64,000 nt of DNA from contig CALSPD010000013.1 in assembly GCA_943788145.1 (NCBI GenBank), positions 1-64,000 of the forward strand. The letters are read 5' to 3'. Position 1 is the stretch's first letter, and each line of letters begins with the position of its first letter. The stretch comes from an uncultured Flavobacteriales bacterium. GTDB lineage: Bacteria > Bacteroidota > Bacteroidia > Flavobacteriales_G > Salibacteraceae. The notes under the pieces were generated by a model. It did no database searches, was not told where the DNA came from, and saw only the letters and a program-made list of their open reading frames with translations. The position numbers and the translations under genes were made by a program. This document shows, one piece after another, positions 1-64,000 of this stretch.

Positions 1-522
1 CCATCCTATGAGACCAGGATAACGAATGCTGCGCACATCAACGCCATACCGCTTGTGATAGTATTCGCACCATCTTTCTCCCGCGAATTTCGAAATGCCA
101 TACACGGTTGTTGGTTCAATAACCGTGCACTGAGGTGTATTTTCTCTGGGTGTTGTTGGTCCAAATACTGCTATAGAACTTGGCCAAAATACTTTCTTAA
201 TAAAACCATCTTTCGCTAAATCCAGAACACTAAAAAGCCCGTCCATGTTTAGTTTCCAGCCAAATTCTGGATTCTTTTCAGCAGTGGCCGAAAGTAGAGC
301 GGCTAAGTGATAGACATCTGTAATCTTATGTTCAACTACAACCTGCTTCACTGCATCTCGATCCATAACATCCAGTTTAATGTATGGAACTTGAAAATCG
401 GCATGATCGCGGATGTCTGAAGCAAACACATTTTCCTTTCCAAAAAGCACTGAAAGGTTTTCCACTAATTCTGTACCTACTTGTCCGCAGGCACCTACAA
501 CTAAAACACGCGTTTCATTCAT
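1..522 (-). CDS. SDR-type L-threonine 3-dehydrogenase, partial (C-terminus off the window)
   Basis: The frame is open from an ATG at 520-522 down to base 1, giving the first 174 residues of an NAD-dependent epimerase/dehydratase-like protein. The N-terminus carries the Rossmann motif GACGQVG, and further on are the substrate-side segment LLSATAEKNP, the SS(I)AVFGPTTP stretch and the catalytic YGISK. That combination is typical of the short-chain, UDP-galactose-epimerase-like threonine dehydrogenase of Bacteroidota, which oxidises L-threonine to 2-amino-3-ketobutyrate. The assignment to TDH rather than another epimerase rests on remembered family motifs. The rest of the gene lies outside the window. 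Confidence 0.8.
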   Translation of the reverse strand, partial: MNETRVLVVGACGQVGTELVENLSVLFGKENVFASDIRDHADFQVPYIKLDVMDRDAVKQVVVEHKITDVYHLAALLSATAEKNPEFGWKLNMDGLFSVLDLAKDGFIKKVFWPSSIAVFGPTTPRENTPQCTVIEPTTVYGISKFAGERWCEYYHKRYGVDVRSIRYPGLIGW

Positions 523-596
523 TTAATAAAGCTTTGGGCAAATATGGGAGATGATGGCGACTCAACGCCTTGAAAAGGAAAAATTATGACTTAGCG

Positions 597-1676
597 TTAG
601 ACTTCGTCAAAATTGACGACTACATGTTCTGTTTTTGGATGGCTCTGGCAGGTAAGAATAAACCCACGTTCAACTTCGTCATGCTCAAGGCTGTAGTTTA
701 CTTCCATTTCAACTTGTCCTTCGTCAAGTTTAGCTCGGCAAGTCGCACAAACGCCTCCTTTACATGCAAACGGTAAATCAGCTCCATTTTTGAGCGCTGC
801 ATCCAAAATATTATCATCCTCAGAATCCATGACAAATTCAGTAGCCAATCCGTCAAGAATGATTTTGACATGAGCTTGGAAACCTTCTTTTTTGGTTGTT
901 TCCTTTTTAATCCCTTTTCGCTCGGCTAGCTGTTGAGGGGAAGCGAAAAGTTCAAAATGAAGTTTAGTCGACTCGACTCCTGCCTCGTTCATAGCTGTTC
1001 GAATCTCATCAATCATTGGAGCCGGGCCACACATAAAAACCTCATCAATCGATTCGGGTTCAATAAAATATTTAAAAAAGGTTTTGCACTTGGCCCCGTC
1101 AATGTGACCTTGAAGAAATGCGAATTCACTCGCCTCACGACTCAAAACATTAAACACACGCAAACGATCCATGTATTCATTTTTCAAGTCTTCAATTTCT
1201 TCCCGAAAAATGATGCTTGCCGTTGATTTATTGCCATAAAATAAGGTGAATTCGCTTTTTGGCTCGACCTCTAAAATGGTTTTCATATGTGCCATAATGG
1301 GTGTAATTCCACTTCCAGCAGCGAAGGCTACATAGGATTTTTCATTGCTAGGATCCAGCGGGGTGGAGAACCTGCCTAGTGGAGTCATTACCTCTAGCGT
1401 ATCGCCCACTTTTAGATCATCGTTGGCATAATTAGAGAATAACCCACCTTCTACTCTTTTGACCGCCACTCGGAGATCAGCCTCATTCGGACTCGTACAA
1501 ATGGAGTAATTTCTTCTAATTTCTTCGCCATTTAACTTGATTTTAAACGTCAAGTATTGCCCTTGAATAAAAGTGTATTCGGATGTTAAATTGCTGGGCA
1601 CATCAAATGAAACGGATACAGTGTCGTCAGTTTCTTGTCTGATATCGCGAACTTGAAGGGGATGAAATTTTGGCAT
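597..1676 (-). CDS. paaE: Phenylacetyl-CoA epoxidase reductase subunit (PaaE)
   Basis: This 359-aa flavin reductase has an N-terminal FAD-binding domain (RRNYSICTSP around residues 55-64), an NAD-binding domain (AAGSGITPIMA around 119-129 and a FMCGPAPMID segment) and a C-terminal plant-type 2Fe-2S ferredoxin domain with the cysteine pattern CKGGVCATC plus a distal TCQSHP. That order is the PaaE architecture: it passes electrons from NADPH to the PaaA di-iron centre. It is divergent from paaA across a 151-bp region. A minus-strand TAAATTTG at 1697-1704, upstream of the ATG, is a plausible promoter element. Other FNR-ferredoxin oxygenase reductases look similar; the neighbour paaA decides the call. 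Confidence 0.88.
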   Translation of the reverse strand: MPKFHPLQVRDIRQETDDTVSVSFDVPSNLTSEYTFIQGQYLTFKIKLNGEEIRRNYSICTSPNEADLRVAVKRVEGGLFSNYANDDLKVGDTLEVMTPLGRFSTPLDPSNEKSYVAFAAGSGITPIMAHMKTILEVEPKSEFTLFYGNKSTASIIFREEIEDLKNEYMDRLRVFNVLSREASEFAFLQGHIDGAKCKTFFKYFIEPESIDEVFMCGPAPMIDEIRTAMNEAGVESTKLHFELFASPQQLAERKGIKKETTKKEGFQAHVKIILDGLATEFVMDSEDDNILDAALKNGADLPFACKGGVCATCRAKLDEGQVEMEVNYSLEHDEVERGFILTCQSHPKTEHVVVNFDEV

Positions 1677-1696
1677 AGCTCGTAATTCGTTGGTGC

Positions 1697-1704
1697 CAAA
1701 TTTA
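1697..1704 (-). promoter_or_regulatory. Putative Bacteroidota -7 element for paaE
   Basis: The minus strand reads TAAATTTG, matching the Bacteroidota TAnnTTTG element, 20 nt before the paaE ATG. No clear TTG at the -33 position was identified. Confidence 0.4.
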
Positions 1705-1756
1705 ACATTACCTCGTTGGATTTAACCGTGAACAAATGCTGTTTTCGTATTGTTCT

Positions 1757-1778
1757 TATTCTGATTTTAATCAGAATA
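1757..1778. promoter_or_regulatory. Inverted repeat in paaE-paaA divergent region (candidate operator 1)
   Basis: Two perfect 10-bp arms, TATTCTGATT and AATCAGAATA, are separated by TT. The site is centred between the divergent paaE and paaA starts. TetR-family regulators commonly control paa genes, so an operator role is an inference; no regulator gene is present nearby. Confidence 0.45.
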
Positions 1779-1792
1779 TAATGGTAAACCCG

Positions 1793-1813
1793 ATTGCGAT
1801 GTATATTCGCAAT
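1793..1813. promoter_or_regulatory. Second inverted repeat upstream of paaA (candidate operator 2)
   Basis: Seven-base arms ATTGCGA and TCGCAAT flank a 7-nt spacer. The right arm ends 14 bp before the paaA ATG at 1828, a position where a bound protein or an RNA hairpin could act on paaA expression. Confidence 0.35.
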
Positions 1814-1827
1814 AATAGCTCTACATC

Positions 1828-2779
1828 ATGGCAGAAAAAGACTTAGAAAAAAATATTCCAAGACAAAGTCGATAATGAAATAAAGATCGAACCGAAAGAT
1901 TGGATGCCCGATGCATATCGAAAAACGCTGATTCGGCAGATTTCGCAACACGCTCACAGTGAAATTGTTGGTATGTTGCCCGAAGCAAATTGGATTACTA
2001 GAGCTCCTAGCCTCACGCGCAAGGTGGCGTTATTGGCCAAGGTTCAGGATGAAGCAGGCCATGGACTTTATCTTTATAGTTCATGCGAAACATTGGGTAT
2101 TGAGCGTGATGATACCATTGAAGATCTACATTCAGGAAAAGCTAAATACTCTTCAATTTTTAACTACCCAACCTTAACTTGGGCAGACATAGGCGCGATA
2201 GGTTGGTTGGTTGATGGGGCAGCCATTATGAATCAAGTTCCCTTGTGCCGCTGCTCTTATGGCCCGTACAGCCGAGCTATGATTCGAGTTTGTAAAGAGG
2301 AGAGTTTTCACCAGCGTCAAGGTTTTAGCATAATGTTGAAGATGGCCAATGGAACGGCCGAACAAAAAAGAATGGCGCAGGATGCCATCAACAGATGGTG
2401 GTGGCCAGCCTTAAAAATGTTTGGACCGAGCGACAGCGATTCCGAACATTCAGCTCAGAGTATGAAGTGGAAAATCAAACGATTTTCCAATGATGAACTG
2501 CGACAACGATTTTTAGATATGACGGTTCCTCAATGTCATTTATTGGGATGTGAAGTGCCAGATCCAGACCTAAAATTCAATGAATCTACGGGTCACTGGG
2601 AAATGGGAGAAATCGATTGGGAAGAATTTTGGAATGTCGTGAAAGGCAAGGGTAAATGCAACAGGCAACGACTCAAAGCCCGTAAGGGAGCCTACGATAA
2701 GGGAGAATGGGTTCGTGATGCCGCGCTTGCCTATGCAGAAAAGAAACGTCAACGCAAAGCCGCATCGGTGGCTGCTTAA
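1828..2779 (+). CDS. paaA: Phenylacetyl-CoA epoxidase catalytic subunit PaaA, N-terminal frameshift
   Basis: The long open frame begins at an internal ATG (1904) and encodes 291 aa of PaaA, the di-iron oxygenase that epoxidises the ring of phenylacetyl-CoA. It contains DEAGH and a later EESFH as metal-ligand motifs. The family N-terminus is visible just upstream: an ATG at 1828 reads MAEKDLEK, and after dropping one A from the A7 run at 1847-1853 it continues [17 protein letters not shown] into the main frame. As written, the 1828 frame stops at 1873. So the gene has a +1 indel in a homopolymer, or relies on slippage, or starts at 1904 and lacks about 26 residues. The full length would be about 317 aa, normal for PaaA. 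Confidence 0.85.
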
Positions 2780-2796
2780 ACCAAAGAATTAAGGAA

Positions 2797-3087
2797 ATGT
2801 CCAATAAAAAAAACTGGCCTCTTTGGGAGGTTTTTGTAAGAAGTAAAGCCGGTCTTAATCATCGCCATTCGGGAAGTCTTCACGCGGCCGATGCTGAAAT
2901 GGCACTTGAAATGGCCCGCGATGTTTACACTAGAAGAAGTGAAGGTGTGAGTATCTGGGTTGTGGAGTCTAAAAGCATAAAAGCTTCTGATCCGGATAAC
3001 AAAGACTCTCTGTTTGAACCAGCGAACGACAAAATTTATCGCCATCCAACGTTTTATGATTTACCTGACGAGGTGAAGCATATGTAA
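2797..3087 (+). CDS. paaB: Phenylacetyl-CoA epoxidase subunit PaaB
   Basis: This 96-aa protein shows the PaaB pattern: a WEVFVRSKAGLNHRHSGSLHA start, the AADAEMALEMARDVYTRR helix and a YDLPDEVKHM end. PaaB is a small bridging subunit of the PaaABCE epoxidase complex. It lies 17 nt after paaA and is surely cotranscribed. The unusual point is what follows: only 56 bp later the convergent photolyase gene ends, so paaC, which forms the PaaA-PaaC core, is not here, nor are paaD or the downstream paa genes. Confidence 0.9.
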   Translation: MSNKKNWPLWEVFVRSKAGLNHRHSGSLHAADAEMALEMARDVYTRRSEGVSIWVVESKSIKASDPDNKDSLFEPANDKIYRHPTFYDLPDEVKHM

Positions 3088-3143
3088 ACTATCTAAACGT
3101 ATTTAGGCAATTAACTCGTAATTGATGAGCGTTGACTACATCA

Positions 3144-4454
3144 TTACTTAGTACTTTGAAGCGATGTCTTGTAAACATCAAGCGCTCGAATGCGAGCGAG
3201 TTTATGATCAACTATAGGTTTAGGATAGGAAGCAGTATCTAGCTCTGGAATCCATTTTTTCACATATTTTAATTTCGAGTCAAACCGTTCAGTTTGGAGG
3301 TACGGATTGAAAATTCGAAAATAAGGTGTTGCATCCACTCCAGAACTTGCTGCCCATTGCCAACCCCCGTTGTTTGAAGCCAGATCAAAATCAAGTAAAT
3401 TTTGAGCGAAATAGGCTTCTCCCCAGCGCCAATCAATAAGCAAATGCTTCGTTAAAAAGCTGGCTACGATCATTCTAACTCGATTATGCATGAATCCTGT
3501 TTGATTCAATTCGCGCATTCCGGCATCTACAATTGGATAGCCCGTTTTCCCATCGCACCAAGCCCGAAATTCTTCTGTATTATTCCGCCAAAGAATGAAA
3601 TCATAGGGTTTCTTGAAAGCTCGCTTTTCCACATGAGGGAAGTGCCATAAAATGGATTGATAGAAGTCGCGCCAGATCAATTCATTTAACCATTTATCGT
3701 TGGTTTCAAGCGCAGTTTTTACGAGAGATCGGATGCTGATTGTTCCAAAGCGAAGATGAACGGAAAGTCTGGATGTGCCTCTTAGAGCGGGTAAATCCCG
3801 TGTTGCATGATAGGTTGAAATAAGTCCTTTGTCCACAATGGGTTGATCCACACCATGATTCGATCGGATGAATCCTATGACAGCAATAGGGATTAGAGGT
3901 TCTGAGGCGGTTTGTCTAAAATTCGGCTTAAGATTCTCAATATCAAACGAGTTTAGTTCAAGCTCATGTAGTTGAGCTTTCCATCGTTTTGAATAAGGTG
4001 TGTAAACGGTGTAAGGTGTGCCATCAGCCTTTACAATTTCGTTTTTATCAAAGATAACATGGTCCTTAAAGGCTTTAAAATCAATTCCTTTCGAGCTAAG
4101 GAAGTTGAATATGCTTTCATCGCGCGTTCTGGCGTATGGCTCATAGTCGCGATTCGCAAAAAGCGCAACTATTTGGTGTTGATCGATTATTTTTTGAAAT
4201 ATTTCAATTGGTTTTCCAGAGAACACCCAAAGGGTGGAGCCTATTGCTTCCAGCTCGAGTTTTAGACGCTCTATTCGTTCGTAAATGAAGGAGACTCGCT
4301 TATCAGACTTATCTTCTAGTTTCTCCAGTATGTCGGTATCAAAAATGAATATTGGCTGTACATTCTTGTGTCGATTCAATGCCTGAAAAAGACCAGTGTT
4401 GTCTTCAAGTCGAAGATCCCTTCGAAACCAGAATAAGGTAATTGATTCTGGCAC
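3144..4454 (-). CDS. phrB: Class I CPD photolyase / cryptochrome family
   Basis: The 436-aa protein begins with the photolyase antenna domain (FWFRRDLRLEDNTGL) and ends with the FAD domain, containing ELIWRDFY, GYPIVDAGMRELNQTGFMHN, RVRMIVASF, DWRWGEAYF and the NNGGWQWAASSG stretch. These residues bind FAD and place the electron-transfer tryptophans of class I photolyases, which repair pyrimidine dimers with blue light. It follows idi with 5 bp between them and is the last gene of the carotenoid block. Cotranscription with crt genes suggests it belongs to the light-induced regulon. A cryptochrome role cannot be excluded from sequence alone. Confidence 0.92.
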   Translation of the reverse strand: MPESITLFWFRRDLRLEDNTGLFQALNRHKNVQPIFIFDTDILEKLEDKSDKRVSFIYERIERLKLELEAIGSTLWVFSGKPIEIFQKIIDQHQIVALFANRDYEPYARTRDESIFNFLSSKGIDFKAFKDHVIFDKNEIVKADGTPYTVYTPYSKRWKAQLHELELNSFDIENLKPNFRQTASEPLIPIAVIGFIRSNHGVDQPIVDKGLISTYHATRDLPALRGTSRLSVHLRFGTISIRSLVKTALETNDKWLNELIWRDFYQSILWHFPHVEKRAFKKPYDFILWRNNTEEFRAWCDGKTGYPIVDAGMRELNQTGFMHNRVRMIVASFLTKHLLIDWRWGEAYFAQNLLDFDLASNNGGWQWAASSGVDATPYFRIFNPYLQTERFDSKLKYVKKWIPELDTASYPKPIVDHKLARIRALDVYKTSLQSTK

Positions 4455-4459
4455 TTCCT

Positions 4460-4981
4460 CTAGGCGATATAAGTCGCTATGGACTTTTTAACACGATCAA
4501 AGATTATTTTAAACCATGCCGTGTAATGATCGGGATTTTTCTGGAGATCAATTTCGAGATCGATTAAAGAAATGTACTTCCAATCCTGCACCTCCGCTGC
4601 GTTCACTTTTGGCGTTTGGTTGGTTTGACCAAAGAATACATGATCAATTTCATGTTCTATTAAGCCTTGATCTAATTTGGCTCTATAGGTAAAATGAAAC
4701 ATGTGCTTCATATCAGAAGTCATTCCCATTTCTTCCTTCAACCTTCTTTTGGTAGCGACTTCCAATGTCTCATTTGGACCTGGGTGAGAGCAACAAGTGT
4801 TAGTCCACAATCCACCACTGTGGTACTTTGATTTGGCTCGTTGATGAATCAGTAATTCGTTGTTTTCATTAAACAGGAATATAGAAAACGCTCGATGCAA
4901 CCGTGCTTCGCGATGCGCCTGCATTTTCTCCATAGTGCCGATCGCTTTGTCTTGGGAATCTACCAGTATTACTTTCTCCAT
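4460..4981 (-). CDS. idi: Isopentenyl-diphosphate delta-isomerase, type I
   Basis: At 173 aa this matches type I Idi, a Nudix-fold enzyme that interconverts IPP and DMAPP. The catalytic cysteine lies in NTCCSHPGPNE, and the metal-binding acidic residues in KRRLKEEMGM and later HEIDHVF. It starts immediately after the stop of the upstream hypothetical gene and ends 5 bp before the photolyase gene, so it is part of the same transcription unit. Here it would supply DMAPP for geranylgeranyl diphosphate and carotenoid synthesis. Confidence 0.93.
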   Translation of the reverse strand: MEKVILVDSQDKAIGTMEKMQAHREARLHRAFSIFLFNENNELLIHQRAKSKYHSGGLWTNTCCSHPGPNETLEVATKRRLKEEMGMTSDMKHMFHFTYRAKLDQGLIEHEIDHVFFGQTNQTPKVNAAEVQDWKYISLIDLEIDLQKNPDHYTAWFKIIFDRVKKSIATYIA

Positions 4982-5476
4982 TTAAATCTGGCTTTTGATG
5001 TTTATTTCTGGAATTTCAGCTCCTTTTTTGTCAATATACCAGTTGAAATTTTTCAACCACGTAGGAATTATTGGAGAATTTGACTTGAACCGAAAAATAG
5101 CTTGGTAATCTTCGAGAATATCACCTCTATAATCAAGAAAAGCAGGAGTATTTGCTTGAATCATAAAGCGAACATACCTCAATTCGGGATTCATTCGGTC
5201 AAGTGCAATGGCCTTTTCAATCATGTGTTTGCCATCAATAAAGTGATTGAGCTTGGTATAGGGATTAGATTTCACTTCGGCCATGAGGGCTAATGCGGCA
5301 CCGTGATAGGCCAAAATTGTCGCAGAAGTCGCTTTATTTTGCTCAAATTGAAATAGAAAAGCTTCCCTTTTTGATTTGTCAGTCGAGGCTTCGAAAAATT
5401 CTACGCTGAGTCTATCTAGATCAATGTGAGAGCCAAACGGGGTAAAAAAAAGCGTAAGGATGAATAAGAACTTCAT
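4982..5476 (-). CDS. Exported protein of unknown function in the carotenoid operon
   Basis: This 164-aa protein starts with a short signal peptide (MKFLFILTLFFTPFGS). The rest is alpha-helical and TPR-like in character (AYHGAALALMAEVK, HMIEKAIALDRMNPELRYVRFM). It overlaps the crtB stop by one base and abuts idi, so it is translationally linked to carotenoid genes. I recall similar small exported proteins next to crtB in other Flavobacteriales but can assign no function. It shows no resemblance to a lycopene cyclase or a carotene hydroxylase. Confidence 0.75.
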   Translation of the reverse strand: MKFLFILTLFFTPFGSHIDLDRLSVEFFEASTDKSKREAFLFQFEQNKATSATILAYHGAALALMAEVKSNPYTKLNHFIDGKHMIEKAIALDRMNPELRYVRFMIQANTPAFLDYRGDILEDYQAIFRFKSNSPIIPTWLKNFNWYIDKKGAEIPEINIKSQI

Positions 5477-6312
5477 TAAATCATGTTTAAACTGTGCTTC
5501 ATATAACTCTGAAACAGGATGGCATATTTTTTCTGATTTGGAATGCGAATGCGTTGTCCCATGATTTTCGAAGCCTCCGTGCGCTTGATTTTTACAAAAA
5601 GTTGATAGAAATAGATATAGGCCAAATAAACCCCAAATCGGGAGGATTTAGGTAGTCGCAATATACCCGCGTAGCCTTCAGCGAAGTCTACTTCTATTTC
5701 CTTTTCAATTTTTCGCTTTTCCTCGTCATTAAAGTGGGTTAGGTCTGCTCCCGGGAAATAGCTCCGTCCCATTTCTTCAAAATCGGCCTTTAAATCCCTT
5801 AAAAAATTAATTTTTTGAAAAGCCGCTCCAAGCCGCATCGCGCTGTATTCAAGTTCTTGATATTTTTTTTGATCTCCGTAAACAAAGACCTTCAAACACA
5901 TTAGACCAACCACCTCTGCAGATCCGAGTATGTACTTTTCATATCCCTGCCTGCTGTATGTTGATTTGTTCAAGTCCATTTCCATGCTTTCGAGAAAGGT
6001 GTCGATCAAAGAATGGTCGATGTCGTACTTGCGTACAACGTGTTGAAAGCTATTCAAAATGGGGTTCAATGAGATGCCGTCTTGAATAGCCTCATAGGTA
6101 TCGTCCTTGAATTTATTGAGCAATCGGGCCTTATCAAAGTCGTGAAACGTATCTACTATTTCATCTGCAAATCGAACAAAACCATAAATGCCATAAATAG
6201 CCTCTTGGATGGTTGGGCTAAGGAAACGGGTTCCCATTGAAAAAGATGTGCTGTAAAGCTGAGTCGTCAGTTTACTAGTGCGGAATGATGTTTTGTCAAA
6301 TAGTTCTTTCAT
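5476..6312 (-). CDS. crtB: Phytoene synthase (squalene/phytoene synthase family)
   Basis: The 278-aa protein has both prenyl-diphosphate binding motifs of the family, FADEIVDTFHD near residue 50 and INFLRDLKADFEEMGR near residue 170, plus the SFSMGTRFL N-terminal segment. CrtB condenses two geranylgeranyl diphosphates into phytoene. It is 3 bp downstream of crtI and 1-bp overlaps the next gene, which marks a tight operon. Confidence 0.94.
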   Translation of the reverse strand: MKELFDKTSFRTSKLTTQLYSTSFSMGTRFLSPTIQEAIYGIYGFVRFADEIVDTFHDFDKARLLNKFKDDTYEAIQDGISLNPILNSFQHVVRKYDIDHSLIDTFLESMEMDLNKSTYSRQGYEKYILGSAEVVGLMCLKVFVYGDQKKYQELEYSAMRLGAAFQKINFLRDLKADFEEMGRSYFPGADLTHFNDEEKRKIEKEIEVDFAEGYAGILRLPKSSRFGVYLAYIYFYQLFVKIKRTEASKIMGQRIRIPNQKKYAILFQSYMKHSLNMI

Positions 6313-6315
6313 GGC

Positions 6316-7785
6316 TCAGTTTTTTTTGCGGTTTAAGATCTGGTCTGCAACTACTTGTCCGCTGATGAGGGAAGGTGGCATGCCGGGGCCAGGAGTAGTA
6401 AGTTGGCCCGTATAATATAGGTTCTTTAATTTTTTGTGTTGCAGCCTTGGTTTTAAGAATGCAGTTTGTTTCAGAGTGTTGGCTAAGCCATAAGCGTTGC
6501 CTTTGAATGCATTGTAGTCTGATTTGAAATCACTGATGGAGTAGCTTTTTTGATAGCTTATATGTTGTTTAATACGCTCACCAGTGTGTTTTTCAATACG
6601 CTCAACTACCATTTCAAAGTATTTGTCTCGAAGGCTATTGTCATCTCCTTCCAAACCAGGTGCTATTGGAATAAGAATGAAGAGGTTCTCTTTACCTGCA
6701 GGAGCCACGGATGAATCCGTTTTCGAAGGGCAACAGACATAGAATAAGGGATTAGTAGGCCATTTTTCCGTCTTATAAATTTCTACGGCATGGGCATCGA
6801 ATGGCGTATCGAAAAATAGGTTGTGATGTAGCAAATTCTTTACCCGTTTGTCTACGCCCACGTAGTAGATTAAGCATGAAGGCGCCATCGTTCTCGATTT
6901 CCAGTATGATTCGGAATATTGGCGATCGTCTTTGTCTAAGAGTTGAGTTTCTAAATGATGATAATCTGCCCCACCGACAACATAATCTGAGTGGAAAGTT
7001 TCCTGTTGGGTTTCGACATTCATCAGCCCATTTTTATATATGCGTTGCGCGGCTTGATCCGTTTGAAAAAAGACCCCTTTCTCTTTGGCCAAATCGACCA
7101 TCGCTTCTATAATCTTGTGCATTCCACCCATTGGATACCAAGTACCAAGTTTTAGGTCGGCATAGTTCATCAAACTATATAGGGCTGGAGTGTCTTTTGG
7201 CATAGCCCCGAGGAAAAGGATGGGGAATTCTATGATACTTAATAGCTTGGGATCTTTAAAGAAACCTCGAGCGAAATCGTGGAAATTTTTCAAAAGATCG
7301 AGTTCAAATAAGCCTTTTACAACCTTCCAATTGGCAAATTCTAGCATACTCAAGCCAGGTTTATAGACTAGGTCGTTTATCCCAGCGTCATATTTCACTT
7401 TCGCATCATTGAGGAACGCATGCAATTTGGCGCCAGCACCCTTTTCTCTTGCTTCAAATAGCTGAGTAAGCTCTGAATAACTTGCGGGTAAGTCAATGGA
7501 TTCGTCCTTAAAGAAAACACGATACGAAGGATCTAGGCGCACCAAATCGAAATAATCAGCGGTGCTTTTGTTGAATCTTGCAAAATATTTATCAAACACA
7601 TCGGGCATCCAATACCAACTTGGACCCATGTCAAATGTGAAACCATTTGCTTCAAATTTTCTTGCACGGCCGCCTAGTTCTGCATTTTTCTCAATGACAG
7701 TAACGTCCAAACCTCCATCTGCAAGAGTTGTCGCAGCGGCAAGGGATGAAAATCCTGAACCTATAATGGTGGCAGTTTGCTTCAT
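6316..7785 (-). CDS. crtI: Phytoene desaturase, CrtI type
   Basis: This 489-aa FAD enzyme starts with the dinucleotide-binding motif IGSGFSSLAAATTLA and the GGRA segment and closes with NLYYTGQLTTPGPGMPPSLISG, the CrtI family signature. It introduces double bonds into phytoene to give lycopene or a related polyene. It sits 2 bp downstream of the ECF sigma factor gene and 3 bp upstream of crtB. No lycopene cyclase or hydroxylase gene follows, so the end product cannot be inferred from this window. Confidence 0.94.
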   Translation of the reverse strand: MKQTATIIGSGFSSLAAATTLADGGLDVTVIEKNAELGGRARKFEANGFTFDMGPSWYWMPDVFDKYFARFNKSTADYFDLVRLDPSYRVFFKDESIDLPASYSELTQLFEAREKGAGAKLHAFLNDAKVKYDAGINDLVYKPGLSMLEFANWKVVKGLFELDLLKNFHDFARGFFKDPKLLSIIEFPILFLGAMPKDTPALYSLMNYADLKLGTWYPMGGMHKIIEAMVDLAKEKGVFFQTDQAAQRIYKNGLMNVETQQETFHSDYVVGGADYHHLETQLLDKDDRQYSESYWKSRTMAPSCLIYYVGVDKRVKNLLHHNLFFDTPFDAHAVEIYKTEKWPTNPLFYVCCPSKTDSSVAPAGKENLFILIPIAPGLEGDDNSLRDKYFEMVVERIEKHTGERIKQHISYQKSYSISDFKSDYNAFKGNAYGLANTLKQTAFLKPRLQHKKLKNLYYTGQLTTPGPGMPPSLISGQVVADQILNRKKN

Positions 7786-7787
7786 GT

Positions 7788-8297
7788 TTAGTTTGGATTG
7801 TAATCGGCTAGGCTCGTCATGAGCTTTTGTCTAGCTAGAAAAATTCGGCTCTTTACGGTTCCGATTGGTAGATTCAAATACTCAGCAATTTCCTTGTATT
7901 TGTATCCTTCACTGTGCATGGTGAAAGGGACTCTATATTCGGCTTGCATGGAATTTACCTCAGCAATAATCTCTTTCGCATGGTAGATTGCGCTCGGGTT
8001 TCTATCGTTCTGATCCTTAGCATTCGAAAGATAATACAGATCTTCAGATTGGTCAACAATCGTTTTGCTTTTTTTCTTCCTACGATAGTTGTTAATGAAG
8101 GTGTTCTTCATGATCGTGTATAACCATGCTTTGAGATTCGTGGCATCACGAAATTTCGCCCTATAAGTAACCGCCTTTACAAATGTATCTTGCAGTAAGT
8201 CGAACGCGTCTTCCTTGTCTGAAGTCAAACTTAGTGCGAAGTATTCGAGCGCACTTTTGTGACTTAGCATCTGATTATTAAACTCAATTGTTGACAT
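7788..8297 (-). CDS. ECF-type RNA polymerase sigma factor of the carotenoid operon
   Basis: The 169-aa protein has sigma-70 region 2 (DAFDLLQDTFVKAV, NLKAWLYTIMKNTFINNYRR) and region 4 (YRVPFTMHSEGYKYKEIAEYLNLPIGTVKSRIFLARQKL). No anti-sigma gene is adjacent. It leads the crtI-crtB-hyp-idi-phr operon, an arrangement common in Flavobacteriia, where it is usually found beside a MerR-type regulator. Here that regulator is separated from it by an inserted IS element. It probably directs transcription of the operon or other light-stress genes. Confidence 0.9.
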   Translation of the reverse strand: MSTIEFNNQMLSHKSALEYFALSLTSDKEDAFDLLQDTFVKAVTYRAKFRDATNLKAWLYTIMKNTFINNYRRKKKSKTIVDQSEDLYYLSNAKDQNDRNPSAIYHAKEIIAEVNSMQAEYRVPFTMHSEGYKYKEIAEYLNLPIGTVKSRIFLARQKLMTSLADYNPN

Positions 8298-8327
8298 AAT
8301 GTTTAATCATTTGGTTAAAAGATGAAA

Positions 8328-8335
8328 CAAAAGTA
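8328..8335 (-). promoter_or_regulatory. Putative -7 element of the sigma-crt operon
   Basis: The minus strand reads TACTTTTG, a match to TAnnTTTG, about 30 nt before the sigma factor ATG. The right edge of the upstream IS copy lies about 52 bp beyond it, so core promoter contacts appear intact but any operator further upstream would be displaced. Confidence 0.45.
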
Positions 8336-8379
8336 AGATCAAAAATGAGAATGGCAAGAAATCGTTTAACTAAATCTAA

Positions 8380-8387
8380 AAAAAGAT
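8380..8387. repeat. Target-site duplication, left copy
   Basis: AAAAAGAT, identical to the copy at 9395-9402, directly flanking the IS1595-type element. Confidence 0.75.
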
Positions 8388-9394
8388 TCTGATTCCCCCA
8401 GAACTTACCAGTAAGATTTAGCAACCGCCAGAGTAAGTCTATCGAAAATCCTTTCACCGAAACGTCTACGGTTGAGTTTGTAACAAAACTCATTTAGATA
8501 GTTTTGCAAGTACTTCCCTTTTATCTTGTGGAATATACCCAGTAAAGTGCGTTTAGCGTTGCTTATAGCAATATGTACCCATTGCAATGTTGTTTTGGTA
8601 GTGTTTGCATCCGATTTCTGTGTAATGTGCATCTCCACGTGCTTTGCAATGTCTACATAACTGGTGCTTTTATCTGAGAAGACGATGTTTTTCTGATTAA
8701 AGTTCTCTTTCACCAACTCAGTGAGAGTATCTGAGTTGTGGTCTTCAATAACCTTCATTTTGAAGTACCGGCACTGTCTCGAACGTACACCAGTTTCTAT
8801 GTCTTCCAACGGGGTAGACTCTGCCATTACGGCCACCTGAGCCTGTCGTTGACTTCCCCTTCCTCGCTTGATCTTCACATGTTTTGAAGTGGCCTTTTCA
8901 AAGTAACCTTCATCAAATTCCACTGCACCATCCAACTGGTAGAGGGCATCGCGCTTTCCCATCGCATGGCGAATTTTATGCATCAGACGCCATACTGTAT
9001 CGTATTTTGGATGATCTAACTGACGTTGTAATTCCGATGCTGAGATACTCTTTTTACTGAAGGTCATAAAGGCCATGGCTAGATACCAGGTGCGCACGCT
9101 GACTTTCGAGCCTTCCATAATACTACCACTTTTCAATGTGGTGCGGAAGCCACATTCAATGCACTGCCATTGCCATTTGGCCCGAAGCCAATAATGGCGC
9201 TCACTCGAGCAGTGTTTACACTTAACACCTTCGGTTTCGCGCTGAGCACGAAAATGTTCTTTACAGCTTGTTTCTGTGGGAAATTGTTTGGTGAATTCTA
9301 AGATGTTCATCGGGCTTTCGTTTATTTAGAAGCACGAATCAACCATATCAGAATGTAATCTATTTACGTTGTGGTAATTTGCGGGGGAATCAGA
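8388..9394 (-). mobile_element. Complete IS1595-family (ISXO2-like) insertion sequence
   Basis: A 1007-bp element with imperfect terminal inverted repeats. The left end reads TCTGATTCCCCC and the right end is its exact complement GGGGGAATCAGA, with further partial matches inward (ACTTACCA versus AATTACCA). It is flanked by the identical 8-bp sequence AAAAAGAT at 8380-8387 and 9395-9402, the target-duplication length expected of IS1595 elements. It carries one intact transposase gene. The element interrupts the spacer between the CarH/LitR-like regulator and the ECF sigma gene. Perfect duplications suggest a fairly recent insertion. Confidence 0.9.
8405..9310 (-). CDS. IS1595-family transposase
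   Basis: The 301-aa protein has an N-terminal zinc ribbon (CKHCSSE and CIECGF) followed by the ISXO2-like transposase domain. The likely catalytic acidic residues are in VEFDEGYFEK and VFSDKSTSYVDIA, and a downstream WVHIAISNAKRTLLGIFHKIKGKYLQNYLNEF segment supplies the last part of the family's active site. Length and motif order look complete. It fills nearly the whole element and ends 17 bp from the left terminal repeat. Confidence 0.93.
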   Translation of the reverse strand: MNILEFTKQFPTETSCKEHFRAQRETEGVKCKHCSSERHYWLRAKWQWQCIECGFRTTLKSGSIMEGSKVSVRTWYLAMAFMTFSKKSISASELQRQLDHPKYDTVWRLMHKIRHAMGKRDALYQLDGAVEFDEGYFEKATSKHVKIKRGRGSQRQAQVAVMAESTPLEDIETGVRSRQCRYFKMKVIEDHNSDTLTELVKENFNQKNIVFSDKSTSYVDIAKHVEMHITQKSDANTTKTTLQWVHIAISNAKRTLLGIFHKIKGKYLQNYLNEFCYKLNRRRFGERIFDRLTLAVAKSYW

Positions 9395-9402
9395 AAAAAG
9401 AT
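9395..9402. repeat. Target-site duplication, right copy
   Basis: AAAAAGAT, identical to the copy at 8380-8387. Because the site is A-rich, the exact boundary could shift by one base. Confidence 0.75.
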
Positions 9403-9428
9403 AAACAAAAGCATTTATCAGCTCCCTC

Positions 9429-10316
9429 TTAGGCTATATATGCCTCTAGGTCCTCCATTTGGTGAAGCAGTTGCACGTTTGCCATTTTAATTTGTTCAAC
9501 ATCGACTATTGGGTTTATGGCAATCAGCAAGGATTTGTTTTGGCAAAGTGCAGCCAAATTAGCGATGAGTGAGTTCGCATTATTAGTCAGAGCTGGATCC
9601 ACTATAAAAGTCAACACAAAATCCGGATTCACCGTTTCAATGGCTTTAGGTATATCGGCAGTTGGCACATTTTGTCCCAAGTAATAGACGCGTGCGCCTT
9701 TTTCTTTGAGTAAATAATGTGCCATCAGTAGGCCAAGTTCGTGATGCTCACCGTGGGGTAAAAACAATAGAAACCTTTTTCCATGTCGTGGTTGATCCAA
9801 GCGATCAATGGCTACCATTATCTTTTGACGAATCAGGCAACTCATAAAGTGCTCTTGCGCAGGATTTACTTGATCTATGGCCCAAAATATCCCCACTTTG
9901 GCCAAAAAAGGATAGATTACATGAGTAATCGTTTTTTCAAATCCAAGTTTTCGAATCGATCCATCGTAAATCTGATTGAATTTGGACTCATCCATGTCGA
10001 TCATAGCCGTCATGAGATCATTTGCGCCTAATTCAACGGTTAGTTCCGTATCCTTGAGAAGGGTGCGTTCGTAAAGTTTTTTGATCTCATCATGAAACTG
10101 ACTTTGCGAGAGTTTACTTATCCTGGAAATTTTATGTCCATTTTTAGATAACAAGGAAACATTCAGGATAAACTTCAATTGCTCATCGTCATAGTATCGA
10201 ATGTTCGTCTCCGTCCGCTTTGGCTCCAACAAATTGTAGCGTTGTTCCCAAATTCGTATGGTGTGAGCTTTTATGCCAGAAAGCTGCTCTATTTCTTTAA
10301 TCGAATATTTACCCAT
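9429..10316 (-). CDS. MerR-type regulator with B12-binding domain (CarH/LitR-like photoreceptor)
   Basis: Residues 1-70 form a MerR winged helix (YSIKEIEQLSGIKAHTIRIWEQRY). Residues 90-170 are the helical cap and 180-295 the cobalamin-binding fold. The photoreceptor signature Wx9EH is intact: W145, nine residues, E155-H156. The B12 motif ExHxxG is present at 190-195, with H192 as the probable lower axial ligand. In CarH proteins this binds adenosylcobalamin, represses carotenoid genes in the dark and releases DNA on illumination. Its genomic place, upstream of sigma-crtI-crtB-idi-phr and divergent from uvrC, fits that role. Light sensing itself is inferred from motifs. Confidence 0.9.
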   Translation of the reverse strand: MGKYSIKEIEQLSGIKAHTIRIWEQRYNLLEPKRTETNIRYYDDEQLKFILNVSLLSKNGHKISRISKLSQSQFHDEIKKLYERTLLKDTELTVELGANDLMTAMIDMDESKFNQIYDGSIRKLGFEKTITHVIYPFLAKVGIFWAIDQVNPAQEHFMSCLIRQKIMVAIDRLDQPRHGKRFLLFLPHGEHHELGLLMAHYLLKEKGARVYYLGQNVPTADIPKAIETVNPDFVLTFIVDPALTNNANSLIANLAALCQNKSLLIAINPIVDVEQIKMANVQLLHQMEDLEAYIA

Positions 10317-10329
10317 ATGCCTGATAAGA

Positions 10330-10341
10330 ACACCATGGTGT
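10330..10341. promoter_or_regulatory. Perfect 12-bp palindrome between the regulator and uvrC
   Basis: ACACCATGGTGT reads the same on both strands and lies 14 bp upstream of the regulator ATG, in the 104-bp divergent gap to uvrC. The ACA...TGT ends resemble half-sites reported for CarA/CarH-type MerR regulators. Autoregulation is an inference. Confidence 0.45.
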
Positions 10342-10420
10342 CAAAAATGTTTGTTTCATGGAATAGCAAAGCAAAAAGTATTTTCGAAAACGAAAGGAAA
10401 AATGCAATCAAATCAAGGAA

Positions 10421-12235
10421 ATGTCTCTAAAAGAGAACCAAGAATCGCTTAAAGACATCTTATCCAGTCTTCCACATAAACCGGGAGTTTATCAATATTT
10501 TGATAAAAACGGCAAGATTATTTATGTCGGAAAGGCAAAGGACTTGCGCAAACGCGTATCGAGCTATTTTAATCGCGATAAACACGAAAGTGGAAAAACC
10601 GCAATGCTGGTTAGGAGCATCTCGGACATTAAGCACATCGTAGTTCCAAATGAATACGAGGCCTTGCTGCTCGAAAACTCAATGATCAAAGAACATCAGC
10701 CGAAGTATAATATTCAGCTTCGGGACGATAAAACTTATCCTTGGATATGTATAAAAAAGGAGCGTTTTCCAAGGGTGTTTCCAACCAGAAATGTAGTGAG
10801 AGACGGGTCGGAATATTATGGTCCTTATGCGAACGTGAAGCGAATGAAGGGAGTTTTAGAAATCATTAGCAAGCTTCATAAAATTCGCAATTGCTCATTC
10901 AATTTGAATAGCGAAAACATTGAAAAAGGCAAGTTTAAAATCTGCCTAGAATATCATATTGGCAACTGTCTTGGTCCGTGCGAAGGCAAACAATCAGAGA
11001 ACCTTTATAACCAAAGCATAGACGAGATTAGAAAGCTAATTAAGGGAGATGTTGATCAATTAATCTATGCCGATAAACTAAAAATGCAGCAAGCGTCAAG
11101 TGATTTAAACTTTGAAATTGCTGCCGGTATAAAAGATCGCATCGACTTGCTCTCGGGTTATCATAGCAAGTCTGTGGTGGTGAGTAGCACTATCCAAAAT
11201 GTTGATGTTGTTTCAATAATAGCAGATGATGTTTATGCTTACACGAATTATATGCGCGTAGTAAAAGGTGCCGTGATTCAGTCGCATTCCGTTGAGTTTA
11301 AAAAGAAACTTAATGAGGCTTCCGAAGACATTTTATTGTCCTTTTTGGCGGAAATGCGAAACGTATTTCAAAGCGAAGCGCCAGAGGTGATTAGCTCGAT
11401 TGAGCTAAAAGCTGCATGGGAAGGTGTGAGCTTTCATTTTCCTCAACGTGGTGATAAAAAGGCCTTAACTGAATTTTCGCAAAAGAATGCCCGGTTCTAT
11501 ATGTTAGAGCGCCAAAAGGCGCAGGAGAAAGTGGACCCCGACAGGCATTCGAAACGGGTGCTAAAAACACTTCAGGATGATTTAAGATTAAAAGAAATTC
11601 CAGATCATATCGAATGCTTTGACAACTCCAATTTTCATGGATCATTTCCTGTTGCTGCCTGCGTTGTTTTCAAAAAAGCTCGACCGTCAAAACAAGATTA
11701 TCGACATTTTAATATCAAGACCGTTGAAGGGCCGGATGATTTTGCATCAATGGAAGAAGTGATATTTAGGCGCTATAAGCGAATGATGGATGAGAATATG
11801 AAATTGCCTCAATTGATCATTGTAGATGGCGGGAAAGGTCAACTGAGCTCGGCCATGAAGAGTATAGACAAACTGGAGCTTCGCGGTAAAGTTGCGGTCA
11901 TAGGCATTGCTAAGAAGTTGGAGGAGATTTTTTTCCCAAATGATTCTATCCCGCTCTACATCGATAAACGAAGCGAATCACTAAAGTTGATTCAACGCTT
12001 AAGAAACGAAGCACATCGTTTTGGAATAACCCACCACCGGAATAAAAGGAGTAAAAATGCTTTCAAAAGCGAGCTGCTCGACATTGTTGGTATTGGAGAA
12101 AAAACGGCTAAAGAATTATTAAGGCTTCATTCAAGTGTTGAAGTAATAAAATCGCTTTCAAAGGAAATACTCATGAAAACGGTAACGGAAAATCAAGCGG
12201 AGGCAATTTATAAGCACTTTAGCGAGGCTAAATGA
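10421..12235 (+). CDS. uvrC: Excinuclease ABC subunit C
   Basis: The 604-aa protein shows the full UvrC order: GIY-YIG nuclease at about residues 16-95 (PGVYQYFDKNGKIIYVGKAKDLRKR), UvrB-interacting UVR segment at about 205-240, RNase-H-like endonuclease with acidic residues in ECFDNSNFHG and LIIVDGGKGQLSSA, and a C-terminal helix-hairpin-helix pair (LLDIVGIGEKTAKELLRLHSS). It makes the dual incisions of nucleotide excision repair. It is divergent from the CarH-like regulator, which together with the photolyase gene puts two UV-repair genes at this light-response locus. Its stop overlaps the start of the next gene by 4 bases. Confidence 0.96.
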   Translation: MSLKENQESLKDILSSLPHKPGVYQYFDKNGKIIYVGKAKDLRKRVSSYFNRDKHESGKTAMLVRSISDIKHIVVPNEYEALLLENSMIKEHQPKYNIQLRDDKTYPWICIKKERFPRVFPTRNVVRDGSEYYGPYANVKRMKGVLEIISKLHKIRNCSFNLNSENIEKGKFKICLEYHIGNCLGPCEGKQSENLYNQSIDEIRKLIKGDVDQLIYADKLKMQQASSDLNFEIAAGIKDRIDLLSGYHSKSVVVSSTIQNVDVVSIIADDVYAYTNYMRVVKGAVIQSHSVEFKKKLNEASEDILLSFLAEMRNVFQSEAPEVISSIELKAAWEGVSFHFPQRGDKKALTEFSQKNARFYMLERQKAQEKVDPDRHSKRVLKTLQDDLRLKEIPDHIECFDNSNFHGSFPVAACVVFKKARPSKQDYRHFNIKTVEGPDDFASMEEVIFRRYKRMMDENMKLPQLIIVDGGKGQLSSAMKSIDKLELRGKVAVIGIAKKLEEIFFPNDSIPLYIDKRSESLKLIQRLRNEAHRFGITHHRNKRSKNAFKSELLDIVGIGEKTAKELLRLHSSVEVIKSLSKEILMKTVTENQAEAIYKHFSEAK

Positions 12236-14694
12236 TAAGCGATATATTTCATAATATAATTCGGATCGGAGCTGACGATCAAACCGATGATAGGCGACAC
12301 AGTGAGCTTAAGCTAATAAATTCTATTTCACTTCGCAGCTTCATTTTCACGTTGTTGTCTGCAATAGCTGGACTTATAATTATGCCGGAGCATTGGATGT
12401 TAATAGTTTTTGTGGCATTGACAGAAATGATTGGAAAAACTGCTGTCTTGATGCTGAATTCGATACGAAAGTTTATGGCGGCCAAGGTCGTTTTCACATT
12501 CATAACCCTTATTTCATTTCTCACCATTGTAGCCTATTTCGGGGTAGGACTAAATTTTCAATACTTAATCATTACAACCTTTTTTACACTAGTAATTGTT
12601 TTTAGAAACGGTAATCCCGATGAGATTCTCCTTACGGGACTGTACCTTTTAATAGGTATGATTTCGCTTGCATTAATTTATATATACGATCAACCAATTG
12701 TGCTGCTAAGCGAATCCGAAATATGGATAGGTCGCTTTATCTCATATTCCATGAATTTGGGCTTAGTTATTATGGTTGTGGTGATTTTTTTGAAATCATC
12801 AGCACATAAAAAACTGATTTCAGCGCAAAACTTAGCCGCGCTAAAAGCTGAGTCCAGCATTATTGGAACGATTGCGCGTAACATGAATGACGGCATTTTT
12901 AAATCTCAACCAGAAACAGGTTTTGTATTTGTCAATGCAGCTTTCGCCAACATTTTTGGATTTGATTTCATCGAAAAAGTATTAGTTAGTAACCCAGTAA
13001 CCCTATATCACTCGGAGTCCGAACGCGATGATTTAATCGAAGAAATTAGATTAAAAGGTGTGGTCTCCAATCGCTTGATTCATTATCGTAAACAAGATGG
13101 GTCGAGGTTTTGGGGGCGACTTAGCTGCAAGCTTATCATAGAAGATGACATTGACTACCTTGTTGGAACGGTTACAGACATTACTGTTCAACAAGAACAG
13201 GAAGATATGCTTCGCGAAAACGAAGAACAACTTAAAGAATCGCAACAACTAGCCAATATGGGGAATTGGCAGCTGTTCAATGCAAGTAAAATTCTAAGAT
13301 GGTCCGAAGAATGCACCCGAATTCATGGTTACAATTCGATTCAAACGGACTATGATTATCGGGAATGGCTGGCTGGATTGGACGACATGAATGAATCAAC
13401 CGTTGAAACGTTGATGGCAAAAGCAATGATGACAAGAGAGTCACTAAAGTTTCAATCATGGTATACCACACCAGATGGAGAGCGAAAGTTTTTGGCCTAT
13501 ATAACTAAGTATGGAAGGTCGGACAAAACTAGGGGAGGTGTTTGGTACGGGACGGTTCAGGATATTACCCAACAGCATCTTGCGGAGCAGATAATTCTGG
13601 ATACAAAACAGTTTTACGAGGCTTGGATTGATGAATTACCTATTGAATCGATTGTTTTTGACGAACAAAAAAGATTTCGGTTTATTTCAAAAAATGCAAT
13701 TAAAGATGAAGAGTTAAGAAAGTGGCTTACAGGAAAGACAAATAAAGAATATGCTGAGACGAAGGGTTTATCTAAGGCATTTTATGAACAAAGGGATGAA
13801 ATGGTGGAGAAGGTTTTTAAGGATTGGAAAACGCAATCTTTTGAAGAGGAAATGGTCGGTAATGATGGAAAAACAAAACATCATCTTCGTTTCTTGATTC
13901 CATTTCATCTATCAGAAAATGGACGAATGAAGCGAGTGGTTATTGGTTATTCATTCGACTTAACAGATATAAAAAGTGCCCAAAATGAGCTTATCCAATC
14001 AAACGAAAAATTGATCGGCTTAAATAAAGACTTGGATCGATTTGTATATAGCATTTCTCATGACCTCAGAGCTCCGATTGCCTCTCTAATTGGGATAAAC
14101 AATTTGTCCAAAGAAGTCGAATCACTTGACGAAATGGAGGAAATGTTGACCATGCAAGCAGAGTCGCTTCAGCGAATGGACGGTTACATCTCTGACATTT
14201 TAGACTATTCTAGAAACAAACGACTTAAGCTAAACGAAACCAAAATTGATATCAAAGACACCATAGAGAAGTGTCTGAAGGATTTGCGATTTTACGGGAA
14301 GGATGAGAGTTTAAAAGTTTCTTTACTCATTGAAACGGATGAGATTTTTACAGATGAACTGCGGTTTAAAATCATCGTGAATAACTTGCTTTCCAATGCA
14401 TTGAAATACACAGACAATCAAAAGGTCGAGAAATGGGTCGAGTTGCGAAGTTTCGTAGAAGGTGATTATACGGTTATTGAAGTAGAAGACAATGGTATTG
14501 GCATTCGTGCAGATTTGATTGATGGTATTTGGGATATGTTCTTTCGCGCAACCAGCGACTTTTCTGGCTCCGGGCTGGGATTGTATATCCTTAAAGAATC
14601 AGCTCAGGCCTTACAGGCCAGATTGAGCGTAGAATCAAAAGAAGGGGTGGGAAGCAAATTTAGAGTTGAATTTCCGAGTACTGTAAGTGATTAA
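12232..14694 (+). CDS. Membrane PAS-domain sensor histidine kinase
   Basis: This 820-aa hybrid-less kinase starts with about six membrane segments (residues 30-195). PAS regions follow at roughly 210-320, 335-450 and 455-570; PAC-like ends VGTVTDITVQQEQ and GTVQDITQQHL mark the first two. The HisKA box FVYSISHDLRAP places the phosphoacceptor near His610, and the ATPase has NNLLSNALKYT, VEDNGIGI and GSGLGLYILKE boxes. The ATGA overlap with uvrC implies cotranslation. No response regulator gene is adjacent, so partner and signal are unknown. It converges on gpsA with a 4-bp overlap. Confidence 0.9.
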   Translation: MISDIFHNIIRIGADDQTDDRRHSELKLINSISLRSFIFTLLSAIAGLIIMPEHWMLIVFVALTEMIGKTAVLMLNSIRKFMAAKVVFTFITLISFLTIVAYFGVGLNFQYLIITTFFTLVIVFRNGNPDEILLTGLYLLIGMISLALIYIYDQPIVLLSESEIWIGRFISYSMNLGLVIMVVVIFLKSSAHKKLISAQNLAALKAESSIIGTIARNMNDGIFKSQPETGFVFVNAAFANIFGFDFIEKVLVSNPVTLYHSESERDDLIEEIRLKGVVSNRLIHYRKQDGSRFWGRLSCKLIIEDDIDYLVGTVTDITVQQEQEDMLRENEEQLKESQQLANMGNWQLFNASKILRWSEECTRIHGYNSIQTDYDYREWLAGLDDMNESTVETLMAKAMMTRESLKFQSWYTTPDGERKFLAYITKYGRSDKTRGGVWYGTVQDITQQHLAEQIILDTKQFYEAWIDELPIESIVFDEQKRFRFISKNAIKDEELRKWLTGKTNKEYAETKGLSKAFYEQRDEMVEKVFKDWKTQSFEEEMVGNDGKTKHHLRFLIPFHLSENGRMKRVVIGYSFDLTDIKSAQNELIQSNEKLIGLNKDLDRFVYSISHDLRAPIASLIGINNLSKEVESLDEMEEMLTMQAESLQRMDGYISDILDYSRNKRLKLNETKIDIKDTIEKCLKDLRFYGKDESLKVSLLIETDEIFTDELRFKIIVNNLLSNALKYTDNQKVEKWVELRSFVEGDYTVIEVEDNGIGIRADLIDGIWDMFFRATSDFSGSGLGLYILKESAQALQARLSVESKEGVGSKFRVEFPSTVSD

Positions 14695-15683
14695 TTCAAA
14701 TCATCTTTAAGCAGATTGATCTCAATAAGAGGACTAATTTTTTCATACAAAATCCGATATACGGCATCGGTTATTGGCAGATCAGCTTGGTATTTTTTAT
14801 TCATCTCAACGATAGAAGCTACCGCGTAATAACCTTCAGCAATCATGCTCATTTCAAGCTGAGCCGCCTTGACACTGTACCCCTTACCGATCATCATTCC
14901 AAATGTTCTGTTTCGACTGAAATTCGAATATGCGGTAACGAGAAGGTCGCCTAGATAAGCCGATGACTTAACATCGCGATGAACTGGATTCACGGCATCA
15001 ACAAATCGCTCGATTTCCCTTATAGCGTTGCTGATTAAAACGGCTTGAAAATTATCCCCATAACCGAGACCATGACAAACGCCTGAAGCAATGGCCATGA
15101 TATTTTTCATAACCGCGCTTAGTTCCGTCCCAAATGTGTCCTCAGAAATAGCAGTTTTAACGTAACGGCACTGAAGCGCGTTCGCCATGATTTGCGCAAT
15201 TTCTAAATCCTGACAAGCAAGGGTTAAATAGCTGAGGCGTTCTAAGGCAATTTCTTCGGCATGGCATGGTCCTGAAATAATGCCAATTCGCTCATATGGC
15301 ACATTAAATTCCTTATGAAAAAAACGAGCAGGTATGCTGTGATATTCAGGTACAATTCCCTTTATAGCTGAGAAGATGATCTTATTTTCAATTCCAGGAC
15401 AATCGAATCCATTAAACGTTTGATAAACGAATGCCGAGGGTATAGCAACAACAATGATGTCGCTTTTCTGAATGACTGCTCTTAAATCGCTACTGGGGTG
15501 AACCCGTGTTAAATCAAATTCGACAGATTGAAGGTAACGGTCGTTATGCTTGTATTTTTTCAGGTGGTTTACGCTTTGCTCGCTTCGTAACCACCAATTC
15601 ACCTTTGATGAATTGTTGCTCAGCATTTTTGTTATAGCTGTTGCCCAACTGCCGCCTCCTATTACTGCAAACGTTTGTTCCAT
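14691..15683 (-). CDS. gpsA: NAD(P)-dependent glycerol-3-phosphate dehydrogenase
   Basis: The 330-aa protein has the N-terminal cofactor loop GGGSWATAI, the SAIKGIVPE and SGPCHAEEIA segments, and the C-terminal NAIREIERFV and SSAYLGDLLVTAYSNFSRNRTFG stretch with the catalytic lysine region. GpsA reduces dihydroxyacetone phosphate to sn-glycerol 3-phosphate for phospholipids. A minus-strand TAGGTTTG lies only 8 nt before the ATG, predicting a very short leader. Confidence 0.93.
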   Translation of the reverse strand: MEQTFAVIGGGSWATAITKMLSNNSSKVNWWLRSEQSVNHLKKYKHNDRYLQSVEFDLTRVHPSSDLRAVIQKSDIIVVAIPSAFVYQTFNGFDCPGIENKIIFSAIKGIVPEYHSIPARFFHKEFNVPYERIGIISGPCHAEEIALERLSYLTLACQDLEIAQIMANALQCRYVKTAISEDTFGTELSAVMKNIMAIASGVCHGLGYGDNFQAVLISNAIREIERFVDAVNPVHRDVKSSAYLGDLLVTAYSNFSRNRTFGMMIGKGYSVKAAQLEMSMIAEGYYAVASIVEMNKKYQADLPITDAVYRILYEKISPLIEINLLKDDLN

Positions 15684-15742
15684 TTCTTGGTCAAACCTAC
15701 TCCAAAAATTTCATTCATAGGTGAGAATAAACGTTGATGTGA

Positions 15743-16990
15743 ATGGCATTTTATGCCAACTTTGGTGAAATGTGGAATACGCTCACCATCGTTTTCAATG
15801 TCGCAGGAGTTTTTCTGCTCTTCCAGTTCGTGAGATATAAAATCAACGATTATTTGCTGGAACCGAATAAGGCCTTGTTTTGGTCGTTCGCGCGTCACAA
15901 ATACATCACGGCCGTTGGGGGGATGATGTTGGGCTCACTGGTTTTGGTCGAATTAATCTTGCCTGACGTTTCGCCACTCGTTGAGGAGGCAACACGCGCC
16001 CATTTCAACACCATTTTGGGCACCGCGATTGCACTGTCAATTAGCATTATATGGATGGTTTATTTGCGAAAACTGGACGTTTATGAACCTGAAAAATGGA
16101 GGCATATTGTCATCGTTTTTGTCATGGGTTGCTTGACGGTTTGGTTGGTTTTTCCTATGAGTGGATTTTTAAAGAATCAATTGAATTTCTACCTCAACGA
16201 TGGTTTTGTTAATGACTTTTTTTATAGCTGGATTGGCATAGGAATGACGGAAGAATTCGTCAAAATGATTCCGTTATTGATCATCGTTAGGTTTCGGAAA
16301 ATAGTCAATGAACCCTATGATTTTTTGCTATATGCCTCGGTGGCGGCTCTTGGTTTTGCCTTCGTTGAAAATGCCCTTTACATCCAAAAAACAAATTTCT
16401 TAGCCACGAATGGTAGAGCGTTAATGAGCACCGTTGCCCATATGACCTTCAGTTCCGTCATTGGATATTCCGTAATGATTGCCTCATGTAGACGACCTGG
16501 ACAACGATGGTATTTTTACGTAGGAGGATTTCTATTGGCGTCCCTTATGCATGGGTTTTTTGATTTTTGGCTGATAAACCCTGTGGCAAAACAGTTTAGT
16601 GGCTTGAGCTTTCTGTTTTTTATTCTCTCAGCCCACTTTTGGGTCACCCTAAAAAGTAAAGCCATCAATGCGTCTTACTTTTTTGACGAAAAAATTGAAT
16701 TCGTCAATGACTCTTATCGCTATTTCATCATTTTTTGGATGGTAGCCCTCATCATGTTTTCTACTGTACTTATTGGAATTTTCCACGGCAGTGAAATGGC
16801 CAATGATTTTTTAAAAGGGCAAATTTTTGCCTATGGCTTTCTGATTTATTATTTGGGCTTTCGATTCAGTCGATTTGTTATTGCTCCCAAAGCTTTGGCG
16901 GCTTGCCAATTTGCAATAGAAGCAGTCATTCCCGATGAGCCAGAACCCAAGGAAAATTGGCAAGAATATTATGAGGAAAAGCACTGGTAA
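15743..16990 (+). CDS. PrsW-family intramembrane metalloprotease
   Basis: This 415-aa multi-pass membrane protein carries the PrsW (CPBP/PrsW-like) motifs in order: EEFVK near residues 170-174, FAFVENALY, HMTFSSVIGYS and MHGFFDF, with the glutamates and histidines on predicted membrane helices. PrsW proteases cleave anti-sigma factors in Bacillus; the target here is unknown. There is an N-terminal hydrophobic segment before the conserved core and a hydrophilic C-terminal tail rich in E and P. It is divergent from gpsA and convergent with lysS. Confidence 0.85.
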   Translation: MAFYANFGEMWNTLTIVFNVAGVFLLFQFVRYKINDYLLEPNKALFWSFARHKYITAVGGMMLGSLVLVELILPDVSPLVEEATRAHFNTILGTAIALSISIIWMVYLRKLDVYEPEKWRHIVIVFVMGCLTVWLVFPMSGFLKNQLNFYLNDGFVNDFFYSWIGIGMTEEFVKMIPLLIIVRFRKIVNEPYDFLLYASVAALGFAFVENALYIQKTNFLATNGRALMSTVAHMTFSSVIGYSVMIASCRRPGQRWYFYVGGFLLASLMHGFFDFWLINPVAKQFSGLSFLFFILSAHFWVTLKSKAINASYFFDEKIEFVNDSYRYFIIFWMVALIMFSTVLIGIFHGSEMANDFLKGQIFAYGFLIYYLGFRFSRFVIAPKALAACQFAIEAVIPDEPEPKENWQEYYEEKHW

Positions 16991-17006
16991 CAATCCAGCA
17001 TTCGAC

Positions 17007-18524
17007 TTAACCTTGCTCTCTTTCAGGCCTCATTTGGGGGAAGAAAAGCACGTCTTGAATGGATGACTGATTGGTCAAAAACATAACCAATCGGTCCACA
17101 CCGATTCCCATTCCAGACGTTGGCGGCATACCATATTCCAAGGCTCGTAAAAAGTCTTGATCGATAAACATGGCCTCATCGTCACCCTTTTCGCTTAAAC
17201 GCATTTGTTCTTCAAATCGCTCGCGCTGATCGATGGGGTCATTAAGCTCCGAATAGGCATTAGCCAATTCTTTTCCATTCACCATCAATTCGAAACGTTC
17301 GGTTAGGTCGGGATTCGTGCGATGCGTCTTGCAAAGTGGACTCATTTCCTTCGGATAGTCCATAACAAATGTTGGTTGGATAAGATTCGGTTCGCATTTT
17401 TCTCCGAAAATTTCATCGAGAAGTTTCGCTTTACCCATGCTCTCATCCGTGGCAATATGCAAGGTCTTACAGAAAGCCCTTAGTTGAGCCTCATCCATTC
17501 CACTTACGTCAGTTCCAGTGAATTTTTCGATCGCGCCAAGAAAGGTGATTCGACCAAACGGCCGCTGAAAATTTACGATCTTATCACCTATCGGAAGTTC
17601 TGTTTTTCCATGTAAATCCAGCGCGGCTTTTTCAATCATTTCCTCGGTGAAATCCATCATCCAGTTATAATCCTTGTAGGCTACATAGATTTCCATAACG
17701 GTAAATTCAGGATTATGGGTCCGGTCCATGCCTTCATTTCTGAAGTTTCGCGAAAACTCGTAGACACCTTCAAAACCACCTACGATCAACCGCTTAAGGT
17801 AAAGCTCATTTGCAATTCTCAAGTACATGTCAATGTCCAGTGAATTGTGATGTGTAGTAAATGGACGAGCCGCGGCTCCGCCAGGAATAGGTTGTAAAAC
17901 GGGCGTATCAACTTCGAGGTAGCCTTTTGAGTTGAAAAATTCACGCATCGAATTGATAATCTTAGTTCTGGACTCAAAAGTTTTTCTGATTCCTGGATTG
18001 ACGACCAAGTCTAAATAGCGCATGCGATAGCGCTGTTCCTTATCCGCAAAACCATCGTGTATTTTTCCATCAGCGTCCGTTTTTACAATGGGCAGCGGCT
18101 TTAAGGATTTGGCTAGCACGGTCATTTCTGTTACATGAACGGAGATTTCTCCCACCTGCGTCTTGAAAATGTAGCCTTTGACACCAACAAAATCTCCAAT
18201 GTCAAGAATCTTCTTGAATACGGTATTGTACAAGGTTTTATCCTCGCCCTCGCAAAGTTCATCTCGATTGAAGTAGCACTGAATTCGACCCGATTGGTCC
18301 ATTATTTCGGCAAAAGAGGCTTTGCCCATGACTCGCCTACTCATTAACCGACCCGCTATACAAACCATGATTTTATCGCCATCTTCTTTGAAAATGGTTT
18401 TGATGGTTGCTGCGTTGCTATCTACTGGATAAAGGGCTGCAGGATAAGGGTCAATACCCAATGCTCTCAATTGATTAAGCCCGTCTCTGCGCTCTATTTC
18501 CTGGTCGTTCAGTTCGTGTGACAT
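17007..18524 (-). CDS. lysS: Lysyl-tRNA synthetase, class II
   Basis: The product, about 505 aa, has an OB-fold anticodon-binding domain followed by the class II core: RYRMRYLDLVVNP, motif 2 FEGVYEFSRNFRNEGMDRTHNPEFTVMEIY, and motif 3 GMGIGVDRLVMFL. It charges tRNA-Lys. A longer frame begins with GTG at 18560, but a TATCTTTG promoter element lies at 18546-18553, downstream of that GTG, so the ATG at 18524 (MSHELNDQEIERR) is the better start. The gene is divergent from the isomerase gene. Confidence 0.95.
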   Translation of the reverse strand: MSHELNDQEIERRDGLNQLRALGIDPYPAALYPVDSNAATIKTIFKEDGDKIMVCIAGRLMSRRVMGKASFAEIMDQSGRIQCYFNRDELCEGEDKTLYNTVFKKILDIGDFVGVKGYIFKTQVGEISVHVTEMTVLAKSLKPLPIVKTDADGKIHDGFADKEQRYRMRYLDLVVNPGIRKTFESRTKIINSMREFFNSKGYLEVDTPVLQPIPGGAAARPFTTHHNSLDIDMYLRIANELYLKRLIVGGFEGVYEFSRNFRNEGMDRTHNPEFTVMEIYVAYKDYNWMMDFTEEMIEKAALDLHGKTELPIGDKIVNFQRPFGRITFLGAIEKFTGTDVSGMDEAQLRAFCKTLHIATDESMGKAKLLDEIFGEKCEPNLIQPTFVMDYPKEMSPLCKTHRTNPDLTERFELMVNGKELANAYSELNDPIDQRERFEEQMRLSEKGDDEAMFIDQDFLRALEYGMPPTSGMGIGVDRLVMFLTNQSSIQDVLFFPQMRPEREQG

Positions 18525-18545
18525 GTCTCGTATTAAATAAGTCGG

Positions 18546-18553
18546 CAAAGATA
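18546..18553 (-). promoter_or_regulatory. Putative -7 element of lysS
   Basis: The minus strand reads TATCTTTG, 21 nt before the ATG at 18524. Its position argues against the upstream GTG start at 18560. Confidence 0.45.
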
Positions 18554-18617
18554 GAATCACATAACGAAGACTATATGTTTCGTGCGCTTCGATTTTTTCT
18601 TGGAATCATTGGCCTCG

Positions 18618-18625
18618 TATATTTG
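18618..18625 (+). promoter_or_regulatory. Putative -7 element giving a leaderless isomerase mRNA
   Basis: TATATTTG is followed by exactly 5 nt and then the ATG at 18631. Bacteroidota transcripts start roughly this far from the element, so the message would begin at or next to the start codon. Confidence 0.5.
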
Positions 18626-18630
18626 CATTT

Positions 18631-19623
18631 ATGAGTAAGAGCATGAATCAACTAGTAGATGAATTTCCATCTCAGCTGCGCGAGGCCTTGGCCATTTCTG
18701 ATGGATTTAAACTAGGATCAAAAAGGCCATTTGAGAACGTGTTGATTTGCGGTTTGGGTGGATCAGGGATTGGCGGAACGATTCTTTCGCAGCTGATTGC
18801 CGAGGAATGTCAATATCCGGTTCTTTCTAGTAAAGACTATACGATTCCAGAGTTTGTAGATCCAAAAACATTAGTCATTGCTTGTTCTTATTCGGGTAAT
18901 ACCGAAGAAACACTCGAGGCGTTGGACTCTGCCATTGCTCAAGGAGCGCAAATAGCCTGCATCACTTCTGGTGGTAAGTTGTTGGAAATGGCCGAAGAAA
19001 ATGCTTGGCCTTGCATTAAGATTCCGGGCGGATACCCACCGCGATCGGCCTTTGGTTTCTCCATTGTTCAATTGTTTAAACTGGCTTCCGAATTTGGAAT
19101 GATAGGAAAACGATGGAAATCGGAAATGGAAAAAGCCGTGGACTATTTAGAAACTAACCAAGAAAAAATTCATCGCGCAGGAACTCAGTTGGCTCAATCG
19201 CTTCAACATAAACTCCCTATTATTTATTCTACCAATTGGCTGGAAGGAGTGAGCGTTAGATGGCGTCAGCAAATCAATGAAAACGCAAAAAAGCTGGCTT
19301 GGCACAACTATTATCCTGAAATGAATCACAATGAGCTGGTTGGGTGGCGCAATGAAGATCACAACCTGGCCGTCATCTTTTTAACCAGCAGCTTTGATCA
19401 TGAGCGCGTTACGCGAAGGATGGGGTTAAGTGAATCGGTTTATTTGAAATACACACCTCACGTTCATCATTGCGCGGCCATTGGTGACTCTAAAATTGAA
19501 CAGGCAATCTATCTGATTCATCTGGGCGATTTCATGAGTATTGAGTTGGCAGATTTAAATAATGCTGACTCTACCGAGGTGGAGGTTATCGACTGGCTGA
19601 AGGGCGAATTAGCCAAGTTTTAA
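18631..19623 (+). CDS. Bifunctional phosphoglucose/phosphomannose isomerase
   Basis: This 330-aa SIS-domain protein carries ICGLGGSGIGGTI and SYSGNTEETLEALD in the first half and KIPGGYPPRSAFGFSI and the NEN-AKKLAWHNYYPEMNHNELVGW region in the second. Those are the marks of the small bifunctional PGI/PMI family first known from archaea and common in Bacteroidota. It interconverts glucose-6-P or mannose-6-P with fructose-6-P and may supply mannose-6-P for the ManC-like enzyme encoded near 58 kb. Confidence 0.88.
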   Translation: MSKSMNQLVDEFPSQLREALAISDGFKLGSKRPFENVLICGLGGSGIGGTILSQLIAEECQYPVLSSKDYTIPEFVDPKTLVIACSYSGNTEETLEALDSAIAQGAQIACITSGGKLLEMAEENAWPCIKIPGGYPPRSAFGFSIVQLFKLASEFGMIGKRWKSEMEKAVDYLETNQEKIHRAGTQLAQSLQHKLPIIYSTNWLEGVSVRWRQQINENAKKLAWHNYYPEMNHNELVGWRNEDHNLAVIFLTSSFDHERVTRRMGLSESVYLKYTPHVHHCAAIGDSKIEQAIYLIHLGDFMSIELADLNNADSTEVEVIDWLKGELAKF

Positions 19624-19680
19624 TTCGGCAGAAGCGCATTTTGGCATCTATTTTTTGACTTAAATCGGGGTTATTGTATT

Positions 19681-19688
19681 TAAATTTG
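19681..19688 (+). promoter_or_regulatory. Putative -7 element giving a leaderless hydrolase mRNA
   Basis: TAAATTTG followed by 5 nt and the ATG at 19694, the same spacing as at 18618. Confidence 0.5.
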
Positions 19689-19693
19689 ATGGC

Positions 19694-20863
19694 ATGACAG
19701 TCCGGTGGAAACGCATTTTATTTCGATTAGTGGCCATCGCGCTTTTCACCCATTTTGTAGTTGAAATTACGGGTCATCATTACCTCTATCAGACCTTGCG
19801 TATGACCGTTTTCAAAGGTCGATTTGGTCCAGACATTGAAGAATATCGATCCATGCCTAATGCCTCTATTTATGGGTTTGACCCTGAATATTGGCCAAAA
19901 AAGCCTTCATATGGTACGCTTTCCTTGTCCAAAGAAGATGCGGCCTATCATGAAAAAAACGAATCTGTTTCGTTTGTCGTAATTCACAACGATTCTATGA
20001 TTCATGAGGAATACTGGGATGGGTTTAGTGCCGACAGCATTAGCAATTCATTTTCGATGGCTAAGTCTATAGTAGCTCTTTTGGTCGGAATAGCTATAGA
20101 TCAGCAGGCAATAGAAAGCGTGGATAAACCGCTCTATTGGTATATGCCTCAATATCGAACCGAGCTGGGGCAAGAGCTCACTATAAAAGACTTACTGACC
20201 ATGAGTTCAGGGATCAATTTTGATGAGAATTACATCAATCCATTCGCTTTTCCGGCAAAGGCAAACTATGGAGATAATTTGGAACTGTTGGTGAGTGAAT
20301 ATGAAGTAACAGAAAAACCAGGGGTCACTTTCGAATACAAAAGCGGAAACACGCAGATTTTAGCCTTTCTTGTTTCGAGCACGATGCGAAAGCCGGTGTC
20401 TGAAATTGCTACAGAAATGGTCTGGTCTAAAATCGGAGCAGAACATCGCGCCTTTTGGACCTTAGACCGAGAAGGAGGCACAGAAAAGGCGTTTTGCTGC
20501 ATCAATGCAACGGCACGAGATTTTGCACGAATCGGGCGGATTTATAAAGATTTTGGAATGTGGGATGACGAGCGCATTGTAGATAGCGCCTATGTTGCAG
20601 CGTCCATTTCTAAACAGGCGACCATCAATCCTGATGGTAGCCCTTGCGAAACCTACGGCTATCAATGGTGGTTAGGGGAAGAAAAGGGCATGGATTTCTT
20701 TTTTATGCGAGGCATTAAGGGGCAATATGTTTTGGTGGTCCCTGAAAAAGATTTGATCGTAGTTCGAATGGGTAGAAAGCGCGATAATGGGACGTTTGAA
20801 CGACCGCATCCAGACGATGTGTACCGCTATTTGAATATGGGTTTAAGCATGATTGATGAATGA
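19694..20863 (+). CDS. Serine hydrolase, beta-lactamase class C / DD-peptidase fold
   Basis: The 389-aa protein has an N-terminal membrane anchor or signal (RILFRLVAIALFTHFVVEI), the catalytic SxxK motif SMAK at residues 121-124, the TIKDLLTMSSGI segment, a YKSGNTQ stretch corresponding to the second active-site element, and a C-terminal GIKGQYVLVVPEKDLIVV beta region. It is an outer- or periplasmic-facing penicillin-binding-like hydrolase of unknown substrate. True beta-lactamase activity cannot be claimed. It overlaps the next gene by 4 bases, so the three genes to 21973 form an operon. Confidence 0.87.
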   Translation: MTVRWKRILFRLVAIALFTHFVVEITGHHYLYQTLRMTVFKGRFGPDIEEYRSMPNASIYGFDPEYWPKKPSYGTLSLSKEDAAYHEKNESVSFVVIHNDSMIHEEYWDGFSADSISNSFSMAKSIVALLVGIAIDQQAIESVDKPLYWYMPQYRTELGQELTIKDLLTMSSGINFDENYINPFAFPAKANYGDNLELLVSEYEVTEKPGVTFEYKSGNTQILAFLVSSTMRKPVSEIATEMVWSKIGAEHRAFWTLDREGGTEKAFCCINATARDFARIGRIYKDFGMWDDERIVDSAYVAASISKQATINPDGSPCETYGYQWWLGEEKGMDFFFMRGIKGQYVLVVPEKDLIVVRMGRKRDNGTFERPHPDDVYRYLNMGLSMIDE

Positions 20864-21261
20864 AAGAGGATATTGAGTTTCCGAAAGTTGAACGGGTAGG
20901 CGTATGTGCCATTCCAGAAGAAAGTGATGGCAAAACCTATTGGAAAGTGCAGGTTATCAATATGCTCGACAAACCAATAACGAATGTTTTAGTTGCGGCA
21001 AAAGGATATGGTAAAAAGGAGTCGAAGGAAGTGGCCACTTCGGAATTGCGCCATTATTTTGAAGAAATTCCATCAAAATCGCTAAAGTCAGTTGAGGTGA
21101 TTCCCGATGATTTAGTTGGTCTGAGCAACCAATATTGGGTAAGTTTTTACATCGATTCGGAAATCTTCGACAAGAAATTTATCTTTCTTCCAGAAACCCT
21201 CATTGAAAAGAATCTCACACACATTCCCATCATCGATCAGCTGGGAATTCTAATTATATAA
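20860..21261 (+). CDS. Conserved hypothetical protein (133 aa)
   Basis: The start overlaps the hydrolase stop (ATGA). The protein has no signal peptide or membrane segment and looks like a single beta-rich domain (KVQVINMLDKPITNVLVAAKGYG, QYWVSFYIDSEIFDKKFIFLPE). I recall similar cytosolic proteins of unknown function in Flavobacteriia. It is sandwiched between the hydrolase and the exonuclease with 1 bp to the latter. Confidence 0.75.
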   Translation: MKEDIEFPKVERVGVCAIPEESDGKTYWKVQVINMLDKPITNVLVAAKGYGKKESKEVATSELRHYFEEIPSKSLKSVEVIPDDLVGLSNQYWVSFYIDSEIFDKKFIFLPETLIEKNLTHIPIIDQLGILII

Positions 21262-21262
21262 T

Positions 21263-21973
21263 ATGGATTTGAGTAAAATACTTTTCTTCGATATAGAAAC
21301 GATTCCCCAGTTTAAATCATTTGATAAGGCACCAGAGGCGGATCAAAAACTATGGGCTGAAAAAGCGCAGTACTTGCTCAAAACCGATGAAGACACCGTT
21401 CAGTCCATTTATGGAAGAGCAGGGATTTATGCTGAATTTGGCCGAATCGTTTGTATATCCGTTGGCTTCATTAGCGAGCGCGAAGGAAATAGAAGCCTTC
21501 GACTGAAGTCATATTATGGCGATGATGAGAAGCAATTGCTAGGTGAATTTGCTGAACTTTTATCCAAACATTTTAATGGAAACGACCACCTTTTGTGTGG
21601 TCACAACGGACGAGAGTTTGATTTTCCCTACATCGCGCGAAGAATGATTGTGAACGACATTAAAATTCCTCGAATTTTAGATTTAGCAGGTAAAAAGCCT
21701 TGGGAAGTTGGCCATATTGATACCATGCAGATGTGGAAATTCGGAGACTTTAAAAATTTCACTTCCTTGAAATTACTCGCTCATATTTTTGGTCTTCCAA
21801 CCCCAAAGGATGACATTGACGGCAGTCAAGTTGCCGGGGTTTATTGGGAAGAAAATGATTTGGAACGCATTGTGCGCTATTGCGAAAAAGATGTACTGAC
21901 GCTTGTTCAGGTTTACCTTAAAATGGTTCAAGTACCGATTTTGACCGAAGCAGAACTGAAGTCGAAAAATTAA
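21263..21973 (+). CDS. DEDD-type 3'-5' exonuclease, PolB-proofreading-like
   Basis: This 236-aa protein has the three exonuclease motifs: FFDIETIP (Asp and Glu), GHNGREFDFPYIARRM (Asp) and RYCEKDVLTLVQVY (Tyr and Asp), consistent with a DEDDy nuclease. The family resembles the proofreading domain of B-family polymerases but is freestanding, with a likely role in DNA or RNA end processing. It follows the 133-aa gene by one base. Confidence 0.85.
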   Translation: MDLSKILFFDIETIPQFKSFDKAPEADQKLWAEKAQYLLKTDEDTVQSIYGRAGIYAEFGRIVCISVGFISEREGNRSLRLKSYYGDDEKQLLGEFAELLSKHFNGNDHLLCGHNGREFDFPYIARRMIVNDIKIPRILDLAGKKPWEVGHIDTMQMWKFGDFKNFTSLKLLAHIFGLPTPKDDIDGSQVAGVYWEENDLERIVRYCEKDVLTLVQVYLKMVQVPILTEAELKSKN

Positions 21974-21975
21974 GG

Positions 21976-24900
21976 CTAGCGAAAGAGGGACATCTTACCA
22001 AACTCCTGGGTGAAATATTGATCGGCTCCGGATGCCTTGCGCTCAATGGCCGACCCATCAATTTTCATAATTACTCGGTATAGATAAACACCATTGGCCA
22101 AGCGGTCTCCAAATTCATCTGTGCCGTCCCATGCATATTGCGTCATATTACGCCCAATATTGATCGGGCCCAGTTCGTCCTTGGTGATTTCGCGGATAAC
22201 CTTTCCTGTAATCGTCAAGATTTGGATGGTAAATACATCAGGCACCTTAGATCCGGTGAGGGTGAAAACAAATCGAGTGGATGTGGTGAATGGGTTGGGG
22301 TAATTCATTACCTGTGTTACGGTGCTTTTATTAACCACTTCGAATTCTATGTTGTAGTCGTCCGAACCAGCTGCATTGCCGCTAGCATCTCGTCCCATTA
22401 CAGACAAGGTGTAAATCCCATCGTCCAATGACTCTGGCTTGAAATAAACCCGTGCTTTATTCTTGCTATCGCTTGCCGCTTCAAAAGCCATGATTTCTTT
22501 TCCGTTTTGCACAAAGGGAATGCGGCTGTGACTTCCACCAGGAACGGTCAGATAAACATCGAACGATGTGGTGTCCTTCATCAGTAAATAACTGTTTTCA
22601 TCTTTCAATTCCATCACAATTTCTGGAGTTGGGGAGACGATGTCCCGATTTAAAATATGGATGCCATCAAAAGTTACGTCCAACAGTGGATTGCTTTGAT
22701 CTGCAGTGACCGTTAAAGTTCGATAAGCCTTATTGTTGAAGCTATATTCTTCCTTATGCCATTCTTTCCCCAATGGGTTGACTTCCATCCAAAGCGTATA
22801 ACGACCATTTAATGCAGCGGTGAAAATTTCAACAGAATCAAAAATGACTTGTTCGGGCGACATGCCAGCGTAGGTCACCGTATCGTCTTGGGCAACAACT
22901 CCATCGGAGCTGGTCATCCAATAATGAACTTGAAATTCATTGAAGGCAAACTCGCTTATGTTTTCAAAGGCTACACCGAAGAAGAATTTCTCCCCGGCAT
23001 TGACGCTGGTAGTTCGATATGCAACCCCTTCGATTGGATTGATTGCCGCATCTGGTGCAGGATCGTAAAGCACATGCCAACTCCTCAATTGACCTGGGGT
23101 TCCTGCCGCATCATCCCGTGTGAAATAGTCTAAGTTGACCCGCAGTGTGCTATCCGCATTGGTGCTCGAAATGTCAGCACTTCCGCTTTCGGTAAGCGAA
23201 GCGAGTTCCGTTTCAATTTGCTGAATATTCGTTCCGATGGCTTTGCTAAGTACTTCTTCTTGGGAGTTTGCTTCTTGTGCGCCAGATTTCAAAATGAATT
23301 CACGCCAAGCCATTGCTGGTCCTATTTCTGGCCCTGTAATGTCCCCTTGTTTCACATTTGAGTAAACCTTGGTGTTCAAGGTGATCACATCGCGTGGTTC
23401 ATGTCCGAGGACTTCCGCCTTGACGGAAGCATCGCCCTTTTTAGTAAAGAAAATGTAGGGATGCGTATTCTCAACATAGCGGATGCTATCGGCCCCCAAA
23501 GCTTCAAACGCCTGATAGTGGCTTTCTTGCCAATACTGCGCATCTTGAAATAGTCCTGAACCTAGGCTATAAGCCAAAATGTAATATCCATCGGGTACTT
23601 CATTGGTGATCATGTTGACCATGGCGTCCATTTGTGTGGCGTTTTTAACCAAAAATGAAAACCAATATTCTACTCGAAGTACCCGCGAATTGGTTGATCC
23701 TTGAACGAAGTTGTTGCTGTTTCCAAATTGGTGGTTCGAATTGATGAGTTGGCCGTTGTACACGCCATAAGTGCCCCAAGGCTCGAGGTTGAGCGTGTCG
23801 ATCACTGCAATGGCTATGGCTGGAGCAACACCATATTCACCAAATGGAGCACCCAAGCCATCGAGCGCATATTTGGTGGAGTAATACTCATTATCGTTGG
23901 CTGGAGAACCTACATTGTTGACGTATAGTTCGCGAGAAGCTTCTGAATAATGAAATTGTCGTTTGGTTCGATCATACTCGATATGATCAAAGTCGTTGAC
24001 TTTGAATTGAAAAAAGTGGTCCTGGCCCCAACCAAATTGATTCTGGATTACCTGAAAACTGAATTCCCCCCACTTTGTCTCATCGTCAGCTGGTCGAACG
24101 CGCCAAAAGAATACCGTACTGTCCTGAAATCCAAAGCTTAGTAAATTTGGGTTCCAATGGAGGATAGCTCCCGACTGCGTCATGTTTTGGCTTTGAAGAA
24201 ATGGACTATCGTAGGTATCTGTGGTGTCAATCTGAAACACATATTCTTTGGAGGGAGCGAATGGATAACCAGTATTTGCCTTTAGGGTGACGTCCATCGA
24301 TCCTACAACACCAAAATTGTAGGGATATACTGGCGACAAATCGGACTCGATGATGGTGAAGTCCAGCGCGGTTACCGTATTGTTTTGAAACTCATCAAAT
24401 TCAGGTATGCTGTCGCTGGGTAAATCAACTTCGATGTGCATTTCGTTGTCACCTATTCCATCAACGTCATTCACGTCAAATCTAAAGCGCACTTCCTTTG
24501 AATAACCCAGATTGGAAACAGTTAGAAACTTATTATCTGCTTCCCTTGATGTGGGGAAAAGCCGAGAAGCATGAACAGTAAAGGGTTTTGAAACGTAACG
24601 GCCTAAATTGGTGATGTCAACAACAACATCAAATGAATCGACATCATTGGTGATGACGGCTGGCTCGAATCGAACTTGAATACCTTGATTTGGATCGTTG
24701 ATCGTCAACTCGCTTCGCTCATGCGGATATAATTTAAACGCAGGATCGCCATGTAAGGTCATTTCCAGTGCCATGCTGATTTTTCGCTTATCGTCTGTGT
24801 TTCCAGCATTAGGTGAGCTAAACGATTGAGCAGTAGCTAATAACTGCGCTCCTAAAGATTCGCCATATTGATTGACACCCATGTTTGCATGAAATAATCC

Positions 24901-27141
24901 AGTGTATTCGTTCAGTTGGGAGGTTAGACTCAATCCTGGTGCAGCCACAAAGGCAATTGCGCCAGCATTTGGAATCAAAACATATTGTTCGGAAATACTT
25001 GCCAAACCATCGTCATACAAGTGAATGTTTCCAGAAAAGCAACTCAAGGCCATCACCATCGGGTAGCGTCCTTCATTGTTCCAGTCGCTCGGATCGTCCA
25101 CATTGATGTCGAACCCAACTGAGGTCCCATGTCCAAAAAAGGTCATCATGGCTACACCATCATGAATGATTTTTCGGAGTGTATCCACGTCCAACTGCTC
25201 AATTACTTCACCGCTTGTTTTCGCGAACAAATAGGTCTTTCCTCCAAAATGCTCGCCTTCGAGAACGTTTTTGTAGCCGTTCAAATAATTAATAAAATCT
25301 TCATTCTCCCGTGTATTTGAGCCGCCAGCGAAGTGAAGAATACGTTTTTGCCACAGTTTTTTATTCATGGTGTATTGGGCAGCTTCATCGTTTTGGGCAA
25401 GTTCAGCCAATCTCAATTTGTCCTTATAGGCGTTCAAATCTCCGTTTGTCAGTGCTGCAATTCGGCCGGTCGCAATGGTTGGAGCGTAAGGCGCTGAACC
25501 CAAACCCATGGTAAAATAATTGTCCGTTGGTGGGCTGCCCATCGTAGGCACTAGGCATTGAGCACGCTTTGTTTCTGAACCTCTGTGCTGTGATTCTTGA
25601 ATGGCTTTTCCGGCTAGAAATAGATACTGAGGAGGAGTCGACCATTGATCTAGCGTGTAGTCGCAAAATCCCCGAATGGATAGCGGATGATAGCGCACAC
25701 CATAGGCAAATTGATCGTACAATTCGTCAATATAAACAAGCACAACGCGTCCATCGTGTGTGCCGTTTCGGTAAGCTGCGTACGTACTTGCAGCAGTGGA
25801 TAGACTTCGATGCGATATCATTAAGAAAGCCGAGTCTTTTTCTAAGTCCATGGGATTTCTAAACTGTCCGCTGGTTCCAACTGCATCTAATTCAGATCCA
25901 GCAATCGAACGGATAAGGTTATCGATCTGAACATACAGTGGGCGCTCCGATCCTGCATCCACATTACATTTCAAGGTTGTTCCAACTTGTGAAACCGAAT
26001 AGCGCTTGTGGGCACTTATATCATAGACATGGCTTGTAGCATTGCTTCCCCAATCCGCCAAGCTAAAGTGTGCACTGTTTCCATTCGCTGGAACCCTGAA
26101 TAGTAGTTCGCTTAAATTCTCACCCGCCATAGACATCACATGCGGATATCGAAGTTTGAAGTAAGCCACAGCCGAATAGTCGGAATTGGTTTCAATGGCC
26201 GAACCAAGCTGTGAAGTATAAGCCTGAAACCGATGCGAAGCCGAGGTGAGAAGGCTTGATGAGAAGGTGAATTGATGTTGTGTATACGCGTAGCTGGGAA
26301 TAATCACTCCGTCAATTTCGGTGAAGCTTGCTCCGCTGTTGATGCGAAAACGTATGTGATGCGCTTGTGTTCCTCCAGCTCCAGCATTTAATCCCGCCAC
26401 TCCGGCTTCGAGTGTAGCCATCGGAGCCCCAGCACCGTTAAAAGGGTTCCGAGTTTGAAATACCTTCTCGCGAAAAGCGGCAGAATTAGCTCCGTTGTTA
26501 TATCCGAATTTATCGCTCATCCAGCCTTTTCCTCCATCGTACAAGGTGTTTGGCTTGCCCTGCCCAATATCTTCTCCTTCTTGATATACGCCTGCACCAC
26601 CTGCGGCAGGTGTGAAGGATAGGATTTGTTCGGAAATAAAGTAGGTCATTACGGACACTGAGGGCGAAACATAAGGCACTGTGGTCAATCGATGCGTGGA
26701 CTGCGTGCCGTCCGGATACCAAGTGAGGTAATAAACTAAGGTGTCAGATTATAGACTGTAATACGGATTTGTTTGCTGCGATTGGTTCGGGTATAGCCGT
26801 TCATCCAGCCAACCATTGTTTCCTTCGCAATATAATTCTATGTATTCGCCCGAGTCGAACGATCCATCTCCCTGACCTTCTATGTGAATGTATTGCTCTT
26901 CGCCTTTCGCGAAAATTTGAATGGATCGAGGATCAATGGAAGCAATTGGAATGGCAGGATTAACCTCGTTAAGCGCAAAGTTAAGTGCGTTATAGTCGAT
27001 GCGGCAGGCGCCTTTTTTAGTGACTTTAAATTTGAAATAATATCGGTCTGTATCGTAGTCTATCCACTCGTTGCCGTAGGGTTGCGCGAACGAGAAAAGG
27101 GTCGATACTGAACATAAAAATCCAAGTAAAAGTCTTTTCAC
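21976..27141 (-). pseudogene. PorU2-like C25 (gingipain-type) peptidase interrupted by an in-frame TAA
   Basis: The frame begins with GTG at 27141, overlapping the upstream stop (TAGTG), and encodes a signal peptide plus 130 aa ending NPYYSL. A TAA at 26749-26751 follows, and the same frame then continues DTLVYYLTWYPDGTQS for another 1570+ aa. The second part holds the C25 peptidase domain with the His in FFGHGTS and Cys in ALSCFSGN, several Ig-like domains and a FlgD-like tail (NYPNPFTTSTRF ... YAWDGTDEFGDRLANGVYLYR). Size and neighbours fit the putative T9SS sortase PorU2, which would process cargo at the outer membrane. Whether the stop is a mutation, a read error or is read through cannot be told. 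Confidence 0.82.
26749..26751 (-). other. In-frame TAA inside the PorU2-like gene
   Basis: The codon lies between SL and SDTLVYY in one continuous frame. A single base change from TAT or TAC (Tyr) would create it. Confidence 0.8.
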
Positions 27142-28223
27142 TAAGTCTTTCGATTTAAGGCGAGTTTCAGACTAAATACGTTCGAATAGAGAGCCACACT
27201 TTGATCGCCAATGTCAGTCAAGGCATAGTCTATACTCAAAACATCTTTGATGGTTACCCCAACCCCAATGTTAGGCTGAAAGGTGTATTCCGAGTAATTA
27301 CCTACTTCGGCTTTAATGCGCTGTACATTGCCAATGCCACCACGAATGTAAAAGATGGTCAAATAGGAAAGTTCAATGCCTAAATTGGGATCAATGCTGA
27401 TTGGATCGCTTGATATCAGAACATTTCTTCGACCATCTGTGGTGATGTCAAAATTCAATTCCGGCATGATTCCAACTCGATCCTTGATGACAAATTTCCG
27501 ACCAATGCCCAAGGCAATTTTTGGTAGCGTAACTTCTAATCCGTTTTTTGGTAAGTCGTTTTGAGTAGCCTGAAAAACAGCAATGGTTGTCGAATCTAAG
27601 GTGTACTTCCAAGCATTGAAAGTTGAAGTTATATCACGACCAACAACGCCCACATTCCACTGTCCAAATTTGTATTGGGCACCAGCATCAATGCCAAAAC
27701 CCCACGCACGGGCCATGTCGCCCACTTGCCGATAGATGATTTTTGCATTGCCTCCAACGCTAAGACCTTTGGTTCCCAACTTCTTCGCATAACTTAAAAG
27801 AAAGGCGTAGTCGGCAGCTGAAAAAGTCGTAATCCTATCGTAGTTTACTTGTCCACTTTGATCGATGAGCTGGGTTGTATTTGGAATATCATCCACACCA
27901 AAACGGATGGCACTGATGCCAAAGGCACTCGTTTCGTCAATTTTAGTCCCAAAACCAACGTAGTCATACTTGGCTATGCCTGCGAAATATTCCGCATGTT
28001 GAGCCGCTACTTGCAGGTTATCAGTAATTCCAGTTAATCCAGCTGGGTTCCAATAGGCTGCCGTTACATCGTTAACGGAGGCTACTTGGGCCTTGCTCAT
28101 GGCCAAACCCCGTGCGCCAACACCAATGCTTAAAAATTCATTGCTGTATTTTGGCGCTTGCGCAAATACGTCATGCGTTAGTGCTAAAATGAAGAATGGA
28201 AGGATGGCGAAATATGCTCTCAT
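27141..28223 (-). CDS. PorV/PorQ-family outer-membrane beta-barrel protein
   Basis: The product is about 360 aa: a signal peptide (MRAYFAILPFFILALTHDVFAQA), then the family motif FLSIGVGARGLAMSKAQVASVNDVTAAYWNPAGL and FadL-like beta strands to the end. PorV/PorQ-type proteins shuttle or anchor T9SS cargo at the outer membrane. The frame extends upstream to 28274, but the signal peptide and a minus-strand TACATTTG at 28236-28243 favour the ATG at 28223. Its TAG stop overlaps the GTG start of the peptidase gene (TAGTG), so the two are translationally coupled. Confidence 0.87.
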   Translation of the reverse strand: MRAYFAILPFFILALTHDVFAQAPKYSNEFLSIGVGARGLAMSKAQVASVNDVTAAYWNPAGLTGITDNLQVAAQHAEYFAGIAKYDYVGFGTKIDETSAFGISAIRFGVDDIPNTTQLIDQSGQVNYDRITTFSAADYAFLLSYAKKLGTKGLSVGGNAKIIYRQVGDMARAWGFGIDAGAQYKFGQWNVGVVGRDITSTFNAWKYTLDSTTIAVFQATQNDLPKNGLEVTLPKIALGIGRKFVIKDRVGIMPELNFDITTDGRRNVLISSDPISIDPNLGIELSYLTIFYIRGGIGNVQRIKAEVGNYSEYTFQPNIGVGVTIKDVLSIDYALTDIGDQSVALYSNVFSLKLALNRKT

Positions 28224-28235
28224 AGCTGTGTTGGA

Positions 28236-28243
28236 CAAATGTA
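28236..28243 (-). promoter_or_regulatory. Putative -7 element of the porV-like/porU2-like operon
   Basis: TACATTTG on the minus strand, 12 nt before the ATG at 28223. Confidence 0.45.
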
Positions 28244-28417
28244 CGAAGGAAATGACTGTTGGGTTTGGACGCATTAAACTCGTTTTTCGGGTGAAAATTG
28301 TATTAAACGCTTTGAACCTTGTCGTTTGATGATGGGTGTCGCGAATCGTTGAACATGGCCAGTTTTAAAGCATTTCAAACCTATTCAGAGCCGTATTTAT
28401 TGCTGTCGATTAATCGC

Positions 28418-28425
28418 TATTTTTG
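28418..28425 (+). promoter_or_regulatory. Putative -7 element of the Cys-rich secreted protein gene
   Basis: TATTTTTG matches TAnnTTTG, with a TTG 15 bp upstream of it (28400-28402) and the ATG at 28451 about 25 nt downstream. Confidence 0.4.
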
Positions 28426-28450
28426 GATTAAACCAATTAATTTTATCATT

Positions 28451-28895
28451 ATGAAATCCTTCCTTCCTTCCTTCCCTTGCCCTAGCTGTGATCTTCACCT
28501 TATCGACAACGACAAATAACGCGCAAACGACTGTGATCACAATATATAATGTCCTTGGGACCTGTGATATGTGGATTCATGGATATGCGAATTCTAGTTG
28601 CGGTGCAACGCCATACCTTTCCAGTGGGGTTTGTGTTCCTGCAGGTACTACCGCAGTCTTAAATTCTATTGGGAGTGCGGGAGATGAGTGGGAGTATTTT
28701 TCTTTTCAGCCGGCTCCAGCAAGTGCAGGCTGTGGTAACCCAAATAATTGTGGCCATGCGCCTGATTATATTTTCAATCTTTATTATCAATCAATGGGCT
28801 GTGGAACGCCAACCACTTTTGTAGGTGGAAGTTGTCCTTGTGGTTCAAGCATAACGATTACTCAGCCTTCTGCAACGACTATTGAAATTCTTTAA
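28451..28895 (+). CDS. Small Cys-rich secreted protein with repeat-controlled frame (currently OFF)
   Basis: The ATG at 28451 opens MKSFLPSF and ends at a TAA at 28517-28519. A second open frame, beginning near 28455, encodes ALAVIFTLSTTTNNAQTTV and then about 125 aa rich in cysteine pairs (GTCDMW, SSCGAT, GCGNPNNCG, GCGTP, SCPCGS). Removing one TTCC unit from the tract at 28460-28475 joins them into a perfect signal peptide, MKSFLPSLALAVIFTLS, cleaved before or near QTT. So the gene is probably real and out of frame by one repeat unit. The function is unknown. It lies 23 bp before a type B T9SS cargo gene. Confidence 0.7.
28460..28475 (+). repeat. TTCC tetranucleotide repeat (4 units) in a signal-peptide region
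   Basis: Four tandem TTCC units lie at codons 4-8 of the gene starting at 28451. Three units restore the frame, four units give a stop after 22 codons. Confidence 0.85.
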
Positions 28896-28918
28896 ATTAA
28901 AGTTCATTATATCCTAGT

Positions 28919-31471
28919 TTGCCTCAAGTTCAGAGCATATTGACCTTACTTTTTGTTTGTCTCTTAAACGGTTTAATGGGCACTAAGGTTAGCTATGGTC
29001 AAAACATTACGCGCTGGCAGTTTTCTAAATTTAATGAACTTCAGATTCAGGAAGGATTTACAACCCATTCATCTATTAGTCAAATACCTAGCACATCTAA
29101 CGGCTGTAGTCATTATTTGAACGATTCTGTATTCTATTATGTATATAATGGGCAGGTTTATAATAAAGACCATAACATTGTTTCTAATGGATCAGGGCTT
29201 CTTAGCGATATTGGCAGCCCAAGTCTTGCAGTTCCGAGTTTTGACTTTGAGCGCTGGGTGATTTTCACAATGGAAGTGGAGTTTGATAGCAGCCTTAGCT
29301 TCTCGATCCTTGACCTAAGCCCCGATGGCTTTAATGGAAGCATCGATTCAAATACCAAAAACACCCTAATATCCGAGAATTCCAATGAATATTTATCTGG
29401 TTTTTTGGGTAAAGAACAAAATGCTCGATATGGCTTTGTGGTTTATCGAGATATTGTTGTCGATTCGTTGATGGTATTGAGTGTCGATCGAGTGACACTT
29501 GAAGTCAAGCCTTGGTCACGAATTCATTTGGGGCAATTCGATGAGTTTTTCGGTCATATGCGTATGCGATTCTCTGAATTAGGAGGGAAATTTGCCGTGG
29601 TCCAAGCTAAAGCGATTGGCGAAGAAGATTCCATTCTAATTGGCGACTATAGTGCCAAGACTGGTCTGCTCTCTAATCTTTTTAAAATCGGGTTTAATGA
29701 TATGTCAGGGCTACAAGAATTGGAATTTTCGGGCTCGGGCCAATATTTGTACTTCAACAACGCCACCAATTCTCCGGGATTCTATCGAGTTGATCTGGAG
29801 GCTGGGTCGCCAGGTCAAATCGAAGCATCGTTAGACACGGTCGTGAGTTCACTCTTAGGATGCTTTCAATTGGCCCCCTTTCGCGAGATATTTCACAGCA
29901 TAATTTTGGATTCGTGTATTGGAGCTTTATACAATCCTGAAGAATCAAATATTTCGCTGTTGGATTATGATTCCTGTTCAGTTTTTCTAAATGGTAATAT
30001 ATCATCCTTTTTTTTCCCAAGATACATGGCCGGAACACTTATAAATCGGATCGTGTATAGCGATAAATGTGATTCAACCTTTGCTTTCGATTTGTGGGGC
30101 ACGAAGGATTCTGTTCATTGGTCTTTTGGAGATGCTTCTTCAGGTTTAGCCAATAATGCAGTCGCCTTTCAAACAGCGCATCAATTTTCTGATACGGGTT
30201 GGTACACCATTAAGGCTATCATATATGACGGTATTTACATCGACTCTATTTACAGCATGGTTCATGTGAACGCTGGCTTGAACTCGAAAATGGCATTCGA
30301 TTCTACCATCTTGTTTTGCCAAGGGACAGATGTTAGTTTGATGGCAGTCAATCATCCATATTCAAAATTTACCTATGCCTGGTCCAATGGTGCCGTTAGT
30401 TCGGGTATATCTACTTCCGAAGCAGGCGAATATATTTTGAGTATATCGGATCGGTGTGATACGGTAGTTCAGCGGTTTACATTGATTGAACAAGATACCA
30501 TTTACCCTTCGTTACCAAATGACACTTCCATTTGCTCTTTTGATAGTATAACCTTAATTGTTCATGGCGAATCGCCTTTTGAAGTGCTTTGGAATACAGG
30601 CGACACTTCTTCTGCATTGAATATTTCAAGGGCTGGAAATTGGACCGTATCAGTAAAAAACGCCTGTGGTATTTTTTCTGATTCCATTCACATCGCAATC
30701 CAGCCATCGGCTGATGGGCGTCTTCCCGAAGACAGTATTTATTGTGCTGAGGGTCCTGTGATTTTGACTCGTCAAAATACGGACGGCATAACCTATATAT
30801 GGTCAAATGGTTCAAGTGAAGAGCAAATTCGTGTTGACTCATCTGGTTATGTTTCATTGATTAGCTATGGAGCGTGCGATTCACTTAACTCAGAAAGTTT
30901 AATAGAAATAGTCGGAATAATAAAGCCAGATTTAGGTGCATTTTCAAGTGTTTGTTCAGGCGAACAAGTAGAGCTTTTTAATCATGCTCGAATTAATCCA
31001 AACTATTCTCAGGATATGACTTATCACTGGTCAACGGGAGAAGAAACTGAATCCATATGGGTGTCCGATTCGGGACGCTATTGGCTAAATCTTCAATACG
31101 GAACTTGCTCGGTAAGAGATACGGTCCAAGTCGATTTTCGAGGTGATTGTTACGACCATTGTAAACCTGCACCACCAAATATCATTACCCCAAATGCGGA
31201 TGGCGTTAATGACGTGTTTAAATTAGAAATGCTTTGCGAAATGACTGATATTGAAGTAAATGTCTATAACCGTTGGGGGCAATTATTGGCAAGTAAAAAA
31301 GGGGAGGAATTCAAAAATCAATACAGTCAATCACGTTTTGTTTTCAATTGGGATGGCCGTGTGGAGGGTTTTTTAGTGGCCGAAGGAGTCTATTTTTATC
31401 ACATTTCTTACAAGCCGAAGGAGGCGAGTAACTTTAAAAGTTATCGAGGTAGCTTTCATGTAATCTATTGA
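28919..31471 (+). CDS. Large secreted protein with PKD-like domains and type B (gliding-associated) T9SS tail
   Basis: The 850-aa product has a signal peptide (ILTLLFVCLLNGLMGTKVSYGQ), an N-terminal beta-propeller-like region, a PKD domain near residues 385-445 (VHWSFGDASSG), repeated WSNG/WNTG beta-sandwich segments, and the C-terminal CHU_C domain NIITPNADGVNDVF ... YNRWGQLL ... FNWDGRVEG ... GVYFYHISY. Type B tails are exported by T9SS and often stay at the cell surface or support adhesion. A TTG start at 28919 is used because no ATG lies between it and the upstream stop. It is a homologue in layout of the gene at 44939-47604. Confidence 0.85.
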   Translation: MPQVQSILTLLFVCLLNGLMGTKVSYGQNITRWQFSKFNELQIQEGFTTHSSISQIPSTSNGCSHYLNDSVFYYVYNGQVYNKDHNIVSNGSGLLSDIGSPSLAVPSFDFERWVIFTMEVEFDSSLSFSILDLSPDGFNGSIDSNTKNTLISENSNEYLSGFLGKEQNARYGFVVYRDIVVDSLMVLSVDRVTLEVKPWSRIHLGQFDEFFGHMRMRFSELGGKFAVVQAKAIGEEDSILIGDYSAKTGLLSNLFKIGFNDMSGLQELEFSGSGQYLYFNNATNSPGFYRVDLEAGSPGQIEASLDTVVSSLLGCFQLAPFREIFHSIILDSCIGALYNPEESNISLLDYDSCSVFLNGNISSFFFPRYMAGTLINRIVYSDKCDSTFAFDLWGTKDSVHWSFGDASSGLANNAVAFQTAHQFSDTGWYTIKAIIYDGIYIDSIYSMVHVNAGLNSKMAFDSTILFCQGTDVSLMAVNHPYSKFTYAWSNGAVSSGISTSEAGEYILSISDRCDTVVQRFTLIEQDTIYPSLPNDTSICSFDSITLIVHGESPFEVLWNTGDTSSALNISRAGNWTVSVKNACGIFSDSIHIAIQPSADGRLPEDSIYCAEGPVILTRQNTDGITYIWSNGSSEEQIRVDSSGYVSLISYGACDSLNSESLIEIVGIIKPDLGAFSSVCSGEQVELFNHARINPNYSQDMTYHWSTGEETESIWVSDSGRYWLNLQYGTCSVRDTVQVDFRGDCYDHCKPAPPNIITPNADGVNDVFKLEMLCEMTDIEVNVYNRWGQLLASKKGEEFKNQYSQSRFVFNWDGRVEGFLVAEGVYFYHISYKPKEASNFKSYRGSFHVIY

Positions 31472-31540
31472 GACATTCCAATTTGCAATGGAAGTGACAT
31501 TCTATTCACTCATTGATTGAACACCAATATCTTCGCCCCG

Positions 31541-32431
31541 ATGAATGCAGTGATTCGATTTATACCAAACGCCTTAACGCTAGGCAATGTCGCCATGGGC
31601 GTATTGGGGATAGTGCTGATTGCTAAAGAAGAGATGGTTTTAGCTATTTATTGCGTGGCAATAGCGCTAGTGTTGGACTTTTTAGACGGCTTTGTTGCTC
31701 GTCTGCTTAAAGTTCAAGGGCCGCTTGGAGCGCAGCTCGACAGCCTTGCCGACATGATCACCTTTGGGGCTTTGCCGGCTTTAATCTTGTTTCAAATGAT
31801 CAGCATTTCGCGCGGCATCTATTTTACAGATGTTGCACTTTGGACTGCAGCCGATTTTCTGAATTGCTCAGTGGCCTTGCTCGTCCCAATGGGAGCCGCC
31901 TATCGGCTAGCAGTTTTTAACCTCGACAATACTTATAGGCCACATTTCATGGGGCTTCCTGTTCCTGCCATGACGATGTTAGTCATTTCCATACCCTTGG
32001 TTTTAGAAGCCCACTATCACTTGAATTTTTATTACTTGATATCCGATTCCTTCATTAACATCATAGGAGATGAGCGAAATTGGGATGCTTCAGATTATGT
32101 AGTAGTGAAAATGATGTATCGGCCCATTACATATCAACTAACAAGCGTACTAATGATGCTGATGATGGTTGTTAAAATCCCAATGTTGTCATTGAAATTT
32201 CATGGATTCTCCTGGTCCGAAAATAAGTGGCGATACGCCATTTTGATTTGGGTCGCCCTGTGTTACATCATCTTTTTAGTTCCATATACCAGCATCTTTT
32301 TGATCGACTTTGGCTTGATCGACTTTTTAATCCTTCCAATCTTTATGGCTGGATATTTTATTCTCTCATGGATTTATGCCATTTTTGGCGCCCCAAAACT
32401 TGAACCACATTCACATGAAATTCAAAGCTGA
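31541..32431 (+). CDS. pssA: CDP-diacylglycerol-serine O-phosphatidyltransferase
   Basis: This multi-pass membrane protein of about 296 aa holds the CDP-alcohol phosphotransferase motif: DFLDGFVARLL followed by GAQLDSLADMI, fitting DGx2AR-x8-Gx3Dx3D. Flavobacterial PssA proteins have this length and the two-part membrane topology. It makes phosphatidylserine on the way to phosphatidylethanolamine. A TTG 24 nt upstream is in frame, but the ATG at 31541 (MNAVIRFIPNALTLGN) begins at the conserved N-terminus. It overlaps purS. Confidence 0.88.
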   Translation: MNAVIRFIPNALTLGNVAMGVLGIVLIAKEEMVLAIYCVAIALVLDFLDGFVARLLKVQGPLGAQLDSLADMITFGALPALILFQMISISRGIYFTDVALWTAADFLNCSVALLVPMGAAYRLAVFNLDNTYRPHFMGLPVPAMTMLVISIPLVLEAHYHLNFYYLISDSFINIIGDERNWDASDYVVVKMMYRPITYQLTSVLMMLMMVVKIPMLSLKFHGFSWSENKWRYAILIWVALCYIIFLVPYTSIFLIDFGLIDFLILPIFMAGYFILSWIYAIFGAPKLEPHSHEIQS

Positions 32432-32666
32432 AATTGACATCATGCCACACGCTAATTTGTTGGACCCACAGGGGAAGGCTGTGTCTTCATCCATGAAAAA
32501 TTTGGGTCTTAGCGAAATCACGAATGTGAGAATTGGCAAGCACATTAGCCTAGAGATTGAAGCTGCAAATGAATCGGAAGCTGGCGCGAAGGTTGACGAT
32601 GCTTGTAAACGACTTTTGTGCAACCAAATCGTTGAAGGTTATAGTTTTTCGCTTAAAAGCATCTAG
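32415..32666 (+). CDS. purS: Phosphoribosylformylglycinamidine synthase, PurS subunit
   Basis: The 83-aa protein starts [23 protein letters not shown] and contains SSSMKNLGL and [11 protein letters not shown], the PurS fold. PurS bridges PurL and PurQ in the purine pathway. The ATG at 32415 lies inside the end of pssA (17-bp overlap). The purL and purQ genes are not in this window. Confidence 0.9.
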
Positions 32667-33763
32667 GCGTTTGGGTCTGAAATAATCAGACTACAAACGT
32701 TACAGGATTTTTTCTCCACCATAATCGGACTTCCGCCTGCTAAGCCGTCTAAGCCTTCATACTTATTCGTGTTGATTTTTTCTTCTCGCGTAATCTGAAT
32801 TTTATCCGATCCACAGCGCGGACAATGGTCGGCTAGAATTTCGAAACCATCTTTATGAGCGCGGTCGAAAATGTTTTCTAACTCCTTTGCAGAAAGAAAC
32901 TGCGTGGCTAGATAGTGCTTAAATTCTTCCTTCGAATTATCGGTAAAGGTGGCGAATCGAAAGTGCTGCATAAATGCAAGCTCCAGCGGTGTTAATGATT
33001 TTAGAAAATGGGTCAATGCTTCGGACTTCGAGTGATTTTTACGCAATTCAAAATTTTGTCCCAAATAGACCCTTCGCACTTCGGGATCAGCAGTGAGTTC
33101 TTCGGCCGTGCCAGCCTTCAATATATTTCCCTCAAACAAAAGGTAGGCTCGATCGGTGATGGACAGGGTTTCCTGAACATTATGATCGGTGATTAATATG
33201 CCAATATTTTTGCTTTTCAACGTAGAAACGATGAATTGAATGTCTTCCACAGCAATCGGGTCTACGCCAGCAAACGGCTCATCCAAGAGGATAAAACTTG
33301 GGTCAGACGCTAAAGCGCGCGCTATTTCGGTTCGCCTTCGTTCGCCTCCAGAAAGTAAATCGCCTCGGTTTTTGCGCACCATTTGCAAGCCAAATTCATC
33401 TAAGAGCGATTCCAATTTTTGGGCTTGTTGAGCTCGACTCAAACCTTTTTTCATTTCCAAAACGGCCTTGATGTTGTCTTCAACGCTGAGCTTGCGAAAC
33501 ACGGATGCTTCTTGGGGCAAATAACCTACACCCAGCTGTGCACGCTTAAACATGGGTAATCCAGTGATGTTGCTTTTATCTAAAAAGATTTGACCTTCAT
33601 TTGGTTTTATCAACCCAACTATCATGTAGAATGTTGTCGTTTTTCCGGCACCATTTGGTCCAAGTAATCCAACGATTTCACCCTGTTTCACTTCAACCGA
33701 AACGCCTTTGACCACCGTTCGACTGCCATATTTTTTTATGAGGTTATCAGCTCGAAGTATCAT
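32663..33763 (-). CDS. lptB: LPS export ABC ATPase LptB with C-terminal zinc-ribbon-like extension
   Basis: Residues 1-241 are a normal LptB: Walker [11 protein letters not shown]-loop [12 protein letters not shown], signature LSGGERRR, Walker [14 protein letters not shown] and an end at [11 protein letters not shown]. It drives LPS extraction with LptFG. An extra 120-residue tail follows that includes [24 protein letters not shown] and two cysteine pairs, CPRCGSDKI and CNVCSLI, near residues 319-359. The tail is in the same uninterrupted frame and is not part of the usual 240-250-aa family. It looks like a zinc-binding ribbon. The gene starts 3 bp after the DUF5686 gene and belongs to a tatC-DUF5686-lptB unit. 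Confidence 0.9.
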
Positions 33764-33766
33764 GGA

Positions 33767-36241
33767 TTAAAATTCAATTTGGAAGGTAAGTCGAACGCCA
33801 AATGGAACCACATTTGGATTGTTCAAATATGACAATCTCCAGAGCGCATCAACCCTAAAAATCTTTAAAATATTCTCGACGCCAATGCCGGCCTCGAAAT
33901 ACGGCTTTTTGAGGCTGTATAAATTGGTGGGAAATTCAAGTTCATTTCCATGCGCATTGGAAAGCCCTCCCATGGCACTTCGTAACGTGGCCACCTCTCG
34001 CCAATTGAGTTTTCGCATCAGCGGTACTTTGTTGAAAAGCAATCCGTTAAAATGGTGGGTGTAAAACAACGTAACCCACTCATCGCTAATGAATTCGTAG
34101 TAATTCATTAGGTTGTAGGCAAATTCGTCATAAAAGTAAGTTTGATTTCCAGGAAACATCTGCAACAGCGGGTAAGGCACGGTTCCCCAAATTTTCCCCA
34201 CTTCTAAAATGAATTCACTCTGACCAATCGGATTAATGGGAATACGATCGGAAATTCGGAAGGTTAATCGCTGATAATCGTAAGCTCCACCCAGAAAGCC
34301 GTTAATTCCAATTCGCGCGTTGAATTCAAAAATTGGATACTTGGTTCCAAGGCTGTATCGGTCAAGGTTTCCATTTATGAATTGTTCGCGATAGGCAAAG
34401 CGTAAAGAAAATCCGAATTCAGTTGTCTTGATGCGATTGATGTCATCAAGACTGCCATCCGTTGCCCGTTGCTGAAAAAGCACATCGCCCACAGACCATA
34501 AATCTTTGCTGCTCAACTCGAATTTTGTGCTGAATCCAGGGAAATACTCAATTTCATATCCTGCCTTGTATTCCTCATAAGCATTGAACCGAAAAGGCGC
34601 CCTTCTGAAAACCGATGACAAAATATTGTCCGTTCGCCAGGCATTGGCACTCTGGCCCAATTGTTCCAAATCTTGTCGAAGAGAAACGTGGGCTATTTGC
34701 CTTGGGCTTTTAGATATGAAATAACGGCTTGCCGCATTGTATTTAAAGCGCTCATCCTTGAGCCCATAAGCCAGATAGCCACTTAACTCGAGCCGAGTGC
34801 TGAAATCGCTGTTGGTTCGTCCGCCAAATCGAAGCCGTGCCCCCTCAACTTGATTGAAGCTAAACGCGGTGAAGTAAGGTCCCAAGTCCACATACTTCAT
34901 TTCATAGTGTCCATTTACAAATAGCGTGATGATATCGACATAGGTGCGAAAAGCTCGAATCTGCTGAATGGTATCGACCATCTCATATACCCGATATTCA
35001 TTCTCACTCAATTTTTCAGGGCGCTTTTCATTCCAATATTCATCATCAAAGTCGCTCGCACCATCGGCTACTTTGATGTTGTTGAACGTGCTGTAGAACG
35101 AGTTATCCTTTGGTTCGTTGATGATGAAATCGGAGTACATCGTAGTTTTTCTTCCGTAGAATCCAATGGATTTATTTGAAATATTGAAGTCAATAACCAC
35201 GTTTTCTTTGGTCATCATCCAGATTTCATCCTCTACCTGATCGTACTCCTGATACACGGAAAAGGTATTGATCCAGTTGATGTTGGCGTCTTCCATGATG
35301 TTGGCTTGTATCTGCTTCAAAGCATACGTAGTGTCGTGTATCCACATATCGCCTTCGAATACTAGCTCGCCTTTCCTTCGCGGAATAAAAGTTACTTTAT
35401 AGCACCACTGCTTATCGATAAAGGCGCTGTCCATCAAAAAGTATTTGTAAGACACCATACCGAAATCTGATAGCGGACTCACGAAGCTTTTTCCAAAGGC
35501 ATCGACATAATTGTGGTAAACATTGGTGTTCTGATACATATCACCCAACAACTGGCTTACGCTTTCATTTTTCACTCCAGCCACCTTGGTTGCATTGATG
35601 ATTTCCATGGAGCTTTTCGGGTTTTTGCGATAGAAATAGCGCGATGATGACTCTGTAAGAAAAATCGGGAGGAAAGGTTTATCTTCAGAAGTTGTGTCCA
35701 TATTATCAAACACAAAATCAAATGGTTTCATCACCTTCTGATTGGTGAACTTCTCATTGATATTATTCATATCAAACTCAATCTTGTTATAGACATCGTA
35801 TTCGTAGGCTTCCAGCTTTTCACGGTTGTTTGCTGCTTTGTTGCGCACAACTTTTTTCATCAATTCTACAGCTGGATCCTTCGTTTTTTTATCTGCAACA
35901 ATGTTCACAGGGCCGAGCGAAATTCCAGCCACTTCCAGTTTAAAATCCAAAACCTGGGCTTTATCGGGTTTCACACGCTGTGCTTGTCGCTTAAAACCAA
36001 GAACAGATACAATAAGTGAATCAGTTGGGTAGTATGTCTCAATGCGATAATTCCCATATTCATCCGTGGTGGCGCCTATTTTACTGTCTTTAAAATAGAC
36101 GTTGGCGAATGGAATGGGTTCTTGACTTTCAGTCTCTATCACATGACCAGTAACCAAAGTGCGCTGGGCTTTTGCGTCTACACATGCAAAAACTAAGCTC
36201 AATAGGAGCAGCGAAAGCCATATGAAATGGATTTTTTTCAA
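33767..36241 (-). CDS. DUF5686 outer-membrane protein with carboxypeptidase-regulatory-like domain
   Basis: This 824-aa protein has a signal peptide (HFIWLSLLLLSLVFACVDAKAQ), a carboxypeptidase-D regulatory-like beta-sandwich at residues 27-110 (VTGHVIETESQEPIPFANVYFKDSKIGATTD), and a long DUF5686 region ending in aromatic-rich beta strands and F at the C-terminus, as in outer-membrane barrels. The function is unknown. It lies between tatC and lptB, a conserved neighbourhood in Flavobacteriia that suggests an envelope role. Confidence 0.88.
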   Translation of the reverse strand: MKKIHFIWLSLLLLSLVFACVDAKAQRTLVTGHVIETESQEPIPFANVYFKDSKIGATTDEYGNYRIETYYPTDSLIVSVLGFKRQAQRVKPDKAQVLDFKLEVAGISLGPVNIVADKKTKDPAVELMKKVVRNKAANNREKLEAYEYDVYNKIEFDMNNINEKFTNQKVMKPFDFVFDNMDTTSEDKPFLPIFLTESSSRYFYRKNPKSSMEIINATKVAGVKNESVSQLLGDMYQNTNVYHNYVDAFGKSFVSPLSDFGMVSYKYFLMDSAFIDKQWCYKVTFIPRRKGELVFEGDMWIHDTTYALKQIQANIMEDANINWINTFSVYQEYDQVEDEIWMMTKENVVIDFNISNKSIGFYGRKTTMYSDFIINEPKDNSFYSTFNNIKVADGASDFDDEYWNEKRPEKLSENEYRVYEMVDTIQQIRAFRTYVDIITLFVNGHYEMKYVDLGPYFTAFSFNQVEGARLRFGGRTNSDFSTRLELSGYLAYGLKDERFKYNAASRYFISKSPRQIAHVSLRQDLEQLGQSANAWRTDNILSSVFRRAPFRFNAYEEYKAGYEIEYFPGFSTKFELSSKDLWSVGDVLFQQRATDGSLDDINRIKTTEFGFSLRFAYREQFINGNLDRYSLGTKYPIFEFNARIGINGFLGGAYDYQRLTFRISDRIPINPIGQSEFILEVGKIWGTVPYPLLQMFPGNQTYFYDEFAYNLMNYYEFISDEWVTLFYTHHFNGLLFNKVPLMRKLNWREVATLRSAMGGLSNAHGNELEFPTNLYSLKKPYFEAGIGVENILKIFRVDALWRLSYLNNPNVVPFGVRLTFQIEF

Positions 36242-36272
36242 TGCATTTTTTGGTTGCGAAAAGGGGGCAATG

Positions 36273-37103
36273 TTAGTCAGCCTGACGTTTTTTTACAATA
36301 CTTGAGATTCGAATACTGACTTCATAGAGTATCAAAATTGGAATGGTTACCAATATTTGACTAAAAATATCTGGCGGTGTGATCACAGCCGATAATATAA
36401 GAGCCCCAACAATAGCGTGTCGCCTATAAGCCCTCAGCATGGTCGGTGTTAGGATTCCAGCCTTTGTTAGAAAAAACACCAACACGGGAAGTTCGAAAAC
36501 AGCACCGCAAGCCAAAACTACACTTGTCACAAGCGAAACATACGTACTCAAAGTGGGGCTATTCAATACTTCAGCACTGACCTGATAATTCAAAAAGAAG
36601 TTGATGGAAAGCGGACAGATAACATAATAACCAAAAAGAACGCCACTCAAGAATAGAAAGGAGGTTGCAGAGACGAAGCCACGAGCGTATTTCCGTTCCG
36701 ATACTTTAAGTCCGGGCTTAATAAACCGCCACACTTCCCATAATAAATAGGGAAAGGAAATGATTAATCCGGCTACTAATGAGATAAGGATATGGGCACT
36801 AAACTGTCCGGCCATGGTGAGGTTGACCAAAGGCGGCAAATTCTGACCGATACAAATGGCTCCATCAGGAAACATCGTTGGAATCAGTTCGCTCATTTTA
36901 TCGCTGAATTTGCACAGCAATCGGTAAGTTGGAAAGGTGGATTGTTTTGGTCCGAAAATGATGACATCGAAAATAAAGCCCTTAAAAATGAATGAGCCAA
37001 TGGCCGCAATAAGCACAGCACTTACAGCACGCACGAGGTGCCACCTCAACACCTCGAGGTGGTCCAAGAAAGACATTTCATCACTTGTAATTTGGTCTGA
37101 CAT
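36273..37103 (-). CDS. tatC: Twin-arginine translocase subunit TatC
   Basis: The 276-aa protein begins MSDQITSDEMSFLDHLEVLRWHLVRAVSAVL and has six membrane segments. The periplasmic loop between the first two contains GPKQSTFPTYRLLCKFSDKM, typical of Bacteroidota TatC, and the conserved FSAHILISLVAGLIISFPYLLWEVWRFIKPGL follows. TatC binds twin-arginine signal peptides. TatA/B is not in the window. Confidence 0.94.
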   Translation of the reverse strand: MSDQITSDEMSFLDHLEVLRWHLVRAVSAVLIAAIGSFIFKGFIFDVIIFGPKQSTFPTYRLLCKFSDKMSELIPTMFPDGAICIGQNLPPLVNLTMAGQFSAHILISLVAGLIISFPYLLWEVWRFIKPGLKVSERKYARGFVSATSFLFLSGVLFGYYVICPLSINFFLNYQVSAEVLNSPTLSTYVSLVTSVVLACGAVFELPVLVFFLTKAGILTPTMLRAYRRHAIVGALILSAVITPPDIFSQILVTIPILILYEVSIRISSIVKKRQAD

Positions 37104-37214
37104 GACGCGTAATTATGCGGCCGCAAAGATGAAGCAATTAAAAGATTCAAACCGATTCAACCTTTATACTTTATTAGGCTTGCTTTGAAATTGCCGAATA
37201 AATCGACTTACTCA

Positions 37215-37245
37215 TTTGAATATGTGAAGTTTAAAGCTACATTTG
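37215..37245 (+). promoter_or_regulatory. Complete Bacteroidota promoter: TTTG, 19-bp spacer, TACATTTG
   Basis: TTTG at 37215-37218 and TACATTTG at 37238-37245 are separated by 19 bp, the ideal spacing. Five nt later is a GTG at 37251, so the transcript would be leaderless. Confidence 0.6.
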
Positions 37246-37250
37246 GACCT

Positions 37251-37508
37251 GTGAAAAACGTTTTGTCCAAATTCATATTATTCTCTTTTGTAGTTGTGAG
37301 TTCGCTCGGGGCTTTTGAAAGTGATGCTAGGTCTAACCTAGATTCGATAAACGTGGATGGTAAAGTCTTGATCATCACATCAGAAGATTTGATCGGGTAT
37401 CAATTACAGCCAAAAACAAATCGGACAAACCAACGCGATGCTCAGGATGAAGGAAGCTTTACCTTTAAATTCCCGAACATTTTTAACGTTTTTCGGTCTT
37501 TATTCTAG
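37251..37508 (+). CDS. Small exported protein of unknown function (85 aa)
   Basis: Starting at the GTG at 37251, the protein begins with a clear signal peptide (VKNVLSKFILFSFVVVSSLGAFESDA) and continues for about 60 mostly polar residues, ending FKFPNIFNVFRSLF. The frame is open upstream to 37185, but a full promoter element ends 5 nt before the GTG, so the shorter start is preferred. I do not recognise the family. It lies between divergent tatC and codirectional ctaA, 36 bp before ctaA. Confidence 0.65.
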   Translation: MKNVLSKFILFSFVVVSSLGAFESDARSNLDSINVDGKVLIITSEDLIGYQLQPKTNRTNQRDAQDEGSFTFKFPNIFNVFRSLF

Positions 37509-37544
37509 GCAGTTCATTTGCTTCGCAGTGAATTATAGATTTTA

Positions 37545-38576
37545 ATGACTACAACTTTTCACCCCTCAAAATCTGTTGTTTTTTGGCTATGGTCCGGCAT
37601 GGTGCTCATCCTCATCATGGTTGTGATTGGGGGAATGACTCGCCTCACACATTCTGGACTATCCATGGTTCATTGGTCATTCACAGGTTCGCTGCCGCCA
37701 ATGTCCGAAGTAGCGTGGGACCTTGAATTTGAAAAGTATCAGACTTCTCCAGAATACATAGAGCTTCATAACCATTTTAGCCTAGATGACTTCAAATCCA
37801 TTTTTTGGTGGGAGTTCATTCATCGCATGTTTGGACGAATGATTGGGATTGTCTTTATTATTCCATTCGTAATTTTTTGGAGGAAGAAGCTTATTCCAAA
37901 ATCGATGTTACCAAAGTTTTTCATGATCTTGGCATTAGGAGCATTACAGGCTTTTCTGGGTTGGTTCATGGTAAAAAGTGGCTTGATCGATGTGCCTCGG
38001 GTAAGTCATTTTAGATTAGCCGCCCATCTCATCACAGCCTTCATCACTTGCGCCTATATATATTGGGTCATGCAATACTATAAAGGCTACGGACATACCT
38101 GCAAAAGCATCTCAGATGGTCGCAAATATGTCTTGATATTGCTCGCCTTGCTTGTTGCGCAAATTGTATACGGTGGCTTTGTAGCTGGATTAAAAGCGGG
38201 CTGGGTACACAATACGTGGCCATTAATGGATGGGGAATTGATTTCGGATGCAGTGACAGCCATGGATCCCATTTGGATCAATTTTTTAGAGGGAATGTCT
38301 GGTGTTCAATTCATCCACAGAACCTTGGGTTTGGTAGTTTTGTTAACTGGCCTTTGGATTGGGTTTTTCTCCAACTTCTTTAAGGAAGAGCGCTATGAAC
38401 TATACCCGAAGTTCGTGGCTATCGCATTGCTCATTCAGTTTGCCTTGGGTGTGTTAACCTTGCTTTTTTACGTTCCTATTTCCTTGGCTGTGATTCATCA
38501 AGTATTTGCTTTAGTAACGCTTATCTGTCTGACAGGACTGTTGTTCAAAGCGAACTTTACAAAGCTGCAGCATTAG
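37545..38576 (+). CDS. ctaA: Heme A synthase (COX15/CtaA family)
   Basis: This 343-aa membrane protein has eight predicted helices and the haem-ligand histidine regions GGMTRLTHSGLSMVHW, HRMFGRMIG, SHFRLAAHL and FIHRTLGL, in the order of COX15/CtaA. It oxidises heme O to heme A for cytochrome oxidase. Its 3' end overlaps the convergent gldD gene by 20 bp. Confidence 0.93.
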   Translation: MTTTFHPSKSVVFWLWSGMVLILIMVVIGGMTRLTHSGLSMVHWSFTGSLPPMSEVAWDLEFEKYQTSPEYIELHNHFSLDDFKSIFWWEFIHRMFGRMIGIVFIIPFVIFWRKKLIPKSMLPKFFMILALGALQAFLGWFMVKSGLIDVPRVSHFRLAAHLITAFITCAYIYWVMQYYKGYGHTCKSISDGRKYVLILLALLVAQIVYGGFVAGLKAGWVHNTWPLMDGELISDAVTAMDPIWINFLEGMSGVQFIHRTLGLVVLLTGLWIGFFSNFFKEERYELYPKFVAIALLIQFALGVLTLLFYVPISLAVIHQVFALVTLICLTGLLFKANFTKLQH

Positions 38577-39165
38577 CGGAATCGTTTTTCCAACTAAAGG
38601 TTTGAATCATGTGACGAATGTCTTCTTTGACATAATCGATCACAGGAGCGAGCGAATCTTTATTGGGCTTTACGTTAAAATAGAGCGATCCGCGTAAAAA
38701 ATGATGCGTGCTGTCGGTTAAAAAGAATTGGAGGTCGCTGGCCGTTTCACCTCGAAATTCATAAACGATTCCATAGACACGCATCGAATCATTCTCAACT
38801 AAACTTTCATTGATCTGGGTCGCCTTGCCAATGTGCTTCATCGCGAGTTTTCGACTGTCTTCGATTTGATTTGAAAGATTACCGTCAAGGTCACTGTATG
38901 TAAGGTGTATCGTGGCTTTTAAACTAGGATAATAGATGTTGTACCAACAGTTTTGTTGTTTGTGCCGTGGGTCAACCGTTAAATAGCTTATTCGAGAAGC
39001 TTCGAAAAAATAGGGGCAATTCCATGTGGCCTCATTCGGTGCTATGTATGCCGGTTCTGGTAAGGTAATCCGTGCGTAGGCTTTAGGTTTTGGTGCATAT
39101 TCATCTTCGCAGGCTGTAAGCACTAAGGTGAGAAGTATGGAAGCTATAAAAAATGGTTTTATCAT
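38557..39165 (-). CDS. gldD: Gliding motility lipoprotein GldD
   Basis: The 202-aa protein has a lipoprotein signal (SILLTLVLTAC, lipobox LTAC) and the GldD pattern YAPKPKAYARITLP ... CPYFFEASRISYLTVD ... WYNIYYPSLKATIHLTYS. GldD is needed for gliding and for T9SS function, with an unclear mechanism. It overlaps the gldE stop by 4 bases in the conserved order mutY-ssb-gldE-gldD. Confidence 0.95.
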   Translation of the reverse strand: MIKPFFIASILLTLVLTACEDEYAPKPKAYARITLPEPAYIAPNEATWNCPYFFEASRISYLTVDPRHKQQNCWYNIYYPSLKATIHLTYSDLDGNLSNQIEDSRKLAMKHIGKATQINESLVENDSMRVYGIVYEFRGETASDLQFFLTDSTHHFLRGSLYFNVKPNKDSLAPVIDYVKEDIRHMIQTFSWKNDSANAAAL

Positions 39166-40493
39166 TTTTCAACTTCAGGTAGTATGGTGATTTTCACCTG
39201 TTTGATTCTACGCTTATCTGCCGCCTCTATCGTGAAAAGGAAATTTTCAAAGCGAATGCGTTCGTTTTTCAAGGGGATTTTACCGCTTAGTTCAAGAATA
39301 AAACCTGCTATAGAATCACTATCTCCTTTGGCGTTTTCAAATTTTGTTCCCGGAATTCCTAGCACACGATACAAGTCCATTAAGGCCGTTTTACCTTCAA
39401 AGACATAGTTGTTGTCATCCAACTTGGAATAGACAATTTCATCTTCGTCAAATTCATCGCTTATCTCGCCTACAATTTCCTCAATAATGTCTTCAAGCGT
39501 AATCACACCCGAACTGCCGCCATATTCATCGACCACAATGGCCATGTGATTTTTCTTTTCCTGAAATTCTCGAAGAAGGTCGTCCAACTTTTTATTCTCT
39601 GTGACAAAGACAGCGGGTCGCAATAGGGTCTGCCAGTCAAAGTCCTTATTCTCTTTCAGAAAAGGCAACAAGTCTTTCACATACAGCACACCGGCCACAT
39701 TATCGAAGGTCTCTCTAAAAATGGGAATACGCGACACGCTGTGTGAGATAATTTTTTCTTGAAGCTTATCAAAATCCAGTTCGATATCAAGGCTGATCAC
39801 ATCCATGCGTGGTGTCATTACCTGTCGAACTTCGGTGCTGCCAAATTTTACGATCCCACTTAAAATTCGAGTTTCGTGCTCCTTTGTGTCCTTGTCTGTC
39901 GTCAGTTCAATGGCGTGTGAAAGCTCATCTACGGTGATGTTTGATCCGCTTTCCGCTTCTTTAGCTCGAGCATTTATTTTTCGAGTTGAGCTCACCATGA
40001 TTCTCGAAATAGGCCAAAACAACTTCCGCATGAAAATCAAGGGATAAGCCATGAAAAGGGAGATTTTTTGGGCGTTTTTTGTGGCGTAAACCTTAGGTGA
40101 TATCTCTCCAACAATTAAAATAATGAGGGTAACGGCTACGACCTGAACTAGGAAAGCAAGCAATTCCCTGCCTTCAAAGTCGAACATCATGTCCATCATG
40201 AAGGTCGATAGAATGATGATGGCAACATTGACTAAATTGTTGCCTATTAAAATCGTGGCTAATAGGGCGTTTGGCCGAGACAACAGATCTGCGGCTAAAA
40301 TGGAAGTCTTTGATTCGTCTTGCTCCAACTGCTCTCTGTCTTTTGGCGTCAGCGAAAAATAGGCCACTTCAGACCCACTTAAAAGTGCCGACAAAACCAG
40401 CAAGGCCATCATGATGACGGTCCAAAGAAGTATACCCATGTTCCAGGGTTTCAAAATGTTTAAGAGCGCAAATGAATACGGGTCGGGATCCAC
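39162..40493 (-). CDS. gldE: Gliding motility-associated protein GldE (CNNM/CorC family)
   Basis: The 443-aa protein has an N-terminal membrane domain of the CNNM/DUF21 type (LLVLSALLSGSEVAYFSLTPKDREQL ... LLSRPNALLATILIGNNLVNVAII), two CBS domains (MTPRMDVISLDI and MAIVVDEYGGSSGVITLEDIIEEIVGEISDEFDED) and a CorC/HlyC C-terminal domain. GldE is genetically linked to GldD. It starts 15 bp after ssb. Confidence 0.95.
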   Translation of the reverse strand: MDPDPYSFALLNILKPWNMGILLWTVIMMALLVLSALLSGSEVAYFSLTPKDREQLEQDESKTSILAADLLSRPNALLATILIGNNLVNVAIIILSTFMMDMMFDFEGRELLAFLVQVVAVTLIILIVGEISPKVYATKNAQKISLFMAYPLIFMRKLFWPISRIMVSSTRKINARAKEAESGSNITVDELSHAIELTTDKDTKEHETRILSGIVKFGSTEVRQVMTPRMDVISLDIELDFDKLQEKIISHSVSRIPIFRETFDNVAGVLYVKDLLPFLKENKDFDWQTLLRPAVFVTENKKLDDLLREFQEKKNHMAIVVDEYGGSSGVITLEDIIEEIVGEISDEFDEDEIVYSKLDDNNYVFEGKTALMDLYRVLGIPGTKFENAKGDSDSIAGFILELSGKIPLKNERIRFENFLFTIEAADKRRIKQVKITILPEVEK

Positions 40494-40508
40494 AAAAACT
40501 AGATTTAG

Positions 40509-40988
40509 TTAGAAAGGAAGGTCATCAAAGGACTCATCATCCTCGGAATCGGGCGCTAAATTTTTAGCTGGTTTGCTTTTTGAAGCTGGTGCTGGCTTGG
40601 AGGCGGAACTCGGCTCTTGGCTAGAGGCTGATGGGGCAGAAGCGTTATCGTTATCCGATCGTCCGCCAATCATGGTCATGTTGTCGCCTTCAATTTCGGT
40701 CACGTAACGCGTAACACCATCCTTGTCGTCATAGCTTCTTGTCCTTAGCTTCCCTTCTACATAAACCTGGCTTCCCTTCTTTAGGTATTTCTCTGCGATG
40801 TCTGCCAAACCCCTCCAGAGGTTCACAGAGTGCCACTCGGTGTTGGTCACACGCTCGCCATTTTTGTTGGTGTAAGTCTCTGACGTTGCAATTCTTAAAC
40901 GGCTTACCTTGGCTCCTGTGGTTAAAACACGCACCTCAGGATCAGCTCCTAAATTGCCTAAAATGATTACCTTATTTACTCCTGCCAT
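40509..40988 (-). CDS. ssb: Single-stranded DNA-binding protein
   Basis: The 159-aa protein has the OB-fold (NKVIILGNLGADPEVRVLTTG, EWHSVNLWRGLADIAEKYLKKGSQVYVEGKLRTRSY), an Ala/Ser/Pro/Lys linker and the acidic C-terminal tip DDESFDDLPF that binds partner proteins. A minus-strand TAGGTTTG at 41012-41019 is a likely promoter element, with a leader of about 20 nt. Confidence 0.96.
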   Translation of the reverse strand: MAGVNKVIILGNLGADPEVRVLTTGAKVSRLRIATSETYTNKNGERVTNTEWHSVNLWRGLADIAEKYLKKGSQVYVEGKLRTRSYDDKDGVTRYVTEIEGDNMTMIGGRSDNDNASAPSASSQEPSSASKPAPASKSKPAKNLAPDSEDDESFDDLPF

Positions 40989-41011
40989 GCCTTTTAAATT
41001 TCTCGTTTAAA

Positions 41012-41019
41012 CAAACCTA
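41012..41019 (-). promoter_or_regulatory. Putative -7 element of ssb-gldE-gldD
   Basis: TAGGTTTG on the minus strand, about 23 nt before the ssb ATG, within the gap between mutY and ssb. Confidence 0.45.
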
Positions 41020-41058
41020 CATCAATTTTTTTGTAGTCCCAATGGGTGCGATTGACCT

Positions 41059-42114
41059 TTAAATAGAGTGTTTTTCTAAATACCGATCGATCAATCTTGG
41101 AACAGCAAACGTATGAAGTTCAGACGGCTTAATCTTCAAAAATTCTGAAACATTCGCGAGGTTCGCCTCAACCGCGTAGAATCGCGCATAAATCGTCTGG
41201 TGGCTAAGGATATGCTTTGGCATCGATCGTACAGCGTTAAGCTTGATGTTTGATACTTGCAGTCTCGCTTCGATGCTCGATAAGTCGAGTTCTAAGTTTT
41301 GCGTTGTTTCAACCAAAGGAAATTGATAAAGACCAGCCCAAATGTCGGCTTCATCTCGTTTTTCGATCAATAGCAGCGAGCTGTCTTGAGCGACTAAAAA
41401 ATGAAAGAAACGATCGCGTTTTTTTGTCTTTTGAGTTTTAAAAGGGACAACATGTACCTTGTTTACGGCAAGCGCAACACAATGCTGAGAAACCGGGCAA
41501 GCGTTACATTTTGGTTGTTTGGGCGTGCAAATCATGGCGCCAAAGTCCATCATTGCTTGGTTGTGATTGCCCGGGTTTAATTTATCCAACAATTCATAAG
41601 CTTTCGCAGCGATTTCCTTCTTTGTGGTCGATTCATCCACAGAATCGGTTATTGCAAAAAGGCGAGAAATCACCCTCACTACATTTCCGTCAACAACTGC
41701 TTCGGGTAAATTAAATGCGATGGAGGCGATAGCTGCTGCTGTGTAAGGCCCAATGCCTTGAAGTAGAAGAAGTTCTTTGTAATTAGCTGGAAACTGACCG
41801 CCATGATGCTCGACTACTTGCTTGGCTGCCTTGTGTAGGTTCCGAGCACGGCTGTAATAACCTAGTCCTTGCCATAGTTTCAAGATTTCATCCTCGTCAG
41901 CTTCTGCTAAATCAAATACAGTTGGAAAGCGATTTTTGAAGGAATGAAAATAAGGGAGTCCTTGTTCAACGCGTGTTTGCTGAAGAATGATTTCTGAAAG
42001 CCAAATCAAATAGGCATGGTGATTTTCACGCCACGGCAAGGTTCTTCCATGTGTGTTGTACCATGCTGAGAGTTGAATTCTGAAATTTTCTTTCATGCTG
42101 CCCTTAAAAGACAT
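41059..42114 (-). CDS. mutY: A/G-specific adenine glycosylase
   Basis: The 351-aa protein has the catalytic Glu in EIILQQTRVEQG, the helix-hairpin-helix LLLQGIGPYTAAAIASIAF, the catalytic Asp in VDGNVVRVISRLF, the 4Fe-4S ligands Cx6Cx2Cx5C in CTPKQPKCNACPVSQHC, and a Nudix-like C-terminal domain that recognises 8-oxoguanine. It removes adenine mispaired with 8-oxoG. It is divergent from the HU gene. Confidence 0.95.
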   Translation of the reverse strand: MSFKGSMKENFRIQLSAWYNTHGRTLPWRENHHAYLIWLSEIILQQTRVEQGLPYFHSFKNRFPTVFDLAEADEDEILKLWQGLGYYSRARNLHKAAKQVVEHHGGQFPANYKELLLLQGIGPYTAAAIASIAFNLPEAVVDGNVVRVISRLFAITDSVDESTTKKEIAAKAYELLDKLNPGNHNQAMMDFGAMICTPKQPKCNACPVSQHCVALAVNKVHVVPFKTQKTKKRDRFFHFLVAQDSSLLLIEKRDEADIWAGLYQFPLVETTQNLELDLSSIEARLQVSNIKLNAVRSMPKHILSHQTIYARFYAVEANLANVSEFLKIKPSELHTFAVPRLIDRYLEKHSI

Positions 42115-42160
42115 CAGCGAAAATAGTTTTGAGAAGGTTTTATTAGTCTACAAATGATTC

Positions 42161-42168
42161 TATATTTG
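42161..42168 (+). promoter_or_regulatory. Putative -7 element of the HU gene
   Basis: TATATTTG, with about 57 nt of leader before the ATG at 42231. This is a conventional leader, unlike the leaderless cases elsewhere. Confidence 0.5.
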
Positions 42169-42230
42169 CATCCCGTTTTTTGAGATAGGTAAATACACTG
42201 AATATCAAAAGTTTATAATAGATTAAGAAT

Positions 42231-42521
42231 ATGACGAAGGCAGAAATAGTCAATGAAATTGCAGACAAGACAGGTCTTGACAAGGTTGAAGTATTAACGA
42301 CTGTAGAGGCGTTTATGAATAGCGTAAAGAATTCATTGGCTCGTGACGAAAATGTTTATTTGCGAGGTTTTGGAAGTTTTATCGTAAAAGAGCGAGCTGA
42401 AAAAACGGGTCGAAATATTTCGAAAAACACTACGATTATTATACCCGCACACAACATCCCTTCTTTCAAGCCAGCGAAGACTTTCGTTGACAAGGTGAAG
42501 AAGAGTGTGAAGGTGAAATAA
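42231..42521 (+). CDS. HU-family DNA-binding protein
   Basis: The 96-aa protein matches HU/IHF: MTKAEIVNEIADKTGL, GFGSFIVKERAEKTGRNISKNTTIIIPAHNIPSFKPAKTF and a basic tail KKSVKVK. It bends and compacts DNA. It heads the HU-TPR-small basic protein-rng run conserved in Flavobacteriia. Confidence 0.94.
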   Translation: MTKAEIVNEIADKTGLDKVEVLTTVEAFMNSVKNSLARDENVYLRGFGSFIVKERAEKTGRNISKNTTIIIPAHNIPSFKPAKTFVDKVKKSVKVK

Positions 42522-42535
42522 TTCACCCAAGAAGC

Positions 42536-43027
42536 ATGGGCCTTAAAGCCGGACACTTCGCTCTCATCGCCCTTACGGGGGTGGTAATTGTTCTTTTACT
42601 TCTCGCTCCGCATACTTCAGATCAGCCCGTAGTGGTTGAAACGGAAAATGCAGCACCGTTAGAACCGCCAACAGTCGAGAATCAAATTGATTCGGCCTTA
42701 GCCATCATAGCCAGCGAAGCACCCATGCAGGGTATTCTTTTGTTGCGATCGATTGCTGATGAGCATCCAGATAATTTTCGGGCCCAATATCATTTGGGAC
42801 GATTTTCTGCTCAAACGGGTCAATGGGAAAAAGTGATAGAACGCTTTGAAATTGTTCAAGCCATCGATCCTGATTTTACGGAATCGGATTATTGGTTGGG
42901 AACTTCAAAGATGCAATTGGGGCGAACCGAAGAAGCAAGAATTCATCTGCAACGTTTTGTTGCCGATGATAAAAATAATGAGCAGCTCAGAAATGAGGCT
43001 GTGACAATGTTGAATCAAAATAATTAA
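42536..43027 (+). CDS. Membrane-anchored TPR protein
   Basis: The 163-aa protein has one N-terminal membrane segment (FALIALTGVVIVLLLLA) followed by TPR-like helices (DNFRAQYHLGRFSAQTGQWEKVIERFEIVQAIDPDFTESDYWLGTSKMQLGRTEEARIHLQRFV). The function is unknown. Placement between HU and rng is conserved in relatives as I recall them. Confidence 0.85.
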   Translation: MGLKAGHFALIALTGVVIVLLLLAPHTSDQPVVVETENAAPLEPPTVENQIDSALAIIASEAPMQGILLLRSIADEHPDNFRAQYHLGRFSAQTGQWEKVIERFEIVQAIDPDFTESDYWLGTSKMQLGRTEEARIHLQRFVADDKNNEQLRNEAVTMLNQNN

Positions 43028-43030
43028 ACA

Positions 43031-43123
43031 ATGCCAAGCGGTAAGAAAAGAAAACGTCACAAGATGGCGACTCACAAGCGCAAGAAGCGATTGAGAAAAA
43101 ATCGTCACAAGAAGAAGAAATAG
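43031..43123 (+). CDS. Very small Lys/Arg-rich protein, AURKAIP1/COX24 (mS38)-like
   Basis: A 30-codon frame starts 3 nt after the TPR gene and reads MPSGKKRKRHKMATHKRKKR followed by LRKNRHKKKK and a TAG. Twenty of thirty residues are Lys or Arg. It resembles the AURKAIP1/COX24 domain, the conserved core of mitochondrial ribosomal protein mS38, and small proteins of this kind occur just before rng in Bacteroidota. A ribosome-bound role is likely by homology but not shown here. Confidence 0.8.
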   Translation: MPSGKKRKRHKMATHKRKKRLRKNRHKKKK

Positions 43124-43167
43124 TACTTCACGAATAACAGCCCCCCGGCTATAATACATTATCCAAA

Positions 43168-44728
43168 GTGAGTGAAATCAGTAAAGAAATGATCATTCGC
43201 ACCGGGGATGGTGAAGTCAATATTGCTCTTCTTGAAAACAAAGGACTTGTAGAATATCACAACGAAAAACTCGATAAGGGTTTTAACGTGGGTGATATTT
43301 TCCTTGGTAGAATAAAAAGACTCGTCCCCGGGCTAAATGCGGCTTTTGTTGACGTAGGTTATGAAAAAGATGCGTTTCTGCATTACCACGATTTAGGCCC
43401 AAAAGCCTCCTCGCTGCAGAAATATATTTCGGAAGGAATTACTGGTAAACGAAATTCAGGTCTGTTAAACGACTTTGAAATCGAGCCAGACATCGATAAG
43501 AACGGTAAAATCGATCAGGTGTTGAAGCCAAATCGATACATGCTTGTTCAAATCGCAAAAGAACCTATATCCACAAAAGGACCTAGATTAACATGTGAAA
43601 TCAGTATTGCAGGTAGATACCTGGTGCTGGTTCCATTCAGCGACCGAATTTCGGTATCGCAAAAAATTAAAAGCCGCGAAGAACGCGAGCGGCTGCGAAG
43701 ACTCATCTCGAGTATTCGCCCTAAAAACTTTGGCGTTATTGTTCGTACCGTTGCCGAAAACAAACGCGTTGCCGAGCTAGATGGCGATTTACGCAACCTT
43801 GTCGATCGATGGAAACAGTCATTCGACAACTTCACCACAAACAAGCCACCCTCAAAAGTGTTGGGCGAAATCGATCGAACCAATGCTATTTTACGTGACT
43901 TATTAAGTCCATCGTTCAATCAAATTGTTACAGACAGCAAGGAATTGGATCAGGATATTATATCCTATCTCAAAACCATTTCGCCAGAAAGTGAAAAGAT
44001 CGTTAAGCTCCATAAGGGCAAGAATGACATCATGGAGCACTATGGCATTGAAAAGCAGATAAAATCACTTTTTGGTAAGCATGTGACCATGAAAAGCGGG
44101 GCTTATTTGGTCATCGAGCATACGGAAGCCATGCATGTCATTGACGTTAATAGCGGCAATACGGCTAAGCAGGAATCGAATCAAGAGGCGAATGCTATTC
44201 GCGTAAACTTGGAGGCGGCAGAAGAAATTGCACGCCAATTGAGACTGCGAGATATGGGCGGATTGGTCGTAATTGACTTTATTGACCTTCGGCAAAACGA
44301 TAATCGTAAACTGCTTCAAACGAAGCTCCGCGACTTCATGTCGGCCGACAGAGCCAAACATCAGGTGTTGCCCGTAAGTAGATTTGGTTTAGTCGAAATC
44401 ACTCGACAGCGAGTGCGGCCGGAAATGGCGATTAAAACAGCTGAAGTTTGCCCTACGTGTAAAGGTACAGGCGAGGTTCAAGCAGCCATCACCATCATCG
44501 ATGAGATTGAAAACAATATGCGAGCGTTGATGGAGGAACAGAAAGTTCCAACATTGACCATTGCGAGCCCATCCTTTTGTTACAGCCTATTTGCAAAAAA
44601 GCCTCTACGGCTATCAGCGCAAGTGGTTTAAACTCTACAAAAAATGGGTCAATATCAAACCCAAAACATCTATGACCTTACTCGACTACGAGTTTCTGGA
44701 TAAGGATGGAGTCGAAATTTTATTCTAA
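43168..44728 (+). CDS. rng: Ribonuclease G/E family, frameshifted near the 3' end
   Basis: The open frame gives 487 aa: an S1 RNA-binding domain (residues 30-135), the DNase I-like catalytic region with metal-binding Asp in HVIDVNSGN and VVIDFIDLRQ, and the zinc-link CPTCKGTG. The last 20 codons of this frame (PSFCYSLFAKKPL...) are foreign to the family. Dropping one C from CCC at 44568-44570 restores SHPFVTAYLQKSLYGYQRKW and carries the frame to a TAA at 44726-44728, giving about 519 aa, the normal length. So a one-base insertion is likely, either real or a consensus error. RNase G matures rRNA and degrades mRNA. The SSR-like character is weak (C3), unlike the other repeats in the window. 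Confidence 0.9.
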
Positions 44729-44737
44729 AACATGGAC

Positions 44738-44768
44738 AGCCCTCACTTGAACGTGGGGGCTTTTTTTG
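44738..44768 (+). terminator. Rho-independent terminator after rng
   Basis: A 9-bp stem (AGCCCTCAC with GTGGGGGCT, one T-G pair) closes a 6-nt loop and is followed by a run of seven T. It directly follows the restored rng stop at 44728, supporting that end. Confidence 0.8.
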
Positions 44769-44938
44769 TTTGGATTTGTAAGTCGAGTAGGGGCTATTTC
44801 AAGGTTGAAGGTTTCCGATTGGGTGATTGTTAATTTTAAATCCATCAAAATAAACCCCGGGTGCGCGAACCAATACTTTCAGTCGCGTTCGGTGTGACAG
44901 GCTCGTTAATAATGCTCGAAAGGATAGAGCTTTAGAAC

Positions 44939-47604
44939 CTACCGAACGACCGTAACAGAACCCCGATACTCCACTTCTTTATTCGTAGTTTGTGGGGTGA
45001 ATCGAATGCTGTAGAAATACGTTCCTTCGCTGACGGATTCGCCATTTACACTGCCATCCCAGCGGAAACTCGGCTCGGTACTTTCAAAAACGACCTGACC
45101 CCAGCGATTGAAAATTTGTAATTGATACGCCTCTAATGGACAGTCTAAAAACGAAGCAAATTCATCGTTCACCCCATCGGCATTGGGTGTGATGATGTTG
45201 GCCAAGCGCGGTTTGCAGCCATCGTAACAATCGCCTCGCTGGAAAATCACAATGCTGTCGTGTACGACACAACCTTTGAGCGTCACGATTACGCTGTATA
45301 AACCTGTGTCGGTGACCAATAAAATAGAGTCTGTAGAACCATCATTCCAACCGAAATTCAGGTCTTGACCTGTGCGGTTTGGTGTTGGGTAAAGCACAAC
45401 TTCTTGATCCAAACAAATAGCCGTGTCGCGCCCAAGGTCGGTATAGGGCAGCGGCACAAATTCTACGTTAAACGTATCGTTGAGCGTATCGCAGGCGCTA
45501 AAACTGAGCAGACTTACCGTTTGCGATGAATCTATGCGGTATTGCGGGCCGTCTGTGCCATCGTGCCATTGGTAGCTCACGCCATTAGTTTGTGGGTTGA
45601 GTACATAAAAAGGTATTTCGGAGCAATAGACGCTGTCGTTTGGTAAATAGCCATCAGCGCGCGGCAAAAAGGTAATGGTGGCGCTGTCGCTGAAAGTGCC
45701 GCAGCCGTTGACCACAGCAACCGTAAGATTTACCGCCACAATTCCGGGAGCAACATCGGGGCGCGGCAACAACATGCTGACGGCATTAACCAAATTGTTT
45801 TGCTTTTCTGTGGCTACGGTGTCCCCCGCACTGTTTATCCAATAGGCGGTAATGGGCGACTGATTTGAATCTATGTTGGCCGTAATAACAACGCTGTCTT
45901 CGCAGGTTTGCACGTTATTGAGGCTGATTTGGAGTGGTTTACTCAGATACACCAAAGCCGTGTCTTGGTCGCTGCCGCATTCGTTGGTAAAGGTTAGGCG
46001 GATTTCTGTGGGACTAGTGACGAGGTCTGTTTTGGTTAAAACAAGGGTTGAATCTGTGCTGCCGTTGCTCCAATTATAAAGCCCTTCCCGTAGTTTTTTG
46101 GTTGGAAGCCCAGCATGAAAAACCACCGTGTCATTGCCTGTGCTGCACAGGTCTTGGTTTGGGCCAAGGTCTAGTTTGGGTACATCTTTCACATAGATGT
46201 TTTTAATGACAGTATCCGTCTTTACCCCGTTTTGCGCGATAAGCGTAACAGTAAAAACCCCTGTGTCGCTAAACACATGACTTGGCGCTAAGGCTGTGTC
46301 TGTGTTGTTTGCCCCGCTAGCAGGATCACCAAAATTCCAAAACACCGAATCGATGAAAGTAAAGTTGATATAAAACTCAGCAGATTGACCCACGCACACC
46401 GTGTCTGCATAGAAATTAGTGACGAAATAGGAAGAGAGGAATTTTGGTACGCTGATACCCCCGTTTTGCCTTCTAGGAATAATATGCTGTCCTGATAACC
46501 ACATAAATTCCCTAATTCATTAGGACGGTGGATGACATCCATGTATTTAGCGTGTTGGGAATTATTATCCCAACAATTTCCGTAAATCTTACCATTCGGC
46601 CCCATTTGCAATCCTACCATTACAGGTGAACCGAGTGTAACGTCTAACCAAAGCTCTGAAGCTTGAATGGCGCTTTGTGTTGGAACTGATAGGTCGTATT
46701 GAAAGGGGCCACCCGTGTACAATTTTGAATCATCGGGGCTAAATTCGAGACCGGCTGGCACACCTCCCGTAAATGGCAGTAATGTTCGTAAGTTGGACAA
46801 TTGCCCCGTGGCATTATCAAAGTCATACAACTCGATTCGTTCAGAATTCAGATGTGCTAACATCGTGCCTTTGTGATTAAACCTAAGATTTCCTTGCATT
46901 GGACCGAGTGCTGTATGGACAATTCCGAGACTCGTGGTAACGGGTGTGCTCGAAATGCCCGATTCCGTAACTAAAAAAGCATGATAATTATTCGTAAAAC
47001 TTTGTCTTACCATAAGCCAGAAATCAACACCATTGGCATGAGGTGTGGCGCAAATTTTTTCTTCTGTGCTGTCTCTTACATAAACATTTTTAAACGTATC
47101 AACCACATCGCCCATGCCGTTGTCTAAATCCATGTCCACTAACGTAGCAAAGGCGCCAGCCATTATGCCGTCAGTATAAAATCGATTGGCTGTTCTTAAA
47201 TAAACAAAGTAATACTGATTTGGATGGTTCGGTCTAGGAATTATGATGGAACCTTCTTCCGCCAATGTCGACTTGCCATTAGGATCAAATTGTACGCCCA
47301 CGTTCATTAATGGTAGACCATTGGGCATTGATCGATGCTCACGATTAATAATAGCAGCAGATGAACCATAAAATAGCAGCTGCCCAGTTGCGTCACTCAT
47401 AGAGCAAACATGGTGACTAGTGTAAGTATTATTGCCAATTGAATAATAGAATGTAGAATCATTCTGGTTTGTGTCAGCCACAAATACGCTTCCATTATAT
47501 TTAATTCCAGCGTCCGAAAAGAAATACCAATTCGCAGATTCTAGCTGTCCGATAACATTAGTCCACGCCAGGAAAGAAAACATTAAAACTATAGCCGATC
47601 GCAT
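44939..47604 (-). pseudogene. Large type B T9SS cargo protein, frame broken at a C5/G5 tract
   Basis: The first part (47604 down to about 46463) has a signal peptide (MRSAIVLMFSFLAWTNVIG) and a beta-propeller-like region (YYFVYLRTANRF ... LEFSPDDSKLYTGG). The second frame, from about 46460, carries a PKD domain (FWNFGDPASG), Ig-like repeats and a CHU_C tail (NIITPNADGVNDEF ... FNRWGQVVF ... FRWDGSVNG). The frames join at GKTG/ISVPKF if the G-run opposite 46458-46462 gains or loses one or more bases. Whole length would be about 885 aa. Layout matches the gene at 28919-31471. It begins 5 bp after the stop of the upstream cargo gene. Confidence 0.75.
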
Positions 47605-50603
47605 TCGCCTTAATCAACGATAAATTTACAACTGTGAGTTAAGCCATTTTTTGTAACGTAAATAATATACAGTCCAGAAACAAATGAATTCTGAATAGGA
47701 TACTCTTTAGTCTTGTTAATTGTTTTGTGCAGAACTAGCTGACCATTGCTCGCATAAATGGCTAATTCGCCAGAAAACTCTTGGCTAAATAAGACATCAA
47801 ACGATCCATTATTCGGGTTAGGAGCAACCTTTAGTGCGATGTTTTTATCATTTAAATGCAAATCATTTTGCTCGTGTTCCTTTTTATAAAAGGCATTGGT
47901 TGACGAATGAATCCTAGCAACGAAAGCCTCGTGATTTATGGATTTCTTCTTTAAAATACCATCAATGGAATAAAACAGTAATTCGTCATAAACTGAAGTC
48001 ATTGCAGTAAAGCCGGTGGTCAGCATAGAGCTATCAAGGCTACATATATCTAAATGCTCGTTACTACCAGTATTATTTGGGTCCGCGAAGCTCTTCGTAT
48101 TGAAACCGCCATTAGGATCAAACTGAAGCGTAAATAGACCAACAAAAAAACCTACGTTGAATGGCGTTCCTGATCCTAAAAGCATGGTGGTCGGACTATA
48201 TTGAAATTTACCCACGCCAAATACTTTTCCATGCGAAAACTCCAAAGCATTAAAGCTTTCGAGCTCCCCAGAAATAGATCCCTCTTGGCTAAACCAGTTG
48301 TCTATCAGATTTACATCCGTACTCCCAACAAATCCATCGGTAAGCGCGCCAAGTGCCGTAGTCGTTCCATTGTTTGTTGTGATGTTATCGGTAAACTGGC
48401 CGCAAAAGATCAAATCGTTGGGGGCGTATAGCTGACCTCCGTAATCTGTAATGACCAAATCCATCCCATAGTCGGCATCTAGGCCTTCATACACTTTAAG
48501 GGTTTCCTGGGTCCAACTGGTTTGATTTGCTTTTTGCACCGTTTTGAACAAAAAGACGTCTTGCACATCTCCAGCAAAAATTATAGGATTAAGCCCCGAA
48601 CTGGTTCCAATGCAGTTGTTAAATCCATGCGTTATCGCACCCGTTTTTATATCCCCAATGCCGTAAACGTAAATATCCTTAGAGACCACCGAACCAATTT
48701 TGATTGCATCGCCATGATCGTTATCGGCTGTTCCGAAACTATTCGCTTGGAGCTCGTTGCCGTTCGTTTCCAGTAACATATATACCACATCCTCATCCGT
48801 AGATGAATTTGCCAAAAAGGGTGAACCAGAGAAGCCGCCAGTCAGCGAATCTTTAAACTCACCAATAACCGCGATCAACGAATCAAAAAGGGCAAGGCCA
48901 TGAAAACGGTTCGTTTGACTTACCGTATTTCCGCCCAAGTAAATCCAATTTACCGCCCCAGTGAACATGTCCATTTGGGCTACAAAACCCTTTTCTGCAA
49001 AGTTTGTAGAAAGGTTAATGCCGCTGTTGATGGCACTCGCAGGGCCAATATTACTGCCAAGCGTATCCAATATTTGTAAGGAGCCGTGCACAGCGCCAGA
49101 GGCGTATAATTTTCCGTTATGTATTTCCAAGGCTTCAACGTAAGTTCCATTTACTCCTGAGGCTTTGAAGTTAGTGGCCCAAAGGGTTCCGCAAGGTCCA
49201 TTTGCCGACACATAACCTGAATGAATTCCAGCAGCACTTGTAAGCGAAACGTTAGAGGTGTTGTGTTTTTCAAACCCAATATCTCCTTGATATCGACCCG
49301 AATTATAATAAATATCATATCCTAATCCCGAAACAGCACTGGATAATCCAGCAACGCCCATTCCTTCTGCCCAGTCGGATACCTCGCTCAACGGGTGTTT
49401 TGGAAATGGTAATTCATAGACCTCAACCTGACCTAAGGTATCGGTAAAATCACAGCCGTAATAGTTATACTTAACGATGACCGAACTAAAGCCTAATCCA
49501 GCAACGGCAGGGTCAAAAAGTCCAAGTACGCTATCTATAATCCCATCTCCATGAAAGAAAATATCAAGACTATCAACGTTGAAAGCCGCTCCTAAGGCGG
49601 TATCGGGACTAAATTTTAATTCAATTTGAAAAATTGAATCTGACAGGCAAACTGTGTAAGTGTCGCAATAAATTTTTGGATGTTCTTCCAACCCTATTAT
49701 AAACATGCCGCAAAGTCCTTGTTCATAAGGCGGAGGGAAATTTGGCCAAAAGAAGTTTGGACCACCAAGAAATGCGGTATCGATGTTAATCGAATCTCCA
49801 AATCTGCCTGTGAGAATTACATCGGTTCGATAATCATAAAGTTTTGGGTCAGCTATTTCAATGTCTGTTATATACCTAGAAGTGATCTTACCATTATTGA
49901 ACACTAAATCACTTGGGGAGAAAAAATCATACTCCCATACTTGGCTAGCACTCGTTCCTAAATGAAGCCATTTCGATAGTTTACTATACCAAAAGTGATC
50001 TGATGTACTTGAAGCGAAATCGTAGAGATGATCTCGAATAAAAACAGGATGGGGCAAACACAAAATTTCGGGATGCATTCCTCTGTTCCAGCCAACATAC
50101 ACATCATCGCAATTACCTGTTGAAATGGTGTTTACTTGAGAATCATAGACAGTATCCCCATTAGCAAGTGTGTCCGGAATTATTTTTAACCAATCCCAGT
50201 CAAGATTATCGTAATCGGGAATGGCCAAAAATCCCGTCTCTCGTTTGCCAGTAGAATATGAGGACCAAGGTGAGTCTCCTAAAGTTCCGACATTCCCAAC
50301 CCCATTGAAATTGGCACTATCGCTAACAAACCCCCCAACCATATTTCCGTTATCGCTAATGGCCAAGGCCTGATCTCGGTGAGGACCTCCGGCCGTAACA
50401 GCATCCTGCTTTGTAATATCAAACAAAGGAAATCGCACTGCGAATATGTCGTAATCACCAGCTGAAACAAAAGGAACAGCTCCACCACCCGGAGGATAAA
50501 AAATGATAGAATCCTGAAAGGCTCCGCTTAAAAATAGGTCGGGCTCGGTATTATACCAACCTAGATAACCAGCAGCCAAATCGGCAGCGTGATCGTCTCC
50601 CGA

Positions 50604-50606
50604 TTA
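50604..50606 (-). other. In-frame TAA inside the 47.6-51.5 kb cargo gene
   Basis: The stop lies between STVIG and SGDDHAADL in one continuous frame. The flanks read as one beta-propeller repeat (IGxSGDDHAADLA), so the stop is within a domain. Confidence 0.75.
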
Positions 50607-51394
50607 TCCAATTACGGTAGAATTCTCCAATTGATCGTTTTGAATGTCAAATTGGGCAAGGAAAATATCGTAGCTAAAGGGGTCATTCGAAAAGGTATTG
50701 TTGTAAGGAGAAAGGGGCGCACCCGCACTTCCAAAGGATTCCGTATTAATCGAATTTCCTTGAAAGCTAACGGCTAGGAAAAGTTTTCCACTGCTCGGCC
50801 CATTGGTGAGGGTGATATCTCCAGGATAAATATGGTTTTCAGGATAGCTGCTAAATACATGACAGCTAACAGGTGTAAAGTTCGAATCATATCGAGCTAA
50901 AAACACCCGTTGATAGACTGTTGTGAATGGTGCAGTCACTGTTGAAAGTTGAGGTGAACCAGTCCGATCAAATAGAATTAAATCACAACCTTGAAATACA
51001 CCCATAACACTAATGAATCCGTTTCGGTCAACTACTATTCTCTCGGCTACCACGTAGGTATCATTCCAAGGAAGTGGACAATTTGTTTTAGTGGAATAGT
51101 TGTCTATACTGATGTAGGCACTTCTTTGTGGTAGACCAGAATTAACGTCATATCGAACCAAAAAGGCTTTTGCTAATTCAGGGGTCAAGGCCGCCTGCAG
51201 CGTGTCATCTCCAACAAAGATCACTTCTTGAGAAATTCCTGCAAATCCGCCTGCAATATAGCCGCGCCCAAATTGATCAACCGTTAAAGAATTTCCAGTA
51301 CTGCTACCCGTAGCGCCATTAATCCAATTAAAATTCTGACTTCGCAATATACTAGGGTATAAAAACACAAATGAAACAATTACCAGCTTAGCAA

Positions 51395-51480
51395 GCTGAG
51401 TGGCTGAGTGGCTGAGTGGCTGAGTGGCTGAGTGGCTGAGTGGCTGAGTGGCTGAGTGGCTGAGTGGCTGAGTGGCTGAG
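51395..51480 (-). repeat. 8-bp tandem repeat, 10.75 units, within the coding start of a surface protein
   Basis: The plus strand reads GCTGAGTG ten times and then GCTGAG; on the coding strand this is CACTCAGC. It lies between the ATG (51483-51485) and the signal peptide. Eight is not a multiple of three, so each gain or loss of a unit shifts the frame. The present number keeps it in frame; both other frames meet a TAA within about 15 nt after the repeat. Confidence 0.95.
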
Positions 51481-51485
51481 TTCAT

Positions 51486-51866
51486 CAGAATGGAATTTAA
51501 GCTTGAAAATTAAGGCATTACCCCAATATCACCAACTTTTTAATCGATTTTTTTGAGGCATAGGTAAGAACCTTTTATCTATCACTCCGTGGATATGCTA
51601 AATCAAGGTTTTAGTTGAATCGATTTTCAATGCCCTACGCGCCCCTTCGACTTGTCCGCCATTGGCGCGACCAGCTCCTAGCAGACGCAATGAGTTTGAT
51701 ACGCTCGATATATGATAATCTAGGCGGAATAGAGGTCCAAAGAAGCCATGAAGAAGATTAAGTCTAAATGTAACAAGCTTCGTCTTCAATCTTCAGAATT
51801 CAAATCCCTTTATTCTAAATCATAGCGAAAAACCCTCAACTCGTGCTTTCATCCTAGCTTTGAAAT
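51486..51866. other. Intergenic stretch between the cargo operon and recX
   Basis: This 381-bp stretch contains no gene I would support. A 63-codon minus-strand frame (51598-51789) has the low-complexity look of a REP-like sequence, with a CCCCTTCGACTTGTC segment near 51642. The promoter of recX is at its right end. The promoter of the cargo operon must lie near its left end but no TAnnTTTG was found there. Confidence 0.5.
51855..51862 (+). promoter_or_regulatory. Putative -7 element giving a leaderless recX mRNA
   Basis: TAGCTTTG followed by only 4 nt and the ATG at 51867. Confidence 0.45.
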
Positions 51867-52343
51867 ATGCATTCGGGTAAACCCATATCTGTTTCTGAGG
51901 CCGTTATAAAGGCGCGCACCTTTTGCAACTACCGCGAGCGATGTCACAAAGAGTTGCGCGATAAACTTTATGGCATGGGCTTATGGAAACGCGATGTTGA
52001 CCATGTTATCATGCAAATGATGGACGAGAACCTTTTAAACGAGGAGCGTTATGCCAAAAGTTATGCGAGAGGACATTTCTACAACAAGAAGTGGGGGAAA
52101 TACAAAATCACAGTCGAACTTAGAACCAGGCAAATCAACGATAGGCTCATCAAAACTGCTCTGAGCGAAATTGACGAGGAACATTATGCTTCGATGATCC
52201 AAACCTTGATCGAAAAAAAGTCTAAAGAGCTCAAGGGCAATGCCTTTGAAAAGAAACAAAAGGTGAGTCGCTATCTTCTCCAAAAGGGATATGCGTACAA
52301 TGAAATAAATCCGCATTTGAATGTTCACTTTAGTTCAAAATAG
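51867..52343 (+). CDS. recX: RecX-family regulator of RecA
   Basis: The 158-aa helical protein contains the RecX motifs RTFCNYRERCHKELRDKLYGMG, DENLLNEERYAKSYARGHFYNKKWGKYKI and KKQKVSRYLLQKGYAYNEI. RecX binds and restrains RecA filaments. It lies 26 bp before prfB. recA is not in the window. Confidence 0.9.
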   Translation: MHSGKPISVSEAVIKARTFCNYRERCHKELRDKLYGMGLWKRDVDHVIMQMMDENLLNEERYAKSYARGHFYNKKWGKYKITVELRTRQINDRLIKTALSEIDEEHYASMIQTLIEKKSKELKGNAFEKKQKVSRYLLQKGYAYNEINPHLNVHFSSK

Positions 52344-52369
52344 TTGAAGTCAAAGCCTACATTCGCAGC

Positions 52370-53480
52370 ATGATAACACTAGACGACATTCGAGAGATGG
52401 TCGGACGCCTGGATGCGTTGAGGGGGTACCTTTGACATCGATCATAAAAAGGCTCAGATAGCAGACGAGGAACTTAAGACGCTCGATCCCAATTTTTGGG
52501 ACGACCCGAAAAAGGCCGAACTCGTTGTAAAGCAAATCAACAAGAAAAAAGTTTGGACCAACGCATTTGATCAAATCAAAACCGCGCTGGAAGACCTGAC
52601 TGTGCTTTACGAATTCTATAAAGAAGGCGAAGCCGAGGAAAACGATGTGATGAATCAGCATAAAAAGCTGGTTTCGCTGCTCGAAGACTTGGAAATGAAA
52701 AACATGTTGAGCTCTGAGGAAGATAGCTTTGATGCAGTGCTTCAGATAACGGCCGGAGCTGGCGGAACTGAAAGCTGCGATTGGGCCTCGCTGCTCATGC
52801 GTATGTATTTGATGTGGGCTGAAAAAGGAGGCTATAAAGTAACGGAGCTGAACTATCAAGCAGGCGATGTGGCAGGAGTAAAGACAGTGACCTTAGAAAT
52901 CGCAGGAGAATTTGCTTTTGGTTACCTCAAAGGTGAAAATGGTGTGCATCGATTGGTGCGTATTTCTCCCTTCGATTCAAATGCCAAGCGCCACACCTCT
53001 TTTGTTTCTGTTTATGTCTATCCATTGGTTGACGACTCCATTGAAATCAAAGTAAATGCATCGGATATCGACTGGGACACCTTCCGATCAGGCGGAGCTG
53101 GAGGTCAAAACGTGAATAAAGTAGAAACCGGTGTGCGATTGAAGCACAAACCTTCGGGAATCATTATTGAAAACACCGAAACTCGATCGCAGTTACAAAA
53201 TCGGGAAAAGGCCATTCAACTGTTAAAGTCTAGGCTTTATGAACGCGAACTGGAAGAGCGAAGGGCTAAGCAGGCGGAAATAGAGGCAAATAAGAAGAAA
53301 ATAGAGTGGGGAAGTCAGATTCGCAACTATGTGTTGCACCCTTATAAATTGGTGAAGGACGTTCGAACAGGAGTGGAAACTACCAATACGGAAGCCGTTT
53401 TAAACGGTGATATCGATGAATTCCTGACAGGATTCTTGATGTGGTGGTCTGGAAAATTAACGTACGAAGGAGAAGAGTAA
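52370..53480 (+). CDS. prfB: Peptide chain release factor 2, with programmed +1 frameshift
   Basis: The first frame (ATG at 52370) encodes [21 protein letters not shown] and then meets TGA at 52433-52435. A +1 shift at CTT-T continues [14 protein letters not shown] in the main frame. The site reads AGGGGGTACCTTTGAC, the classic RF2 slippery sequence with an internal Shine-Dalgarno-like AGGGGG, CTT and UGA-C. RF2 recognises UGA and UAA and thereby regulates its own synthesis. The body has the GGQ loop in [14 protein letters not shown] and ends [10 protein letters not shown]. Total about 370 aa. Confidence 0.96.
52421..52436 (+). promoter_or_regulatory. Programmed +1 frameshift site of prfB
   Basis: AGGGGG (Shine-Dalgarno-like), TAC, the CTT slip codon, then TGAC. 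It is nearly identical to the E. coli site. Confidence 0.9.
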
Positions 53481-53481
53481 A

Positions 53482-53658
53482 CTACGCTTCTAAATCTTTC
53501 GCAATTTCTTCTTCCTTTTCAGCAAACATGCTTGGCATCAAGCTGTTTAATGCGCCCATAGTAGCCCAATAACCTAAAAAGCCAACTAGGAAAAGAAGGA
53601 TCCAGAAAGCCATTAAGAAAAAACCAAGAAAAAGAAATAAGCCTAAATATTCGCCCAT
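53482..53658 (-). CDS. Small membrane protein of unknown function (58 aa)
   Basis: An ATG at 53656-53658 opens [20 protein letters not shown] followed by a second hydrophobic stretch ([20 protein letters not shown]) and an acidic tail ending [10 protein letters not shown]. Two helices are likely. It lies between prfB and fumC on the opposite strand. I do not recognise the family; open frame, membrane character and convergent position with prfB (no overlap) favour a real gene. Confidence 0.6.
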
Positions 53659-53666
53659 GGCATTTT

Positions 53667-53674
53667 TACATTTG
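53667..53674 (+). promoter_or_regulatory. Putative -7 element of fumC
   Basis: TACATTTG with about 45 nt to the ATG at 53722, a normal leader. It lies immediately upstream of the divergent 58-aa gene. Confidence 0.45.
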
Positions 53675-53721
53675 GCAGCGAATATAGTTCAACTGAGAAA
53701 ATTATTATCAATAGAAAAGAA

Positions 53722-55116
53722 ATGGATTTCAGAATTGAAAAAGACACCATGGGCGAGGTACGCGTACCAGCCGATAAATACTGGGGAGCTCAAACCGAAC
53801 GCTCTCGAAATAATTTTAAAATAGGCGCAGAAGCTAGCATGCCACTAGAAGTGGTTTATGGATTTGCTTATCTAAAAAAGGCAGCTGCTCATACGAATTG
53901 CGAACTCGGAGTTTTATCGGCCGAAAAGCGCGATTTAATTTCAAGCGTTTGCGATGAAATTTTAGCTGGAAAGCATGACGACCAATTTCCGTTGGTCATT
54001 TGGCAAACTGGATCAGGAACGCAGTCAAACATGAATGTCAACGAAATGGTATCCAACCGAGCGCATGTGTTGAACGGAGGAAAATTGGGCGAAGGAAAAA
54101 GTGTGATTCATCCAAATGATGATGTAAATAAATCACAGTCGTCAAACGACACCTTCCCAACGGGAATGCACATTGCCAGCTATAAAATGGTAGTTGAAAC
54201 GACCATTCCGGGGGTGGAAAAACTCCGCGATACGCTTCAGGCAAAATCGAAGGAATTTATGGGCATCGTTAAAATAGGTCGAACACATTTGATGGATGCA
54301 ACACCGCTAACGGTCGGCCAAGAACTCAGCGGTTATGTGTCGCAGTTGAACCACGGGCTAAAAGCGTTAAGAAATACCCTCGACCACCTGTCTGAAATTG
54401 CACTTGGCGGCACGGCCGTTGGAACGGGAATCAATACACCAAAAGGATATTCGGAGTTGGTTGCAAAACACATCGCAACATTTACGGGTCATCCGTTTAA
54501 AACAGCCGAGAATAAATTTGAAGCACTTGCCGCCCATGATGCTATGGTTGAAACCCATGGAGCTTTGAAGCAATTGGCGGTCAGTTTAATGAAGATTGCA
54601 AATGATGTGCGGCTGCTAGCCAGTGGACCGCGATGTGGAATTGGCGAATTGAATATTCCTGAGAATGAACCAGGATCGAGCATCATGCCGGGCAAAGTCA
54701 ACCCTACGCAATGCGAGGCATTGACCATGGTTTGCGCTCAAGTTGTAGGAAACGATGTTGCGGTTACAACAGGCGGCATGAACGGTCATTTTGAGTTGAA
54801 TGTATTTAAACCAATGATGGCCTTCAACCTTTTGATGAGCGCACGATTAATTGGTGATGCATGCACGTCTTTTAACGACAATTGCGCAGTTGGCATTGAG
54901 CCAAACCATGCTCGAATCAAACAAAATTTGGATAATTCGCTCATGTTGGTGACTGCGTTGAATACCAAAATTGGCTATGAAGCTGCCGCTAAAATTGCCA
55001 AGACGGCTCATAAAAACGGAACAACATTAAAGGCCGAGTCTGTCAATTTAGGTTACTTAACTGCCGATGAGTTTGATCAATGGGTCGATCCAAGTAAAAT
55101 GATTGGAAGCTTGTAA
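53722..55116 (+). CDS. fumC: Class II fumarate hydratase
   Basis: The 464-aa protein has the fumarase/aspartase signature [11 protein letters not shown] near residue 317 and the upstream [34 protein letters not shown] and [16 protein letters not shown] motifs. It hydrates fumarate to malate in the TCA cycle. Length and motif order are complete. Confidence 0.96.
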
Positions 55117-55186
55117 AAAGCGATTCGAGGTGCAATTGAGTTTATTTTCGGGTGTTAAAGGTTTGAGCGCAATGTCTTGAAGAAAG

Positions 55187-57805
55187 TTGCGTATTAACCT
55201 CCATCCGAAATCCGATCTATTGAGAACTGGTTTATTATGTGTTTTTATTGGCTTGACCTTGAGTCTTTCGGCTCAAACACCGTCTGATGCGATATATCCG
55301 GACAATTACGATAAAAAATACCTTGAACATCTCATAAAAATAAAGGTAGATAGCGTTCGAGCAGTAAACGGATTGCCAAGCTTGGTCAACGATTCCATCC
55401 TATATGTGGCTGCACAATATCATGGCAATTATTTAAAGAATACGGGACGATTCAGTCATTACGAAGAAGATGTACCCTTGATGCGAACCCCGCAAATGCG
55501 GGTCGATTCTTTTGGGGCGGTTAATTATTTAGCTGGGGAGAATTTGGTAAAGTCCTACATCCAAAAGCCGGTATCGTCAAAGAAAAAGGGCGAAGTGAAA
55601 GTGCATCGAACCTATCAGCAAATCGCTTGGTCGTTGGTTGATGGGTGGGTTCATTCCCCAGGACATTTTGCAAATATCATTACGCCAACGTATGAGGTGA
55701 CTGGAGTTGCCATCGCCATGGATACTGCAGCAGGATTGGTTATTGCCGTGCAAAAATTTGCCCATGTGCTTTTTAAGTATGAGTTTGACGAAAACCAACG
55801 TTTCTTTTCTTATTCCGACTACCAGCCTGCACCTGCGCTGAGTTCGTTTGACGAGATTGATAGCATCGAACATAACAGCGTTCATGCACATAGAACACGT
55901 GGCGCCTACTCACCATATGGAGCGGGGGCCGCTAACGACATTATTGAAAGCCGGAAGTATAAAATGGATTTGGTTTTTAGTGGGAAGCGCGTTGGCTTTT
56001 CCACCTGGTCAACGGAAATGCTTTATGACTTCTTAAAAATGCATCGAAAGAATAGCATGGCGTTAGAGTTCGTGCCGTTTATGCCTTATGACTGTGGGAA
56101 TCCCAATTACTACAAGGCTCCGTCTCGAAGGAATGGGCAATGCATTTATTCGGGAGTGATTACCAAGCCAATGAAGCGGAAGCAATTGTTGCGCGGCTTT
56201 AGAAAGAATAAATACAAATCATTTAACCGCGCTTACTACAAAAGCAATAGGCACTTTTTTAAGATGTATCTTGGGAAAGCGCCCGAGAATATTGGCTACA
56301 CTGAGGTGAACTTGTTGTTCTATTACAGGAAACAACTCGTTCGAGTAATGCATTTGACCTCATACTGCGGGAATGACTCGCTGAATTTTGAGCTAGAAGC
56401 GTTGCCGGATGGCTTTTTAGCGAATGTGCCTAAAGCTTTTGCTCCTATTCCAGGAATCGCTCTGAAGAAAATCGAATTTGACATTCCATTTGAGCAGGGT
56501 AAAGTTGACTTTAAAGGCAAAAATGCCAATCCAGTATTGGACAGCATACGACAGCGCTTCTCGCATATTGATAGTGTTACAGTCCGCGCATACAGCTCGT
56601 TGGAAGGAGGGCGAGAAATAAATGAACGCCTGCAGAAACAACGATCGGAAAACCTTGTGGATTTGATTTTATCGGGTGTAAATACAGATGCTAAGTTTAA
56701 CATTTCGGTTCAGGAAAACTGGAAACTCATGGAGGATCAAATTGACTCCTTTCCGGCTTTAAAGTCTTTCAAGGATCTTTCGAGAGATTCGATTCTTAGT
56801 GCAATAAATGCTCAACCCGACAAGTATGAAGCTTATCTGTCAAAACAACGGCAGGCGCACATTACCATTCAAGGCTTACTTCAATTAAACTTCAAGGACA
56901 GTTTGGATTTTCTTAAGCATAAGTATGATTCACTATTGAAGGTTTATGAGGATGAAGAATCCGAAACAGTAGATATTATGCTTGCATCCATTTATGTCAC
57001 CTACGCTCAACTCAATGACTATGATGTAAAAGCGAGGTTGAGTTTACCGAAAAACGTCAGTCAAATCTATCAGCTGCATGAGGCTTCATTTTGGGTTTGG
57101 ATGCATTATGATGTCGATTGGAAGGATGAAAAACAAATCCGAACTGTTTCCGAGAAACTCAAACAATGGAATACAGCTCGCAATAACGTAACCACGGCTC
57201 ATAATCATTTCATTTTTCAGTTAAAACTTGACCCTAAGACTTATGGGGTGAACTATGCCCAGCTTTATGATGAATACAAGGGATCTGTTTTGCGATGGCA
57301 AATTGATCCTCGTCTTTCACAAGAGCGCAAGGATTCGATAGAACTTTTGCTGCAAATCAGAAAAGCCAATGAACTGTTTGAACAGGATAAATTGGATGAC
57401 GAAGTGCAGGAATTGATGAATGGCATCTTTGCCTATTATATGGCCATTCCGAGTCGAATTCTGGATGCAAATCACGCGCTGCAAATTGCAGAGTATTTCC
57501 TCAAATTTGATGATCAGCCCCACGCCCTTCACATGATTCATCCTTATGCCGATTCGAACAATTTAGGGGCCTTGAAGCTTTTTGCAAAATTGAATTACCA
57601 GCACCCGGACGAATATGTTGGTACGGAATACGTGGATTGGTTGTTAGAAATTGAAAGCTATTTGAAAGAAGATTGGTGCAGCCTATTTATCGGTCCCTGC
57701 AACATTCCTTTTCAGGTGTTTGACTATGAACTGCTGCGGAATGAATACTGTGAAAAGTGCGCAGATTATGACCACTTTGTTAAACAAATGGCGCGGTCAA
57801 AATAG
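55187..57805 (+). CDS. Secreted CAP-domain protein fused to an OmpA-like domain
   Basis: This 872-aa protein starts at a TTG with a signal peptide (LLRTGLLCVFIGLTLSLSAQ). Residues 40-195 form a CAP/SCP domain (LIKIKVDSVRAVNGLPSLVNDSIL, AAQYHGNY, AGENLV, WVHSPGHFANIITPTYEVTGVAIA). Near residues 430-510 is an OmpA C-terminal-like segment (FDIPFEQGKVDFKGKNANPVLDSIRQRFSHI ... VTVRAYSSLEGGREINERLQKQRSENLVDLIL). The last 350 residues are helical and unrecognised. OmpA-like domains bind peptidoglycan, so envelope anchoring is likely. The function is unknown. Confidence 0.8.
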   Translation: MRINLHPKSDLLRTGLLCVFIGLTLSLSAQTPSDAIYPDNYDKKYLEHLIKIKVDSVRAVNGLPSLVNDSILYVAAQYHGNYLKNTGRFSHYEEDVPLMRTPQMRVDSFGAVNYLAGENLVKSYIQKPVSSKKKGEVKVHRTYQQIAWSLVDGWVHSPGHFANIITPTYEVTGVAIAMDTAAGLVIAVQKFAHVLFKYEFDENQRFFSYSDYQPAPALSSFDEIDSIEHNSVHAHRTRGAYSPYGAGAANDIIESRKYKMDLVFSGKRVGFSTWSTEMLYDFLKMHRKNSMALEFVPFMPYDCGNPNYYKAPSRRNGQCIYSGVITKPMKRKQLLRGFRKNKYKSFNRAYYKSNRHFFKMYLGKAPENIGYTEVNLLFYYRKQLVRVMHLTSYCGNDSLNFELEALPDGFLANVPKAFAPIPGIALKKIEFDIPFEQGKVDFKGKNANPVLDSIRQRFSHIDSVTVRAYSSLEGGREINERLQKQRSENLVDLILSGVNTDAKFNISVQENWKLMEDQIDSFPALKSFKDLSRDSILSAINAQPDKYEAYLSKQRQAHITIQGLLQLNFKDSLDFLKHKYDSLLKVYEDEESETVDIMLASIYVTYAQLNDYDVKARLSLPKNVSQIYQLHEASFWVWMHYDVDWKDEKQIRTVSEKLKQWNTARNNVTTAHNHFIFQLKLDPKTYGVNYAQLYDEYKGSVLRWQIDPRLSQERKDSIELLLQIRKANELFEQDKLDDEVQELMNGIFAYYMAIPSRILDANHALQIAEYFLKFDDQPHALHMIHPYADSNNLGALKLFAKLNYQHPDEYVGTEYVDWLLEIESYLKEDWCSLFIGPCNIPFQVFDYELLRNEYCEKCADYDHFVKQMARSK

Positions 57806-57813
57806 GAGTAGAG

Positions 57814-58905
57814 CTATAGAAACTTAACCTTTTTATCCAGTTTCAAATCTTGAACAATCTGCTTGATTTTCTGCTCTTCGTCCTTTTGGCAAATAAGCAA
57901 TACATCTGGAGTGTCAATGACAATGTAATTATCAAGACCTTGAATAACCGCAAGTTTGTCTTTCGGAATCATGATCATGGATTCTTTCGAATCATAGGTC
58001 TTGACGTTTGCCCCAATCACAACATTGGCAGATTCAGATGGCTTCATTTGTTCGTAAAGAGAACCCCAAGTTCCTAAATCGGACCAACCAAAATCTTGTC
58101 CGAGAATTACATCTACGTTTTCGGCTTTTTCCATAATGCCATAATCGATGGAAATGTTTTCACATTGATTGTAGACCTTACCAATAGCCTCAGTTTCACT
58201 CGCTTCCCAATAATCGGCTTGGCATTGATCAAAGAACTGCGCCATTTCTGGCAAATGCTTCTCAAAGGCAGCTACGATAGCTGAAACCTTCCAAATAAAC
58301 ATGCCACTATTCCAATAGAAGTCTCCGCTTTGTAGAAATTGCAGCGCAATTTCAACGCTTGGTTTTTCGGTGAAGGTTTTCACCCGCCTGACGCTTGAAG
58401 CAGCGTATTCCGAATCATGGTGAAATTGAATATAACCATATCCAGAATCGGGTCGAGTTGGGTGAATGCCGAGGGTGACTAAATGATTCGTTTCTGCAGC
58501 GTGTTTGATGCCTTCCTGTACAGCTTCTTTAAAAGTGTCTGGCTTTAAGATAATATGATCAGAAGGCGTGATAACCATTATGGCATCTGGGTTCTTTTTA
58601 TACAGCTTATAGGCGGCATAAGCAATGCAAGGTGCGGTGTTTTTTCGTGCTGGCTCAGCTAGGATTTGGCCAGGTTTTAGAGTAGGAAGATGCTGTTGCG
58701 TGAGGTCCACATAATCAGATGAAGTTACCACCATAAAACTGTTTTCATCACAAATCGATTTGAATCGATCGTGGGTCAGTTGGATGAGCGATGAACCTGT
58801 TCCAAGAATATCTAAGTATTGCTTTGGCATCTGTTGCCTGCTCATTGGCCAAAACCTACTTCCAACTCCACCTGCCATAATCACACAATGCACGTCCTGC
58901 TTCAT
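57814..58905 (-). CDS. manC: Mannose-1-phosphate guanylyltransferase
   Basis: The 363-aa protein starts with VIMAGGVGSRFWPMSRQQMPKQYL, the nucleotidyltransferase signature, and has ITPSDHII, FTEKPSVEIALQFL, WNSGMFIWK and IDYGIMEKAENV. It makes GDP-mannose for glycans. It lacks the C-terminal phosphomannose isomerase domain seen in bifunctional forms. A minus-strand TACATTTG at 58925-58932 is a likely promoter with a short leader. It can draw mannose-6-P from the isomerase encoded at 18631 via a phosphomannomutase not in the window. Confidence 0.93.
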   Translation of the reverse strand: MKQDVHCVIMAGGVGSRFWPMSRQQMPKQYLDILGTGSSLIQLTHDRFKSICDENSFMVVTSSDYVDLTQQHLPTLKPGQILAEPARKNTAPCIAYAAYKLYKKNPDAIMVITPSDHIILKPDTFKEAVQEGIKHAAETNHLVTLGIHPTRPDSGYGYIQFHHDSEYAASSVRRVKTFTEKPSVEIALQFLQSGDFYWNSGMFIWKVSAIVAAFEKHLPEMAQFFDQCQADYWEASETEAIGKVYNQCENISIDYGIMEKAENVDVILGQDFGWSDLGTWGSLYEQMKPSESANVVIGANVKTYDSKESMIMIPKDKLAVIQGLDNYIVIDTPDVLLICQKDEEQKIKQIVQDLKLDKKVKFL

Positions 58906-58924
58906 AATCTCAAAAATTTCGGGT

Positions 58925-58932
58925 CAAATGTA
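58925..58932 (-). promoter_or_regulatory. Putative -7 element of manC
   Basis: TACATTTG on the minus strand, 19 nt before the ATG at 58905. Confidence 0.5.
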
Positions 58933-58966
58933 GTCTTCTTTGTTTGCTGCCAAATTGAAGGATGCG

Positions 58967-59581
58967 TTATGAGTTGTGAAGCTTAACCTCACTTTGGCCA
59001 TGAACTAGATAGGGTTTGCCACTCGACAATTCTATGCAACGATAACGTGTTCTTCTCAGCTCTCCTTTTTCAAACATCCGATCGTTTCTGAGGATGAAAG
59101 TTGCGCCCTCAGGTAATTCCTTCAGTGTAAGAGTTGTGTTATCATCATAAAGGCGAAGTTGATCCAATAACTCGGGATCTGAGCAGGAAGCGGCCTTAGG
59201 GGACTTAATGTGTTGTTTTACTGCTGGCACCAAGTCGATTGGAAAGGCATCGTTCTCTAGCAGCTCCATCAATAAGTTGGAATAAATGGTTTTCCAATCT
59301 TGGCCATGTGGGTTTTGCAGATTACCTCGTTCCATATAATCCATAAGGTGGGCGATCTCGTGTGTGAATGTCACGGTGAAGGCGTAAGGGTTCAAATCCC
59401 CGTTAACAGAGATTTCTGGAATTTGATTTTTTCCTCGAATTCTGAAATCACCAAGTTTGGTTTTTCTCGGTTTAGCAATTTTGAGCTTAGCCGGGTGTTT
59501 GCAAAGCCATTGATATCCTGCTATGCACGCAGGCTCTGGCATATACTTGCGCATTTGATTTACAAATGCATCCTGTTTCAT
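58967..59581 (-). CDS. SprT-like zinc metalloprotease-family protein
   Basis: The product is about 204 aa and carries the zinc motif FTHEIAHLMDYM (HExxH) and a nearby HGQDWKTIYSNLL helix, as in SprT/Spartan-like domains. The longer frame to 59641 adds unlikely residues; the ATG at 59581 overlaps the stop of the small lipoprotein gene upstream (ATGA), a typical coupling. The role is unknown; Spartan relatives act on DNA-protein crosslinks. Confidence 0.82.
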   Translation of the reverse strand: MKQDAFVNQMRKYMPEPACIAGYQWLCKHPAKLKIAKPRKTKLGDFRIRGKNQIPEISVNGDLNPYAFTVTFTHEIAHLMDYMERGNLQNPHGQDWKTIYSNLLMELLENDAFPIDLVPAVKQHIKSPKAASCSDPELLDQLRLYDDNTTLTLKELPEGATFILRNDRMFEKGELRRTRYRCIELSSGKPYLVHGQSEVKLHNS

Positions 59582-59718
59582 GAATTGGCAACGGGTTTGG
59601 GTAATTCCATTTCGCTTTGGCTCCAATGCGGACAGTCGCAATCTTTTCCCTTAAATAACTTACAAGAAGAAAAGCCCAAAACAATTACGAGGAAAAGGAG
59701 AGTTTTCAATAAACGCAT
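59578..59718 (-). CDS. Small lipoprotein (46 aa)
   Basis: An ATG at 59716-59718 opens MRLLKTLLFLVIVLGFSSC, a lipoprotein signal with Cys19 in the lipobox FSSC, then KLFKGKDCDCPHWSQ and a short tail ending at TGA 59578-59580. The stop overlaps the sprT-like ATG. Mature protein would be about 28 residues with two more cysteines in a CDCP pair. The function is unknown. Confidence 0.7.
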   Translation of the reverse strand: MRLLKTLLFLVIVLGFSSCKLFKGKDCDCPHWSQSEMELPKPVANS

Positions 59719-59766
59719 GGTGTAAAGCTACAGCTAAAACGCTTTATTTAACCGTGTAATTACAAT

Positions 59767-59774
59767 TACATTTG
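59767..59774 (+). promoter_or_regulatory. Putative -7 element giving a leaderless mlaE-like mRNA
   Basis: TACATTTG followed by 5 nt and the ATG at 59780. Confidence 0.5.
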
Positions 59775-59779
59775 TCGCG

Positions 59780-60523
59780 ATGGCGTCATTCCTATTTCAT
59801 CTTGGTAAGTATATCGTCTTAATCTGGCGCGTTTTCAGCAAGCCGGAAAAGTTTTCGATTTATCGAAAAAGACTTTTTGAAGAAATGGTCTCTCTCGGAT
59901 TGGATTCGCTGGGTATCATTGTGATTATATCCCTTTTTATGGGAGCGGTTATCACGATTCAAACGGCTGCCAACATAGACAGTGCTTTTATCCCAACCTA
60001 TACCATTGGATTTACCACACGTCAATCTGCTATTTTAGAGTTTAGCCCAACTATCATGGCGCTCATATTAGCAGGTAAAATTGGTTCAAACATTGCTTCC
60101 GAAATCGGAACGATGCGGGTCACAGAACAGATAGATGCCCTTGAAATAATGGGTGTTAATTCAGCGTCATTTCTGATACTTCCTAAAATCGTTGCAGCTG
60201 TTTTGATCAATCCATTTCTTACCATCATTTCGATGTTTGTTTCGATAGGTGGCGGATACATGATAGCCATGACAACCGACATTGTGAATGTATCGGACTA
60301 CGTTTATGGAATCCAATTGGATTTTCGTCCCTTCCATGTAGTTTACTCCTTATTTAAAACCGCAGTTTTCGCTTTCTTGTTAACGTCCATTCCTGCCTAT
60401 CAAGGTTATTATGCATCGGGAAGTGCATTGGAAGTTGGAAAGGCCAGTACAAGAGGAGTTGTTTATAGCTCCATTCTGATCTTGGTGGCTAATTATGTAA
60501 TCACTCAACTGCTTCTGATATGA
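59780..60523 (+). CDS. MlaE-type ABC transporter permease
   Basis: The 247-aa membrane protein carries the MlaE family motif GSNIASEIGTMRVTEQIDALEIMGVN and LPKIVAAVLINPFLTIISMFV, with about five helices. MlaE with MlaF moves phospholipids between the inner and outer membranes. It overlaps the ATPase gene by 4 bases (ATGA). An MlaD-type substrate-binding gene is absent next to it. Confidence 0.9.
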   Translation: MASFLFHLGKYIVLIWRVFSKPEKFSIYRKRLFEEMVSLGLDSLGIIVIISLFMGAVITIQTAANIDSAFIPTYTIGFTTRQSAILEFSPTIMALILAGKIGSNIASEIGTMRVTEQIDALEIMGVNSASFLILPKIVAAVLINPFLTIISMFVSIGGGYMIAMTTDIVNVSDYVYGIQLDFRPFHVVYSLFKTAVFAFLLTSIPAYQGYYASGSALEVGKASTRGVVYSSILILVANYVITQLLLI

Positions 60524-61299
60524 TTGAAGTCCAGCATCTTTCCAAAGCGTTTGGTGAAAAGGAAGTGTTGAAAGACATGTCGGTGACTTTCGAAGCGGGT
60601 AAAACTAACTTAATCATTGGTGCAAGTGGCAGCGGCAAATCAACGCTCGCTAGATGCCTTATTGGACTCGTTCCTCCAGATAAAGGTGTCGTCTTGTATG
60701 ATGATAGAAACTTTCTTGAAATGTCGCTTGAAGAGCGCAAAACGATTCGAAGGGAAGTGGGGTTTTTATTTCAAGGTAGTGCGCTGTTTGATTTCATGAA
60801 TGTGGAACAAAACGTGCGCTTTCCGTTGGATATGTTGACAGACATGACACTTAAAGAAAAGAATCTTCGCGTGGAAGAAGTTCTTGAGCGGGTTGAATTG
60901 TCACAGGCTGGAAAGCTATTCCCAAGAGAATTGAGCGGTGGAATGAAAAAGCGGGTCGGTATTGCGCGGGCCATATCGCCCAATCCACGGTATTTGTTTT
61001 GTGATGAACCAAACTCTGGGCTTGATCCTCAAACAAGTATTGTGATTGATAATTTGATTCATGAAATCACCCTTGAATACAACACAACTACACTGATTAT
61101 CACCCATGATATGAACTCCGTGATCGAAATAGGGGAGCATATTATTTTTATCCATAAAGGAGAAAAGTGTTGGGAAGGGGATAACGATTCTATTCTTGAA
61201 ACGGATAACCAGGAAGTGCTCGATTTTGTATATGCATCTTCCTTTATGAAAAAGGCTAGAAAACAAAAACCCCAATCCGAAGATCAGGGTTTTCATTAA
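60520..61299 (+). CDS. MlaF-type ABC transporter ATPase
   Basis: The 259-aa protein has Walker A GASGSGKST, Q-loop FLFQGSALFDFMN, signature LSGGMKKRVGIARA, Walker B YLFCDEPNSGLDP and an H-loop THDMNSV. These are MlaF-like motifs. It is the second gene of a two-gene operon and ends in a stem-loop shared with its stop region. Confidence 0.92.
   Translation: MIEVQHLSKAFGEKEVLKDMSVTFEAGKTNLIIGASGSGKSTLARCLIGLVPPDKGVVLYDDRNFLEMSLEERKTIRREVGFLFQGSALFDFMNVEQNVRFPLDMLTDMTLKEKNLRVEEVLERVELSQAGKLFPRELSGGMKKRVGIARAISPNPRYLFCDEPNSGLDPQTSIVIDNLIHEITLEYNTTTLIITHDMNSVIEIGEHIIFIHKGEKCWEGDNDSILETDNQEVLDFVYASSFMKKARKQKPQSEDQGFH
61266..61293. terminator. Bidirectional terminator-like hairpin between mlaF and the T9SS gene
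   Basis: AAAACCC pairs with GGGTTTT around a 14-nt loop. It lies across the end of the ATPase coding sequence and just beyond the stop of the convergent gene, so it could serve both strands. The stem is short, so confidence is modest. Confidence 0.45.
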
Positions 61300-61314
61300 A
61301 TTCTTCCTCCGCTG

Positions 61315-64000
61315 TTACCGCGTTTGAAAGTCATTTAGTAGTAATAGCGTTCCTTCCCGCTTAACGTATTCATCACCATCGGTGAATAAGACAATGCGCC
61401 AAACGTAGGCTCCCATTGGTGCTCGCTGTCCTTCAACTTTACCATCCCATTCAAAGTCTTTATCAGTAGTGGCGAAAATCACATTCCCCCAACGGTCATA
61501 AAGTTCAAGTTTCATTTCACGAATGCCAAGGCTTTCAATGCTCCATGTCTCATTGTGTCCGTCTTTGTTTGGCGTGAAGCTCGTAGGAATGTATAAGTGA
61601 TACTCTGCACCTATTAACATGGAGGCGACATTGGTACATCCAAAATTGTTGGTCACGGTCAAATCTACATTGTACTGATCTCCGTTTGGAAGGGAAATAA
61701 TCGGAGAGGCTGCGGTGGAAATAATTCCAGCTTCTTTCACTAACCAATCGTTCCACTTTAAGGTATCGGTTGACGAGCTCTTATTGGTAAATACCACATC
61801 GTAGTCGTTGATGTATTCGTATTCAAATTCGGCATTAATCTCAGATACATTGATGGTAACGTCACCGAAGCGAACTTCTTCACATTGATCCATCATTCTT
61901 ACCGTATAGGTTTGTGTTTGAGTCGGACTAATTGTATGAAGCGGTCCTGTAGGATCTATAGAGTTTTCCCAGAAGTAACGATACTTACCACCTCCAAGCA
62001 CGCCCTGTGCTTCCAGAACTATTTCATCACCAAAACAAACAACCGTATCATTAGTGACTTCCAATTCGAGGTCATTATACTGAGCGATTATACCCCATAC
62101 TTCTTTCACGGCCGTGTCAGCATGACAACCATCCGTCAATTTGATGGTAAAGGGTGTGTCTTCATAAATAATGCTTTGCATATAATCTTCAAGACTGGCA
62201 AAGTCTGTCCAACTCAGCTCATATCCCCAGCCAAAACCACCGCTTGGAACAGCAGGGCCGAAATGAGCTTTGAGGTTTGCACAAGCTACCGTATCGTTAT
62301 GTACACCTCGAATAACCAAGGGCTCCGCAACTGGTACGGGAACGACTACATAGTCGATGTAGTCAACTAATCCGCAAATGTCAGTAACAGTGACGAAGAA
62401 TGAGTCGGTGAGCAATGGTGCTACCACAGTGGATGAGTCGGGTGAGCCGTTACTCCACAAATAGGTGTAAGGAGGATAACCGCCTGACGCCTGAACTGCA
62501 ATAGTGATAGGATCACCAGGACAAGCGATGTCTTCTACATCCGTGTCTTGCGTATAAGTGGTAATTGGATCATTCACCACATAAAGGTCAAATGTTTTCA
62601 CTACAGTTTCTTGCGTACACGCTCGGGAAATGGTCACAGAATAAGTTGTGTCAACCAAGCTGAAAACGTTGATCATGGAATCGGTTGAACCTGTGCTCCA
62701 TATGTAGGAAATATCGCCATGCCAAATGTTGTCGTTGAATTGAACACCAACGCCCATCGTTACCGGTGATGACGTACAATTTATCGTTTGTTCATCGCCA
62801 ATTTTGATTACAGACCATGGCACATTGAAAACGCCCACCGTTATTAATTCGGTATGCGATTGGAATCCACAGCCATCGTCAATTTGGACCGTATAGGCGG
62901 ATGTCACCGAAGGTTGCACATATTGTGTGCTGTCCGTAACCGCATTGCTCCATGTAAAGGTGTAAGGCGGTAATCCATTTAGCACGGTAACCCCAATAAA
63001 TGCGGCTGAGTCATTACAATCGAGCGTAGTATTCCCCCACCCATTGACTTGTAATATGGGCTGATCGACAATGCTTAAGGCAAGGGTGTCATCTCCCCCG
63101 CACATTGAAACGTTGGAATCGGTTACGATGAAGAGGAAGGTTTCAAAATTCTCTGTAAGTTGATCGTAATAAATTTCAATATCGAACCCTACTGAAGTCG
63201 AATCCTGAGGAAAGGTAATTTCACATTCGTAAACACCATTCGCAAAGACGCAGCCGGGAATGTTAGCATAGTCGGCTCCCATGGTTGCCGTACCAGCTAC
63301 TGTAAATTCTAACGTGTAAGGTGGGTAAGTCGAATCGACACGCGTAAAGTAAAGCTCAAGATTTCCGCAGCCTTCATAAAGTGCTGTGTCAAACCCCCAA
63401 GGATTATAAGATGGTTGAGGATTGACAGACACTCCGAAGAAATCGAAGCTTTTTGCTTTTAAGAATACAGCGGAATCGAATACCCAGTCCACACCATCGC
63501 ATATGGCAAGTTTAACATGGTAGGTGTCGCAAGCATTGACCCAGATTGGCTTCGTCAGAAACACATCCGTCCATGCGCCATAGGTGTTATTTGCGTTTAA
63601 ATCTGCAAATGTGAATGCCTGACTTGTAGGACCATTATTGTAATATTGAGCGTAAGAAGGATTGCCGTTACATGGCGAACCACCTGTGCCGTTATGGATA
63701 GAAGTTATCGCAACTGGAAGACTAGTAGTTCCTGGAACGATCGATACATTTTTTGCATTATTGGAATAGGAGCCGCTGATACCAGGACCGCTAATAAAAA
63801 ATCCGAAGGCATCGTTGTATTGAGAACATGGGTAAACCGGCCATTCTTCTGAACCAAAACAGTATTCAAAAGCAAGCGAGTCAGATTGAGGAGCAACGAA
63901 GTCGAATTCTAACATAGCGCGGTCTCGCATGATGGAAGGAGGTGTTCCCCAACCTACCGATTGTGCAACGGCTAGCACGTCTGCATCCCCAACTCCAGAG
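61315..64000 (-). CDS. Choice-of-anchor L, type B T9SS cargo protein, partial (N-terminus off the window)
   Basis: The frame runs open to the right edge of the window. The visible 890 residues begin in a choice-of-anchor-L domain (LEFDFVAPQSDSLAFEYCFGSEEWP ... YNDAFGFFISGPGISG), then Ig-like and cadherin-like repeats with WSNG motifs, and a gliding-associated CHU_C tail (TSFTPNKDGHNETW ... LYDRWGNVIF ... FEWDGKVEGQRAPMGAYVW). It is a surface or secreted protein exported by T9SS. The signal peptide lies beyond base 64000. Confidence 0.85.
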   Translation of the reverse strand, partial: SGVGDADVLAVAQSVGWGTPPSIMRDRAMLEFDFVAPQSDSLAFEYCFGSEEWPVYPCSQYNDAFGFFISGPGISGSYSNNAKNVSIVPGTTSLPVAITSIHNGTGGSPCNGNPSYAQYYNNGPTSQAFTFADLNANNTYGAWTDVFLTKPIWVNACDTYHVKLAICDGVDWVFDSAVFLKAKSFDFFGVSVNPQPSYNPWGFDTALYEGCGNLELYFTRVDSTYPPYTLEFTVAGTATMGADYANIPGCVFANGVYECEITFPQDSTSVGFDIEIYYDQLTENFETFLFIVTDSNVSMCGGDDTLALSIVDQPILQVNGWGNTTLDCNDSAAFIGVTVLNGLPPYTFTWSNAVTDSTQYVQPSVTSAYTVQIDDGCGFQSHTELITVGVFNVPWSVIKIGDEQTINCTSSPVTMGVGVQFNDNIWHGDISYIWSTGSTDSMINVFSLVDTTYSVTISRACTQETVVKTFDLYVVNDPITTYTQDTDVEDIACPGDPITIAVQASGGYPPYTYLWSNGSPDSSTVVAPLLTDSFFVTVTDICGLVDYIDYVVVPVPVAEPLVIRGVHNDTVACANLKAHFGPAVPSGGFGWGYELSWTDFASLEDYMQSIIYEDTPFTIKLTDGCHADTAVKEVWGIIAQYNDLELEVTNDTVVCFGDEIVLEAQGVLGGGKYRYFWENSIDPTGPLHTISPTQTQTYTVRMMDQCEEVRFGDVTINVSEINAEFEYEYINDYDVVFTNKSSSTDTLKWNDWLVKEAGIISTAASPIISLPNGDQYNVDLTVTNNFGCTNVASMLIGAEYHLYIPTSFTPNKDGHNETWSIESLGIREMKLELYDRWGNVIFATTDKDFEWDGKVEGQRAPMGAYVWRIVLFTDGDEYVKREGTLLLLNDFQTR

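Follow-up and report, generated by a model that had tools for sequence, protein, structure and literature searches.

An octamer array between start codon and signal peptide as a probable phase-variation switch of a T9SS surface protein gene in an uncultured Flavobacteriales bacterium

Analysis of a 64,000-nucleotide stretch of DNA from an uncultured Flavobacteriales bacterium (the window) showed a perfect tandem array of an octamer between the start codon and the signal-peptide-like segment of a large gene, here called gene A. We consider it probable that this array is a simple-sequence-repeat contingency switch, that is, that slipped-strand mispairing makes a surface protein phase variable, possibly in a copy that has decayed here. 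During replication the array would gain or lose octamers, presumably in a reversible manner; in one register in three, the frame of the ATG would run on into the signal peptide of a large secreted protein, which would then be expressed and exposed at the cell surface, and in the other two registers a TAA within 15 nt would leave neither signal peptide nor protein. The adjacent gene B is probably cotranscribed with gene A and may be subject to polarity, and homologs of gene A in the genus would be switched likewise, using another repeat unit. The window copy combines the ON register with a downstream nonsense codon and would be either a decayed contingency gene or the product of a consensus error. 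The 5' end of gene A is composed of the following features.

51483..51485, minus strand: ATG start codon, the first ATG/GTG/TTG of its frame
51395..51481, minus strand: octamer array, (CACTCAGC)n, 10.875 perfect units, 87 nt, encoding the 8-residue period SATQPLSH
51336..51394, minus strand: signal-peptide-like segment LAKLVIVSFVFLYPSILRSQ, identified by hydropathy and visual inspection

The nearest in-frame stop upstream lies 27 nt before the ATG, and a single base separates the ATG from the array, which spans nt 5 to 91 counted from position 51485. TRF reported 10.9 copies with 100% matches and a score of 174 for the array; the remaining two TRF rows in the window scored 40 and 41. The octamer dimer has nine matches in the window, with none expected in shuffles, and outside the array there is none in the rest of the 2.89-Mb assembly (86.6% complete). 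The array is a pure tandem repeat beyond chance, its unit is not a multiple of three, and a change in unit number switches the reading frame: in scripted changes, the present number gave 293 aa and the loss or gain of three units gave 285 or 301 aa; loss of two or one units gave 29 aa and gain of one or two units gave 37 aa, with the off-register frames reaching a TAA no more than 15 nt past the array. This agrees with the preliminary description of the locus, which had the frame changing with unit number, a TAA within about 15 nt in both other frames, and the present count in frame with the signal peptide; the 293-aa frame does read through the array into LAKLVIVSFVFLYPSILRSQ. The same description had counted 10.75 perfect octamers between ATG and signal peptide; the array is indeed perfect, but the count required correction. 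Use of a start codon downstream of the array looks unlikely: no in-frame ATG occurs within the 60 codons scanned, and the start-like in-frame codons past the array are CTG at +8, ATT at +14, and GTG at +26. This GTG, the first ATG/GTG/TTG, lies inside the hydrophobic stretch.

Both genes are interrupted as assembled, and a third disrupted large gene is present in the window.

50604..51485, minus strand: gene A, first ORF, 293 aa, in frame with the array and ending at the internal TAA 50604-50606
47610..50603, minus strand: gene A, remainder, in the same frame and open to the stop at 47610; 35% identical to L032:2-2686
47616..47828, minus strand: T9SS type A sorting domain of gene A (TIGR04183), 37 bits, cut-off 23
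46288..47604, minus strand: gene B, 5' piece, 438 aa, starting 5 bp after gene A
44939..46504, minus strand: gene B, 3' piece, in another frame, carrying a T9SS type B sorting domain
21976..27171, minus strand: PorU2-like gene (NF052324, 460 bits), with a single in-frame TAA at 26749-26751

Gene A had been described as ending in a type A T9SS tail and as followed after 5 bp by a cargo gene. The tail is in the same frame and gene B does start at that distance, but a single intact gene from the array through the tail is ruled out by the internal TAA, and gene B falls into two pieces through a frameshift located in the overlap 46291-46516. Gene A carries the C-terminal TIGR04183 sorting domain of a T9SS type A cargo protein, though on its second ORF, past the TAA, and no single ORF of gene A holds both a Sec signal peptide and the sorting domain. 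The window copy is in the ON register at the repeat, yet because of the internal TAA a full-length T9SS protein is impossible in any phase as assembled. A Pfam search of gene A found no family except the tail, and a PDB sequence search (E up to 1) returned T9SS tails at 6e-5 and 0.01 and one oxidase at 0.64. Phase variation of gene A, as first proposed, gained indirect support from relatives, namely, (AC)n tracts in the congeneric genome G003, an octamer array in Pedobacter, and an excess of (AC)n tracts at the same kind of site; in the window copy as assembled, however, gene A has an internal TAA, and gene B, which that proposal tentatively included, is frameshifted.

It is quite conceivable, if somewhat short of an even chance, that the locus is a dead relic, formerly phase variable and now a pair of pseudogenes in which the array persists without function. 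Besides the two disruptions themselves, this is favored by the sense codon, arginine, that aligns to the TAA in both G003 copies reaching that position, and there is a precedent in meningococcal autB, which is in frame in 12 of 117 strains, with 10 of those 12 broken further downstream (PMC5118866). As in autB, which is mostly OFF and whose ON copies are often broken downstream, the window copy is ON at the repeat and broken beyond it (PMC5118866). The array is nevertheless still perfect across 87 nt, slippage at the DNA level would go on even in a relic, and the single internal TAA of the PorU2-like gene fits consensus errors in the assembly as well.

That both disruptions instead arose as errors in assembling or calling the consensus of an incomplete genome, and that the locus is an intact, working phase-variable operon, is possible, although we would lean against it. 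The draft is 86.6% complete in 31 contigs, and the 64 kb contain at least three disruptions, of which the ones observed affect large T9SS-related genes, the PorU2-like gene among them; in G003, an open gene B of 855 codons begins 3 bp past a gene A end, and the N-terminal and C-terminal parts of gene A lie on broken contig ends, each open, with no single whole frame seen. On the other hand, two of the three disruptions fall within one two-gene unit, and an internal TAA is present in gene-B-like genes of G006 and G012 as well, which makes real nonsense mutations plausible. The gene-B-like genes L181 (G000:C7), L182 (G006:C30), and L183 (G012:C99) have one internal TAA each. All five internal stops looked at (two in the window and those of L181, L182, and L183) are TAA, for which reason recoding of TAA was considered; we regard it as an unlikely account of the internal stops. 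The piece of the PorU2-like gene upstream of its TAA begins like a signal peptide, VKRLLLGFLCSVSTLFSFAQ. The remaining same-frame ORF neighbors in the window were judged by eye to be ordinary gene boundaries. A further short repeat, TCCT in 4.8 copies, lies at 28457-28475, between the ORFs 27141-28274 and 28919-31471.

The proposal that the array is a switch draws on the homologs of gene A, which have another repeat at the same site. A search of 41 genomes with the first ORF of gene A found homologs at three loci in G003, in G006, and, weakly, in G047; two further matches, in G017, are confined to the repeat. In G003, the three homologous 5' ends found consist of ATGAAGAGGTTGA, then a pure (AC)n tract, and then the signal peptide; in all three, the tract comes after ATGAAGAGG, which carries positive charges of its own. 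These loci differ in repeat number: the tracts are 21, 29, and 25 nt long, which places the ATG in, in, and out of frame with the signal peptide, respectively, and the out-of-frame locus stops after 37 aa. Over the 150 nt preceding the ATG, the loci on C1 and C7 agree at 147 positions, yet their tracts are of unlike length. All 12 overlapping matches to (AC)9 in 13 genomes of the genus fall at the three G003 loci, with none elsewhere. Each of these loci has an in-frame ATG 21-32 nt past the tract, through which some expression without the tract could be possible in G003, with a shorter signal peptide in any phase. Conservation of the switch does not extend across the genus, since the G006 homolog, with its short signal peptide, lacks a repeat; the weak G047 homolog has no repeat at its start either. 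Degenerate 7-nt repeats (CCCTCGC-like) also precede the ATG of each (AC)n gene by 60-120 nt, at the following positions.

L033 3714-3766: degenerate 7-nt repeats (G003)
L034 1296-1357: degenerate 7-nt repeats (G003)
L044 280-335: degenerate 7-nt repeats (G003)

Octamers of the same or a sister kind are found well beyond the family. A scan of GTDB r220 contigs for CTCAGCMA x3.75 returned 66 stretches with 69 arrays, scattered over many phyla, and the order ATG, array, signal peptide was seen in two of the 66 stretches (L109 and L115). In Pedobacter schmidteae (L115), 7.6 copies of the exact unit CTCAGCCA lie between an ATG, which is out of frame, and the signal peptide of a protein with Peptidase_S74 and Por_Secre_tail domains (the latter at 27.6 bits, cut-off 27); an in-frame ATG 19 nt past the array could yield a shorter signal peptide in any phase. 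In G017 (L109), a CTCAGCAA array broken by an N stands between ATG and signal peptide in an ORF of 1151 codons, N included, whose T9SS tail scores 19.8 bits, below the cut-off. Two Pseudomonas loci (L075 and L080; P. indoloxydans and P. oleovorans), 97-99% identical in the aligned pieces listed, have a CTCAGCAA array within the same gene with 23.9 versus 15.9 units, exactly 8 units apart; with 23.9 units the frame is open to 1139 aa, and with 15.9 it stops at 355 aa. The number of CTCAGCAA units and the frame thus do change in nature, though in another phylum. In Bacteroidales RGIG313, four loci (L078, L087, L092, and L111) have CTCAGCAA x4.4-4.5, in each case 29 codons short of the end of a long ORF, and RGIG313 and RGIG4154 have several arrays each. 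Closer to the window, the 3-unit pattern GCTGAGTG occurs in only 1 of 35 genomes of the family, which rules out a family-wide octamer, and an IUPAC form of the octamer occurs in 1 of 395 genomes of the class (G017, with its variant octamer, lies outside that sample).

A set of 395 Bacteroidia genomes, of which 28 have (AC)10 and 29 have (CT)10, served to ask how such tracts are placed, using 28 (AC)n and 29 (CT)n distinct tracts among the 30 loci fetched per search, which are a part of all tracts. The layout test called for an ATG at most 60 nt upstream, open through the tract, and from there a frame of at least 150 residues (a minimum of 40 at contig ends) whose first 40 include a hydrophobic segment; it missed L109 and the two in-frame G003 loci. 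Forward and reverse strands gave 6/28 and 0/28 for (AC)n, 2/29 and 1/29 for (CT)n, and 1/69 and 0/69 for the octamers, or 9/126 versus 1/126 for all three repeat sets (Fisher, 0.02). Random positions passed at 97/20000 for (AC)n and at 104/20000 and 98/19706 for the other two sets; that null ignores the stop-free nature of repeats, whereas tracts placed at random allow for it, doubling the (AC)n expectation to 196/20000 (binomial, 3e-7) and giving 149/20000 for (CT)n (binomial, 0.02) and 107/20000 for octamers (binomial, 0.31). The placement bias is clear for (AC)n and suggestive for (CT)n; for the octamer none is demonstrated. The proteins behind the layout matches were as follows.

L249: Mfa2-like anchor
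L250: OmpA and DUF3575
L255: SprB repeats
L280 (CT): Peptidase_S74 with a sub-threshold T9SS tail
L268: DUF4468 (doubtful)
L274: PKD_6 (doubtful)
L265 (doubtful), L271, and L277: no family

L280, with a (CT) tract, and L115, with an octamer, encode the same kind of protein behind different repeats. All nine automated (AC)/(CT)/(AG) matches are out of frame; with one third expected to be ON, the probability of this is about 0.03, so for some of them that ATG may not be the start of a gene. Adding the window copy, L115, and the three G003 loci brings the total to 14, of which 3 are in frame; the expectation is about one third. L266, which has no long hydrophobic segment, was set aside by eye; L268 passes the automated test yet is doubtful, with a hairpin and then T's after the tract, and L265 and L274, likewise doubtful, each have their own ATG after the tract. 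Excluding L265, L268, and L274 leaves 4 of 28 (AC) and 2 of 29 (CT) examples, all out of frame. Repeats at other T9SS gene starts were sampled from 118, 95, and 150 sorting-domain matches in the genome of the window (G000), G003, and G017, respectively: no longer repeat was present in 40, 40, and 20 5' ends of listed genes (those of G000 being other than gene A, and those of G017 being half of 40 selected places), and mononucleotide runs of 8-9 nt were present in 1 (an A8 run), 3, and 3.

To judge from these comparisons, the array is unlikely to be a tandem duplication in the N-terminal region that is selfish or due to chance, has no switching role, and adds residues that are tolerated. The scatter of CTCAGCMA over many phyla, a pass rate in the layout test (1/69) no higher than under random placement, and a G006 homolog that manages without a repeat are what such a duplication has in its favor. 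Against it stand the three G003 loci, where a different repeat occupies precisely this site, the absence of (AC)9 elsewhere in G003, and the placement bias of (AC)n. That translation starts past the array, which would then be a 5' untranslated rheostat of expression, is very improbable: octamers upstream of the Haemophilus hmw genes have been proposed to modulate expression (PMC2651432), and in-frame ATGs lie 19-32 nt past the repeat in G003 and L115, but in the window the in-frame start-like codons past the array are the CTG, ATT, and GTG named above, and in all three G003 loci the positively charged ATGAAGAGG stands before the repeat.

Returning to the reading of the array as a contingency switch, we see an evenly balanced case for a broader proposal, namely, that the order ATG, repeat, signal peptide is a recurrent, independently evolved switch of T9SS cargo and other surface proteins in Bacteroidia, in which the unit is exchangeable (octamer, AC, or CT) and the position and kind of protein are kept. 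The comparison with randomly placed tracts and the in-frame ATGs past some repeats made this broader proposal slightly less likely.

Slippage as a mechanism is already known. The Neisseria autotransporter genes autA and autB have AAGC repeats right after the start codon and resemble the window locus in a repeat unit that is not a multiple of three and in a surface or secreted product (PMC5118866). They differ in being tetranucleotide-driven, in autotransporter secretion, in belonging to a pathogen, and in that slippage has been demonstrated (PMC5118866); here the unit is an octamer or dinucleotide, the secretion system is the T9SS, the genomes are drafts, and we infer slippage. The Helicobacter pylori gene oipA offers a dinucleotide parallel to the (AC)n tracts of G003: CT repeats within the DNA for its signal peptide set the ON/OFF frame of an outer membrane protein (PMC10564699). 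Unit, secretion route, and lineage differ. The hmw loci of Haemophilus share octamers linked to surface adhesins, but these lie 200-213 nt upstream of the adhesin genes and not in frame after the start codon (PMC2651432). Within the same phylum, phase variation of a surface structure is described for Bacteroides capsules, which differ in relying on invertible DNA rather than repeat slippage (PMC11868660); a phase-variable S-layer protein is named for Bacteroidota, without a stated mechanism (PMC12578637), and the title of one reference points to phase variation of restriction-modification systems in Bacteroidota. The preliminary description knew of no account of octamer-driven switching of a T9SS cargo protein, and our searches, which covered open-licence PMC papers, likewise turned up none that we recognized as describing phase variation of T9SS cargo through repeats.

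If the proposal is correct, a repeat switch ahead of signal peptides could account for differences among cells in their T9SS adhesins and enzymes, and it would be directly visible in long-read metagenomes. Some out-of-frame surface "pseudogenes" of draft assemblies would then be genes that have been switched off.
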